Assembly (NCBI GenBank): GCA_903885195.1
Contig: CAISHQ010000153.1
Location: 1 to 49,387, forward strand
Direction of reading: 5' to 3'
Length of the DNA stretch: 49,387 bases
Source: an uncultured Pseudomonadota bacterium
Lineage (GTDB): Bacteria > Pseudomonadota > Gammaproteobacteria > Steroidobacterales > Steroidobacteraceae
Position 1 is the first letter of the stretch; every line of letters starts with the position of its first letter. Under the pieces are notes generated by a model. The model was not told the origin of the DNA. It made no database searches and worked only from the letters and a program-made list of their open reading frames with translations. Positions 1 to 49,387 of this stretch are shown piece after piece. The position numbers were made by a program, and so were the translations under genes.

Positions 1-2
1 GC

Positions 3-92
3 GGCGCGGAAATTCGCAGTCTGCGTGGTCACGGCTACGTGCTCGACGTCGCACGCCCCGACGGAAACGGTACGAGCGGAGGTCGCGGGTGA
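3..92 (+). CDS. OmpR-family response regulator, C-terminal end (partial)
   Basis: The frame open from the window edge to TGA at 90-92 encodes 29 residues. The segment IRSLRGHGYVLD matches the C-terminal wing of OmpR/PhoB winged-helix DNA-binding domains. The stop overlaps the GTG start of the downstream sensor kinase in a GTGA arrangement, so this is the cognate regulator of that kinase. The receiver domain and most of the DNA-binding domain lie outside the window, so the subfamily cannot be set. Confidence 0.8.
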   Translation, partial: GAEIRSLRGHGYVLDVARPDGNGTSGGRG

Positions 93-1459
93 TCCGGCGG
101 GTATCGCCCCTTTATGTGCGTATGGCCGTCTACATCGGCGCTGCCATCGTCGGCTTCGTGCTGCTCGCCTTGGCCAGCCTTGCGCTGATCGCCTCGCGAC
201 AACTGGAGAACTATCTGCTTGCCCGCGAAGGCTCGCTCGGTCGGGATGCTGCGCAAGTCCTCTCGGGCGGCGGGCGCGATGCCCTCCGCGAGTGGATGGC
301 AGACCCGCGTACGATTCCCGACGGCGTAGTGCTCTACATTCTCGACGCCGAAGGGCGTGACCTCGCTGGCAAGGAACTGCCCGCCAGCTATCGTCGCTTC
401 GTCGAGCGATTCGTGTTGGCGGCAGTGCGCGAGGAACAAAGCAACTTCAGTCCCATCCGCCTTGCTCCGCTGCTCGTTGCTGAAGACGGCACGCGCTATG
501 CGTTCCTGCTGTTGCCACAGCGCATCGCGCCCTGGGGTAATGCAGCCACGCTGATCGCTTTGCTCGCCGCGGCGCTGATCGTCATCGCCGTGGTGGCCGC
601 AATAATCGCCCGCGCGCTCGGTAAACCCATACGCGAACTGCAACTCACCGTGCGTACGCTGGCAAAAGGCGACGTCGCCGCCCGAGCGCCCACCGCAGTC
701 ACGGGGCGGGGCGATGAACTCGGCGCGCTCGCACGCGATGTCGACGCCATGGCCGAGCGTATCGAGCGTCTGCTCGCCTCGCGCCAGCAACTGATGCGGG
801 ACATGTCGCATGAACTGCGCTCGCCACTGGCCAGACTGCAGGCAGCGCTAGCGCTGACCGAGCGCAAGCAACCTCTGCCTGAGATCGAACACGCACGTAT
901 CGCCACGGAACTCGAGCGTATGAATCAGGCCATTGGCGATGTGCTGCGTTTTACGCGGCTCGAAGCAGAGCCCATTCGTGCCAAGCACCTACTGCGCATC
1001 GACGAGTTGCTGCAGACGCTCGTCGAAGACGAGCGTGACGAGGCGGGCCACCGCGACGTTCGGTTAGTGCTGATAGCAGCCGCCGACCTTACGGTGGTCG
1101 GCGATCCTGCGCTGCTGCGCAGCGGTTTCGAGAACGTTTTGCGCAACGCCATTCGTCACGCCCCGCCTGGGAGCCCCGTCGAGGTGAGCGCAGCGCCCCG
1201 CCAGTCGGCGGAAGACCCAGCGACCGATACCGTCGAAGTGCGAATCGAGGATCGCGGTCCCGGGGTGCCGAGCGAGATGCTGGAGCGGATTTTCGAACCC
1301 TACACGCGGCTCGCTCCTGCGGGTGACGACAGCACCGGAACGGGGCTCGGACTTGCCATCGCGCGTCGCGTGTTCGCGGCCCATGGTGGACATATTCACG
1401 CTGAACCGGCTACGCCCTGCGGGCTGCAGGTGCGTATTACACTGCCTCGCGCGTGCTAG
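89..1459 (+). CDS. Two-component sensor histidine kinase (CpxA-like layout)
   Basis: A 456-residue inner-membrane sensor kinase starting at GTG, overlapping the regulator stop. Transmembrane segments lie at about residues 11-36 and 151-175 and enclose a periplasmic sensor of about 115 residues. A HAMP linker follows (about 176-230), then the HisKA motif with the phospho-acceptor His241 in DMSHELRSPLARLQ. The HATPase_c domain at the C-terminus has the G1 box EDRGPGVP and the G2 box GTGLGLAIARR. It should phosphorylate the regulator encoded just upstream. The layout resembles CpxA, but the stimulus cannot be read from sequence. No link to the photosynthesis cluster is visible. Confidence 0.93.
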   Translation: MIRRVSPLYVRMAVYIGAAIVGFVLLALASLALIASRQLENYLLAREGSLGRDAAQVLSGGGRDALREWMADPRTIPDGVVLYILDAEGRDLAGKELPASYRRFVERFVLAAVREEQSNFSPIRLAPLLVAEDGTRYAFLLLPQRIAPWGNAATLIALLAAALIVIAVVAAIIARALGKPIRELQLTVRTLAKGDVAARAPTAVTGRGDELGALARDVDAMAERIERLLASRQQLMRDMSHELRSPLARLQAALALTERKQPLPEIEHARIATELERMNQAIGDVLRFTRLEAEPIRAKHLLRIDELLQTLVEDERDEAGHRDVRLVLIAAADLTVVGDPALLRSGFENVLRNAIRHAPPGSPVEVSAAPRQSAEDPATDTVEVRIEDRGPGVPSEMLERIFEPYTRLAPAGDDSTGTGLGLAIARRVFAAHGGHIHAEPATPCGLQVRITLPRAC

Positions 1460-1499
1460 CATTCGCGCCGCTACGCAGTGCAGAGAGGAGTGAGTCATC

Positions 1500-2249
1500 G
1501 TGCCCGGTAAACTGATACTCGTACGTCACGGCCAAAGCATCTGGAACGTCGAGAACCTCTTCACCGGTTGGCACGACGTCGACCTGTCACCGCAGGGCCG
1601 TCTCGAGGCGGCTGCCGCCGGTCGCGAACTCGTACGGGAACACCTCGCCGTTGATGTCGCCTTCACCTCGATGCTCAAGCGCGCCATTCGCACGCTGTGG
1701 ATCATGCTCGATGAAATGGATCGCATGTGGGTGCCAGTCGAGCGCTCCTGGCGACTGAACGAGCGTCATTACGGTGCCCTGCAGGGTCTCAACAAGGCTG
1801 AAACCGTGGCCAAACATGGTGAGGCACAGGTCAAGATCTGGCGCCGCAGCTACGACATCCCGCCTCCGGCGCTGGCGCTCGATGATCCGCGCCACCCGCG
1901 GCACGATTTGCGCTACGCCGGCATCGATCCTGCGTTGCTACCCGCCACCGAGTCACTGAAGGACACGCTCGCCCGGGTGCAGCCGTTCTGGGAATCTCGG
2001 ATCGCGCCTGAACTGCGTTCCGGCCGCAACGTGCTCGTCACGGCGCACGGCAACAGCCTGCGAGCGATGGTGAAAATGCTCGACAATGTTCCGGAGAAAG
2101 ACATCGTCGAACTGAATATTCCGACGGGCGTGCCGCTGCTTTACGAGCTCGACGAGCAGCTGCGACCGCTCACTCGGCGCTACCTCGGTGATGCCGCCGC
2201 CATTCAAGCGGCAGCGGATGCGGTTCGCCGCCAGACGGAGCGGAACTAA
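1500..2249 (+). CDS. gpmA: 2,3-bisphosphoglycerate-dependent phosphoglycerate mutase
   Basis: A 249-residue cytosolic enzyme interconverting 3- and 2-phosphoglycerate in glycolysis and gluconeogenesis. The N-terminal phospho-histidine motif [10 protein letters not shown] (catalytic His10) is followed by [10 protein letters not shown] and [18 protein letters not shown], all typical of dPGM. The second catalytic histidine lies in [10 protein letters not shown]. Length matches the family (about 230-250). The start is GTG at 1500, with AGAGAGGAG upstream as ribosome-binding site. Its stop overlaps the convergent RraB-like gene by 4 bases. Confidence 0.97.
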
Positions 2250-2665
2250 GCCGAAGCCTTGGGTGGTCCCGGCGCCCAGCCGTCGTAGCGACCGCCGCCC
2301 GCCGCAGCCAGCTCTCGCAACCGACCCGAGGTCGAGCGAATGGCCTCGACATTGAGTTGCAAGGTTCGCTGTGCGTGCACACTGAAGGGCAGGTCAGCGC
2401 TATCGGGCAGATCGCGCACGTCCGCCACGTAGCCGTCCGCATTGAGCTGCGTGGCGAGTTGCTCGGCCTGCTCCCGAGTCGGCATAGCCACAAAGAAATC
2501 CACCTCCACGGGCCGAAAGGGATCGGCACCGCTGCGGCGCAGCCGCTCGATCAGCCGTGTGTCCCAGTCATCGACTTTCACAGCTGCCGCGCGACGCAAT
2601 TGATAGACGATGCGCCATACGGCAATGCCGGCACCGGCGACGAGAAACACAACGAACCAATCCAT
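2246..2665 (-). CDS. RraB-family ribonuclease E inhibitor-like protein with a membrane anchor
   Basis: A 139-residue protein starting at ATG (2663-2665). Residues 1-22 form a hydrophobic N-terminal helix ([19 protein letters not shown]). The soluble part has the RraB pattern: a [17 protein letters not shown] strand-helix, a [11 protein letters not shown] turn, and a C-terminal RYDGWAPG segment. RraB-family proteins bind and inhibit RNase E in gammaproteobacteria. Classical RraB is soluble and about the same length, so the N-terminal anchor is unusual. The family call rests on the C-terminal pattern and the function is inferred. Longer starts upstream would extend into the enoyl-CoA hydratase gene and were not chosen. 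Confidence 0.75.
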
Positions 2666-2676
2666 GGCAGAACCCC

Positions 2677-3498
2677 CTAGGGCGTGTGACCTAATTCCTG
2701 AAATGATGGACGCCGCTTTTCGAGGAACGCATGCATGCCCTCGAGCCCTTCGCTCGAAGCGGCTTGCTGCGCAATGGTACGGCCCTCGAGCGCCAGGTGA
2801 TATTCGAGTTCGCTGCGCGAGACGGACAACAGCCGCTTGGTCTTGGCAAATGCGTGTCGTGGACCGGACGCAAGCCGAGACGCCAGTTCGCGCGCGTGAT
2901 CCAGCAACTGCGCATCCGGCACCACCGCGTTGACGAGACCCACCGACAGAGCCTCGTCGGCCGTCACCGCGCGATTGCTGAGCAGCCACTCCATCGCTCG
3001 CTTCGCGCCAATCAGTCGCGGCAGAAAGAACGACGTCCCGCCATCGGGCGTCAGCGCCACACCCGTATAGGCGAGCGAAAAACGCGTGCTCGAGCCGCAG
3101 ACGGCGAGATCTGCCATCGCCACGAGCCCCACTCCCGCACCGGCCGCGGTGCCGTTGACGACCGCGATCACAGGCGCATCGAGGTTCACGAGCCCGACGA
3201 TCGCGGCGTGTAAATCACCAGTGAGCTCGAGCAGGTACGCGGTGATGTCGGCACGCTGAGCGGAGGGGGACGACTCGGCAGAGTTCTGCGCGAGCATGCC
3301 GCGCAGATCGCCGCCAAAACAAAAATGCTTGCCTGCACCGGTGAGCAGGACGACCCGGATCGACGGGTCGGCTTCGAGTTCTCGGACGGCGCCAAGCAAC
3401 TCGCGCGCCATCGGAAGATTGAGGACGTTGGCATTGTCGGGCCGATTCAGCGTCAGCACGCCGATCGCCCCCTCGCGTTGCAGGGTGACGAATGCCAC
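2677..3498 (-). CDS. Enoyl-CoA hydratase/isomerase family protein
   Basis: A 273-residue crotonase-fold protein with a GTG start at 3498. The oxyanion-hole region GKHFCFGGDLRGM and the segment VVNGTAAGAGVGLVAMADL are typical of the family. The motif TPDGGTSFFLPRLIG resembles PaaG/isomerase-type members, which carry an acidic residue there, rather than the classical hydratase. It probably acts in fatty-acid, phenylacetate or branched-chain acyl-CoA degradation; the substrate cannot be fixed. It lies 7 bases downstream of the ferredoxin gene on the same strand, and both may share a transcript with the thiamine operon. Confidence 0.9.
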   Translation of the reverse strand: MAFVTLQREGAIGVLTLNRPDNANVLNLPMARELLGAVRELEADPSIRVVLLTGAGKHFCFGGDLRGMLAQNSAESSPSAQRADITAYLLELTGDLHAAIVGLVNLDAPVIAVVNGTAAGAGVGLVAMADLAVCGSSTRFSLAYTGVALTPDGGTSFFLPRLIGAKRAMEWLLSNRAVTADEALSVGLVNAVVPDAQLLDHARELASRLASGPRHAFAKTKRLLSVSRSELEYHLALEGRTIAQQAASSEGLEGMHAFLEKRRPSFQELGHTP

Positions 3499-3505
3499 GC
3501 TGGGC

Positions 3506-3820
3506 TTACTCGTCCGGCGCGATAGTCACGCGCAGGCCATCGAGTGCGTCCGTCATCTCGATCTGGCAGGACAGGCGCGAGCCGCTCTTGTGGTGCGCCA
3601 GTTCGGCGATGAGTTCACGCTCGTCGGACATCGCTGCCGGAATCTTTGCCGCCCAGTCGCCCTCGATGTAGACATGGCAGGTGGCGCACGAGCACATGCC
3701 GCCGCAAATCGCCGAGATGCCGTAGTCGAGTTCCCGAAGGGTTTCCATCAGCTTCTGGCCCGACCGAGCGGGGACATCGTGTTCGCGACCGTCGCGGTCG
3801 ACGACTTTCAGCAAGGGCAT
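3506..3820 (-). CDS. [2Fe-2S] ferredoxin (adrenodoxin/putidaredoxin type)
   Basis: A 104-residue cytosolic electron carrier. Cluster ligands are Cys39, Cys45, Cys48 and Cys85, that is C-X5-C-X2-C-X36-C, the adrenodoxin/putidaredoxin arrangement. I chose ATG at 3820, preceded by AGGA, over a TTG two codons earlier. Ferredoxins of this class often serve cytochrome P450 enzymes or iron-sulfur assembly. The isc genes are not nearby; a P450 is encoded about 33 kb away (36492-37889), so a partnership is possible but unproven. Confidence 0.9.
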   Translation of the reverse strand: MPLLKVVDRDGREHDVPARSGQKLMETLRELDYGISAICGGMCSCATCHVYIEGDWAAKIPAAMSDERELIAELAHHKSGSRLSCQIEMTDALDGLRVTIAPDE

Positions 3821-3852
3821 GGGCAAATCCTGACGGGGCTGATTGGGGGCCG

Positions 3853-4632
3853 CTAGTGTGCCCGGGCTGCCGCAGCGTTTCCAGTCAGGACGGATGCGAG
3901 GTCAACCCACAGGCCATCCAGGAGCACCCGGGTCCGCACCAAGGTGTCGAAAAGCGCTTTCTCGGACACCGACACCCAGTTTGTCCAATGGCAGGCCCCA
4001 ACCGCGCAGCTGACCACGAGGCCAGCAAGATCCTCCAGCCGATGCCCCCGATGCGCGTACTCGAAATCGAGCAGTACGAGACGGCCGTCGGGCATGCAGA
4101 GCAGGTTCTCCGGCGAGAGGTCGCCATGCACGAAACTGTCCAGAGCGTGGTGGGCCAGCGCCGGTTCCCTCGCCCACCCGTTCAGGCAGTGCTCCAACGA
4201 GGCGTCCCAACGTCGCGCGAGCCCAGCAGAACGCGCCTCAAGCTCCCGATGCAATTGAGCGGCCCGGTCGGCCAGATGAATCATGGGTAACTGTGCCGAG
4301 GGCAAAAGGCGCAACGCTGCGAGCAGATCCAGTACCGCATTGGAGCTGCAACCGCGCTCCCACCACAGAGCATCGATCCGGGTACCGGCGACGAACGGCA
4401 TGCTCATCCAACCGCCATCGAGATCGACGGCGAGCACGGGCGGCGCGAGCCCGATCGCGGCTACGAGGCGCTGGGCGGTCACCTCCGCGACTCGATCGGA
4501 CCCCAGCACGTCCGCAATGCAGCGCTCGGCCCAGTGACGACGCACGATGTCGCGACCTTCTTCGTGCAGACGCTCCACTCGATTGAGCACCGGCGCGGCG
4601 AAGGGATCCTTCACTCGAGGGCTCTGCGTCAC
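3853..4632 (-). CDS. APH/choline-kinase-fold phosphotransferase, probable thiamine kinase
   Basis: A 259-residue kinase of the aminoglycoside phosphotransferase / choline kinase fold. The Brenner catalytic loop is SFVHGDLSPENLL and the metal-binding DFG-like motif is LLDFEYAHRG, followed by DLAGLVVSCA. The start is GTG at 4632, which overlaps the TGA of the upstream permease as GTGA and implies coupled translation. Being last in a TPP-riboswitch operon behind a thiamine-type TonB receptor and PnuT, it most likely phosphorylates incoming thiamine, as the E. coli kinase ThiK does. That role is inferred from context. Thiamine monophosphate would still need ThiL, which is not in the window. Confidence 0.8.
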   Translation of the reverse strand: MTQSPRVKDPFAAPVLNRVERLHEEGRDIVRRHWAERCIADVLGSDRVAEVTAQRLVAAIGLAPPVLAVDLDGGWMSMPFVAGTRIDALWWERGCSSNAVLDLLAALRLLPSAQLPMIHLADRAAQLHRELEARSAGLARRWDASLEHCLNGWAREPALAHHALDSFVHGDLSPENLLCMPDGRLVLLDFEYAHRGHRLEDLAGLVVSCAVGACHWTNWVSVSEKALFDTLVRTRVLLDGLWVDLASVLTGNAAAARAH

Positions 4633-5240
4633 CTGAGAGCCCTGCGCCAAGACCGCCAACCCGCGATCGCGATGACGAAATACGCCACGTAGAGCAGGCT
4701 TACGAACACGAGACCCTGCGAGCCGTAGAGGAACATCGACAGTAGATTGACGACGAACCAATACAGCCAATTTTCGAGCACGGCTCGCGCCGTCAACCAT
4801 GTGGCGAGCAGACTCAGCCCCGTCACCAGCGTATCGAGATACGGCCAAGCAGCCCCCGTGAGCCGACCCAGTGTCGGTGCCACCAGCAACGTGAGCAGCA
4901 TGATCACGAGCACCGACAGCGCGTGCGCACGAACGGGCCAGCGACGTACGGTCAGCGCGCCAGAGTTCGCCGACTCGCGCGACCAACGAACGAAGCCATA
5001 GACCGCCATCACGACGTACAACGACTGCAGCATCGCCTGCAGCGGCAAGGCGGCGCCCGCGGCAAGCCAGGCCAGCAACCCCGAAGACAGCGCACCAAAC
5101 ACCCACGCGCGGTGATCTCTGCGCACCGCGAGCAACGCGTAGCCGAGGCCGGCGAGCAAGGCCAGATGCTCGAGCGGTGATGCTGCCCGCAGCGAGCCGA
5201 CTATCGACTGCAGGAGCGTGTCGATCAATGCAGGGTCCAA
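4629..5240 (-). CDS. pnuT: PnuC-family transporter, probable thiamine permease PnuT
   Basis: A 203-residue polytopic inner-membrane protein with about seven hydrophobic segments. The C-terminal signature of the PnuC family is visible: ENWLYWFVVNLLSMFLYG, then LVFVSLLYVAYFVIAIAGW with several conserved Trp and Tyr. PnuC proteins carry vitamin precursors by facilitated diffusion with trapping by phosphorylation. The TPP riboswitch at the head of the operon points to thiamine (PnuT) rather than nicotinamide riboside. The start overlaps the receptor gene by 16 bases, and the stop overlaps the kinase start. Confidence 0.85.
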   Translation of the reverse strand: MDPALIDTLLQSIVGSLRAASPLEHLALLAGLGYALLAVRRDHRAWVFGALSSGLLAWLAAGAALPLQAMLQSLYVVMAVYGFVRWSRESANSGALTVRRWPVRAHALSVLVIMLLTLLVAPTLGRLTGAAWPYLDTLVTGLSLLATWLTARAVLENWLYWFVVNLLSMFLYGSQGLVFVSLLYVAYFVIAIAGWRSWRRALR

Positions 5241-7282
5241 TTGACGGTCAGCCCTGCCGTACGCGGATCGGCCTGCTGAACATAAAGCCTGTCGGGAAAA
5301 TCCGGTGGCTCGTTACCAAAGAAAAATCCTCGCTGCGCATAGTGCTCATCGAGTACGTTACGCACCCACAGATCGACGCTCCAGCGCGCTGTGGCGTAAC
5401 CCACGCGCGCATTGAGCAGTGTGTGAGGCTCAGACCGCTGATCGTGACTGTCGCTGAAGAAAAACCCATCCACTCGCTGCAGGTCGGTCCGCGCGAACCA
5501 GCCCTGCGGTCGTCGATATTCCATCGACAGCGACAGCTGATGCTGCGGCGCGTGGGCCTGCGCGCGACCGTTGAGCGATCGGTTGCCGACCACATAGTCG
5601 ACGAAACGCGTCTCGAGAATGCCAAGCGTGCCGCTGACGGTCCAGTATCGACCGGGTCGCAGGGTCGCTGCGGCCTCGACACCCCAGTTGACGCCGCGCG
5701 CGGCATTGTCCGTGAGATAAATGAACGACAGTGGGTCACCCGGGTCGAGTTGTGCCGAAGTGCTGACCTGCTGCTCACTGCGTCGCATGTAGAACACTGC
5801 CGCGGAGTAGTCGATGCGGCGTGCTGCATCCTGACCTTTCAACCCGAACTCCACGCTGTGCAGCAACTCCGGTGAATAGCCACGCCGCGCCTCGGGAATC
5901 GCTGCGCCGATATTGAAGCCGCCGCCCTTGTAGCCGCGCGCGACGGTCAGATACACCGTGTGATCGGTGCTCCAGCGGTGCTGCAACGAGATGTTTCCGC
6001 CGTACATGCGCTCGCCGGGGGATAAATCGCTCCCATCGGTGTCGCGGTAGATCGCACTGCGGTGCTCGAGACGCAAGCCCGTGCTCAAACTCCAAACATC
6101 CGACCACTCGTGAGTAACTTGGCCGTACGCGGCCAGCGTGTCGGAGCGGTAGTCGCTGACGAGGGCGCGATACACCTCACCACCATAGAGATCCAGCTGA
6201 TCGTTGCTCTCCGTGAGGCGCAGGCCATACAGGCCCGCAAGCCAGCTCCAACCGGCCTGCGTCTTCGTAGACAACCATCGCAGGTCCTGCGACACGCTGT
6301 CACGCTGCCGCAGAAAGCGCGACGTGAAATCGTAGTCGGGATCCGCGCCCCAATCGCCGTCGAACGAGTAGGTGATGTCCGCGGCCACCAATGCCGTCTG
6401 GCTTCGAAACTCGATCTGCTCGCCGCTGCGCAGCAGCGTGGCAGACACGCCGCGAGAGCGTTGCGCATCGCGTCCCGGGTCATCCGAGCGCGTGCGTCGC
6501 GAATTGTCGATGGCGAAGCCATCGAAGCCGTTGTCCATGTCGACCCACAGCGCCGACACGTCCGCGCGCCATCGGTCTGCGAGGCGAGTGCCAAGCCGAG
6601 CCCGCAGCGTCGTTTCGTCCAAGCCGTTGGTATCGTCACGGCCCACGGTTACGTTGCGGCGCGATCCATCGCTGCGGTACCGCTGCATGACTGCGCGCCA
6701 CGCCGTTTCGGAAGACTCTGCCAGAGCACCGCCCGCGACCAGACCAAGCGAGCGGGTGTCCTCCGAACCGCCCGTTGCCTCGAGACGCAACTCGGGCGCG
6801 AGTTCGGGGCGCCGGGTCGTGAGGTTGATCAGTCCTGCAAGCGCGTTGGCGCCGAGGGTGGTGCCCTGCGGTCCACGAAGCACTTCGGCTTGCCCAAGAT
6901 CGAGCAAGGTCGCCGGCATGCCGATGCCTGAGAAATCCATGCCGTCGATCAGAAAGCCCACGGAGGGATTGGGCGCACCCTGCCACTGGTCGGTCTCGCC
7001 GATGCCGCGTAACTGGAAGTAGCGCGGTCGGGAACTGCCCGAAGCCCAATTGAGATTGGGTACAAGCGGCAGCACGTCCTGCCAGTGTTGAACACCCGCG
7101 GCGCGCAGCGTCTGTTCGTCGAGCACCGTGACGCTCGCCGGCAAGTCGAGCGCCGGGACCGGACGCAAGGTGGCGGTGACGACGATTTCCTGCAGTGACC
7201 CCGACGAGGGTGACTCGTCGGCAGTCAGCGGGCCCGCAGGCATGAAACAAAGAATGGAAATGACGAAAGATCGGTGCAACAC
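5225..7282 (-). CDS. TonB-dependent outer-membrane receptor, probable thiamine receptor
   Basis: A 685-residue receptor with a signal peptide at residues 1-21 and a TonB-box-like segment LQEIVVTATLR. The plug domain spans about 45-160 (QLRGIGETDQWQ; VLRGPQGTTLGANALAGLINL) and a 22-strand-type barrel fills the rest. It should import a vitamin across the outer membrane using ExbBD/TonB energy. The upstream TPP riboswitch and downstream PnuT identify the ligand as thiamine or a close derivative, matching the omr1-type receptors described in THI-element regulons. The start is GTG at 7282, inside the base of the riboswitch. The protein ends in NWTLH, without the usual terminal aromatic residue. 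Confidence 0.92.
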   Translation of the reverse strand: MLHRSFVISILCFMPAGPLTADESPSSGSLQEIVVTATLRPVPALDLPASVTVLDEQTLRAAGVQHWQDVLPLVPNLNWASGSSRPRYFQLRGIGETDQWQGAPNPSVGFLIDGMDFSGIGMPATLLDLGQAEVLRGPQGTTLGANALAGLINLTTRRPELAPELRLEATGGSEDTRSLGLVAGGALAESSETAWRAVMQRYRSDGSRRNVTVGRDDTNGLDETTLRARLGTRLADRWRADVSALWVDMDNGFDGFAIDNSRRTRSDDPGRDAQRSRGVSATLLRSGEQIEFRSQTALVAADITYSFDGDWGADPDYDFTSRFLRQRDSVSQDLRWLSTKTQAGWSWLAGLYGLRLTESNDQLDLYGGEVYRALVSDYRSDTLAAYGQVTHEWSDVWSLSTGLRLEHRSAIYRDTDGSDLSPGERMYGGNISLQHRWSTDHTVYLTVARGYKGGGFNIGAAIPEARRGYSPELLHSVEFGLKGQDAARRIDYSAAVFYMRRSEQQVSTSAQLDPGDPLSFIYLTDNAARGVNWGVEAAATLRPGRYWTVSGTLGILETRFVDYVVGNRSLNGRAQAHAPQHQLSLSMEYRRPQGWFARTDLQRVDGFFFSDSHDQRSEPHTLLNARVGYATARWSVDLWVRNVLDEHYAQRGFFFGNEPPDFPDRLYVQQADPRTAGLTVNWTLH

Positions 7283-7375
7283 CTGCTCCCTCCGCCGGTA
7301 CTAACCGGATCAGGTTCAACGGGTTCGTCGCCCCATGCGACGTCTCAGGCCCTCTCGGGCCACCCCTAGGTGCGG
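7280..7375 (-). ncRNA. TPP (thiamine pyrophosphate) riboswitch, THI element
   Basis: Read on the minus strand, the element has the conserved blocks in order. These are AGGGGTG, a short hairpin GGCCC-GAGA-GGGCC, CTGAGA, an extra stem CGTCGC/GCGACG, ACCC, TTGAACCTGATC, and a CCGG/CCGG stem running into GGAGGGAG. The closing P1 helix is CACCT (7368-7372) with AGGTG (7280-7284). The Shine-Dalgarno GGAGG (7289-7293) lies inside the aptamer, and the GTG start (7280-7282) forms part of P1. Ligand binding should therefore block translation directly, without a separate expression platform. It controls the receptor, permease and kinase below. Confidence 0.95.
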
Positions 7376-7507
7376 CATATTTTCCATTTAAATCATAAGT
7401 TTGCAAGCGATGTTGGATTTTGCCTCAGGGGAGTAGGCAGAGGTCGGCCCAGCCCCTACAATCGCGCCCTCTCGCGGCCGGTGGCCGTGACCCGCAGGAC
7501 GTCAAAG

Positions 7508-8410
7508 ATGGCCAGAACAATCCGCGTCTTTCAGGTCGACGCCTTCACTCAGAAGTTGTTCACCGGCAACCCGGCCGGCGTCGTGCTCGGTGCAGAAGTG
7601 CTGAGCGACGAAGAGATGCTTGCCATTGCACGCGAACTCAACAACGGCGACACCGCGTTCGTGCTGCCACCCGACGGGGCCGATCACGATCTGCGCGTGC
7701 GATTTTTCACGCCGCGCACCGAGTCCTCGTTCGTCGGCCACGCGACGGTCGCCACCCACTACGTGCTGTCGATGGCAGGAGACGCACCGCGTCGACTACG
7801 GCAGCGCCAGAAAGCAGGACTCGTCGATATCGAGATTCGCGGCGAGGGCGATTCGCGTCGCATCGCCGTGCGACAGCCGTCCCCGCCGCTCGGTCGCGAG
7901 CTCAACGATCGCGAGCGACTCGCCGTGCTCGATGCGCTTGCGCTGTCGAGCGCGGATCTCGACCCGCGTTTCGAGATGCGCATCGTCGGCGGAGCCGGCA
8001 ATCGACTGCTCATTGGCGTGCGCGGTCCGCAGCAACTGAAGCAGATGAAGCCCGACTTTGCGCGGCTCAGCACACTGTCTGCGCAACTTGGCGCCTCGGG
8101 ACACTTCGTGTTCACCACCGAATCGAACGTCGACGGGTGCCTGACCCTGTCGCGCATGTTCTGCCCTGCCATCGGCATCCCGGAGGATCCGGTCAGTGGC
8201 AACGCGCACGGTCTGCTCGGCGCCTATTTGCTGCAGCACGGCGTGCTCGCACGCAACGGCGATCAAGCCCACTTCTCTGGTGCACAGGGTCAGTTCCAAA
8301 ATCGACCGGGTCGCGTCGATGTCGAACTGGAGTTCGCCGATGGCGCCCTTGCGGGAGTTTGGATCATCGGCAGTTCGGCCCTGGTGTTCGAAACCGAAAT
8401 CACCCTTTAG
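7508..8410 (+). CDS. PhzF-family isomerase/epimerase-like protein
   Basis: A 300-residue protein of the PhzF / diaminopimelate-epimerase fold, starting at ATG 7508. Visible marks are VFQVDAFT, LFTGNPAGVVL, FFTPRTESSFVGHATVA and, in the C-terminal half, EDPVSGNAHG. The position normally holding the catalytic glutamate (ETAF) reads GDTAF, an Asp replacement seen in part of the family. The physiological substrate is unknown. It is transcribed divergently from the thiamine operon across 225 bases that hold the riboswitch and AT-rich promoter sequence. There is no phenazine operon around it. Confidence 0.9.
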   Translation: MARTIRVFQVDAFTQKLFTGNPAGVVLGAEVLSDEEMLAIARELNNGDTAFVLPPDGADHDLRVRFFTPRTESSFVGHATVATHYVLSMAGDAPRRLRQRQKAGLVDIEIRGEGDSRRIAVRQPSPPLGRELNDRERLAVLDALALSSADLDPRFEMRIVGGAGNRLLIGVRGPQQLKQMKPDFARLSTLSAQLGASGHFVFTTESNVDGCLTLSRMFCPAIGIPEDPVSGNAHGLLGAYLLQHGVLARNGDQAHFSGAQGQFQNRPGRVDVELEFADGALAGVWIIGSSALVFETEITL

Positions 8411-8438
8411 GTGTCGATCAGCTTTTAGGCGTCGATTA
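8405..8438. repeat. Imperfect 17-bp tandem duplication at the phzF-like gene stop
   Basis: The 3' end of the PhzF gene (CTTTAGGTGTCGATCA) is repeated immediately as CTTTTAGGCGTCGATTA, about 14 of 16 aligned positions with one gap. The second copy contains the stop codon of the convergent small membrane-protein gene. It looks like a slippage duplication. Confidence 0.6.
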
Positions 8439-8720
8439 CCCTGCCCGGCGCCAGCGCACGAGTAGATCGGTCAGGTGCGCGAGCAAGGCGAACAGCAGCC
8501 AAGCGGCGACGTTCGTCCACGGTTCATCGAGTAGCGCAGCGCGTACCGCCAGCATGAGTGCGGCACCCGAGACGAGATTGCCCAGCACTTCGCGCAGTCG
8601 AAGCGGACTGCGACCCCGCCGCTCCAACCAGGCAATGAAAAGACCCTCAAGCGCGATCAGCACAACGATGCCGAGCAGCAGACTTCCGTCACCGAACCCG
8701 ACAGCCAACGTCTCGGTCAC
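8436..8720 (-). CDS. Small hydrophobic membrane protein downstream of bchP
   Basis: I do not recognise this protein. From GTG at 8720 it has 94 residues with three probable membrane helices: around GDGSLLLGIVVLIALEGLFIA, LVSGAALMLAVRAALL, and VAAWLLFALLAHLTDLL. Charged loops (WLERRGRSPLRLREV) separate the first two. It begins 20 bases after the bchP stop on the same strand, so it is probably the last gene of the bchG-MFS-bchP operon. The start is uncertain because the frame is open upstream into bchP. A pigment-delivery or assembly role is only a guess from position. Confidence 0.6.
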   Translation of the reverse strand: MTETLAVGFGDGSLLLGIVVLIALEGLFIAWLERRGRSPLRLREVLGNLVSGAALMLAVRAALLDEPWTNVAAWLLFALLAHLTDLLVRWRRAG

Positions 8721-8740
8721 GGTATGCCCTGCAAGGGATG

Positions 8741-9943
8741 TCAGGTCGGCGCAAGACCGAGCAAGTGCGCCAAATCTTTGAAGAAGATACGCACATGCGC
8801 CATCGGCTGGCGGCGGACGAGTCGCTTGTGCATGTACGACTCCCAGGTCAAGCGCTGCACGTCCGGATCGCGGCACATCTTGACGAAGCGCTCACGACGC
8901 TTGTCGTTGGTGTACCAGAACCGCTGTAGCAGACCGAGCACCCAGAACACCCGACCATGCGCTGACATGAACTCGCGGCGGGCAGCCCGCAACGCATGCG
9001 CGTTGCCGGTGCGCAGACACCGATCGAGGGCACGGGCCGACATCCGCCCGCAGGCCATGGCGTAGTAGATCCCCTCGCCCGAGGCGGGTGCGACCACCCC
9101 GGCCGCATCGCCGCAGAGCAGCACGTCGCGCCCGTTGTCCCAGCGTCTCAAGGGTTTGAGCGGAATTGGCGCGCCTTCGCGGCGGATGACCTCAGCGCCA
9201 CCAAGACCCGCGCTGCGCCGCAAGGCGCCGACAGCGTTGCGGATCGAAAAACCCTTGTGCGCCGTGCCAGCACCCGCGCTGATGGTGTCACCATGCGGGA
9301 AAATCCAGGCATAGAAATCCGGCGACAGCTCGCCCTGATAGTAAACGTCGCAACGACTGCCGTCGTATTTGGCAGGGGCCGTGGCGGGAGTGCGCAAGAT
9401 CTCGTGGTAGGCATAGACGAACGGCACTTCGCGCCCGCCCTCGATGGCCTGTCGGGCGACTTCGGAGCGTGCGCCATCTGCGCCGAGCACCATGCGGGTG
9501 CGCACCTTGACCGGTTGGTTCGTGTCCTTGTCTTCAAACTGCACGATCGCATCACCCTCGGCGTCGCGATCGATCCGGAGGAAGGTACCTCGGGCTCGCG
9601 TGGCACCACTACGCTCAGCGCGCGCGCGCAGCCATTCGTCGAACACCTCGCGATCGACCATGCCGACGTAACCGCCGTCGATCGGCATGTCTACTTCCTT
9701 GGCTGAGGGCGAGACCATGCGCGCGGCGCGGATTCGCGCCACCAGCAACTCGTCGGGTATCTCGAACTCCTCGACCAGACGCGGCGGAATCGCACCACCG
9801 CAAGGTTTGATACGACCGTCACGGTCGAGAAGTAACACGCGCCATCCTGCCCGCGCTAGATCGTCGGCGGCCGTAGCTCCGGAAGGCCCACCACCCACCA
9901 CCACGACGTCGAATTCGTCACGCTGCTGATCGATCTCGTTCAT
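8741..9943 (-). CDS. bchP: Geranylgeranyl diphosphate/geranylgeranyl-bacteriochlorophyll reductase
   Basis: A 400-residue flavoprotein that reduces the geranylgeranyl tail of bacteriochlorophyll a to phytyl. The N-terminal FAD dinucleotide motif is VVVVGGGPSGATAADDLARAG, followed by PCGGAIPPR, typical of BchP/ChlP. The second FAD motif is LLCGDAAGVVAPASGEGIYYA. The C-terminal KRRERFVKMCRDPDVQRLTW is also family-typical, and length agrees (about 390-400). The start lies one base after the stop of the upstream MFS gene, so bchG, the MFS gene and bchP form one operon. Confidence 0.96.
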   Translation of the reverse strand: MNEIDQQRDEFDVVVVGGGPSGATAADDLARAGWRVLLLDRDGRIKPCGGAIPPRLVEEFEIPDELLVARIRAARMVSPSAKEVDMPIDGGYVGMVDREVFDEWLRARAERSGATRARGTFLRIDRDAEGDAIVQFEDKDTNQPVKVRTRMVLGADGARSEVARQAIEGGREVPFVYAYHEILRTPATAPAKYDGSRCDVYYQGELSPDFYAWIFPHGDTISAGAGTAHKGFSIRNAVGALRRSAGLGGAEVIRREGAPIPLKPLRRWDNGRDVLLCGDAAGVVAPASGEGIYYAMACGRMSARALDRCLRTGNAHALRAARREFMSAHGRVFWVLGLLQRFWYTNDKRRERFVKMCRDPDVQRLTWESYMHKRLVRRQPMAHVRIFFKDLAHLLGLAPT

Positions 9944-9944
9944 G

Positions 9945-11342
9945 TCAGCCTCGCCCCGCTTGCGCCAAAACCGTGGGTGTCACAGGCGGGCCGCTGCCTT
10001 CCACCTGAGATGCGGTGTCTTCGCGGCTGAGTCGCACGGCGAAGAGAGTCGCCACGACGAACAGCACCGCCTCGAGCACGAAGACGAGGCCGTAAGCCAG
10101 CGTCACCGATCCCGTGAGCCAGCGCGCCAGATCCACGGTGGCGGTCGCCGCGATGCCGCCGAGCCCGAACGCCATCGCCTGAGCCGCACCCCATAAGCCC
10201 ATGCGAGTCCCCTCGCGCGACTGCCGTCCGCGCCCGACCAGACCCATCATCGAACCGATCGCTGCGACTGCGAACGCACCGTTCGCCAGACCGAGCGCAA
10301 ACACCGTCGGACGCAGTGGCCACGAAGGTCCGACAAGACCCGCAACTGCCAGCATCAACAACATTAGGGCAGACGCCACGCAACCACCGATAGTCCATGC
10401 GCGCAGCGCACCGGCGCGAGTGTGAGCACCGGCCGTGCAGATGACAGCAACGATCAGCATGCCGATCAAGGTGCCACTGCTCATCATTCCCGACAGCCGC
10501 GTCGACTCGCCTGGGGTCAAGCCGAACACTGCACCGGCGAAAGGCTCGAGCACCAGGTCCTGCGCGCTGTAGGCCAGCATCGAGACGAACACGAATCCTG
10601 CAAGGCGACGTGAATGTGGTTCGTTCCACACCTCACGCAAAGCGGCGACGAATCCCTGTTCCGCGGTGGCGTCATTCAGACCCCGTTGCGGCCGCTCACG
10701 CGCCCCAGCACTGCGCATTTCGATGCGCGACACCGCTGCGCAGGTGACGAGAAACGCGGTCGCCGCAACCACGGCGGTGACTTCCACGAGCCGCAGCATC
10801 GAAAACGGTTCGAGCATTTTGCCGGCGAGCACGCTGGTGACGATGAAGCCGACGATCATCATCACCCAGGTCACGGTGGCCGCCGCGGCAAGACGGGGCT
10901 TGGCGACGTTGGTCGACAGCAGCACCAGCATCGCGGTACCGCAAGCACCGACGCCGAGTCCCACCAACAGGAACGAGAACGTGGCCAACATCATCCCCAG
11001 CCACAGGTCGGAAACCATCAGCGCCGTCGCCACGCTGGCACCAACGGCCCCAAGTCCGAGGACAGCCATGCCGCCGATGATCCACGGCGTGCGCCGACCG
11101 CCCACGTCCGAGCCGTAACCGAATCGGGGACGCAGTACCTGTACGAAATAATGCAGCGCAACCAGCAACCCGGGTACGAGCGCGGGCAAGGCCAGTTCGA
11201 CGACCAGAACCCGATTCAAGGTCGAGGTAGTGATCACGACGATCGCGCCGATCGCCGCCTGCACGAGACCCAAGCGGAAGATACCGAGCCAACCGATATC
11301 CCGTGACTCCTCCGCCGACATCGCAACGCCCGATGAACTCAT
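9945..11342 (-). CDS. PucC/BCD-family MFS protein of the bchG-bchP operon
   Basis: A 465-residue, twelve-helix membrane protein of the PucC/LhaA family (bacteriochlorophyll delivery group of the MFS). LVQAAIGAIVVITTSTLNRVLVVELALPALVPGL and FGYGSDVGGRRTPWIIGG are characteristic. The position between bchG and bchP matches the orf428-type PucC paralogue of Rhodobacter clusters, thought to help LH complex assembly or chlorophyll trafficking. ATG at 11342 (or GTG at 11345) follows GGGGGAG. A second paralogue, lhaA, lies at 15360-16775; both start their first helix with the same TLNRV-VEL signature. Confidence 0.92.
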   Translation of the reverse strand: MSSSGVAMSAEESRDIGWLGIFRLGLVQAAIGAIVVITTSTLNRVLVVELALPALVPGLLVALHYFVQVLRPRFGYGSDVGGRRTPWIIGGMAVLGLGAVGASVATALMVSDLWLGMMLATFSFLLVGLGVGACGTAMLVLLSTNVAKPRLAAAATVTWVMMIVGFIVTSVLAGKMLEPFSMLRLVEVTAVVAATAFLVTCAAVSRIEMRSAGARERPQRGLNDATAEQGFVAALREVWNEPHSRRLAGFVFVSMLAYSAQDLVLEPFAGAVFGLTPGESTRLSGMMSSGTLIGMLIVAVICTAGAHTRAGALRAWTIGGCVASALMLLMLAVAGLVGPSWPLRPTVFALGLANGAFAVAAIGSMMGLVGRGRQSREGTRMGLWGAAQAMAFGLGGIAATATVDLARWLTGSVTLAYGLVFVLEAVLFVVATLFAVRLSREDTASQVEGSGPPVTPTVLAQAGRG

Positions 11343-11357
11343 CACTCCCCCATCGCC

Positions 11358-12260
11358 TCAGGGCAAGGTACGCACCGCGAGGGCGCTGACCAGCATGCCA
11401 AGTACGTAAAGCGGCACGCCGGCCGCGTTGTACCAAACGTCAAGTTGCTCGGGCCGACGCAGCAGGCGGGCCATCATCAGCAACTGCCCGACGAGCAACG
11501 CCACGATGACTGCCGCATGCCCTGGTCGATCCCAAAGAAACAGCAAGGCGATCACCGCGAGCTGCGCGGCAACCATGACAAGACAGGCCACGCGGGCCGC
11601 CAGCGCGACACCGAGCCGGACGGGCAGCGAGCCGACGCCCATGCGCCGATCGCCCTGCACGGACTTGAAATCATTGAGGGTCATGATTCCGTGCGCGCCG
11701 ATGCTGTAGAGACCTGCTAGTGCCACGATCTGCCACGACGGAAACGCCCCCGAGATCACTACCGCTGCAGTGACCCACGGCACGCCCTCGTAGCACAGCG
11801 CCACCGCCGAGTTGCCCCACCAGCCATTGCGCTTCAGGCGCAGCGGTGGAGCGCTGTAGGCCCAGGCCAGCGCCATGCCGAGCGTCGCCGCTCCGAACAC
11901 CCAAGGGCCCAGTGTGGCTGCCACGAGCAAGGACACGATGGTCCAGCCCACCGCGATGTAGAGCCCCCAATGCCCCGGCATCCGCCCCGAAGGAATGGGA
12001 CGGCGCGGCTCGTTGATGGCATCGACGTGACGATCGAACCAGTCGTTGACCGCCTGACTCGTGCCGCAGATGAGCGGTCCGGCGAGCAAAACGCCGGTGA
12101 ACACGACGGGCCAATGACCCTCGGGTACGCTCCCGGAGGAGACCACACCGCACAGAAACGCCCACATGGGCGGAAACCAGGTCACCGGCTTGAGCAATTC
12201 CAGCATGGTTGACCACGCGGGGCGTCGCTCGGACAAGAGGTTATTTGCCGGACGGGACAT
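11358..12260 (-). CDS. bchG: Bacteriochlorophyll synthase (geranylgeranyl transferase)
   Basis: A 300-residue UbiA-type membrane prenyltransferase that esterifies bacteriochlorophyllide a with geranylgeranyl diphosphate. The first aspartate-rich motif is NDWFDRHVDAINEPRRPIPSG and the second DFKSVQGDRRMG. KPVTWFPPMWAFLCGVVSSG near the N-terminus is diagnostic of BchG/ChlG. It heads the bchG-MFS-bchP operon. The upstream promoter places the transcript start at about the ATG itself, and no Shine-Dalgarno is visible, so the messenger may be leaderless. A downstream ATG at 12206 also lacks a ribosome-binding site. Confidence 0.96.
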   Translation of the reverse strand: MSRPANNLLSERRPAWSTMLELLKPVTWFPPMWAFLCGVVSSGSVPEGHWPVVFTGVLLAGPLICGTSQAVNDWFDRHVDAINEPRRPIPSGRMPGHWGLYIAVGWTIVSLLVAATLGPWVFGAATLGMALAWAYSAPPLRLKRNGWWGNSAVALCYEGVPWVTAAVVISGAFPSWQIVALAGLYSIGAHGIMTLNDFKSVQGDRRMGVGSLPVRLGVALAARVACLVMVAAQLAVIALLFLWDRPGHAAVIVALLVGQLLMMARLLRRPEQLDVWYNAAGVPLYVLGMLVSALAVRTLP

Positions 12261-12263
12261 GAC

Positions 12264-12307
12264 TGCAAAATAGCCATGACACTCGGCACTGTCAATTAAA
12301 GTTTACG
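12264..12307 (-). promoter_or_regulatory. bchG promoter with tandem PpsR/CrtJ palindromes
   Basis: On the minus strand, CGT-N12-ACA (12290-12307) is followed after exactly 8 bases by TGT-N12-GCA (12264-12281). These are one-mismatch versions of the CrtJ/PpsR consensus TGT-N12-ACA. They cover a sigma-70-like promoter: -35 TTGACA (12290-12295), 17-base spacer, -10 TATTTT (12267-12272). The upstream palindrome overlaps the last bases and stop of ppsR. PpsR bound here should repress bchG-MFS-bchP. Confidence 0.75.
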
Positions 12308-13718
12308 CCCCCGCCCCTGCCGAGCTGCCCTGGATATCGCCGAGACCGTAGCGGCGCAACTTCACGTACAGGCTCTGTCGCGACAGCCCGAGCATCTCGG
12401 CCGCGGAGGCCCGGTTGTCGCTCGTCAGCTCGAGCGCGGCCTCGATGCACAGTCTTTCGATCACATCGGTGGTCTCGCGCACGAGCTCCTTGAGCGATAC
12501 GCGCCCAACGAGTTCGGTCAGCTGCTCCACCGAGCGCGGCAGTTCGCGGGCGGATCGAGCGTCGGTAACGCGCCGGCGCTCGACGTTGCGAATGGCAAAA
12601 CCGAGCCAGGTTTGACCCTCGAGCTCGACGGCGACGGCGGAGATCTCCACCTCCGTGGTTGAGCCGTACTCGCCGCGCAGCGTCGTGGCGAAAAAACGCA
12701 CGCTGCCGTGCTGCCGCAAGTTGGCAACTAGCACGCCAAGGTCCACACCAGGACGACCGAGCCAGCGCTCGAGCGACTCGTTGCGAACCTGCTCGTCGGT
12801 GGCCAATTGCACGAGATCGAGGAAAGAGCGATTAGCGCCAACGATCCGACCCTCGGCCGTCGTAACGACGAGGGCATCGGGCAGGCGCTGCGTGACCTCG
12901 ACCCAGGGACCCGCCGACGTCATAACCGGCGCCACGACCCCGGGGGACGACAGTCGCAGCAGCGCGTGGGACACATTGTCCTGCCGGAAAAGATTGCCCT
13001 GGATCCCGCACTCGCGTCCCGCGGCGCTGCGCAGGCGCAACTCGTCGGCTCGCCCGGCCGTGCGCAGGCCGACCAGCCAGTCCCCGAGTGTTTCTGCGCC
13101 GCGTGCATGGAATGCATCGGTCACCGGTCGTCCGACGAGACGCCGCGCGCCGTCGCCGAGCAAGGCAGCGGCCGACGGGTTGAGTTCGACGATTCGCCGC
13201 GTCTGCAGATCGACGACGAGGATGGCGTCAGACACGCTTTGCAGCAGCAGGCGGTAGCGGGTTTCCGCGAGCCGCAGCCGCGAATAATCACTTTCGATCG
13301 ACTGCTCGGCTTCGATGACCTTTTGCTGCAGGTTGGCGAGCGCGCTGAGATCACGCCCTAGCGCAAGGCACCGACCGTCATCACTGAGGCGGCGCACGCT
13401 GTACTGCACCGCGATCGTCTCGCTACTGCCCGGCGCGGGGTGATTGAGTTGACGCGGCAACGGCTCGTTCGCATCGAGGTCGGCCATTAACAACTCGACC
13501 TTGGGTCGGCTGTCGATCGTCACCACGTCCGCGAACGGGCGACCGACCCAGTCTGGCTGCAGTGCGCTTGAGAGCGTCTTGCTGCCCACCGAGATGTCGC
13601 GGATCACGCCGCGCTTGTCGAGCAGCAGAGCGATGTCCGCTGCCGCGTTGATGAGTCCTGAGACCGTCTCGCCATCGAGTCCAGTCAGGGCCTTCCTTGG
13701 CGCCTTGAATGTTTTCAC
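12303..13718 (-). CDS. ppsR: Photosynthesis gene repressor PpsR/CrtJ
   Basis: A 471-residue transcription factor with tandem PAS domains (N-terminal, about 150-260, about 275-385) and a C-terminal Fis-type helix-turn-helix (NRASAAEMLGLSRQSLYVKL). It represses bch, crt and puc genes under oxidising conditions in purple bacteria. Cys424 (RLCIEAALEL) sits at the redox-sensitive position of the HTH domain. Cys237 may correspond to the second cysteine; Cys117 is also present. The start is GTG at 13718 with only a distant GGAG. It is 12 bases downstream of ppaA on the same strand, forming a two-gene regulator operon. Confidence 0.96.
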   Translation of the reverse strand: MKTFKAPRKALTGLDGETVSGLINAAADIALLLDKRGVIRDISVGSKTLSSALQPDWVGRPFADVVTIDSRPKVELLMADLDANEPLPRQLNHPAPGSSETIAVQYSVRRLSDDGRCLALGRDLSALANLQQKVIEAEQSIESDYSRLRLAETRYRLLLQSVSDAILVVDLQTRRIVELNPSAAALLGDGARRLVGRPVTDAFHARGAETLGDWLVGLRTAGRADELRLRSAAGRECGIQGNLFRQDNVSHALLRLSSPGVVAPVMTSAGPWVEVTQRLPDALVVTTAEGRIVGANRSFLDLVQLATDEQVRNESLERWLGRPGVDLGVLVANLRQHGSVRFFATTLRGEYGSTTEVEISAVAVELEGQTWLGFAIRNVERRRVTDARSARELPRSVEQLTELVGRVSLKELVRETTDVIERLCIEAALELTSDNRASAAEMLGLSRQSLYVKLRRYGLGDIQGSSAGAGA

Positions 13719-13730
13719 TTTAAAACCGCG

Positions 13731-14579
13731 TCAGCTCCCTTGACTTACCCACTCGCGCAATCGCTCTGCCTGATCCACGGCCTCGCGTGCATCAATCGCC
13801 GTGGCGTCCGCTCCGACCTCGGTCACCCGATCCGGATGACCCTCAAACGGTCTTCCACCCACCATGACGCGGATGCCGCGATGGAGCGACGATCGTCGTA
13901 CACGCCGGATGAGTGCGGCCAGCGCCTCAAGTTGTTCCGGTGCTCCGATCGATACGCCGACGAACGCGAACCACTCCGTTTTGACGAGTGACAGTATATC
14001 TTCCTCGGTGGCGCCCGGAGCGTCCCACACGTCCCAGCGCGCGCGGCGCAGCATTTCTGCGACGATTTGAGTACCGAATACGTGCTGCTCACCTGGCAAA
14101 GAAACCAGCAGGACCCTGCGCCCACCCGCTCCGTTGGTACCCAATTCGGCCGACTCGCCGCTCAAGTTATGGGCGAGGCCCTGCAGGTAACTCAGCCCGA
14201 CCGTAACCCCTATGAAATCAGCGCGCTCGGTGTCCCACAGGACACCGAGGTGCCGGGCGGCAGGCGCGAGCAGGTCGAGCAGAATAGCTTCCGTGTCAAC
14301 GCCGCGAGCTTGCACGGCGGCAACGAACCGCTCGGCCTGCGCTTTTTCGCGACGCAGCAAAAGCTCTGCGAGGTGAGCGATGTCGTCGGGAGCGGGCTGC
14401 GGTCGGTACGTTGAAATTGAGTCGCCGTCGGCGACGGCCGCAGGAACCATGGGCTGCGGACGACGGTTTTGCCGACGGTGGGCCAGCAGCAGGCGCGGAA
14501 TGACCTCGCCTTCGATAGCTTGGAGGAGTGTGTCGCGGCCCCCGTTACGCGGAGGGCCACGTTGCGATGAGAAGTCCAT
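13731..14579 (-). CDS. ppaA: PpaA/AerR cobalamin-dependent antirepressor
   Basis: A 282-residue regulator that antagonises PpsR/CrtJ. A helical cap domain (LGVLWDTERADFIGVTVGLSY) precedes a B12-binding-type domain. LPGEQHVFG carries His166, matching the histidine that ligates hydroxocobalamin in Rhodobacter AerR. The C-terminal VMVGGRPF segment closes the fold. I chose ATG at 14579, with GAGGCGG seven bases upstream. GTG at 14615 would give a 294-residue form; long and short AerR isoforms are known in R. capsulatus. Its promoter lies about 120 bases upstream, leaving a long structured leader. Confidence 0.93.
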   Translation of the reverse strand: MDFSSQRGPPRNGGRDTLLQAIEGEVIPRLLLAHRRQNRRPQPMVPAAVADGDSISTYRPQPAPDDIAHLAELLLRREKAQAERFVAAVQARGVDTEAILLDLLAPAARHLGVLWDTERADFIGVTVGLSYLQGLAHNLSGESAELGTNGAGGRRVLLVSLPGEQHVFGTQIVAEMLRRARWDVWDAPGATEEDILSLVKTEWFAFVGVSIGAPEQLEALAALIRRVRRSSLHRGIRVMVGGRPFEGHPDRVTEVGADATAIDAREAVDQAERLREWVSQGS

Positions 14580-14707
14580 AATCAACCCGCCTCGCCCATC
14601 CTCCAGTGCTCCCACCGGATTACGGGCCGTCGAAGTACGACTTCCTTGTGGATCGGTCCGGAAGCAGTGGATGCCCCGTTAACCTCCTATCGAAGTCACA
14701 CCATACC

Positions 14708-14787
14708 TATATATTTTCCCGACGCCTAATTGTCAATCTGCCTAGACGTCATTTTTAATTGACACATGCCGGGACCTTGACTAGATT
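14708..14787. promoter_or_regulatory. Divergent ppaA/bchF promoters with shared overlapping PpsR-like sites
   Basis: Two back-to-back sigma-70-like promoters are visible. The minus one, for ppaA, has -35 TTGACA (14731-14736), a 17-base spacer and -10 TATATA (14708-14713). The plus one, for bchF, has -35 TTGACA (14759-14764), a 17-base spacer and -10 TAGATT (14782-14787). The two -35 boxes form the inverted repeat TGTCAAT / ATTGACA. Overlapping palindromes TGT-N12-ACG (14731-14748) and CGT-N12-ACA (14747-14764) fill the space between. One PpsR complex could govern both directions. An alternative bchF promoter is TTGTCA (14730) with TTTAAT (14754). Confidence 0.65.
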
Positions 14788-14817
14788 GACGTACGAATAC
14801 CCGGCGCGAGTACCGCC

Positions 14818-15363
14818 ATGTCCGAGCCCCGTCAGGCAGCCGTTGGCCGCCCGTTGTACACGCCCGAGGAGCGCCTCCGTCGGGATCGCTCCCCGTGGAC
14901 GATCGTGCAAGGGGTGTTGGCGCCACTGCAGTTGCTCGCCTTTCTCGTCAGTCTCTGGCTCGTGCTGCGGTTTTTGCAAACCGGCGAGGGCGCCGAGGCG
15001 GCCACGGTCTCGGTGATCGTCAAGACGCTGTTTCTGTACGCCATCATGGTCACGGGAGCCATCTGGGAAAAGCGCGTCTTCGGCGTCTGGTTGTTCGCGC
15101 CGAGTTTTTACTGGGAAGACGTGGTCAGCATGGTTGTGATCGCCCTGCACACGGCTTACCTGTACGCCTTCCTCAGCGGAACTCTCGGCGTGCGTGAACA
15201 ATTGCTACTGGCCCTCGTGGCCTATGCGACCTACGTCATCAACGCGCTGCAATTCTTCTACAAGCTGCGACTGGCGCGACGCCAGCCGTCTATCGCCAGC
15301 TCGAGCTCGCTTGATTTGACCACCGGAAATTCGGCCACCAGAACATGGGTGACCGAGCCATGA
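14818..15363 (+). CDS. bchF: 3-vinyl bacteriochlorophyllide hydratase
   Basis: A 181-residue membrane protein that hydrates the C3 vinyl group of (bacterio)chlorophyllide a. Four hydrophobic segments are visible, with the family-typical LYTPEERLRRDRSPWTIVQGVLAPLQ near the start and AIWEKRVFGVWLFAPSFYWEDVVS in the middle. It starts the plus-strand photosystem operon; its stop overlaps the ATG of lhaA as ATGA. In most purple bacteria bchF is followed by bchN, B, H, L and M, and none of these is present here. Confidence 0.95.
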   Translation: MSEPRQAAVGRPLYTPEERLRRDRSPWTIVQGVLAPLQLLAFLVSLWLVLRFLQTGEGAEAATVSVIVKTLFLYAIMVTGAIWEKRVFGVWLFAPSFYWEDVVSMVVIALHTAYLYAFLSGTLGVREQLLLALVAYATYVINALQFFYKLRLARRQPSIASSSSLDLTTGNSATRTWVTEP

Positions 15364-16775
15364 GTTTGCCCCGCTGGGCCCAGGACTCGCGCTTCCTGCC
15401 GTTCGCTGACGCTGCGAGCGCGGATCTGCCGCTGCGACGGCTGCTGCGGCTCTCGCTGTTCCAGGTGTCGGTGGGAATGGCTCTCGCGCTGCTCAACGGT
15501 ACGCTCAATCGCGTGATGATCGTTGAACTGAACGTGCCCGCTTGGATCGTCGCAACGATGGTCGCGCTACCTCTGCTGTTCGCGCCCTTCCGCGCATTCC
15601 TCGGCTTTCACTCGGACAATCATCGCTCGGTACTCGGTTGGCGCCGCGTGCCGTATCTCTGGTTCGGCACGCTGCTGCAGTACGGCGGGCTGGCGATCAT
15701 GCCGTTCGCACTGATGGTGCTGAGTGGCACGGGTCGCGGCCCGGTGGAGATTGGTCAGGCCGGCGCGGCACTTGCGTTCCTGATGGTGGGCGCCGGCTTG
15801 CACGCCACGCAAACGGCCGGACTCGCACTCGCGACGGATCTCGCGCCCAAAGAAACCCGCCCGCGCGTGGTTGCCCTGATGTACGTGATGCTGCTCGTCG
15901 GTATGGTCGGCGCATCGGTCCTGTTCGGCTGGCTGCTCGGCGGGCGCTACTCGCACCTGCGGCTGATTCAGACCATCCAGGGCGCCGCCGTGATCACCTT
16001 CGTGCTCAATGCCATCGCGCTGTGGAAACAGGAACCGCGCGATCGCGCGCGGAGCCTCTCCCCGGTTGCCAGCGAAAAATTCAACCTGGTCTGGCGAAAC
16101 TTCACGGCCGCTCGTCCGACCCGACGGCTGCTCGCCACCGTGGGCTTCGGCACTGCAGCCTTCAGCATGCAGGACGTACTGCTCGAACCCTACGGCGGTG
16201 CAATCCTGCACATGGACGTCGGGGCAACAAGCCTGCTGACGGCGCTGTCTGCCGGCGGAGCTTTGCTGGCCTTCGGTGGGTCGGCCAGAGCGTTGCGACG
16301 GGGAGCCGATCCGCTGCGCGTTTCGGCTCTCGGCATCCTGGTCGGCGTAGTGGCCTTCGCCGCGGTGGTGTTTGCCGATCCGCTCGGCTCGCCTGCACTG
16401 TTTCGCTTTGGCGCGCTGCTGATTGGTTTTGGCGGCGGATTGTTTTCGGTGGGCACCTTGCTCGCAGCGATGAGCCTCGAGCGCAGTGACAACGGACTCG
16501 CACTGGGCGCCTGGGGCGCCGTGCAGGCCACGGGTGCCGGCATTGCCATCGCGCTCGGCGGCGCCGCGTGCAACCTGATCGGCGACATGGCGGTCCGCGG
16601 CGATTTAGGCCCGGCGCTGGTCTCGCCCGCCACCGGCTACTTGTTTGTGTACCACGTCGAGATTGCCCTGCTGTTCGCCGCTCTGGTGGCGATGGGACCG
16701 CTGGTGCGGCGCAGCAGGACACCACCGGTCGCTTCGGGGCCGCAGGCGTTGGGACTTGCAGAGTTGCCTGGTTGA
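15360..16775 (+). CDS. lhaA: LhaA, LH1 assembly factor (PucC family)
   Basis: A 471-residue twelve-helix membrane protein of the PucC/BCD family. GTLNRVMIVELNVPAWIVATM, RAFLGFHSDNHRSVLGWRRVPYLWFGT and LGAWGAVQATGAGIA are characteristic. LhaA is required for LH1 assembly, probably delivering bacteriochlorophyll to the core complex. The conserved placement immediately before puhA supports LhaA rather than PucC. ATG at 15360 overlaps the bchF stop; 53 bases separate its stop from puhA. Confidence 0.95.
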   Translation: MSLPRWAQDSRFLPFADAASADLPLRRLLRLSLFQVSVGMALALLNGTLNRVMIVELNVPAWIVATMVALPLLFAPFRAFLGFHSDNHRSVLGWRRVPYLWFGTLLQYGGLAIMPFALMVLSGTGRGPVEIGQAGAALAFLMVGAGLHATQTAGLALATDLAPKETRPRVVALMYVMLLVGMVGASVLFGWLLGGRYSHLRLIQTIQGAAVITFVLNAIALWKQEPRDRARSLSPVASEKFNLVWRNFTAARPTRRLLATVGFGTAAFSMQDVLLEPYGGAILHMDVGATSLLTALSAGGALLAFGGSARALRRGADPLRVSALGILVGVVAFAAVVFADPLGSPALFRFGALLIGFGGGLFSVGTLLAAMSLERSDNGLALGAWGAVQATGAGIAIALGGAACNLIGDMAVRGDLGPALVSPATGYLFVYHVEIALLFAALVAMGPLVRRSRTPPVASGPQALGLAELPG

Positions 16776-16828
16776 ACGGGCTGGTTGATAGGGACGTTGA
16801 GTGATCGTTTCATTGAGGGAGTGCGCAC

Positions 16829-17629
16829 ATGACGAATAATTTCCTTGAGTACACCGACACGGCGCAGATCGCGCTTTACGGTTTTTGGATTTTCTTTGCC
16901 GGTTTGATCTGGTACCTGCATCGCGAGGACAAGCGCGAGGGCTATCCGCTCGATACGCACCGCGTCGATCGCAATGGCAATCCTGTTCAGGTCGAGGGTC
17001 TTCCGCCCGTGCCGTGTCCGAAAACTTTCCTGCTCGCCGACGGCAGCACGGTGCAGGCACCGAGCGCCTCGCGTGACGACCGTCGACCAGTGGCTGCCCG
17101 CCAGCTCGGCTGGGACGATCGCTACGGCCCGGATGTCGGCGCGCCGCTCGAGCCCACCGGTGACCCGATGGTCGATGGTGTCGGCCCCGCCGCGTATGCA
17201 CTGCGAGCCGATCAACCCGAGCGAATGGTCGATGGCTCACCGATGATCGTGCCGATGCGCTCGGTCAGTGGCTGGAGCATTGCTTCGCGTGATCCGGATC
17301 CGCGCGGCATGACGGTGATGGGTCTCGACGGCGCGCAGGCTGGCATGGTTCGCGACGTCTGGGTCGACAAGGCCGAGCCGCAGATCCGCTATTTGGAAGT
17401 GGAACTGAGCCCCGGCGGTCGCCCCGTGCTGCTGCCGGCGGGATTCGTCCGCTATGACGCTGCAGGTCGCAAGGTGAAAGTGGTGGCAATCACCGCCGGA
17501 CAATTCGCCGGAGTGCCCTCGATCGCCAACGCCGAGCAGGTCACCAAACTCGAAGAGGACCGTATCACGGCCTACTTCGGCAGCGGTCATCTGCTCGCCA
17601 TACCCTCCCGCAGCGAATCGCTGATCTGA
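16829..17629 (+). CDS. puhA: Photosynthetic reaction centre H subunit
   Basis: A 266-residue subunit with one N-terminal transmembrane helix (about residues 12-30, AQIALYGFWIFFAGLIWYLH) and a cytoplasmic PRC-barrel domain. DKREGYPLD and the later VGPAAYALRADQPE are family signatures. It caps the L-M core and guides proton uptake to QB. A strong Shine-Dalgarno GAGGGAG lies seven bases before the ATG. It is followed after 5 bases by puhB. Length matches known PuhA proteins (about 255-265). Confidence 0.97.
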   Translation: MTNNFLEYTDTAQIALYGFWIFFAGLIWYLHREDKREGYPLDTHRVDRNGNPVQVEGLPPVPCPKTFLLADGSTVQAPSASRDDRRPVAARQLGWDDRYGPDVGAPLEPTGDPMVDGVGPAAYALRADQPERMVDGSPMIVPMRSVSGWSIASRDPDPRGMTVMGLDGAQAGMVRDVWVDKAEPQIRYLEVELSPGGRPVLLPAGFVRYDAAGRKVKVVAITAGQFAGVPSIANAEQVTKLEEDRITAYFGSGHLLAIPSRSESLI

Positions 17630-17634
17630 CGCGC

Positions 17635-18306
17635 ATGACCACGCGCGCGGTATTCAGTGAGCACGACAGCGAACCGGTTCGCGGTCTGCCTGCGGTCTTG
17701 CCGGAAGGCGAGCGTGTGTTGTGGCAGGGAGCGCCGAACTGGCGCTCCCTCGCCCTCAACACCTACCAGGTGCGCACCCTCGCGTACTACTTCGGCGCCA
17801 TGGTGCTGGCGCGGGGCATCTACCTGCTCAGCACCGGCAGCTCGATCGGCGATGCGCTGCAAGGTTGCGTGGGTCCGGCCGTGTTTTCTCTCATCGGTCT
17901 CGGACTGCTCACCGGCGTTGCCGCACTGGCGGCTCGCAGCACCCTCTACACCATCACCAACCGGCGCATTGTCCTTCGTCAGGGCATCGCGCTGTCGAGT
18001 TCGCTCAACCTGCCGCTGGTGAAGTTGCACTCGGCCAACCTGCGCGACCGCGGTGACGGATCGGGCGACATCGCGCTCGTGCTGCTTCCCGGGGAACGGG
18101 TGAGTTATCTGTGGCTATGGCCGCACGTGCGCAGTCTGCGCATCACGCGACCGCAGCCGATGCTACGCAGCCTGACTGACGCGAACGAAGCGGGCCGCAT
18201 CCTCAGTCGGGCGTTCGCCGCCGTAGTCTCGCGCAGTAGCGTCACCGTCGAGGTCTCGCCGTCGCAGTACGAGGCAGGCGTGATGACCGCCGAGGGTCAG
18301 GCGTGA
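17635..18306 (+). CDS. puhB: Photosynthetic complex assembly protein PuhB
   Basis: A 223-residue membrane protein with a PH-like domain (LPEGERVLWQGAPNWRSLALN; YTITNRRIVLRQGIAL) and about three membrane segments. PuhB is a reaction-centre assembly factor and lies directly after puhA in most proteobacterial clusters, as here. Its stop overlaps the GTG of puhC as GTGA. Confidence 0.95.
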   Translation: MTTRAVFSEHDSEPVRGLPAVLPEGERVLWQGAPNWRSLALNTYQVRTLAYYFGAMVLARGIYLLSTGSSIGDALQGCVGPAVFSLIGLGLLTGVAALAARSTLYTITNRRIVLRQGIALSSSLNLPLVKLHSANLRDRGDGSGDIALVLLPGERVSYLWLWPHVRSLRITRPQPMLRSLTDANEAGRILSRAFAAVVSRSSVTVEVSPSQYEAGVMTAEGQA

Positions 18307-18770
18307 GCGCTGCACCGCGCCATGACTTTCCCCGCCCCATGCTGTTCGGCGCAGCGGCCCTCATCGTGGGTTCGCTGTTCGTGGCCACCGTCGGCACACT
18401 CGCACGGCAAGACGCACAGGCCCTGCCCGCCGAGCAGATCGTCGCTGCCTACGACATTCGCTTCCTCGATCAGTCTGACGGCGGTATGACGGTCACGCTC
18501 GCCGATGGCGCAGTGCTCGCTCGAATGAATACCGAGGAATCAGGGTTCGCTCGCGGGCTCCTTCGCGGACTCGGCCGCGGCCGCAAGCTGTCGGGCGTGG
18601 CAGAAGACCTGCCCTACCGCCTGGTGCGCACACGCAACGGCCGACTGCTCCTCGAAGATGGTACGAGTGGCGTCAGTATCGAACTCGGCGTTTTCGGTTC
18701 GGATAACGCCGAAACCTTCGCGCGTCTCTGGCGTGCCGGAGACTCCCTCAAACCAGCGCGCACCGGATGA
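18303..18770 (+). CDS. puhC: Photosynthetic complex assembly protein PuhC
   Basis: A 155-residue protein with a single N-terminal membrane anchor (about residues 13-33) and a periplasmic domain. The segment RFLDQSDGGMTVTLADG, followed by GFARGLLRGLGRGRK and LEDGTSGVSIELGVFGSDNAETFA, matches PuhC. It supports reaction centre/LH1 assembly. GTG at 18303 overlaps puhB, and its TGA overlaps puhE as ATGA. The gene acsF, commonly found between puhC and puhE, is missing. Confidence 0.94.
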   Translation: MSAAPRHDFPRPMLFGAAALIVGSLFVATVGTLARQDAQALPAEQIVAAYDIRFLDQSDGGMTVTLADGAVLARMNTEESGFARGLLRGLGRGRKLSGVAEDLPYRLVRTRNGRLLLEDGTSGVSIELGVFGSDNAETFARLWRAGDSLKPARTG

Positions 18771-19552
18771 TCGACTGGGCCCTGCTATGCGGGTCGCTCC
18801 TGCTCACCATCGCGGTATGGTGGGGTGCAACCGGCATCATCGCGTGGCTGATCGGTCGATCGGTGGACAGCTACCCCACTCTGCTGCGCGGAACGCTCGT
18901 TCTGGGCGTCATCGCTCTTGCGGCAGTGCTCGCCACTCGCAACCTGCAAAGCGTTGGGGGCGCAGCCCTCGCCTTCCTCGGTGCAATCGGTATCTGGGCG
19001 GGCATCGAGGTGAGTTTTCTCACGGGCCGTGTGACCGGACTCCCCCCGCGAGCGGAAGCGACGCCGACCGCCCACGGCTGGCGCCATGCGATCGAGGCGG
19101 TGCGCGTCATTCTCTGGCATGAGTTGTTGATCATCGGCGTGGTGGTCGTTGTGGCTGGAATGACGATCGATGCCGACAATCGCGTGGCGCTCGGCACATT
19201 GCTGCTGCTGTGGCTGATGCGCAGCAGCGCGAAGATCAATCTGTTTCTGGGCGTGCGTAACCTCGGCGAAGCCTTTCTGCCGCAGCATCTGGCACACCTG
19301 CTGCGCTACATGCAGCACCGGCGCATGAATTTTCTCTTCCCATTTTCCATCGCACTCGGCAGCGCCATTATCTGGCTGCTTGGTACGCGGGCGTTGCAGG
19401 CCGAGTCGGGCTTCGCCGCCAGCGGCTACGCCATCCTCGCCACCCTCGCCGCCCTCGCAGTCCTCGAACACATCCTGATGGTGCTGCCACTGCAGAGCGA
19501 ACGCTTCTGGCGGTGGAGCCTCGCCAATCGACAAGGAGCCAGCCGACCGTGA
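18767..19552 (+). CDS. puhE: Photosynthesis cluster membrane protein PuhE (DUF3623)
   Basis: A 261-residue polytopic protein with seven to eight helices. [20 protein letters not shown] and [15 protein letters not shown] are hallmark segments of PuhE. The family affects photosystem formation and bacteriochlorophyll supply, with an unclear mechanism. The start overlaps puhC (ATGA), and the stop overlaps the GTG start of dxs (GTGA), with AAGGAG inside puhE as ribosome-binding site for dxs. Confidence 0.95.
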
Positions 19553-21453
19553 ATCCCACCCATCGCACGCTCCTCGAGCACATCGAGACCCCCGCCGACT
19601 TGCGTCGTCTGACTGATTCCCAACTGCCTCAGGTTGCTGACGAGCTGCGCGATTACCTGTTGCAGACCATAGCTACCGCCGGAGGTCACCTCGCCGCGGG
19701 TCTCGGCACCGTCGAACTGAGTGTTGCGCTGCACCACGTGTACGACACGCCGCGCGATCTGCTGGTCTGGGACGTCGGTCACCAGTGCTACCCCCACAAG
19801 ATCCTCACCGGACGGCGAGCAGCGCTTGCCCAAATACGCAAACGCGACGGCATTTCGGGATTTTTGCGTCGCGACGAGAGCCCTTACGACACGTTCGGCG
19901 CCGGGCACTCGAGCACATCGATCAGCGCTGCGCTCGGCATGGCGGTTGCCGCTCGCAGACAAGGCAGTACGGTCAAAGCGGTGGCCATCATCGGCGACGG
20001 CTCCATGACTGCCGGTCTCGCCTTCGAGGCCCTCGAGCATGCCGGTGCACTCGATGAGGACGTGCTCGTCGTGCTCAATGACAACGGCATGTCGATCTCG
20101 GAGAACGTCGGCGCACTATCGGGGTATCTGACGCGGCGCGGGCGCGATCCCATCAGCGATGTTGACGGTTTTTTCAACGCTCTGGGGTTCTCTTATCGCG
20201 GCCCCATCGACGGACACGACATGGACGCACTGCTGCGCGAACTGCGCGTGATGCGTGATCGTCCGGGTCCGAAACTCCTGCACGTACGAACCATTAAAGG
20301 CAAGGGCTACGCCCGCGCCGAGGCGGAGCCGATCAAGTACCACGGCGTCACGCCCTTCGATCCGAAGCTTGGCCTGCCGCCTGCGAAACCCGCGGCGCCC
20401 ACCTACACCCAGATCTTCGGCGAGTGGCTGTGCGAGCTTGCGGCGCAAGACCCGCGCATCGTGGTGGTGACACCGGCGATGCGTGAGGGGTCCGGTCTCG
20501 TCGGTTTCGCCAAAGCCTATCCGGATCGCTACTTCGACGTCGGCATCGCCGAACAGCACGCCGTGACTTTTGCCGCAGGCCTTGCGACCCAGGGACTGCG
20601 ACCCGTAGTGGCGATCTACTCCACTTTCATGCAGCGGGCCTACGATCAAATCGTCCACGACGTCTGCCTGCAAAATTTACCGGTGACCTTCGCAGTCGAT
20701 CGTGCGGGACTCGTCGGTCCCGATGGCGCGACGCACAACGGCAGTCTGGACCTGTCCTTCATGCGCTGCATTCCGGGTATGACGGTCATGACACCGGGTG
20801 ATGCCGACGAGTTGCGCGCGATGCTGCGCACCGGCATCGAGTCGGGCGTGCCCTGCGCCATACGCTACCCGAGGGCCGCGGCCATGGGCGGCGGCGCGCG
20901 GGTTGCTCCGGCCCTGCCCACCGAGGAGGGTTCTGCCCTGCCCCTCTGGCCGCGCAGCCTGCCCATCGGACGAGCCGAATTGCAGCGACGCGGTTCCGGG
21001 ATCGCACTGCTGGCCTTCGGCACCTTGCTCGAGACCGCGCACGAACTCGCCGACATCATCGACGCTACGGTCGTCAACATGCGTTTCGTCAAGCCGCTCG
21101 ATGAGGCACTGGTCCTCGAACTCGCGGCACAGCATGAACTGCTGGTCACACTCGAGGAGAACGTCATCGCAGGCGGTGCCGGCGCTGCCGTGGGCGAGCT
21201 ACTCGCTCGCCACGCGCTCGATGTCGGCGTGCTCAATCTCGGCTTGCCGGATCGGAACATCGAGCACGGCACTCGCGAACAGTGCCTGCAGGATGCGGGC
21301 CTCGACGTGCCAGGACTCTTCGATGCAATTGCCCGCCACAGCGGTCGAATAACACTCGCTCGGCAAGCCCCGCGGCGCACCCCGGGCTTGCGTCAGAACG
21401 CGATGTTCAACGGTGTGCTGCGTCTGCTGACGCGTAGTCAGTTGAAAGGCTGA
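19549..21453 (+). CDS. dxs: 1-deoxy-D-xylulose-5-phosphate synthase
   Basis: A 634-residue transketolase-like enzyme making DXP from pyruvate and glyceraldehyde 3-phosphate, the entry step of the MEP isoprenoid pathway. Motifs include [18 protein letters not shown], the thiamine diphosphate motif [18 protein letters not shown] with LNDN, and [19 protein letters not shown] at 19549 overlaps the puhE stop and follows AAGGAG (19533-19538), so I preferred it to an upstream GTG at 19513. Its location ties isoprenoid entry flux to photosystem transcription. It is convergent with ispH, 31 bases away. Confidence 0.97.
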
Positions 21454-21466
21454 GGCGCAACTAACG

Positions 21467-21490
21467 GGCTGAAGCGCGAGAGCGTCAGCC
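21467..21490. terminator. Possible hairpin between convergent dxs and ispH
   Basis: An inverted repeat GGCTGA / TCAGCC encloses a further short GC pairing. It lies at the junction of two convergent operons, where a bidirectional terminator is expected, and includes the ispH stop codon. There is no T-run, so it is not a standard intrinsic terminator. Confidence 0.3.
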
Positions 21491-22414
21491 GGCGCGGCGC
21501 AGGATTTCGGGAAGACGAAACCGCGTGGTCTCGGCGAGACCCGGCAATTCGCGAATCGATCCGGCGCCAAGTTCACGCAGGCGTTCGCACACCCCCGTGA
21601 CCAGAATCTCGGGCGTCGAGGCGCCTGCGGTCACACCGACGGTGCGCACCTCAGCGAGCCACACAGGCTCCAACTCACCCGCGTGCTCGACGAGCCGCGC
21701 AGGCACACCGTGATCGGCGGCCACCTCTTGCAGGCGATTGGCGTTGGAACTGTTTCGCGCTCCGACGACGATTACGAGGTCAACCTGTCGGGCCATCTGG
21801 CGCACGGCACGCTGCCGGTTCTGCGTCGCGTAGCAGATATCCTCGAGACCGGGGCCGATCACGTCGGGATATCGTCGCTCGAGCGCTTCGATCAGTACCC
21901 GCGTGTCGTCGAGCGACAAGGTCGTTTGGGTCACATAAGCCACCGGTGTGCCCGAGGGCATCGGCAAGGCCGCAATGTCCTCCAGAGAACCGACCACGTG
22001 AACGGGACCGCTGACGGAACCACGCGTGCCCTCGACTTCCTCGTGCCCGGCGTGGCCGATGACAACGATGACGTGGCCACGCTGCGAGTATCGCTCTGCT
22101 TGCACGTGAACTTTGGTCACGAGCGGACAGGTGGCGTCAATCACCCGTAGCCGACGACGCGCGGCGTGCTCGACCACGGCATTGGCCACGCCGTGAGCGC
22201 TGAAGATCGTCAACGAACCCTCGGGGATCTCTGCGATGTCATCGACGAAGATCGCGCCACGAGAAGCGAGATCGCCCACAACGTGACCGTTGTGGACGAT
22301 CTCGTGATACACGTAGACCGGCGCGCCGTGCGTCTCCAATGCCCGCTCGGCGATTTCGATCGCTCGCGCCACACCGGCGCAGAATCCGCGCGGCTGGGCG
22401 AGCAATACGTTCAT
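21485..22414 (-). CDS. ispH: 4-hydroxy-3-methylbut-2-enyl diphosphate reductase
   Basis: A 309-residue iron-sulfur enzyme producing IPP and DMAPP, the last MEP step. The three cluster cysteines are Cys12 (QPRGFCAGV), Cys96 (IDATCPLVTKVH) and Cys194 (EDICYATQNRQ). GARNSSNANRL and VGVTAGASTPEIL are also conserved. ATG at 22414 shares a base with the TGA of pufC, so it is translationally coupled to the end of the puf operon. That placement is unusual and mirrors dxs at the end of the puh operon. Confidence 0.97.
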   Translation of the reverse strand: MNVLLAQPRGFCAGVARAIEIAERALETHGAPVYVYHEIVHNGHVVGDLASRGAIFVDDIAEIPEGSLTIFSAHGVANAVVEHAARRRLRVIDATCPLVTKVHVQAERYSQRGHVIVVIGHAGHEEVEGTRGSVSGPVHVVGSLEDIAALPMPSGTPVAYVTQTTLSLDDTRVLIEALERRYPDVIGPGLEDICYATQNRQRAVRQMARQVDLVIVVGARNSSNANRLQEVAADHGVPARLVEHAGELEPVWLAEVRTVGVTAGASTPEILVTGVCERLRELGAGSIRELPGLAETTRFRLPEILRRAG

Positions 22415-23610
22415 CAGCCGATCGGCCGTCCGGCGGGGGCCACCCGCGCCACGGGCGTGGCGCCGAGTGTTTTCGCCGAAGCCGGTGCAGCAGCGGGCGC
22501 AGGAGCCGTTGCCGCAGGCGCTGCAGCGTCACCGGCTGCAGGTGCCGCAGTCCCGTCCGCTGGCGGTGCTGCGACAGGCATTGCCTTCGCACCCTGCAAC
22601 TCCGGGTAGTCCTTGGCCATGCTCGTGCCGAAGTACGGCTTGTACACGCCTTGGTGACAGGTGCTGCAGTTGATCTTCGCCACATCGCCGAGCGGTCCCA
22701 GACGATTATCCGGGAACACGTCGGTCAGCGGGACGAGATAGGCGTTGTTCAAATGGCGGGCGAGCCGAATGCCATGCCACGCGGTGCTGCGCTGCGGGCG
22801 GCTCTCCTCCCAACTCGCCCAAGCACGCGTGTTGTGGCAGTAGGTACAGTTCACCCCCAGAGAGTTCGACATATGCACCATGAGGGCATACGTCCACTCA
22901 GCCTGCTTGATCGAACTGCGATTGCCGGTCGGCAGCGCCGTCGGTCCGTTGACGCGGATGTTCTCCTCGCCGAGCAGGAACGGGCTGTACGGATCGTACG
23001 GCAAGCTCGAGTGGCCGATGGTCGTGACACCGAGGCCGGTGATCGCCGAGTTCTGACCCGCACGCGTGCCCACGAACGAATTCTCACGACCCGCACCCGG
23101 GTCCGTGAACCAAACGTACTCAGGCACCGGTTGACCACGGTGACAGGTGTGGCAAGTGACGCCAGTCTGGCCGACGTGCGTCTTCCACGTACTGTTGATC
23201 TCACGAGTCATGCTGAGCATGCGCCGCGCGACCTTGTACTGGTACTTGCTCTCATCGGCGTAGTTCTCGCCGTTGTGACAGTACGTGCAGTTCTTCTGGT
23301 CAGCCGGAGCCACCCACTCGGTCATCGACAACATCACGCGCGTGAACTCGCCGACACTAAGGTCCTTGAGCACCTGCACGTTCTGGTAGATCTCCGAAGC
23401 CAACGGCCCGCTGGCATCGGCCGGCGGAAGTGACGCCGGTACCTGATTCTTCTCCACCAGTGCCGCGAGCAGGCGTGGGTTGATGTTCTCCTCCATGCCT
23501 GTGCCGCGATAACCGAGCTGCTCGGTTTCGATCGGCGGCCGCTCACCGCAACCGGCGAGGAGTCCGAGGCTGGCGAGGCCCGCCAGCACGATGCGTCCAA
23601 AGTGATTCAT
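22414..23610 (-). CDS. pufC: Photosynthetic reaction centre tetraheme cytochrome c subunit
   Basis: A 398-residue periplasmic lipoprotein with lipobox LLAGC (Cys21). Four CxxCH heme sites lie at residues 108-112, 153-157, 255-259 and 315-319. Methionine-bearing helices such as RVMLSMTEW and RRMLSMTRE supply axial ligands. It re-reduces the special pair. After about residue 342 comes an extra tail of some 55 residues, almost all Ala and Pro, with no counterpart in the heme core. ATG at 23610 overlaps the pufM stop (ATGA), with GGGAGG upstream. Confidence 0.97.
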
Positions 23611-24587
23611 TGCGCGCCTCCCGAATTCAAGGCGGGATCAGGCAGTACTTCGAACGTGGCGGGATAACTCGGCGCCACGCCGTGCTTCACTGCCCACAGA
23701 TACCAGTTGTCCACGGCCGTGCCGGTGAGCAGGATGCCGATGCCTCCCGTCAGCGTGCACAGTACGGCGAACCACCAGGCCCAACGGTGAACCGACTCCA
23801 TCGTCGCGTTAAAGCCCATCGTCCAGCGCCAGAAGAGCGCCGCACGTTCGGAGGCCGTACCACGATCGAGGACTTGCTCCACTTCGCGCTCTCCGCCATA
23901 GCGGGTGACCGCCATGATGGTGCCGGCGTGCATCGCAAACAGCAGCACCGAGCCGTACAGGAACACGATCGACAACGCGTGGAACGGGTTGTAGAGCAAG
24001 TTGCCGTAGCGCAGCGAGAACGCGGCGGTCCAATCAAGGTGAGCAAAGATTCCGAAGGGCACGGCCTCCGACCAGCTGCCCATCAGCACAGGGCGAATGA
24101 AGCCCAGCACCAGGAACAACCAGATCGCCGAAGCGAAGGCCCACGCGGTATGCGTGCCCATCCGCAGCTTGCGTGCCAGCATGTAGGTCCGCACCCACCA
24201 CAGCAGCACCGACACCGTCAGGAAAAAGCCCGCCATCAGGTGCCACCCGCCGTGCTGCAGCGGCGGCAAACGCAAGCCGTACTGCGGAGCGGCCGGCTCG
24301 AGCGCGAGCCACGGCAACTGCTTGATGAACTGCAATGGGTTCCAGTTCACTGACGCCAGCATATTCAAGCCGACGATTTCGAAGGCGATGATGAAGCAGA
24401 TGATCGAAATCACCCCGGTGGAACCGAGGTAGAACGGTCCGATCTGCGCGTCGCCGAGCTTGCCGAGCCAGTAGCTCGCGCTTGCCTTGACGCCGCGACT
24501 CCAAATGCCCTTCGGGTCGTGCGGTACGCCCGGATAGTGCGGTGCTTCGACCTGCACCCGGGTAAACAAATTCTGATATTCGGCCAT
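23607..24587 (-). CDS. pufM: Photosynthetic reaction centre M subunit
   Basis: A 326-residue five-helix protein forming the core with PufL. Ligand residues are all present: His183 (accessory bacteriochlorophyll), His203 (special pair), and His220, Glu235 and His267 (non-haem iron). ATG at 24587 gives the standard N-terminus [13 protein letters not shown]; the frame is open upstream but that part overlaps pufL. Its stop overlaps the pufC start. Eleven bases separate it from pufL. Confidence 0.98.
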
Positions 24588-24597
24588 GTTCGTGCCC

Positions 24598-25422
24598 TCA
24601 GTTCCAGATCGGCAGGTTGAGCCACCAAGCCCACCAGTCCGTCCAGCTGCGTGTCCAGAAAGGTCCACTGATGACGATGCAGATCGCGCTCCACACGCCC
24701 GCGTTCACCGCTACCAACAAGCCGAATCGGTGGATACCGAGCGTGCCGATGGAGTAACCGATGTTGTCGCGGAAGAACGTGTTCTCGTGTTCTGCACCCT
24801 TGACCACTTCGCCCTTGGCCGGATTCAGTGCCGACAGCACCAGTGATCCGTGCAGAGCCAGCGCGAGCACCGTCGTGAAGAAGAACGTCACGGCGACCAT
24901 GTGCGCAGGGTTGTAGTGGAAGTGCAGATACTGGTACGCCACGTTCGACACCCAGTCGAGATGGCTGTAGATGCCGTACGGGAACGCGTGTCCCCAAGCA
25001 CCGAGCAGCGCGGGTCGTATGACCTGCAGCGTGACGTAGGCGAGGATCGCGCTGCCGAACGCCACCGGCACGTGGTATCCCATGCCGAGCTTCCGACAGA
25101 TCTCCACCTCGCGCAGCATCCAGGAGACGAAAGCGCCGACAGCGCAGATCGTCACCAACTGCCAGATCCCGCCTTCGTGCAGCGGCGCGAGCCCGAGCCC
25201 GTAACTCAGATCGGGCGGCGCGATACTGATCTGCCACAGGTTCCAGGTCGGACCGATCGCGGCACCGTACACGAGCAGTGCCGTGCCGAGCAGCGCAAAA
25301 AACGCCGCGGTGATGCCGAAGAAACCGACGTAGAACGCTCCCACCCAGAAATCGAAGAGGTCGCCACCTACCAGCGTCCCACCGCGTATGCGGTATTTCC
25401 TTTCAAAACTTAGCATTGCCAT
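24598..25422 (-). CDS. pufL: Photosynthetic reaction centre L subunit
   Basis: A 274-residue five-helix protein. His154 and His174 are the accessory and special-pair bacteriochlorophyll ligands, and His191 and His231 bind the non-haem iron. The N-terminus [20 protein letters not shown] is standard for the family. It is separated from pufA by 120 bases containing a small hairpin. The Shine-Dalgarno (ACGGGGA) is weak compared with those of pufB and pufA. Confidence 0.98.
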
Positions 25423-25474
25423 GACTTTTCCCCGTCAAGAGCAGCGTGAAATCCCACCCAGAGACCCGCGTGAG

Positions 25475-25491
25475 CGTCGCATCCGGCGACG
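25475..25491 (-). promoter_or_regulatory. pufA-pufL intercistronic hairpin
   Basis: A perfect 6-bp stem, CGTCGC/GCGACG, with a five-base loop lies in the 120-base gap between pufA and pufL. In Rhodobacter, hairpins at this place protect the pufBA message and set the LH1 to reaction-centre ratio. The stem here is shorter than those classical ones. It is not followed by a T-run, so it should not terminate transcription. Confidence 0.5.
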
Positions 25492-25542
25492 GACCAATGT
25501 TCCCGAGTGGGGACACGGCCCGTCGCCTTCAGCGATCCGGAC

Positions 25543-25749
25543 TCAGTTCGGAAGCGGAGCGTTGTGCTGCACGTTGTGGGCCGAAGCCTCAGCCGGTGCA
25601 AGGCACGTACCACTGCCAGTTCCGTCGAGCCAGCACGAATACTTCGTGCTCAACTGCACGAAGTGATTCGTCGCGACGATCGTGGCGACGAGAGCGCCGC
25701 CAATGATGATCACCTTACGGGGATCCATTACCATCCAGATTCGCCACAT
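25543..25749 (-). CDS. pufA: LH1 light-harvesting antenna alpha subunit
   Basis: A 68-residue single-helix antenna polypeptide. The N-terminus MWRIWMVMDPRKV is typical, and His29 in TNHFVQLST is the bacteriochlorophyll ligand. ATG at 25749 is preceded by AAGGAG (25757-25762). After the LST motif comes a hydrophilic periplasmic tail of about 34 residues containing Cys39 and Cys49, which could form a disulfide. It pairs with PufB in the LH1 ring. Confidence 0.95.
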   Translation of the reverse strand: MWRIWMVMDPRKVIIIGGALVATIVATNHFVQLSTKYSCWLDGTGSGTCLAPAEASAHNVQHNAPLPN

Positions 25750-25774
25750 AAAATTACTCCTTCAAAGAATTAAT

Positions 25775-25918
25775 TTAGAACCAGGGAACCCAGTTCCAAA
25801 TCAGGTAATGGGCGGTTGCGGAAACCGCGAACCAGCCCCACGTGCTCAACCAGAAGAACCGGTTGATGGCGCGTGCCTCGTCCGGTGTGGCTCCTGAAAT
25901 GCTCTTACCATCTGCCAT
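25775..25918 (-). CDS. pufB: LH1 light-harvesting antenna beta subunit
   Basis: A 47-residue antenna polypeptide. Its second half reads FAVSATAHYLIWNWVPWF, the LH1-beta signature, with His37 as bacteriochlorophyll ligand. ARAINRFFWLSTWGWF precedes it. A near-perfect Shine-Dalgarno GAGGAGGTG lies at 25926-25934, the strongest in the window, consistent with high antenna expression. The stop is TAA (25775-25777), 25 bases before pufA. No pufQ or pufX was found nearby. Confidence 0.96.
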   Translation of the reverse strand: MADGKSISGATPDEARAINRFFWLSTWGWFAVSATAHYLIWNWVPWF

Positions 25919-25971
25919 AACTATTCACCTCCTCAGGCTTTTCTCGAACCGCGCACTCCCGCACGGAAGGG

Positions 25972-26008
25972 ATTGTCGGCTGCCGCAGAACGGCACCCGC
26001 TCGACAAT
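25972..26008 (-). promoter_or_regulatory. Two-tier dyad in the bchZ-pufB gap
   Basis: An outer inverted repeat ATTGTCG / CGACAAT (7 of 7) encloses an inner stem TGCCG / CGGCA with a five-base loop. It occupies the 129 bases between bchZ and pufB, about 55 bases before the pufB Shine-Dalgarno. As RNA it would be a stable hairpin in the puf leader; as DNA it could be a regulator site. The half-site spacing does not fit TGT-N12-ACA. No T-run follows. Confidence 0.55.
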
Positions 26009-26047
26009 GCTGACCCCCTCGACCTCTCCACTCCCTAGTGGCCCTCG

Positions 26048-27499
26048 TCATGCCGCGCGCCCTCCGGCGAGCTCCGCCCGCGCGCGTGCAACGCGGGCCG
26101 CCGTGACGCGCTCCTCGCCGGCCTGACGAGCATCGCGTTCAGCGAGATCGCGCAGGCGCTTGGCGGCGGAGATGCGTACCAAATAGGGTTCGTTCGCCAC
26201 GTACTCATCGAGCAACGAACGAGCGTCCTCGTCCCACACACTCGCCTCGCGGGCGAGACGCGCAGGCGTCGGATCAACCTTGTCCATTTCGGTGCCGAGC
26301 GGCAGGATGTTGAACAAGGCATCAAACAATGCGTTGCAGACCTCCTGAACCAGGTAGGTCGCTCCCGCATATCCCATGAAGGGCGTCCCCGTATGGCGGC
26401 GAATGATCGCGCCGGGAAAAGACGCAGGGATGTACATCGCACGAGGTCCGAGCTCGGCCAGGTACATTCGCTCGTTATAGCTGCCGAATAACACGAGGGG
26501 GGTTTTCTCGCGTACCGATTGACGTACGGCCGCGTTATCGGGCTTGACACCGGGCCGACGCGCATAAGAGAACGTGCACGGCAGACCGAGCTCGGATTCG
26601 AGGAAGTGGCGCACACCGCGCGCGTAGGTTTCGCTGGCCACAATGGCGAAACTCGCTGTGCCGAAGAAATCCTGCGTGACTGAACGCCACAGGTCCCACA
26701 TCGGCTTGATGGTGGTGTGCTTTTCGCGCTCGATGAACGGCTCCGGGTCGAGCCCGAGCAATTCACCGAGTGTGCGCAGAAACTTGGTCGTGCTGTGCAG
26801 GCCGATCGGCGCCTGCAGCCAGGGACGTTCCAATCCCTCGCACAGCATGCGACCGAACTCGCGATACATGCAGACGTTGACGTCAGCATCGGCCAACTTG
26901 GCGACGTCGGCGAGATGGCTGCCGAGCGGAAACACCATGTTGATGTCGGCACCGATACCCTCGACCAGCCGACGGATCTCGGCAAGGTCGGACGGCATGT
27001 TGAACACGCCATAGCTCGGCCCGATGATGTTGACGCGCGGCCGCTCGCCTTCCTTGCGAACGCGCGCCGGTACCTTCTTGGGGCCGAACTCGGTCCACAA
27101 CCACCACAGCGCACGATTCGCGCACTGCCACTGGTCCTCGTCGATGGTCCGCGGGAGGAATCGCTTGATGCTCGTTCCTTCTGGCGTCACGCCGCCGCCG
27201 ATCATCTCGGCGATGGAGCCTGTCACCACGACTGCGGGCAGATGCGGATCGAGCACCTTGTGCGCACGCTTCATTGCACCTTCGGTGCCATGCTGACCGA
27301 GTTCCTCCTCGGCGAGCCCGGTGACCACTACCGGCAACTCGTGAGGCGGTAATGCGTCGGTGTAGTGCAGCACCGAGGTAACAGGCAGGTTCTCGCACCC
27401 GACCGGTCCGTCGATGATGACTTGCAGCCCCTTGATGGCGGTGAACACGTACACCGAACCCCAGTAGCCGCCTGCACGATCGTGATCGAGCACAAGCAT
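26048..27499 (-). CDS. bchZ: Chlorophyllide reductase subunit Z
   Basis: A 483-residue nitrogenase-like catalytic subunit of chlorophyllide a oxidoreductase, which with BchY holds the active-site iron-sulfur cluster. [27 protein letters not shown] and [22 protein letters not shown] at the start are diagnostic, as is [21 protein letters not shown] near the C-terminus. ATG at 27499 shares a base with the bchY stop. It precedes pufB by 129 bases. Confidence 0.97.
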
Positions 27500-29046
27500 C
27501 AGAGCATCTCCTCTGCCTTGCGCGCCTTCGCCTGCTTCTCCAGCCGGCGTCGGTACTGCTCACGAAAATCGGGGCGAGCCTGGGGTTGCTCAGTCCAGAT
27601 TCCGGCCACATCGCCACTGCCGGTATCACCGAAGAATTCCTTCATCGCATCGAAACGCGACTTGCTGCCGAGCGCGGTGTTGATCAGGTGCGCGAGCGAG
27701 CCCGCACCCGCGGGACCCATCAGCGGTCGCGAGGAGATCAGGTTGGTGAAGTAGAGACCCGGCGTGCCCGCTTCCTTGGCTTTCTGAACCACGGGCGTCG
27801 TGCCGATCGCAAGATCGGGCTTGAACTCAGCCATGGCAGCGAGATCCTGCTCGAGCGACGCACGAAACTGCACGTGCACGCCTTTCGACTCCAGCCACTC
27901 GCGATCCGCGTCGGACCAACGAGTGCGGGGGCAGGCCGTACCCACGTAGCGCAGGTCCGCACCGCTCTCGATCAGCAGGCGCGCGACCAGCAACTCGGAA
28001 CCTTCGTAGCCGGACAGCGTGATACGTCCGCGAATCGGCGCCGCCGCAAGCGCTGCGCGGATCGCCGGCAACACACGATTCTTCGCCGCATCGATGCCCG
28101 CGCGCGGCACGTTGCAGGCCAGTCCGATCGCCTCGAGCCAATCTGCCGTGCCATCGTGGCCGACCGGCGCAGAGCCGACAATGCGGCGTCCGGCCGCATC
28201 GAACTCGCGGTACACGCTCGTATAGAACGGATGGATCGCGGCGACCGCGGCGCAATCGAGCGCGGCGTACAGTTCTCGCCACTCGCGGGTCGGCACCAGT
28301 TGCCCGGCGGAAAGCCCCATGGGCTCGAGCATCATGCCGATGCCCACGGGGTCCGCGGGGAAAACCTCGCCCACCAGCGTGATGGTGGGCTTGCCCGAGC
28401 GCGCTACACGAGGCGCCTGCACGGGACCTGCCTCAGCCTCGGTGCGCGCGTATTTCAACATCGCGCCGGCGAGCACGTCCTTCGCCTCGGCATGCGTCGG
28501 AATGCCAAAGCCCGGCACGTCGATGCCGATGATTCGCACGCCGTTGATTTCTTTGGGCAGCAGCTGCAGCGGCACGCCGGACGCGGTCGGCACACAAAGA
28601 TTGGTGACGACGATCGCATCGTAGTTGGCCGGATCGGCAATCGAGTGCACCGCGTCGCGGATATCCTCGAACAACTTGCCCGTGACCAGCGTCTCGGAGT
28701 TGAACGGCACGTAGCCGACCGTTCGCCGCGCGCCGTAGAAATGCGAGGTGAAGGTCAGGCCGTACACGCAGCAGGCGGAACCCGAGAGGATCGTCGCCGT
28801 GCGGCGCATGCGCAGACCGACCCGCAGCGAACCGAACGCGGGGCACATGCTTTGCGGCTGATCGTGCGGGCCGGCGGGATAATCGCGCGCGTACTGCTCG
28901 AGCGTCGCGCTCTTGCCAGCGACCGCGGCAGCGGCACGCATCTGCTCCTTGCCGCCATGACACCCGCTGCCCTCGCCCGCCACGGACGACGGCGAGCCAT
29001 CGTAGATGACCTCCGTGGTACCAGGTTCGTGGGCGAGATCGTTCAT
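27499..29046 (-). CDS. bchY: Chlorophyllide reductase subunit Y
   Basis: A 515-residue partner of BchZ. Cluster-ligand regions are visible as [10 protein letters not shown] and [21 protein letters not shown]. The central [14 protein letters not shown] and the [33 protein letters not shown] region match BchY. The N-terminal 45 residues are Gly/Ser-rich and variable. It starts 3 bases after bchX and overlaps bchZ by one base, so X, Y and Z are translated in a tight block. Confidence 0.97.
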
Positions 29047-29049
29047 GGT

Positions 29050-30063
29050 TCAGACCGTGTCGTATACGACTTCTAACGAGGGCTTGTGGATCTGCGACGC
29101 ACCGCACATGTCTTCGAAGGTGGCAGGCTGCAGCGTCACGCCGCGACCGACGGCCTCGCCCTTGAATAGACCAAGCAGTCCATCCTGTGACAGCGGTTTC
29201 GGTCGCACGGGAGGCGCTATCGCGACGTTTTCCGCCAGTTGCGCGAACAGCGGGCCCCAGGTGCTCTCGGGTCGGCCAATGATTTCGTAGTTGGCGCTCT
29301 TGCGACGGATTTCTTCGTTTGCGGGAATCGCAGCGAGCACCGGGATGCCGGCCGCTTCGGCAAACGCCTGGGCCTCTCCCGTGCCGTCGTCCTTGTTGAT
29401 GACAAGACCCGCGACACCCACGTTGCCGCCGAGCTTGCGGAAGTACTCCACCGCCGAGCAGACGTTGTTGGCGACGTACAGCGACTGCAAATCGTTGCTG
29501 CCGACGACGATGACCTTCTGGCACATGTCGCGCGCAATCGGCAGACCGAAACCGCCGCAGACCACGTCACCAAGGAAATCGAGCAGCACGTAATCGAAGC
29601 CCCAGTCGTGGAACCCAAGCTTCTCGAGCGTCTCGAAGCCGTGGATGATGCCGCGACCGCCACAGCCGCGACCCACCTCGGGTCCGCCGAGCTCCATCGC
29701 GAACACGCCGTCACGCTTGAAACACACGTCGCCGATCTCGACCTGCTCGCCGGCGAGCTTCTTGCGCGAACTTGTCTCGATGATGGTGGGACAGGCGCGA
29801 CCACCGAAGAGCAAGGAGGTGGTGTCGCTCTTGGGGTCGCAGCCTATGAGAAGGATCTTCTTGCCCTGCTGCGCCATCATGTAGCTCAAGTTGGCAAGCG
29901 TGAAACTCTTGCCGATACCACCCTTGCCGTAGATCGCGATGATCTGCGTCTCGCGGGTGACCGCTGCAGGTGCGACCGGTGTCGGCTCGACGGCCGCCTC
30001 GGCACGCAAACTGCGCTTGAGTTTCTCAATGGGGATGGAGACCGTTTCGGCGGGAGGTGTCAT
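29050..30063 (-). CDS. bchX: Chlorophyllide reductase iron protein subunit X
   Basis: A 337-residue homodimeric ATPase of the NifH/BchL family that donates electrons to BchYZ. The P-loop YGKGGIGKS is at about residues 45-53. The [4Fe-4S] ligands are Cys134 (GRGCGGRG) and Cys169 (DVVCGGFG). An N-terminal extension of about 38 residues rich in Pro and Ala, typical of BchX but not BchL, supports the assignment. ATG overlaps the bchC stop as ATGA. Confidence 0.97.
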   Translation of the reverse strand: MTPPAETVSIPIEKLKRSLRAEAAVEPTPVAPAAVTRETQIIAIYGKGGIGKSFTLANLSYMMAQQGKKILLIGCDPKSDTTSLLFGGRACPTIIETSSRKKLAGEQVEIGDVCFKRDGVFAMELGGPEVGRGCGGRGIIHGFETLEKLGFHDWGFDYVLLDFLGDVVCGGFGLPIARDMCQKVIVVGSNDLQSLYVANNVCSAVEYFRKLGGNVGVAGLVINKDDGTGEAQAFAEAAGIPVLAAIPANEEIRRKSANYEIIGRPESTWGPLFAQLAENVAIAPPVRPKPLSQDGLLGLFKGEAVGRGVTLQPATFEDMCGASQIHKPSLEVVYDTV

Positions 30064-31016
30064 GCAGCGGATCTCCAGTCAATGACCATCTTTAGGCAGT
30101 CGGGATCGCCAAACGCCTGTCGGTAGGCGGCATCCGCCTGCTGTGGGGTTTGGCGATGGGTAATGAGGTCGTCCAGCGACAAGCGGCCGCTGGCGCACAG
30201 TTCAGTCACCGCAGCCATGTCGGCGTCCTTCCATTCGGCCGCAACACGAATGTGGGCCTCGCGCATGAAAGCCTGCGTGAAGTTGAAGGACAGAGGTTCG
30301 ATGTAGAACCCGGCGAGGATGACTTCGCCACCGTGCGAGAGTCGATCGATCAACTCATCGAGCAGGCTTGCATCGCCGCTGGCGTCGTAGGCCGCGCGAT
30401 AGTTTCGGCGTCCGTCGCTCGCCGCGGTGCGCACGTCGTAGCCAGTTGCACCGCCCATGCGGGCCGGATTGCATTCCCAAACCGTCGGTGACGGACCGCC
30501 AAGCGCCATGCTGACGCGGGCAAGCAACCTGCCGAGCACGCCATGCCCGACGATCAATTCCGGCGGACGCGCGTGGGGGGCCGCGAGTGCGTGATGGGCG
30601 GTGGCAGCCAGCGCCAGCAGGATCGCGCGCTCGCCAAGCGCCTCGTCGACTCGAGTGACTCGCGCGGCCGGCACCACGAGACGCGAAGCCGCGCCACCGA
30701 AAAGGCCGCGGATTTCGCCAAAGCAGCGCGCGCCCGGCACGAACACGCGCTCACCAATGCGTCGCTCGAGGGCAGCACTGCCTGCGGCAGCGATTCGACC
30801 TACCGACTCGTAGCCAGGAACCAGTGGATAACCCATGCCCGGAAAACCTGGCATGCGGCCGAACCAGAGCAGACGCTCGGTACCACTGCTGATGCCACTC
30901 CACTCGACATCGACAACCACATCGTCTTCGGAGGGCAATTGCAGGGCGAGCTGGTCCACCGAAAGGCGTTCCGGTCCTTCGATCACCACCGCATGTGTAT
31001 GCCATCCACGAGACAT
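30060..31016 (-). CDS. bchC: 3-hydroxyethyl bacteriochlorophyllide a dehydrogenase
   Basis: A 318-residue zinc-free medium-chain dehydrogenase that oxidises the 3-hydroxyethyl group to acetyl, completing the macrocycle. VEWSGISSGTERLLWFGRMPGFPGMGYPLVPGYE is diagnostic of BchC. The nucleotide-binding region contains VGHGVLGRLLARV. It has its own promoter with tandem PpsR-like sites in the 88-base gap after crtF, and GGGAAGGGAG just before the ATG. Confidence 0.97.
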   Translation of the reverse strand: MSRGWHTHAVVIEGPERLSVDQLALQLPSEDDVVVDVEWSGISSGTERLLWFGRMPGFPGMGYPLVPGYESVGRIAAAGSAALERRIGERVFVPGARCFGEIRGLFGGAASRLVVPAARVTRVDEALGERAILLALAATAHHALAAPHARPPELIVGHGVLGRLLARVSMALGGPSPTVWECNPARMGGATGYDVRTAASDGRRNYRAAYDASGDASLLDELIDRLSHGGEVILAGFYIEPLSFNFTQAFMREAHIRVAAEWKDADMAAVTELCASGRLSLDDLITHRQTPQQADAAYRQAFGDPDCLKMVIDWRSAA

Positions 31017-31043
31017 GGATGCTCCCTTCCCTTGTAATCCATG

Positions 31044-31087
31044 TGTCAGTCTACGCTTACGCTACAAGGTGTCAACTATTTTAGACA
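31044..31087 (-). promoter_or_regulatory. bchC promoter with tandem PpsR/CrtJ palindromes
   Basis: A perfect TGT-N12-ACA palindrome (31070-31087) and a second with one mismatch (31044-31061) are separated by exactly 8 bases. The promoter read on the minus strand has -35 TTGACA (31070-31075), a 16-base spacer and -10 TAGACT (31048-31053). The -35 is embedded in the first palindrome and the -10 in the second. This matches the published CrtJ-controlled bchC promoter of R. capsulatus in spacing and placement. Transcription should begin about 25 bases before the bchC ATG. Confidence 0.85.
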
Positions 31088-31104
31088 CCAAATAACAAGC
31101 CGCG

Positions 31105-32253
31105 CTACCCACGCTCAGCAACGAGCACGCTGGTCTGCAACGGGATCCGGGTTGGCCGGCGTCGAATGCGACGAAATCCAGCCGCGCGCAGCATGTCGGT
31201 CAGCTCAGCGGCGGTACGCGGCCGCCCTGAACCCATCGCCCAGAGATAAACGCCGAAATAGGCATCGCCCATGCGCCCCGCGCCCGCCGTGCCGGCCAAG
31301 GGCTCGGCCACGAGCAGCCGTCCACCCGGCGGCAACGCCTCGTACGCAGCGCGCAGCATCCGCTCGACCCGTGGATCGTCGTGGTCATGCAGCACCCGCA
31401 CGAAGGTGATCAGGTCGGCACCGGTTGGCAGTGCATCGCGGCTGAAATCACCGGGTACGACCCGGGCCTTTGCCGCGAGGCCCGCTGCCGCAAAGGCCGA
31501 CTCAGCCTGCGCCGCGACACCAGGCAGATCGAAGAGCATTAACTGCGCCTCCGGTGCACGCGCGGCAAGGGCGCGCAGGAAAGTGCCGTCACCACCGCCG
31601 ACATCGAGCACGCAGCGATGCCCTCGCACGGCGTAGGCATCGAGAATTTCACCCGCCACGAGTTGCTGCGAGGCGGACATCAACCGGGTGTAGGCCCGGG
31701 TCGAATCGCTCGCAACGGCACCGGGGGCCTCCACCGCGGCGTAAGGCCAGTACTGAGCCAGCCCGGTCGAACCGCGCGGAGCGGCGAGCATGGCGAGCGG
31801 ATCGACGAGATCGGCGTACAGCACCGCGTGATGCTCGATCATCGCCAGTACGCCCGGATTGCCGAGCAAGGCGGCGCCACGCAGACCGAGACCCCAACTA
31901 CGCGAGGGATCCTCGCGCTCGCGATTGACCGCCACCCCGGGATCGCGCAATTCGACAAGCTCGAGCGCCGCCGCGGCGCGCAGCAAAGTCCGCAGTGCCG
32001 CCGGCGGCAGATCGATCTGCACCTGCAATTCGCTCTCGCTCACGGCACCGGCGCGCAGACGCTCCAGCAGACCGAGGCGCAGACAGGCGAGCACCACCTG
32101 CGAGTAAACGAAACCCGCGACAACGTCGAACATCTCTCGCGCTTCGAGGCGCGCGATCGAACGAGTCAGGGGAAATGCAGCGGCCCAGCGCTGGAAGCGC
32201 GGGCTCATGACCCATTGGTTGCGCCAATCGCGCCAGGAGCGCTTGCCGAGCAT
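31105..32253 (-). CDS. crtF: Demethylspheroidene/hydroxyneurosporene O-methyltransferase
   Basis: A 382-residue SAM-dependent methyltransferase that methylates the C1-hydroxyl of acyclic carotenoids. The SAM motif is CVLDVGGGDGTFLRALAARAP, followed by FDLPGV and VLHDHDD, typical of CrtF and plant-type O-methyltransferases. The dimerisation domain lies at the N-terminus (RSIARLEAREMFDVVAGFVYSQV). It follows crtE by 29 bases and precedes bchC, the standard crtEF-bchCXYZ-puf superoperon order. Confidence 0.95.
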   Translation of the reverse strand: MLGKRSWRDWRNQWVMSPRFQRWAAAFPLTRSIARLEAREMFDVVAGFVYSQVVLACLRLGLLERLRAGAVSESELQVQIDLPPAALRTLLRAAAALELVELRDPGVAVNREREDPSRSWGLGLRGAALLGNPGVLAMIEHHAVLYADLVDPLAMLAAPRGSTGLAQYWPYAAVEAPGAVASDSTRAYTRLMSASQQLVAGEILDAYAVRGHRCVLDVGGGDGTFLRALAARAPEAQLMLFDLPGVAAQAESAFAAAGLAAKARVVPGDFSRDALPTGADLITFVRVLHDHDDPRVERMLRAAYEALPPGGRLLVAEPLAGTAGAGRMGDAYFGVYLWAMGSGRPRTAAELTDMLRAAGFRRIRRRPTRIPLQTSVLVAERG

Positions 32254-32282
32254 CGACGACAGCGTCCCCGTGTGCCCGGCGC

Positions 32283-33152
32283 TCAGGCCGCGCGCTGCAA
32301 CAGGCTCGCGGGCAGCAGGCGCTGCGCCTCAAGTTCGACGAGATCACGCAGAAACTCGGCGCCCGGACACTGCGGGATCGACTCGGTCGCCTCGCGCATC
32401 AACGCATCGAAGCGCTGCACGGTGCCCTGCAGACCGAGTTCGGCTAAGGCCGTCGGTCGTCCGAGATCCGCATCGCGGTGTGCGGTCTTGCCGAGTTCAT
32501 CGTCCGTGCCAAGCGCATCGCGCACGTCATCCGCCAGCTGATACGCCTCACCCAATCGGTCGCCGAGCGTTCGCCAGGGCGCCGGATCGGCGCCTGCGGA
32601 CAGCGCGCCACCGACCGTCGCAGCGACGAACAGTGCGCCGGTCTTCAAACGCCTGTATTCCTCGAGCGGTGTGGCGGTTTCGCACTCCCACGCCTGACCC
32701 GCGACGATGCCGCCTGGCGCCCCGGCTGCGCGCCCGAGCGCCAACACGATACCGGGGAGCCGCGGTGCGGCCCCAGCGAACGCGCGCGCGACGTTCTGAA
32801 ACGCGAGCACAATGAGCGCATCGCCGACCAGCAGCGCGATCCGCTCGTCGAAAGCACGATGCACCGACGGGCGGTTGCGCCGCAGCGCGGCGTTGTCGAA
32901 ACACGGCAAGTCGTCATGGACCAGCGAGGCGCAATGCAACAATTCGATCGATGCCGCCGTCGCCTCGGCGAGCGGTGAATGCGGCTCTCCGCAACCGGCG
33001 GCGATCGCCAGGCACAGCCGCGGTCGGATGCGCGCTCCGCCGGGAAACACCGCATAACGGATCGCCGCGGCAAGGCGCGGCGGGCAACCTAGCGTGTCGC
33101 AGGAGGCCACTGCGACCTCCAGAGCCTGCTCGATCGCGGAGGTGCTTTCCAT
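32283..33152 (-). CDS. crtE: Geranylgeranyl diphosphate synthase
   Basis: A 289-residue trans-prenyltransferase supplying GGPP for phytoene and for the bacteriochlorophyll tail. The first aspartate-rich motif is LVHDDLPCFDNAALRRNRPSVH and the second is QLADDVRDALG. FPGGARIRPRLCLA is also family-typical. ATG at 33152 is preceded by GAGGG seven bases upstream. It is the first gene of the long minus-strand superoperon and is divergent from crtC. Confidence 0.95.
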   Translation of the reverse strand: MESTSAIEQALEVAVASCDTLGCPPRLAAAIRYAVFPGGARIRPRLCLAIAAGCGEPHSPLAEATAASIELLHCASLVHDDLPCFDNAALRRNRPSVHRAFDERIALLVGDALIVLAFQNVARAFAGAAPRLPGIVLALGRAAGAPGGIVAGQAWECETATPLEEYRRLKTGALFVAATVGGALSAGADPAPWRTLGDRLGEAYQLADDVRDALGTDDELGKTAHRDADLGRPTALAELGLQGTVQRFDALMREATESIPQCPGAEFLRDLVELEAQRLLPASLLQRAA

Positions 33153-33175
33153 GGTCAGGCCCTCAGACTGGCGTA

Positions 33176-33219
33176 TGTCAATTTAGGTTGTCACACTTGA
33201 ATGTAATGCAATATAGACA
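33176..33219. promoter_or_regulatory. crtE/crtC intergenic tandem PpsR/CrtJ sites
   Basis: TGT-N12-TCA (33176-33193) and a perfect TGT-N12-ACA (33202-33219) are exactly 8 bases apart. For crtE, a weak promoter fits: -35 ATTACA (33202-33207), a 16-base spacer and -10 TAAATT (33180-33185), giving a leader of about 20 bases. The second palindrome overlaps the most likely crtC start codon (33206), so its role for crtC is unclear. A plus-strand -35 TTGTCA (33189-33194) has a poor TATAGA at 33212. Confidence 0.75.
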
Positions 33220-34204
33220 CCACCCCGTAGCGAGTCAAACCGGTCCGGACTTTGCGGCATCGCTGCCGACGAACGGCTATGGGTGGTGGTACGTGGATGC
33301 GCTCAGCGACTGCGGCCAACACGGACTGACGATGATCGCCATGCTGGGCTGCGTGTTCTCGCCCTGGTATGCCTGGGCCCGGGCCGCCGGGCGAAGGCGC
33401 GTCGACCCGCTCGAGCACTCGGGCTTAAACCTCGCCCTCTACGGCGCAGCCGGACACCGTTGGACCTTGACCGAGCGCGGCGCAGCGGACGTCGCCCGCA
33501 GTGCCGATCGACTGACCATCGGTCGCAGCAGCCTGCACTGGGACGGTGTGGCACTGCAGGCCGAGATCGACGAAATCACCTCCCCCTGGCCCACGCGACT
33601 GCAAGGTCGGCTGCGACTGATACCGCAGACCTTGATCGGCAACGGCCACGACATCGACCGCGAGGGCGCTCACCGCTGGTATCCGATCGCAGCCCAGGCG
33701 CGCATCGAGGTCGAGTTCACGCATCCGCAACTACGCTGGCAGGGCCATGCGTACTTCGATGCCAATCAGGGCCTGCGTCCGCTCGAGGACGATTTCCGCA
33801 GTTGGAACTGGTCGCGCGCCGCACTCGCCGACCATGCCCGCGTGTACTACGACACCGAATGGCGCGGCGGCGGCGGCACTTCGCTCGCCCTGCGCTTCGA
33901 CGCAAGCGGCACGCATGCATGCGACCCACCGCCGCAGCGAATGCTGCCGCGCACGCTGTGGGGGATAGAGCGCATGACCCGCTGCGACGCGACAGCGGAG
34001 GCTTCCGTCAAGGAGACGCTGGAAAACGGCCCGTTTTACGCGCGCTCGCTCGTAGACACCACGGTGGATGGACATCGCACGCTTGCCTTCCACGAGAGCG
34101 TTTCTCTCGAGCGTTTTGCCTCACGCTGGGTACAGACCCTGCTGCCCGTACGCTTGCCGCGCCGACCCTTACGACGCCGAGATCAGACTGTACCGCTGCG
34201 CTGA
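33206..34204 (+). CDS. crtC: Acyclic carotenoid 1,2-hydratase
   Basis: A 332-residue enzyme adding water to the 1,2 double bond of neurosporene or lycopene end groups. NGYGWWYVDALSDCGQHGLTMIAMLGCVFSPWYAWAR is the family signature. A central QARIEVEFTHPQLRWQGHAYFDANQGL and DFRSWNWSRAAL also fit. The start is uncertain: ATG 33206 lacks a good ribosome-binding site and lies inside a PpsR palindrome. The frame is open further upstream, and the next internal candidates (GTG near 33293, ATG near 33333) would delete conserved sequence. Its 3' end overlaps crtB by 22 bases, tail to tail. Confidence 0.93.
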   Translation: MQYRHHPVASQTGPDFAASLPTNGYGWWYVDALSDCGQHGLTMIAMLGCVFSPWYAWARAAGRRRVDPLEHSGLNLALYGAAGHRWTLTERGAADVARSADRLTIGRSSLHWDGVALQAEIDEITSPWPTRLQGRLRLIPQTLIGNGHDIDREGAHRWYPIAAQARIEVEFTHPQLRWQGHAYFDANQGLRPLEDDFRSWNWSRAALADHARVYYDTEWRGGGGTSLALRFDASGTHACDPPPQRMLPRTLWGIERMTRCDATAEASVKETLENGPFYARSLVDTTVDGHRTLAFHESVSLERFASRWVQTLLPVRLPRRPLRRRDQTVPLR

Positions 34205-35250
34205 TCCATGCGCTCAAGGCGCTCGAAGGCGCGTAGCGCGAGCGAGAATTCACGCGCCAGCAGACTCTCGCCGAGCTGTTCTGCCACCACGCCGTGTTGA
34301 CGATCGTGACGTACTACGGCGTCCACCAGAAACGCGGCCTCGGGCAAGGCAGGCCCGGCATCGACCGGAGGACCACCATGACTCGACACCGTGATCGCCT
34401 GCAGGAGGAGAAACATCTTGCGACGCGCCGAGACGACTGCGCGCGAACTGATCGAGTCGCCACCGTGACGCTGCACCTCGCGGCCAATCTGCGCATACAT
34501 CAGCCTCGCGGCGTGAATCGCCGGTCGGCACTCCACGGGAAGCTCGGCAACGCCGGTCGCCGCGCGGGCGTAGAGTTGCTCAGCCTCGGCGACGAGTCGA
34601 TCGACGAGTCGTCCGAGCCGGGGATCAAAATCGGGGCGCTGCAGCCACTGGTGCGGGTCGATGTCCGAGTCACGCAACCAGCGCAGCGGCAGATAAATGC
34701 GCCCCATGCGCGCATCCTCGCCCACATCGCGCGCAATGTTCGACAACTGCATGCCGACCCCGAGATCCGCAGCGCGTGCGAGCGCGTGCGGCGCCCGCAC
34801 GCCCATGAGCAGCGACATCATGACGCCGACCGTGCCCGCCACGCGCGTCGCGTAGGCGCGCAAGTCGGAGAGGTCCTCGTAGCGGCGCCCCTCGGCATCC
34901 CAGGCGAAACCCTCGAGCAAAGCAGCAGGAATATCGATCGGAATGTGAAAGCGTCGCATCACGTCGGCGAGAGCGCGATCCGCCGCATTGTCGATGGGCT
35001 CACCGCGATACGCACGCTGTAGGCGGTCAGTCAGCACCACGAGTGCTGGGGCCGGATCACTCGCGTTGTCGATCGCGTCGTCGGCCTCGCGACAGAAAGC
35101 GTACAGCGACAGCGCCGGTTCACGTACGCGGATCGGCAGCAGAAACGAGGCCGCGTGAAAGGTTCGCGAACCCACGCGAATCGCCTCGCGACAGGCCTCC
35201 AGGTCCGCCCGCGTCGCCAGGCCAGGTGCCACTCCACCGTCACCCATCAT
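34183..35250 (-). CDS. crtB: Phytoene synthase
   Basis: A 355-residue enzyme condensing two GGPP into phytoene. The aspartate-rich motifs are CREADDAIDNA and QLSNIARDVGEDARMGRIYLP. GTVGVMMSLLMG and the preceding YEDLSDLRAYATRVAG are family-typical. ATG at 35250 (or 35247) follows the ATP-grasp gene by 27 bases. That makes crtB the third gene of a P450 - ATP-grasp - crtB operon, not the usual crtIB pairing; crtI is located about 5 kb away. Confidence 0.96.
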   Translation of the reverse strand: MMGDGGVAPGLATRADLEACREAIRVGSRTFHAASFLLPIRVREPALSLYAFCREADDAIDNASDPAPALVVLTDRLQRAYRGEPIDNAADRALADVMRRFHIPIDIPAALLEGFAWDAEGRRYEDLSDLRAYATRVAGTVGVMMSLLMGVRAPHALARAADLGVGMQLSNIARDVGEDARMGRIYLPLRWLRDSDIDPHQWLQRPDFDPRLGRLVDRLVAEAEQLYARAATGVAELPVECRPAIHAARLMYAQIGREVQRHGGDSISSRAVVSARRKMFLLLQAITVSSHGGPPVDAGPALPEAAFLVDAVVRHDRQHGVVAEQLGESLLAREFSLALRAFERLERMDQRSGTV

Positions 35251-35277
35251 GCCGATTTCTCCGCGCCGACCCCCAAA

Positions 35278-36459
35278 TCACTTTACGTCAGCGGTTTGTA
35301 TGGCGGCAACCCGCTTCCCCGCATCGCCTGCCGGCCCGCCGGTCCAGGCCATGTCGAGCATGGCGACCTCACCGAAAGTGCAGCCCCGTCGCAACGCCTG
35401 CTCAATGATGGTCCAAGACGTCAGCGGCATGCTGAGCCAGGGCCAAGGGTCACGCAGTGACCAGGTGACGTCGCGTGCGCGGCGCAGAAAATGCAGATTG
35501 CGCGCGAATCGTTCGGTGAACATCGACTTCTGCGTCTCGGTCAGACACGGATAGAACTGCTGCAGCAAACGCTCCCCGCGATAACGCAGCGTCGGCAGCT
35601 GCTCGGGGTGCAGAATCGCCGCCGCCAGCCCCTCAGGCGCCACAAAGTGAATGCCGCTCGTAGCGCGCGGGTTGCACTCGATGCCACGCACGCGACCATC
35701 CACCTGCTGGACGAGATCAAAGGACACGAATCCGTCGAACTCGCAGTGTCCGACGAAGCGCTCCACCCACTCGGCGACCTCGGGCGGTGTGTCGATGCGC
35801 TCGAAGCATACCGCCACCGTGCCCTGCATCACGGCGCCTCGATAGGTCACCGTGAGCAGCACCCGACCCTGACGCGCAACCGAAAAGGTACTGAGCACCT
35901 GACCTCGGCAAAATTCCTGCACGATGCAGGGCTCATCGACGCGGGGTAAACGAGCGCCACGTTCGAGGAACTGCACGCCGCGACCCGAGCAGGAAGCCAC
36001 CGGCTTGACCACGGTCGGACCGGCATCCGCCAGCGCCTGCGCGTCGGGCGCATCGAGCGCGCGGGTCTGCGGCGCAGCAACACCCGCCGCAGCACATACG
36101 CCCACAAACGAATGCTTGTCGTGCAGCACGCGCAGGGTCGCCAAAGGCATGGAAAACACCCGCACACCCTCTGGCACCCGCTCGCGCAGCGCGGCGGCAA
36201 AGAGGATTTCCTCTGACACCGGCACGACGAGCTGCACGCCCTCTTCGTCGATGATTCGCAGCAGATCGGCGAGATAGCGCTCGTGATCGTCGACCGGGGA
36301 GTGAACCACGACGCTGCGCGCCACCGCGCGCGAAGCGCCGGTCAGGTGTCGTTTGAAGGGCTCGGCGACGATGACGCGGCAACCCGCCGCCGCCAGGGCC
36401 CGCGCCATCTCCAAGGCCTTGGGCAATCGCCCAAGCGTCAGCAGCACGGTTTGGCTCAT
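35278..36459 (-). CDS. ATP-grasp carboxylate ligase-like protein
   Basis: A 393-residue protein of the ATP-grasp fold. The N-terminal pre-ATP-grasp domain (VLLTLGRLPKALEMARALAAAG) has a CarB/PurK-like nucleotide topology. The ATP-binding strand-loop is TVVKPVASCSGRGVQFLER, and the metal-binding strand ends in GIECNPRATSGIHF. The C-terminal 100 residues are Trp-rich and not recognised. Such enzymes join a carboxylate to an amine, thiol or hydroxyl through an acyl phosphate. It lies between a P450 and crtB, and may act on an oxidised carotenoid or related lipid; the substrate is unknown. ATG 36459 is the last of three start codons created by a 14-bp tandem repeat. Confidence 0.8.
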   Translation of the reverse strand: MSQTVLLTLGRLPKALEMARALAAAGCRVIVAEPFKRHLTGASRAVARSVVVHSPVDDHERYLADLLRIIDEEGVQLVVPVSEEILFAAALRERVPEGVRVFSMPLATLRVLHDKHSFVGVCAAAGVAAPQTRALDAPDAQALADAGPTVVKPVASCSGRGVQFLERGARLPRVDEPCIVQEFCRGQVLSTFSVARQGRVLLTVTYRGAVMQGTVAVCFERIDTPPEVAEWVERFVGHCEFDGFVSFDLVQQVDGRVRGIECNPRATSGIHFVAPEGLAAAILHPEQLPTLRYRGERLLQQFYPCLTETQKSMFTERFARNLHFLRRARDVTWSLRDPWPWLSMPLTSWTIIEQALRRGCTFGEVAMLDMAWTGGPAGDAGKRVAAIQTADVK

Positions 36460-36494
36460 GGCAGCAGGCTCATGGCAGCAGGCTCATGGCATCA
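36453..36494. repeat. Three 14-bp tandem repeats at the P450/ATP-grasp junction
   Basis: The unit GGCTCATGGCAGCA occurs three times head to tail (36453-36466, 36467-36480, 36481-36494), the last with one substitution. On the minus strand each unit has an ATG (36487, 36473, 36459). The first two ATGs open five-codon reading frames (MSLLP) whose TGA overlaps the next ATG; the third is the start of the ATP-grasp gene. The TGA of the P450 falls in the last unit. Confidence 0.9.
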
Positions 36495-37889
36495 GGTCTG
36501 CGTTGAACTGACCGCATCCGCGCGGCGCGCGACACGACACATCAGCTGCTGCGCCGGGCGCGTCGTCAAGCGCGCCACGGGACGCACCTTGCGCGCATCG
36601 AGTATCGTGAAATCGTAGCGTCGACAGAGCCTCGCCAGGATGAGGCTCGCCTCGAGTTGCGCGAACCCAGCACCGACACACACTCGCGGTCCGAGGCCGA
36701 ACGGTAGATAGGCGCCTGGCACGAGCTCGTGTTCGCGTTCGGCAGAGAATCGATCCGGGTCGAAGGCATGCGGATTCTTCCAGTAGTCGCGGTGCCGGTG
36801 GATGCACCACGGCGCGATCATCAGCATGGCGCCACGCTTGACCCGATGCGGCCCGATGGTGGCAGGCTCCGCTGCAACACGCGGAATGAAAGTGATCGGC
36901 GGATAGAGCCGCAGGGCTTCGCGAAACACGTTGCGCACGTAACTCATCCGGCGCACCTGCTCGAGGCTGATGGGTCCATCGCCCGCGATCTCCGCGACCT
37001 CGGCCCGAATGCGTGCCATCGCAGGTGGATGCAGGCCGAGAATCATGAAGGCCCAGATCAAGGCACTCGCCGTGGTCTCGTGCCCCGCGAGGAACATGAC
37101 GCCGAGCTGGTCGAGCAGCTCCTTGCGCGTGAATCCCTCGCCCGTCTGCACGTCGCGCGCGGCGATTACTTCGGCGGCGATGTCGTCGTACTGCGTCGCG
37201 TCGGCGGTCAGATGCGTATCGACGAGATCGCCCAGGTGCCGCCGAATGCGCTCGCAAGCCTCGAGCACCTGTGGATGCTGCGGGATCGCGGCGAAGGGTG
37301 CATCGAAGATCAGGCGTTTCAACTCCACCTGCGCACAGGTCCGCTCGAACACGGTGAAGGCCTCGAACACGTCGACCGCAGTCTGTGACTTCAGCGACGT
37401 CGAGAACACCGTGCGGCAGATGATGTCTGCCGTCAGATGGCTCATCGCCAGATCGAGCGACAAAGACTCGCCGCGCTCGGCCGATTCATCCAGCCTGCGC
37501 TCATAGTCATCGACGGCCGCCGACATCGACACGAACGCCTTGTTCAACCGCATGTGTGAGAAGGCCGGATCGATCATCTGGCGTTGCCGGCGCCAGACGG
37601 CACCGCTCGAGACAAAGATCGAATTGCCAACAAGCGGCTCGAGCGCGCCGACCATCAGGTCGTTCTTCGGATAGATGTCGGTGGGATCGGTGAGGATGTC
37701 GCGCAGCAGTTCAGGCTCGTTGACGATCAGAATCGAGCGTCTCGAGTAGCCAAGCCAGCCCGTTTTGACGCGATACGCCTTGGCCGGCAGCAGGCTCAGC
37801 AGATCGCCATCGCCTTGCGCCATCACCCGCAACAACGACACCAGCGCAGCCAAGGGCTGCGGCCGCGGGGGAACATACAACGAACTCAT
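36492..37889 (-). CDS. Cytochrome P450 in the carotenoid gene region
   Basis: A 465-residue soluble P450. The I-helix is AGHETT (268-273), the K-helix ExxR is EALR (324-327), and the heme loop FGLGPRVCVGAG has the axial ligand Cys404. No N-terminal anchor is visible. Overall pattern and length resemble the bacterial P450 group that includes CYP175 carotenoid hydroxylases; this likeness is from memory. It begins an operon with the ATP-grasp protein and crtB, so a carotenoid or another isoprenoid is the likely substrate. A redox partner is not adjacent; the ferredoxin at 3506-3820 is one candidate. Confidence 0.93.
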   Translation of the reverse strand: MSSLYVPPRPQPLAALVSLLRVMAQGDGDLLSLLPAKAYRVKTGWLGYSRRSILIVNEPELLRDILTDPTDIYPKNDLMVGALEPLVGNSIFVSSGAVWRRQRQMIDPAFSHMRLNKAFVSMSAAVDDYERRLDESAERGESLSLDLAMSHLTADIICRTVFSTSLKSQTAVDVFEAFTVFERTCAQVELKRLIFDAPFAAIPQHPQVLEACERIRRHLGDLVDTHLTADATQYDDIAAEVIAARDVQTGEGFTRKELLDQLGVMFLAGHETTASALIWAFMILGLHPPAMARIRAEVAEIAGDGPISLEQVRRMSYVRNVFREALRLYPPITFIPRVAAEPATIGPHRVKRGAMLMIAPWCIHRHRDYWKNPHAFDPDRFSAEREHELVPGAYLPFGLGPRVCVGAGFAQLEASLILARLCRRYDFTILDARKVRPVARLTTRPAQQLMCRVARRADAVSSTQT

Positions 37890-37972
37890 GGCCGTACCCT
37901 AACGCGCACGACGCCCGCCGTGAAGGGCAGAGACTTTACAGGCGCGTGGCTGCAGCGCAGCATCACCACCTC

Positions 37973-38695
37973 ATGGACTCGTTGATTCCGGCTGCCTTCA
38001 AGATCTTCGTCGTGCTGCACATCCTTTTCGGCAGCCTGGGACTCGTCGCATTTTGGGTTCCCGTGCTTGGCCTCAAGGGCGGAGTGCAGCATCGTAAATG
38101 GGGACGTGTATTCAGCGTGTGCATGCTGGTGACAGGTGCGGCCGCGGTCGGCATCAGCACCTGCACGCTGCTCGATCCACTCGGCACGCATCCACATCTG
38201 ACCGATCCGGCGTGGATCCGCGGCATCTTCGGCTGGATGATGCAAGGCCTCGCAATCCTGACACTGAATCTCGCCTGGTATGGCTGGCTCTGCGTGCAGA
38301 ACCGCGAGCGACACGAGGCGAACCTCGAGTGGCGCAATCTCGCGCTGCAAGCGGCGCTGCTCATCGCCTCCATTCACTGCGCTTACCAGTCGTGGCGCGC
38401 GGACCTGCCGCTGATGCTCGGCATGCCCGCCATCGGACTCGCCACCGTCGCCACCAATCTTTGGTTTTTGTACAAGCCGCAGCGTAGACCCCTCGACTGG
38501 TTGCGCGAGCACATCAAAGCCTTGGTCGGCGCGGGCATTTCGGTGTACACCGCATTCTTCGCCTTTGGCGCCGTGCGAACCGTGCCCGCGCTCGCCCTGC
38601 ACCCCGGGCTGTGGGCCATTCCGCTCGTCGTCGGTCTCGGCCTCATTCTCTATCATCAGGCTGCCGTCGCTCGCCGGGCACCGGCGCGCGGCTGA
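37973..38695 (+). CDS. Unknown seven-helix membrane protein upstream of crtD
   Basis: I cannot assign this 240-residue protein to a characterised family. It has about seven membrane helices, beginning IPAAFKIFVVLHILFGSLGLVAFW, with a conserved-looking loop LKGGVQHRKWGRVF that recalls DUF2306-type proteins. ATG at 37973 is used; GTG at 37946 is possible in frame. It ends 8 bases before crtD on the same strand, so both are likely co-transcribed. It is divergent from the P450 operon. Confidence 0.75.
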   Translation: MDSLIPAAFKIFVVLHILFGSLGLVAFWVPVLGLKGGVQHRKWGRVFSVCMLVTGAAAVGISTCTLLDPLGTHPHLTDPAWIRGIFGWMMQGLAILTLNLAWYGWLCVQNRERHEANLEWRNLALQAALLIASIHCAYQSWRADLPLMLGMPAIGLATVATNLWFLYKPQRRPLDWLREHIKALVGAGISVYTAFFAFGAVRTVPALALHPGLWAIPLVVGLGLILYHQAAVARRAPARG

Positions 38696-38703
38696 ACCGG
38701 GCC

Positions 38704-40194
38704 GTGCATCGCGTCATCGTCGTCGGCGCAGGGATGGGTGGCCTTGCCGCCGCAGCCGATCTCGCCCGCCAAGGTCGCCACGTCACCGTGTTTGAGCGCG
38801 CCTCCGCAGCAGGAGGGAAACTGCGCAGCGTCAGCGTGAACGGCCAGCAGATCGACGCGGGCCCGACCGTATTCACGATGCACGAGGTATTTGCGCAGCT
38901 GTTCCGCGACTGCGGCCAGCGTCTCGAGGATCACCTCGATCTCGAGCGCGCGGACATCCTCGCAAGACATTCCTGGAGCTCGGGCGGCGTGCTTGATCTG
39001 CATGCCGATGTGCAACGCTCCGCAGCCGCGATCCGCGAATTTGCGGGAGCGCGCGAGGCGCAGGGTTACCTCGATCTCTGTCACCGCAGCGCACGGGTGT
39101 ACGCATCGCTGCGCGACAGCTTCATGACGGTGGCGCGACCTTCACCGGCGCAACTCGTCGCGCAGCTTGGCGTCCAGGGTCTCGCTGCGATGTGGCGCAC
39201 ACCGCCGTGGCAGTCGCTGTGGCAGGCACTCGGCAGTCATTTCCGCGATCCGCGCTTGCGACAGCTGTTCGGTCGTTACGCCACCTACGTCGGCTCCTCC
39301 CCTCTCGCCGCCCCCGCGACGCTCATGCTGATCGCCCACGTGGAGCAGACCGGTGTGTGGCTTGTGCGCGGCGGCATGCGCAAGGTTGCTGACGCCCTCG
39401 AGAGTCTTGGGCGCTCCCAGGGCGCCGCGTACCGCTATGACGTGGCAGTACACCGCATCCTGACCCGCGACGGCCGAGTGGTTGGAGTCGAGTTGCAGTC
39501 GGGTGAAGTCGTCGAGGCCGATGCCGTGGTCTTCAACGGCGATGCGAACGCATTGGCAAGCGGCGCATTGGGTGAAGGCGTGCGCCCGGCAGCGCGGCCC
39601 ATCGTGCCGCAGCAGCGAGGGCTCTCTGCGGTGACGTGGTGCCTGCACGCACGGACCAGCGGTTTTGCGCTGCATCATCACAACGTTTTCTTTGCCGATG
39701 ACTACCCGCGGGAGTTCTCGGCAATTTTCGCTGATCGCCGCATCACGACAGAGCCCACGGTCTACCTGTGCGCCCAGGATCGGGGCGCAGCGAGCGGCAT
39801 CCCCGTTGATGCACAGGGCCGCGAGCGCATGCTGCTGCTCGTCAACGCGCCGGCCGATGGCGATCGCGGCGGAATCGACGACGCAAACCTCCCGCACTTG
39901 GAACAACGGGTATTCGAATTGCTCGATCGTTGCCATCTGCACATCGCGCGACAAGCCGGCGATGCCGTGGTGACACGTCCGCAGGACTTCGAAAGCCTGT
40001 TTCCGTGCACGGGCGGTGCGCTGTACGGTCGGGCGAACCATGGCGCCTTCGCGAGTTTCGAGAAGCCGGCCTCGCAGACTCGAATTGGCGGACTGTACCT
40101 GGCAGGCGGATCCGCGCATCCGGGACCCGGGATACCGATGGCTACGCTATCCGGGCGTCTCGCCGCCGCACGTCTCGCCGCCGACGCAGGCTAG
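38704..40194 (+). CDS. crtD: Hydroxyneurosporene/methoxyneurosporene desaturase (3,4-desaturase)
   Basis: A 496-residue flavoprotein of the CrtI family. The N-terminal FAD motif is VIVVGAGMGGLAAAADLARQG and the C-terminal FAD motif GGLYLAGGSAHPGPGIPMATLSGRLAA. AGPTVFTMHEVFAQLFRDCG and the HPGPGIP variant distinguish CrtD from the nearby CrtI. It introduces the 3,4 double bond in 1-hydroxy-carotenoids on the way to spheroidene or spirilloxanthin. GTG at 38704 gives the canonical N-terminus. The gene ends tail-to-tail with crtI, 46 bases away. Confidence 0.93.
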   Translation: MHRVIVVGAGMGGLAAAADLARQGRHVTVFERASAAGGKLRSVSVNGQQIDAGPTVFTMHEVFAQLFRDCGQRLEDHLDLERADILARHSWSSGGVLDLHADVQRSAAAIREFAGAREAQGYLDLCHRSARVYASLRDSFMTVARPSPAQLVAQLGVQGLAAMWRTPPWQSLWQALGSHFRDPRLRQLFGRYATYVGSSPLAAPATLMLIAHVEQTGVWLVRGGMRKVADALESLGRSQGAAYRYDVAVHRILTRDGRVVGVELQSGEVVEADAVVFNGDANALASGALGEGVRPAARPIVPQQRGLSAVTWCLHARTSGFALHHHNVFFADDYPREFSAIFADRRITTEPTVYLCAQDRGAASGIPVDAQGRERMLLLVNAPADGDRGGIDDANLPHLEQRVFELLDRCHLHIARQAGDAVVTRPQDFESLFPCTGGALYGRANHGAFASFEKPASQTRIGGLYLAGGSAHPGPGIPMATLSGRLAAARLAADAG

Positions 40195-40211
40195 CCGTCG
40201 ACGCAGACTAG
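40178..40211. repeat. 17-bp tandem duplication over the crtD stop codon
   Basis: The last 17 bases of crtD, including TAG (40178-40194), are repeated directly after it (40195-40211) with 15 of 17 identities. The second copy also ends in TAG. It lies in the short gap between convergent crtD and crtI. Confidence 0.7.
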
Positions 40212-40240
40212 GCAAGTCATGTCGAATGCAATCGTGCCTC

Positions 40241-41713
40241 TCAGCGCGGCGGCGGCACGATCTTGTCGAGGATGCGCGCCGAGGAGAGCACGCCCGGTAG
40301 GCCTGCGCCCGGATGCGTTCCTGCGCCGACGAGATACAGGCCCTCGACTTCCTCACTGCGGTTGTGCGGCCGAAACCACGCGCTTTGGAACAACTGTGGC
40401 TCCATGGCGAACGCGGCGCCGTTCATCGAAGAGAGTCGATCGCGAAAGTCGAGCGGTGTCAGCATGTGCGAGGTGGCGATCGACTGGCTGAGACCCGGCA
40501 GTACGGTGGACTCCAGGCGTCGTTCAACCGCGGCGCGGTAAGGCTCCGCGTGGGTGCGCCAATCCGTGCCACTCTGCAAGTGCGGCACGGGCGCGAGGAC
40601 GTAGAACGAATCGCAGCCCGGCGGTGCGAGCGTACTGTCGCTGGCACTCGGACGATGCAGGTAAAGACTAAAGTCTTCGGCGAGCACTTTGTGTTTGAAG
40701 ATGTCATCGAGCAGCGGCTTGTAGCGCGGGCCGAGCACCATCGTATGGTGATACACATCGTCGTAGCGCCGTCGTGTGCCGAAGTACCAAACGAACAGAC
40801 TCATCGAATAGCGCGCTCGCGCGAGCTTCGCGTCGGTCCAGCGTCGGCGCGGATGTCGCGCCAGCAGTTTGCCGTAGGTCCAGGCCGCATCAGCATTCGA
40901 CACCACGATATCGGACTCGAGCACCTCGCCATCAGCGAGTCGCACGCCCCGCGCGCGACCCCGCTCCACCAGCACTTCGCTGACCTCGGCGTTGCAGCGC
41001 ACGCGACCGCCCTGCCGCTCGATCAGACCGACGATGCCACGGACCAGAGCGCCCATGCCGCCCTCTGCGTAGTGCACGCCATGCGTGCGTTCGAGGTGGG
41101 CAATCAGGCAGTAGTACGCCGTGGTGGTGAACGGGTTACCGCCGATCAGCAGCGGGTGAAAACTGAACAGGATGCGCAATTTGTCGCTGCGGAAGTAGCG
41201 CGACACCTCGCTGTAGACCGAACGATAACCACCGAGTCGCAGCAAATCCGGCGCCGCCTTGAACAAGGTCGCAAGCTCGTGGAACGGCTGCTCGGCCTGT
41301 CCGACGAAGGCAACACGGTAGATTTCCTTGCTGACTTCGAGAAACCGATCAAACCCCGCCACATCGCGCGGCTCGATGCGTGCGATCTGCTCGCGCATCG
41401 CGGCGAGGTCCGCGGTGTAACGGAATACATCACCGTCGTGGAAACGTACTTCGTAGAACGGGTCCAGCGCACGCAGTGTTACATCGTCGGCGAGGCGCCG
41501 ACCGCAGGCTTGCCACAATTCCTCGAACAGATAGGGCGCCGTGATGATGGTCGGCCCGGCATCGAAGGTGTAACCGTCCTGCCGATAGACGTAGGCGCGA
41601 CCGCCCGGTGCATCGAGTTTTTCGAGCACCGTGACGTCGTAGCCACGAGCGCCAAGACGTGCCGCTGCTGCCAATCCGCCAAAACCGCTGCCGATGACGA
41701 TTGCCCGAGCCAT
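40241..41713 (-). CDS. crtI: Phytoene desaturase
   Basis: A 490-residue flavoprotein converting phytoene to neurosporene or lycopene. The N-terminal motif is AIVIGSGFGGLAAAARLGARG and the C-terminal one EGLYLVGAGTHPGAGLPGVLSSARI. FDAGPTIITAPYLFEELW and SFHPLLIGGNPFTTTAYYCLIAHLE are also typical of CrtI. ATG at 41713. The product range cannot be read from sequence. It follows bchO by 48 bases on the same strand. Confidence 0.96.
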   Translation of the reverse strand: MARAIVIGSGFGGLAAAARLGARGYDVTVLEKLDAPGGRAYVYRQDGYTFDAGPTIITAPYLFEELWQACGRRLADDVTLRALDPFYEVRFHDGDVFRYTADLAAMREQIARIEPRDVAGFDRFLEVSKEIYRVAFVGQAEQPFHELATLFKAAPDLLRLGGYRSVYSEVSRYFRSDKLRILFSFHPLLIGGNPFTTTAYYCLIAHLERTHGVHYAEGGMGALVRGIVGLIERQGGRVRCNAEVSEVLVERGRARGVRLADGEVLESDIVVSNADAAWTYGKLLARHPRRRWTDAKLARARYSMSLFVWYFGTRRRYDDVYHHTMVLGPRYKPLLDDIFKHKVLAEDFSLYLHRPSASDSTLAPPGCDSFYVLAPVPHLQSGTDWRTHAEPYRAAVERRLESTVLPGLSQSIATSHMLTPLDFRDRLSSMNGAAFAMEPQLFQSAWFRPHNRSEEVEGLYLVGAGTHPGAGLPGVLSSARILDKIVPPPR

Positions 41714-41761
41714 TCATTCACCTCTGCCTAACCTACGCCCTGCACGATACCGTGACGCTGC

Positions 41762-42664
41762 TCAGGATGGAACGATTCGCCGCTCGCGGGCCGCATCGAC
41801 GATCAACTGCGCGAGCATCGCCGGCTGCTCCTCGTGTGCCAGATGCCCAAGGCCCGGCAACTGCGTGATCTCGGTCTGCGGCAACAGACGACGCACGCGC
41901 ATGGCTTCGCCCGGCAAAATCATCCGATCGTTGGCACCGACGACCAGCCGCAGCGGCGTGGGCAGGGCCGCCATTTCGCGTTCGAGCGGACGTACATCCC
42001 ACACGCCCATCATGGCGAGCGCCGCGCCCGCATGTGCCGGGGATCGGACCAGACGCGCATACAGCTGCAAGCCGCGGGCGTCGAGTTGCGAGCCCGTCGC
42101 CTGCAGCAATCGCTCCACCTCGCCGGGACTCTCGAGTCGTTTGGCGAACCACCTCGACAACCAAGCGCTGCTGACGAACGGTCGAATGAGGGGCGTGAGG
42201 GCCGGATGCTTGAAACCCGGTAACGGCAGCAGCGCGCCATTCAAGCTGACGAGCAGATTCGGCGCGATGCGTCGGTCGAGACACATCCGGCACAGGATCG
42301 CCGCTCCGGCGGAATGACCGACGGCGAGCACGGGGGCAAGCTGCAATTCTTCGAGCACAGCGGCCACGCCGGCCGCCATACCGGGCAGCGACAGGCCGGC
42401 AAGGTCGCGGGGGCGCTCGGTGAAGCCATGCCCGGGGAGATCCGGGGCAACCACCGTGAAAGTCTGCGCAAGCTGCGGCAACAGATCGCGGAATGAATGC
42501 GTCGAGGCGCCCGTGCCATGGAGCAGCAGACACACGGGGCCCGTGCCCGCGCACTGCACGTGCCAACGCAGACCCGCCGCCGTCACAAAACGGCTGCAGT
42601 CGCGGTTCGGCCAGTCCTGGCCGTCCAGTTCCCATGAGGGAGCACGCAATGGCGTCACTGTCAC
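41762..42664 (-). CDS. bchO: Alpha/beta hydrolase BchO, Mg-chelatase-associated
   Basis: A 300-residue alpha/beta hydrolase. The nucleophile elbow is GHSAGAAI, the oxyanion region LLLHGTGASTHSFRDLLPQLA, and the catalytic His lies in PGLGHLAHEEQP. WDVRPLERE is a BchO signature. BchO is normally encoded with bchI and bchD for Mg insertion into protoporphyrin IX, with an unclear role; here those genes are absent and crtI follows instead. GTG at 42664 is used, 39 bases from the divergent alpha/beta hydrolase. Confidence 0.9.
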   Translation of the reverse strand: MTVTPLRAPSWELDGQDWPNRDCSRFVTAAGLRWHVQCAGTGPVCLLLHGTGASTHSFRDLLPQLAQTFTVVAPDLPGHGFTERPRDLAGLSLPGMAAGVAAVLEELQLAPVLAVGHSAGAAILCRMCLDRRIAPNLLVSLNGALLPLPGFKHPALTPLIRPFVSSAWLSRWFAKRLESPGEVERLLQATGSQLDARGLQLYARLVRSPAHAGAALAMMGVWDVRPLEREMAALPTPLRLVVGANDRMILPGEAMRVRRLLPQTEITQLPGLGHLAHEEQPAMLAQLIVDAARERRIVPS

Positions 42665-42703
42665 CTCTCCGTCCCCGCTGCTTGCGGTATGTTACCCGCA
42701 CCG

Positions 42704-43681
42704 ATGACCACCCAACCTGCCAAGCGCCGCTGGATAGTCGCTGTCACGGCACCCGTGCTGCTCGTGCTCGCCTTTTTCGCCGGCCCCGTCCACCGCATCG
42801 ACGAGACGGTAATGCCCGCCCGAGTACCGAGCGAGCCCGCCGCACTCGAGTCGTATCTTGCCGCGGCCGAGCGGCGTCATCCGGACATTGTCCCCGGCGC
42901 CGAAAAAACGATTGTCTGGGCGCATGCGGATCGGCGTAAGACACCGCTCACGATCGTCTACCTGCATGGCTTCAGCGCCTCCCGTCAGGAAGTGGCGCCG
43001 CTGTGCGACGAACTCGGTGCGCGACTCGGCGCCAACGTCTTTTACGCGCGCCTCGCGGGTCACGGACGCAATCCTCGGGCCATGGGGGAAGTTCAGGGGA
43101 ATGAGTGGTTGCAGGATGCCACCGATGCTCTGGCCATCGGGCGCGAAATAGGCGAGCGCGTCGTGCTCGTCGGCACCTCTACGGGCGGCACGCTGGCGCT
43201 GTGGCTCGCGCAGCGCGATCCTCAGAAGATCGCCGCACTCGTGCTGATCTCCCCCAACCTCGGGCCGCGAGGCGCGGGCGTAGAGTTGCTCGCGGGGCCC
43301 TGGGGCGCGCAAGTTCTGCGCGCGGCCGTGGGGACCGAGCATCGATGGGATCCCGCCAACGCCGCGCAGGCCCGCTACTGGAACTGGCAATACCCTTCGA
43401 CGGCACTGCTGCCGATGATGGCCCTCGTCAAAATCGTGCGTGAGTCGCCGCTTGAATCCGTCACCACTCCGACACTGGTGCTGTACTCGCTCGAGGATCA
43501 GGTAGTGGAACCCATCGAAACCGAACGTGCCTTCGCGCGTCTTGGTTCACGAACCAAACGTCTGCAAGCGGTGAACGACAGCGCCGATCGCTCGAATCAC
43601 GTGCTGGCCGGCGACATCCTCGCCGCCCGCGACACCGCGCGAGTACGCGACTGGATCGTCGATTTTCTCGAGCCGCGCTAA
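42704..43681 (+). CDS. Membrane-anchored alpha/beta hydrolase (lysophospholipase-like)
   Basis: A 325-residue protein with an N-terminal membrane helix (about residues 10-27) followed by an alpha/beta-hydrolase domain. YLHGFSASRQEVAPL holds the oxyanion turn. The nucleophile elbow is VGTSTGGTLALWLA. The late segment LVLYSLEDQVV supplies the acid and SNHVLAGD the likely catalytic histidine. It resembles carboxylesterases and monoacylglycerol lipases. ATG at 42704 was chosen, with ATG at 42689 in frame as alternative. It flanks the PGC and is probably unrelated to pigments. Confidence 0.85.
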   Translation: MTTQPAKRRWIVAVTAPVLLVLAFFAGPVHRIDETVMPARVPSEPAALESYLAAAERRHPDIVPGAEKTIVWAHADRRKTPLTIVYLHGFSASRQEVAPLCDELGARLGANVFYARLAGHGRNPRAMGEVQGNEWLQDATDALAIGREIGERVVLVGTSTGGTLALWLAQRDPQKIAALVLISPNLGPRGAGVELLAGPWGAQVLRAAVGTEHRWDPANAAQARYWNWQYPSTALLPMMALVKIVRESPLESVTTPTLVLYSLEDQVVEPIETERAFARLGSRTKRLQAVNDSADRSNHVLAGDILAARDTARVRDWIVDFLEPR

Positions 43682-43700
43682 GAGCAGTGGCTTCCGTTGA

Positions 43701-44225
43701 TCAGCCGCCAAGCGGCACGAGTTTCGCTCGATAGCTCGCGGCACGCGCCGCGTAGTGGCGTGCCGTCTGGGCGATCAAGGCGAGATCGCGCTCGGTGACC
43801 TCGCGCACGATCTTGCCGGGCGAACCCATGACCACCGAGCCGTCCGGTATCGTTCGATCCGGTGGGATCAAGGCGCCCGCGGCGATCAGACAATGACGGC
43901 CGATGACCACTCGATCGAGCACACGCGCACCATTGGCGATCAAGGAATCATCGCCCACGGCACAGCAGTGCAGGAAGGCGACATGCCCCACCGTGACCCG
44001 TTCGCCGATGCGGGTCGGAACACCGCGATCGGTGTGAATGACGCTGGCGTCTTGGATGTTGCTGTCTGCGCCGATTTCGATCCAGTCGTTGTCACCGCGC
44101 AGCACCACCTGAAACCAGAGACTCGATCGGGCACCGAGACGCACGCTGCCGATGACGTCAGCCGAGGGCGCAACGTAGGCATCGGCGGCGATCTCGGGTC
44201 GTCGGCCGTCGTATTCGTAAATCAC
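43701..44225 (-). CDS. Gamma-carbonic-anhydrase family protein (YrdA-like)
   Basis: A 174-residue left-handed beta-helix protein. Hexapeptide repeats such as AYVAPSADVIGSVRLGARSSL fill most of the sequence. Metal-binding histidines are expected in SVIHTDRG and TVGHVAFLHCC. It resembles YrdA/PaaY-type proteins, which bind zinc but often have little anhydrase activity. GTG at 44225 overlaps the cysQ stop as GTGA, placing it last in a four-gene minus-strand operon. Confidence 0.9.
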   Translation of the reverse strand: MIYEYDGRRPEIAADAYVAPSADVIGSVRLGARSSLWFQVVLRGDNDWIEIGADSNIQDASVIHTDRGVPTRIGERVTVGHVAFLHCCAVGDDSLIANGARVLDRVVIGRHCLIAAGALIPPDRTIPDGSVVMGSPGKIVREVTERDLALIAQTARHYAARAASYRAKLVPLGG

Positions 44226-45085
44226 GCGCCACTCCCGCGCAGCAGGCCGAGCCAGTCACGATCGGGGTCGGCGTAGGCAATGAAATGTGGATTCAGCCAC
44301 GTATCCCGACGGTTGTATTCGAGTGCGGCGCCATCGAGCTGCACCACCTGCCCGCCGGCTCCGCGCACCACGGCATGGGCTGCAGCGGTGTCCCACTCGG
44401 AGGTTGGCCCGAGTCGGGGATAAACATCAGCGCCGCCTTCGGCGAGCACGCAGAACTTGAGCGAACTGCCCATGGCCACAAGTTCATGGGCGCCGATCCT
44501 CGTGAGGAATCCATCGAGTGAATCACCGCGATGCGAGCGACTGCCCACGACCCGCACGGGATGCGCGACCGGATACGCGACACGAATGGGTTCGACGACA
44601 GTGCCCCGCAACCGTGCACGCCAGGCACCCGTAGACGCTTCGCCAACGCCCGAGACGACGCCCCAGTAGTCGAGATCCTTCACCGGTACATGAACGACTC
44701 CGAACACCGGCTCGTGCGAGTCGATGAGGGCGATGTTGACGGTGAATTCGCCGTTGCGGGATAGAAATTCTTTGGTTCCGTCGAGCGGATCGACGAGCCA
44801 GAAGCGCGACCACCGCCGACGCACGGCCAACGGCACCTCCGCCGACTCTTCCGACAGCACGGGCCACTCGGGCGTGAGCGCCGCAAGCCCCGCACTGATC
44901 AGTCGATGCGCCGCCAGATCAGCCGCCGTGAGCGGCGATTGATCCTGCTTGTGCTGCAATCCCACCGACTCGCCGCGTTCGTGGTCACGGTAGATCTGCA
45001 AAATGGCGTCACCCGCCTCACGCGCGATGCGACGGACCGCGGCGACCAGCGCCTCGTCGAGCAGCACAGGGACCGGCGTAGTCAT
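44222..45085 (-). CDS. cysQ: 3'(2'),5'-bisphosphate nucleotidase CysQ
   Basis: A 287-residue lithium-sensitive phosphatase of the inositol monophosphatase superfamily, which removes the 3'-phosphate of PAP made during sulfate assimilation. Metal-binding motifs are VLSEESAEVP, WLVDPLDGTKEFLSRNGEFTVNIALI and GPTSEWDTAAAHAV. ATG at 45085 was preferred to GTG at 45094; neither has a strong Shine-Dalgarno. It is followed with overlap by the gamma-CA-like gene and preceded by the acyl-CoA dehydrogenase. Confidence 0.95.
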   Translation of the reverse strand: MTTPVPVLLDEALVAAVRRIAREAGDAILQIYRDHERGESVGLQHKQDQSPLTAADLAAHRLISAGLAALTPEWPVLSEESAEVPLAVRRRWSRFWLVDPLDGTKEFLSRNGEFTVNIALIDSHEPVFGVVHVPVKDLDYWGVVSGVGEASTGAWRARLRGTVVEPIRVAYPVAHPVRVVGSRSHRGDSLDGFLTRIGAHELVAMGSSLKFCVLAEGGADVYPRLGPTSEWDTAAAHAVVRGAGGQVVQLDGAALEYNRRDTWLNPHFIAYADPDRDWLGLLRGSGA

Positions 45086-45103
45086 CGACGTCACTTCGGA
45101 GCG

Positions 45104-46270
45104 TCAGTACGACCGCGGCAGTCCGAGCAAATGCTCGGCAACATAGGAGAGGATGAAGTTGGTCGAAATCGGCGCGACCTGATACAGCCGCGTTTCGCGA
45201 AACTTTCGCTCCACGTCGTACTCGGCAGCGAAACCGAAGCCACCGTGGGTCTGGATGCAGGCATTCGCTGCCTCCCACGACGCCTTCGCGGCAAGATACT
45301 TCGCCATGTTCGCCTCGGCGCCGCAGGGCTTCTTGGAGTCATAGAGCTCGCAAGCCTTGTAGCGCATGAGGCTCGCAGCCTCGGTCTCGATGTAGGTCTC
45401 GGCGATCGGGAACTGCACGCCCTGGTTCTGACCGATCGGCCGATCAAACACCACGCGCTCGCTGGCGTAGCGGGCCGCACGGGCCACGAACCAATAGGCA
45501 TCGCCGATGCACTCCGCAGCGATAAGCACGCGCTCAGCGTTCAGGCCATCGAGAATATATTTGAAGCCCTTGCCCTCTTCACCGATGAGGTTCTCCACCG
45601 GGATCTCGAGATTATCGAAAAATAATTCGTTGGTCTCGTGATTGACCATGTTGGGAATCGCGCGCAGCGACAGACCCTTGCCAATCGCCTCACGCAAATC
45701 CACCAGAAACACAGATAGGCCGTCCGACTTGCGACTGACCTCGGCAAGCGGCGTGGTGCGCGCCAGCAGGATCATCAAGTCCGAATGCTGCACGCGCGAA
45801 ATCCACACCTTCTGCCCGTTGATCACGTACCGATCGCCCTTGCGGGCAGCGAAGGTCTTGAGCTTGGTGGTGTCGGTACCGGTGGACGGTTCGGTCACGG
45901 CCATTGACTGCATGCGCAACTCGCCTGCAGCGATTTTCGGCAAGTACTGACGGCGTTGTGCTTCGGAGCCGTGCCGGACCAGTACGTTCATGACGTAGAC
46001 CTGGCCGTGGCAGGCGCCGGAGTTACCGCCGCTGCGGTTGATTTCTTCCATGACCACCGAGGCTTCGGCGAGCGAGAGCCCGGAGCCACCATACTCGGCA
46101 GGAATCAGCCCCGCGAGCCAACCGGCACGCGTGAGGGCGTCGACGAACTCGCCGGGATAACCCCGCTCAGCGTCGATCTTGCGGAAATACTCGTCGGGGA
46201 ACTCGGCGCAGAGTGCACGCACTCCGGCACGGATCTCCTCGAACCCCTCGACATCGCGGATCTGGCTCAT
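45104..46270 (-). CDS. Acyl-CoA dehydrogenase
   Basis: A 388-residue flavoenzyme of the medium-chain acyl-CoA dehydrogenase fold. YGGSGLSLAEASVVMEEINRSGG near the N-terminus, MAVTEPSTGTDTTKLKT and YVINGQKVWISRVQHSD in the beta domain, and QTHGGFGFAAEYDVERKFRETRLYQVAPIST at the C-terminus are all typical. It catalyses alpha,beta-dehydrogenation of an acyl-CoA; chain length and branching preference are unknown. It starts 8 bases after the small lipoprotein gene. Confidence 0.93.
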   Translation of the reverse strand: MSQIRDVEGFEEIRAGVRALCAEFPDEYFRKIDAERGYPGEFVDALTRAGWLAGLIPAEYGGSGLSLAEASVVMEEINRSGGNSGACHGQVYVMNVLVRHGSEAQRRQYLPKIAAGELRMQSMAVTEPSTGTDTTKLKTFAARKGDRYVINGQKVWISRVQHSDLMILLARTTPLAEVSRKSDGLSVFLVDLREAIGKGLSLRAIPNMVNHETNELFFDNLEIPVENLIGEEGKGFKYILDGLNAERVLIAAECIGDAYWFVARAARYASERVVFDRPIGQNQGVQFPIAETYIETEAASLMRYKACELYDSKKPCGAEANMAKYLAAKASWEAANACIQTHGGFGFAAEYDVERKFRETRLYQVAPISTNFILSYVAEHLLGLPRSY

Positions 46271-46277
46271 CTTCCCA

Positions 46278-46706
46278 TTATGGGGCAGGCGCGGTCTCCT
46301 TCGCCGCCTTGCGGTCCGCCTTCATCTGCTTGACGTCCACGGGTCGGATCTCGCTGATCGGGCAGGTCTGGTCGCGCACGCGGACCTTCTCGAACTTGCT
46401 GATCTGCCGGCCCGTCTGCGTGACGCTGATGGTGTTGGCGAACTGCAGATCGGGACAGGCGTCCCACACCTTGAGGAGGTAAGCCTCGTTGATTCCCGTC
46501 CAGATCACGATTTCGTTCCGCGACACCGGGGTCCACGAATCAACCCCACGCATCGCGGTGATGTGATCGACGGGGGCCCCTGCATAGTCGCGGTAGTTGA
46601 GTTTCACATCGTCCGTCTGCCTCGAGGGTCCAGACGCGCAGCCAGTCAAGGTCAGCACCGGGGTCAGAGCCAGGGCCATCAAGGCCAGCGAAGGGAACTT
46701 GTACAT
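46278..46706 (-). CDS. Small lipoprotein (DUF6491-like)
   Basis: A 142-residue protein with a lipoprotein signal peptide ending in LTLTGC. The mature part has VDHITAMRGVDSWTPVSRNEIVIWTG, then CPDLQFANTISVT and FEKVRVRDQTCPISEIRPVDV. These resemble the DUF6491 family of small gammaproteobacterial and related lipoproteins. Two cysteines in the mature part may form a disulfide. ATG at 46706 directly precedes the signal sequence. Function is unknown. Confidence 0.75.
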   Translation of the reverse strand: MYKFPSLALMALALTPVLTLTGCASGPSRQTDDVKLNYRDYAGAPVDHITAMRGVDSWTPVSRNEIVIWTGINEAYLLKVWDACPDLQFANTISVTQTGRQISKFEKVRVRDQTCPISEIRPVDVKQMKADRKAAKETAPAP

Positions 46707-46823
46707 GGCACGTGCCTCCAAGGTGACGACAATCAGAACGTGAGACCGCGGCACCGGGCCGCAAGTTCATGGGAAGTGTACCAAGGGGCACTTCTGGCAC
46801 AATGCGCCGCGGGAGGGCCCCAC

Positions 46824-47510
46824 ATGAAAGATCTGATCGACATTTTCCTGCAACCCTCGGGCGTGCTCGGCCGCCTCAAAGACCAGCCGAACTACTGGCT
46901 TCCACTGGGACTACTCGTCGGCCTGACTGCCGTGAGTTCCTACCTCTACTTCGATCGCGTCGATGCCGCCTGGTTCATGGAGCGCAGCATCGTCGCCTCC
47001 GGTCAAGACGTCAGCGACAAGGAATTGCAGGCGATCCGCACCAACGGCCCGAGCAGCGGCATGTTGAAGTGGACGGGCTCGATCGGCGGATCCGTCGGCA
47101 TGCTCGTCAGCTTCCTGGCCTTCGGCCTGTATTACTTCCTCGCTGGCAAGGTCACAGGCCTCGCACTCAGCTACAAGCAGGGTCTGGCCCTCGCAGCCTG
47201 GAGCTCGATGCCCAACCTGATCGGCACCGTGTTGCTGTTTGTCGGTGTGCTCTCGATGACCCCGCAGACACCGCTCGAATCGCTGGTGCTGACGAGCGTC
47301 GATCCGATGCTGATGCAATTGCCGCTCGAGAGCCCATGGAAGGGCCTCGCCACCTCGGCGAGCTTCCTCGTGATCTGGACCATCTGGCTTGCTGCGCTCG
47401 CCTGGAAGCTCTGGAGCCAGGCAAACAAATGGACTGGCGCAGTAGTGGTCGCTGCGCTGCCAACCGTGCTCATTTACGGAGGCATGGCGATCAAAGCCCT
47501 GCTCAACTGA
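46824..47510 (+). CDS. Yip1-family membrane protein
   Basis: A 228-residue inner-membrane protein with about five helices: a cytoplasmic N-terminus (MKDLIDIFLQPSGVLGRLKDQPNYWLP) and hydrophobic segments at about 27-43, 92-110, 121-145, 180-200 and 206-225. The layout matches the Yip1 domain. The role is unknown. A GGAGGG motif precedes the ATG. It ends 1 base before the adaptor gene of an efflux system, so the three genes probably form an operon. Confidence 0.85.
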   Translation: MKDLIDIFLQPSGVLGRLKDQPNYWLPLGLLVGLTAVSSYLYFDRVDAAWFMERSIVASGQDVSDKELQAIRTNGPSSGMLKWTGSIGGSVGMLVSFLAFGLYYFLAGKVTGLALSYKQGLALAAWSSMPNLIGTVLLFVGVLSMTPQTPLESLVLTSVDPMLMQLPLESPWKGLATSASFLVIWTIWLAALAWKLWSQANKWTGAVVVAALPTVLIYGGMAIKALLN

Positions 47511-47511
47511 C

Positions 47512-48717
47512 ATGAAAATCGACAAGCGATGGATTGCCGGCGCTGTGCTGGTGCTGGCGATCGCGGTACCGCTCGCGCTCAAGCGCGTCACCGGCGACAG
47601 CGGCACACCCGTGGACTTCGCCACCGTGGCCGAACAGCAGGTGCGCCCCAGCATCCTGGCCTCAGGAACCCTAGCGTATAAGGTCGAGGTCAACCTGACG
47701 GCCGAGGTGCTAGCGCGCGTGGCGAGCATCGCCGTTGAAGAAGGCGACGTGGTCGAGAAAGGCCAGCTGCTGCTGCGGCTCGATCCTGAGACCTACAACA
47801 ACATCATCGCGCGCGAGGAAGCCGGCGTACGGCAGAACCGCATCAGCATCGAACGGCAACGCGCCGTCGTTGCGCTACGCAAACAGCAGTATGAGCGCAG
47901 TCAGCGTTTGGCCGAGGCGCAATTGATCGACCGCAATCGCCTCGATGAGGATCGCAATCAGTACGTCGTGGCGGAGGCCGACCTGAAGAGCTCAGAAGAA
48001 GCGCTGCGGCGTGCCACTGCCGTGCTCAGCGACGCGCGCGAGCAACGTGCCAAAACCGAGATCCGCGCGCCGATCACGGGACGGATCGTGTCCCTGCCGA
48101 TCAAGGTCGGCGAAGTGGCCATCCCCTCCACGGCCTCGCTCGCCGGTGCCCAGCTGATGAAAATCGCCGACACCTCGGCGATTCAAGCCGAGGTCAAGGT
48201 CGACGAGGCGGATGTGGCCAAGATCCGCATGGGCCAGCGCGCTGACGTGTTCGCAGCCGCCTACCCCGACAATTCGCTCAAAGGCAGCGTCGAAAAAATC
48301 GCACTCACACCCACCGTGGATGGCCAGGGCCGCTCCTACCGGGTGACGCTAGCGATCGAAGCGCCGAAGGATCTGCTATTGCGCTCGGGGATGAGCGCGC
48401 GCGCGGTGATCTACCTGGGCGAGGGCGGCAAATCACTCGCCGTCCCGGTCGAATCCGTGGTCAGCGAAACACCCGAGAAGAACGTGGTGAAGCGTTACGT
48501 CTGGTTGGCTACCGATGGCAAGGCCCGCAAGACGGCCGTCACCACCGGGCTGTCGGATGATCGCTGGGAGTCGATCGAGTCGGGCGTGAAGGCGGGCGAT
48601 CGCCTCATCGTCGGCCCGTCGAAGACGCTGCGTCGTTTGCGCGATGGGGAGTCGGTCTCGGAGCGCAAGGTCGAACCCAGCGCAGACAAGGGCGACAAGG
48701 CGGACAACGACGAATGA
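47512..48717 (+). CDS. Periplasmic adaptor of an ABC-type efflux system (MacA-like)
   Basis: A 401-residue membrane-fusion protein: an N-terminal anchor (residues 6-21), a lipoyl half-motif ([21 protein letters not shown]), a coiled-coil hairpin (residues about 100-180), a beta-barrel domain, and a C-terminal charged tail. It should bridge an inner-membrane MacB-type ABC transporter and an outer-membrane TolC-type channel. The stop overlaps the ATPase start as ATGA. The substrate is unknown. Confidence 0.9.
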
Positions 48718-49387
48718 TCGAGTTGCACGGCATCGTCAAGCGCTACGTGCTCGGCGAGGAAACCGTGCTCGCGCTGGCCGGCGTCGACCTGCACATCGGC
48801 CGCAACGAGTACGTCGCTCTCATAGGACCCTCGGGCTCGGGCAAGTCGACGCTGATGAATCTACTAGGTTGCCTCGATTCGCCCAGCGAGGGGAGCTATA
48901 TCCTTAATGGCCGTGATACGTCCTCGCTGAGCGAGGACGAACTTGCCGCCGTTCGCAATCGTGAGATCGGCTTCGTATTCCAGAGTTTCCATCTGCTGCC
49001 GCGGCAAACCGCACTGCAAAACGTGATGCAACCACTCGTCTACCGGCGGATGCCACCCCTCGAGCGGCGACGGCTCGCCATCGAAGCCTTGACCAAGGTC
49101 GGCCTGGGTGACCGGCTCGATCACCGCCCCAACCAGCTCTCGGGCGGGCAGAGGCAGCGCGTCGCGGTGGCCCGTGCACTCGTCGGGCAGCCCTCCATCC
49201 TGCTGGCCGATGAGCCCACCGGCAATCTCGACTCGCGCACTTCGGCGGAAATCATGGCCCTTTTCGATGCCCTCCATGCTCAAGGACAGACGGTGATCGT
49301 CGTCACGCATGAACCTGACATTGCGGCGCACTGCCGCCGCACCATCCGCGTGTTCGACGGCCGGATCGTCGAAGATACGCAGAACCC
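48714..49387 (+). CDS. ABC transporter ATP-binding protein (MacB/LolD type), partial
   Basis: An ATPase running off the window end, with about 224 codons visible. The Walker A motif is GPSGSGKST, the Q-loop [14 protein letters not shown], the signature [15 protein letters not shown], the Walker [13 protein letters not shown] and the switch His VVTHEP. The subfamily is the one of MacB and LolD. ATG at 48714 overlaps the adaptor stop. The permease gene should follow outside the window. Confidence 0.93.

Follow-up and report, generated by a model that had tools for sequence, protein, structure and literature searches.

A cytochrome P450 tied to carotenoid genes in phototrophic proteobacteria, and its probable partners in carotenoid tailoring

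The photosynthesis gene cluster described here encodes a cytochrome P450 whose genomic context shows an association with phototrophy across two classes of proteobacteria and a genetic link to carotenoid (crt) genes. Together with an ATP-grasp ligase and a hydrophobic multi-helix protein, orf249, this P450 probably forms a carotenoid-tailoring module of aerobic phototrophs. The initial annotation had proposed such a module from the P450 and the ligase, and genomic context supports the idea: of the nine genomes outside the genus that have the P450, six have crtA, crtB or crtD adjoining the module and all nine have pufM. The third gene extends the proposal. The two associations expected of a carotenoid-tailoring enzyme, linkage to crt genes and to phototrophy, are thus both found. 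Because the module recurs in unrelated phototrophs, often beside crt genes, it probably makes a carotenoid not yet described.

The window, by which we mean the whole stretch of 49,387 nucleotides that was analysed, comes from a source genome (G000) of 2.7 Mb in 201 contigs. Profile searches identify it as a photosynthesis gene cluster, containing bchP, bchG, ppsR, puhA, dxs, ispH, pufC, pufM, pufL and bchZYXC and then the crt genes. The P450 gene (36492..37889, minus strand) and the ATP-grasp gene (35278..36459, minus) stand in line ahead of the phytoene synthase gene crtB (34183..35250, minus; NF045921 394 bits against a cutoff of 500, PF00494 E 2.2e-67), at the coordinates first reported. 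The short same-strand spacing that had been noted measures 32 bp from P450 to ATP-grasp and 27 bp from ATP-grasp to crtB. Absent from the initial annotation was a third partner, orf249 (37946..38695, plus), which diverges from the P450 and is in line with the hydroxycarotenoid 3,4-desaturase gene crtD (38704..40194, plus; NF045637 653 bits, above cutoff). The locus is therefore made up of two divergent units, P450-ATP-grasp-crtB and orf249-crtD, with a 56-bp intergenic region (37890..37945) from orf249 to the P450 start, and an 8-bp gap separates orf249 from crtD when GTG 38704 is picked among the candidate crtD starts. Around these units are crtI, of the phytoene desaturase family (40241..41713, minus; TIGR02734 611 bits, above cutoff), a probable crtC, the carotenoid 1,2-hydratase gene (33332..34204, plus, start approximate; NF045922 272 bits, below its cutoff of 400, the match covering residues 128-406 of ORF 32951-34204), a crtE-like polyprenyl synthase gene (32283..33152, minus; PF00348 E 8.7e-42) and a probable crtF, an O-methyltransferase gene named by its place between crtE and bchC (31105..32253, minus; PF00891 E 2.4e-39). 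The cluster regulator gene ppsR/crtJ lies further off (12303..13718, minus; TIGR02040 491 bits, above cutoff). The earlier statement that the pair replaces the usual crtIB arrangement is not exact: crtD and crtB are the genes that flank the cassette, and the order crtI-crtD-crtB, in which crtI and crtB are not adjacent, also occurs without the cassette (L070). Against one relative (L016), dN/dS is 0.035 for the P450, 0.094 for the ATP-grasp and 0.064 for orf249, compared with 0.033 for crtB and 0.024 for crtI, so all three module genes look real and under purifying selection.

The P450, the apparent core of the module, is a 465-residue member of the Cytochrome P450 family (PF00067, 231 bits against a cutoff of 22.8, E 3.2e-68). 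It carries AGHET at residue 268, the ExxR motif as EALR at 324, and FGLGPRVCVG at 397, which places the heme cysteine at Cys404, just where it had been assigned. No redox partner is seen adjoining the gene. Its best sequence match in the PDB is LUT5 (E 1.3e-52; 6l8i, 6j94), which we take to be CYP97A3, a plant carotene hydroxylase. CYP97 enzymes are plant chloroplast P450s whose substrates are carotenoids with cyclic end groups. By sequence, LUT5 as the nearest solved relative fits a carotenoid-binding P450, though the similarity is distant; for the orthologue in G927, the top PDB match is another P450, 7wzl. In a tblastn search of 72,556 plasmid records, the P450 query matched 734 records and the ATP-grasp query 13, in each record with a best place below 60% identity (best among the matches listed, 38.0% and 32.3%, respectively). 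Plasmid-borne orthologues are thus absent from this record set, from which records very near the window may have been excluded.

Nine genomes outside the genus hold an orthologue of the P450 at 51-66% identity: G032 (66%), G672 and G946 (64%), G296 and G028 (62%), Ahrensia R2A130 (60%), G158 (58%), G919 (56%) and G927 (51%). All nine have pufM. Since more than one search contributed to this set, and gene transfer may be a common element in the history of its members, no probability is attached to this nine-of-nine count. The eight genomes other than Ahrensia bear eight different family labels, and from the label "same phylum, other class" we infer that G672, G946, G919 and G927 are Alphaproteobacteria. 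The searches covered draws of 40 relatives, 369 genomes of the class (ATP-grasp query), 398 of the phylum, 385 of the class of G672 and 53 of the family of G158, where G158 itself is the sole genome with an orthologue; Ahrensia R2A130 was found by one scan of genome contigs (9 loci). In a tree of the P450s, the orthologue clade is split from the two paralogues included at 100/100, with 10 of 16 inner branches open, and pufM is absent from all three genomes with paralogues at 38-40% identity (G430, G983, G1072). The background rate of pufM in the phylum-wide draw is 31 in 398. In what is apparently the same draw, an orthologue at E <= 1e-90 is found only in the window genome and G672, the third match being the 38% paralogue of G430. 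Within these 398 genomes, in which P450-negative members were also checked for pufM, 2 of the 31 with pufM (the window genome and G672) therefore have the orthologue, against 0 of the remaining 367, which makes the P450 a minority trait of phototrophs that is not seen outside them.

How the module is placed in these genomes depends on the lineage, with crt genes as the recurrent partners. G672 repeats the gene order of the window, the module being flanked by crtB and crtD and crtI coming next; in G158 it abuts crtB, and in G032 and G028 it abuts crtD with crtI close by. Two genomes instead have crtA as the immediate upstream neighbour of the P450, in the same orientation, with a 5-bp gap in G919 (crtA 294.6 against a cutoff of 300) and an 8-bp overlap in G927 (307.6, above cutoff), where crtI and crtB follow within 6 kb. 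In G919, puf and crtCDEF are not on the contig of this pair, no further crt gene is found near it, and its flanks look by sequence like histidine-utilisation-type genes. In a seventh genome, G946, bchI adjoins the P450, crtI is some 4 kb away and orf249 has ispH as its neighbour. The trios of G296 and Ahrensia are apart from crt genes in genomes that are both phototrophic, and our reading of the ORFs around the Ahrensia trio is that they may be corrinoid and methyltransferase-type genes. These placements bear on the alternative that the module acts on some other pigment-related isoprenoid, such as a bacteriochlorophyll side chain, a quinone or an apocarotenoid signal, and is near crt genes only as a member of the cluster. 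The linkage is indeed to phototrophy and not to any one crt gene, and the bchI and ispH neighbours in G946 and the two unlinked trios are all in keeping with such a substrate. However, a direct crtA, crtB or crtD neighbour in six of nine genomes, to the point of overlapping reading frames in G927, argues against it, and we consider this alternative unlikely. The carotenoid role itself has its counter-points, among them the small share of pufM genomes that have the orthologue, the unlinked trios of G296 and Ahrensia, the neighbours of the G919 pair and the three genomes that lack the ATP-grasp. Further points on that side are the distant ligase relatives whose genomes have no P450 orthologue, the lack of a strict PpsR box in the genus promoters scanned, the distance of the CYP97 similarity and the redox partner not seen next to the P450.

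The ATP-grasp protein (393 residues) belongs to its superfamily both by Pfam domain (PF02655, E 3.5e-7, above cutoff) and by fold. It resembles PRK06849 and scores 241 bits over residues 3-375 against the corresponding equivalog model, NF005315, below the cutoff of 406. The GIECNPRATS metal site reported earlier begins at residue 259, and its ECNPR core is invariant in all 15 aligned sequences, the window's included. The structure model has pLDDT below 50 over residues 312-393. GAR synthetases, biotin carboxylases and L-amino acid ligases are all matched by it with much the same quality, which gives no pointer to one substrate. Three relatives on plasmids (28-32% identity) lie in a ketosynthase III/F390-synthetase-like cluster, away from crt genes. 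In orf249, four histidines (25, 49, 82 and 189) are invariant in 14 sequences and, speculatively, might bind heme or metal. Its similarity to DUF2306 (PF10067, cutoff 31.6) stays below Pfam's cutoff, at 24.4 bits for the G672 homologue (E 3.5e-5) and 14.6 bits for the window protein (E 0.037). The orf249 model is helical, with a pLDDT of 70, and matches assorted helical bundles only, and we accordingly make no claim as to its fold.

The three genes are unevenly distributed among the nine genomes. The ATP-grasp is linked to the P450 in six (G032, G028, G158, G296, G672 and Ahrensia), and orf249 in these six and in G946. No genome-wide ATP-grasp match at E <= 1e-8 is found in G946, G919 or G927, so pairing with the ligase is not obligatory for the P450. 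It would seem that the P450 is the central component, to which the ligase is accessory. As orf249 was looked for in the fetched loci, its absence from G919 and G927 refers to the P450 and photosynthesis-cluster stretches examined. This pattern is one point in favour of a second alternative, in which the P450 alone is the carotenoid oxidase and orf249 and the ATP-grasp serve otherwise, in protein or cofactor support or in transport. Besides the three genomes with a P450 and no ligase, it can draw on a second ATP-grasp copy in G032 that has no P450 nearby (L030), and on distant relatives of the ligase in the class draw (G209 33%, G220 26%, G403 32%), whose genomes have no P450 orthologue. Set against this is how closely the trio keeps together where all three genes occur: it is contiguous in five of six genomes and within 6.5 kb in the sixth, G028. 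The P450 and ATP-grasp genes are adjacent in five of the six, and in Ahrensia orf249 lies between them, its reading frame overlapping that of the ATP-grasp by 4 bp. P450 and ATP-grasp genes are in line, converging or diverging, and these three arrangements argue for selection on togetherness over inertia. We find this second alternative rather improbable.

Within the genus, the ATP-grasp is present in 20 of 24 members, the window genome included. P450, ATP-grasp and crtB are adjacent in that order in all 15 genus loci compared, which were drawn from those 20 and include the window's. Three members have no ATP-grasp match (G005, G016 and G022), and none of them has a pufL match; G016 and G022 likewise give no crtI match at the search threshold. 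The crtI of G005, a genome that is 77% complete, is on a contig that breaks off some 1.2 kb beyond the crtD match. The fourth, G011 (85% complete), has a weak ATP-grasp match only (32%, E 4e-9). pufL is present in this genome, as is the run crtI-crtD-crtB-crtC-crtE-crtF; none of the three module genes has a match in the interval from crtD to crtB, and a P450 search at E <= 1e-30 finds nothing. In a tree of CrtI, one group (96/95) unites G672 with the genus rows as well as G032 and G011, an indication of crt gene transfer from one class to another. As G011 lies inside this group, loss of its cassette seems likelier than its never having been present, with that fork of the tree open.

Outside the genus, the P450/ATP-grasp pair is set amid crt genes in four of the six genomes that bear both. 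The pair is therefore not found mostly outside carotenoid clusters, which disfavours the simpler reading in the initial annotation that the two genes only share a promoter with crtB. That they are chance passengers of this promoter is very improbable: the short same-strand spacing in the window and the dispensability of the cassette in G011 would suit passengers, but the module recurs in eight other families (by label) and in Ahrensia, always with pufM and with differing crt partners, and all three genes are under purifying selection.

Regulation offers a further, modest indication of a tie to the photosynthesis genes. The CrtJ site is given as TGTN12ACA in PMC5362033. The Ahrensia P450/orf249 promoter carries TGTCAGTTTAATTGGACA at L021:9191, which fits this pattern and is the only TGTCN10GACA in the 21,131 bases of L021; the expected number of this strict form is about 0.002 in the gap, from local composition, and about 0.03 across all regions scanned. 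The loose form TGTN12ACA occurs six times in the 21 kb of L021, with 0.044 expected in the gap. In Ahrensia, the strict form is also found upstream of crtI and between crtD and crtE, and the photosynthesis cluster holds a ppsR relative (36%). Because the strict form was fixed after the Ahrensia site had been seen, and 15-16 promoter regions were scanned, the evidence is modest. Over 16 regions, boxes with one mismatch are present in three places: the G032 promoter, the G672 promoter and, in G919, the stretch that precedes crtA. The genus copies in that scan have none, and no scanned genus promoter has a strict box; in the genus copy L072, a loose match falls at the start of the P450. The window's own P450/orf249 promoter has no box, and the number of loose sites across the window, five, is no more than expected from shuffled sequence (mean 5.39).

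P450s need O2 as the source of the oxygen that they insert. The substrate is probably an acyclic carotenoid, given that CrtE/B/I/C/D/F are all encoded in the cluster and that crtA, crtB or crtD is time and again the neighbour of the module. Here, the P450 would use O2 to oxidise an acyclic, spirilloxanthin-type carotenoid supplied by CrtE/B/I/C/D/F, at a late, O2-requiring stage like the CrtA reaction. The distribution is nested, from nine genomes with the P450 through seven in which orf249 is seen to six with the ATP-grasp. On this basis, orf249 and the ligase may extend the P450 step in some lineages by a further, probably conjugating step, and the nesting suggests an order of action from P450 to orf249 to ATP-grasp. 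ATP-grasp ligases activate carboxylates as acyl phosphates. The ligase would activate a carboxylate with ATP and couple a small acceptor to the oxidised carotenoid, working either on a carboxylate made by the P450 or by placing a small acid onto a P450-made hydroxyl. This ligation is the weakest step of the mechanism, and we propose it tentatively; the version in the initial annotation, in which the P450 product may be an acid that the ligase joins to an amine, is equally tentative. Taken to its end, the scheme would give a C40 carotenoid of the acyclic spirilloxanthin type that the P450 has oxidised and the ATP-grasp has linked to a small molecule, such as an amino acid, by an amide or ester bond. 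This would be a polar and perhaps photoprotective pigment, belonging to a new class and made by aerobic phototrophs, which is a possible but doubtful outcome. A rhodopinal-type oxidation as the specific P450 reaction is an idea only; rhodopinal is reported from purple sulfur bacteria (PMC10604819).

In the literature searched, with most subscription journals and preprints outside its reach, we found no description of a P450/ATP-grasp module in photosynthesis gene clusters, nor of ATP-grasp ligation of a carotenoid. If true, such ligation would be chemistry for which we found no precedent. The module would be a new tailoring branch on a known carotenoid pathway, and with its P450 travelling with acyclic crt genes in two classes, the cassette-minus G011 and the PpsR-boxed copy of Ahrensia R2A130 would allow a direct knockout test.

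Four known systems come closest to the module and its parts. The homologues of orf249 match DUF2306 weakly, in their N-terminal part, and this family is annotated simply as a predicted membrane protein. The ATP-grasp is like PRK06849 over nearly its full length, yet falls short of that family's cutoff. For the P450, the closest solved relatives by sequence are of the CYP97 type (LUT5/CYP97A3), which are P450s that act on carotenoids; the similarity is distant, and the window P450 is bacterial and encoded among genes of an acyclic pathway. A parallel in function would be CrtA, the spheroidene monooxygenase (NF045923), which oxidises acyclic carotenoids in phototrophs, as is proposed for the P450, and whose gene is the upstream neighbour of the P450 in two genomes. 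CrtA is described as not being a P450 (PMC10604819), whereas the window enzyme, with its Cys404, is a true one.

A natural cassette-minus comparator for the trio of P450, ATP-grasp ligase and orf249 is G011, a phototroph of the same genus, in which a crtI-crtD-crtB run lacks all three genes (L070:8226-12563). Upstream of crtI in the window lies a 322-aa ORF (window:41733-42701) with no family match, whose homologues (32-55% identity) were found, among the loci fetched, only in members of the genus and at the same position. TGTN12ACA boxes occur upstream of pufL (window:25498), between crtF and bchC (window:31070) and between crtE and crtC (window:33202), and are possible PpsR sites, although the total of such motifs in the window equals chance.

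The CrtI of G672, a carrier of the P450 orthologue and a genome placed in another class than the window by the search tool's kinship, clusters with rows from the window's genus and order (96/95 in the CrtI tree; L058), a grouping that suggests crt genes have been transferred from one class to another. P450 paralogues with 38-40% identity occur in three genomes, all of genus g374 (L059, L087) and all lacking pufM, and apparently represent a sister family.

G032, a carrier outside the genus, has a second ATP-grasp copy (51% identity; L030:8909-10216), and the surrounding 19 kb shows neither a P450 nor a crt match. More distant ATP-grasp relatives (28-32%) are plasmid-borne in Paraburkholderia, Pontibacillus and Shinella (L076:4793-11273, L077:8031-13255 and L078:8956-16292). 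Common to the three loci are ketosynthase III-like, NAD(P) oxidoreductase, MBL-fold and F390/CoF synthetase-like genes, with a GNAT in two of them, a gene set that looks like a biosynthetic cluster.
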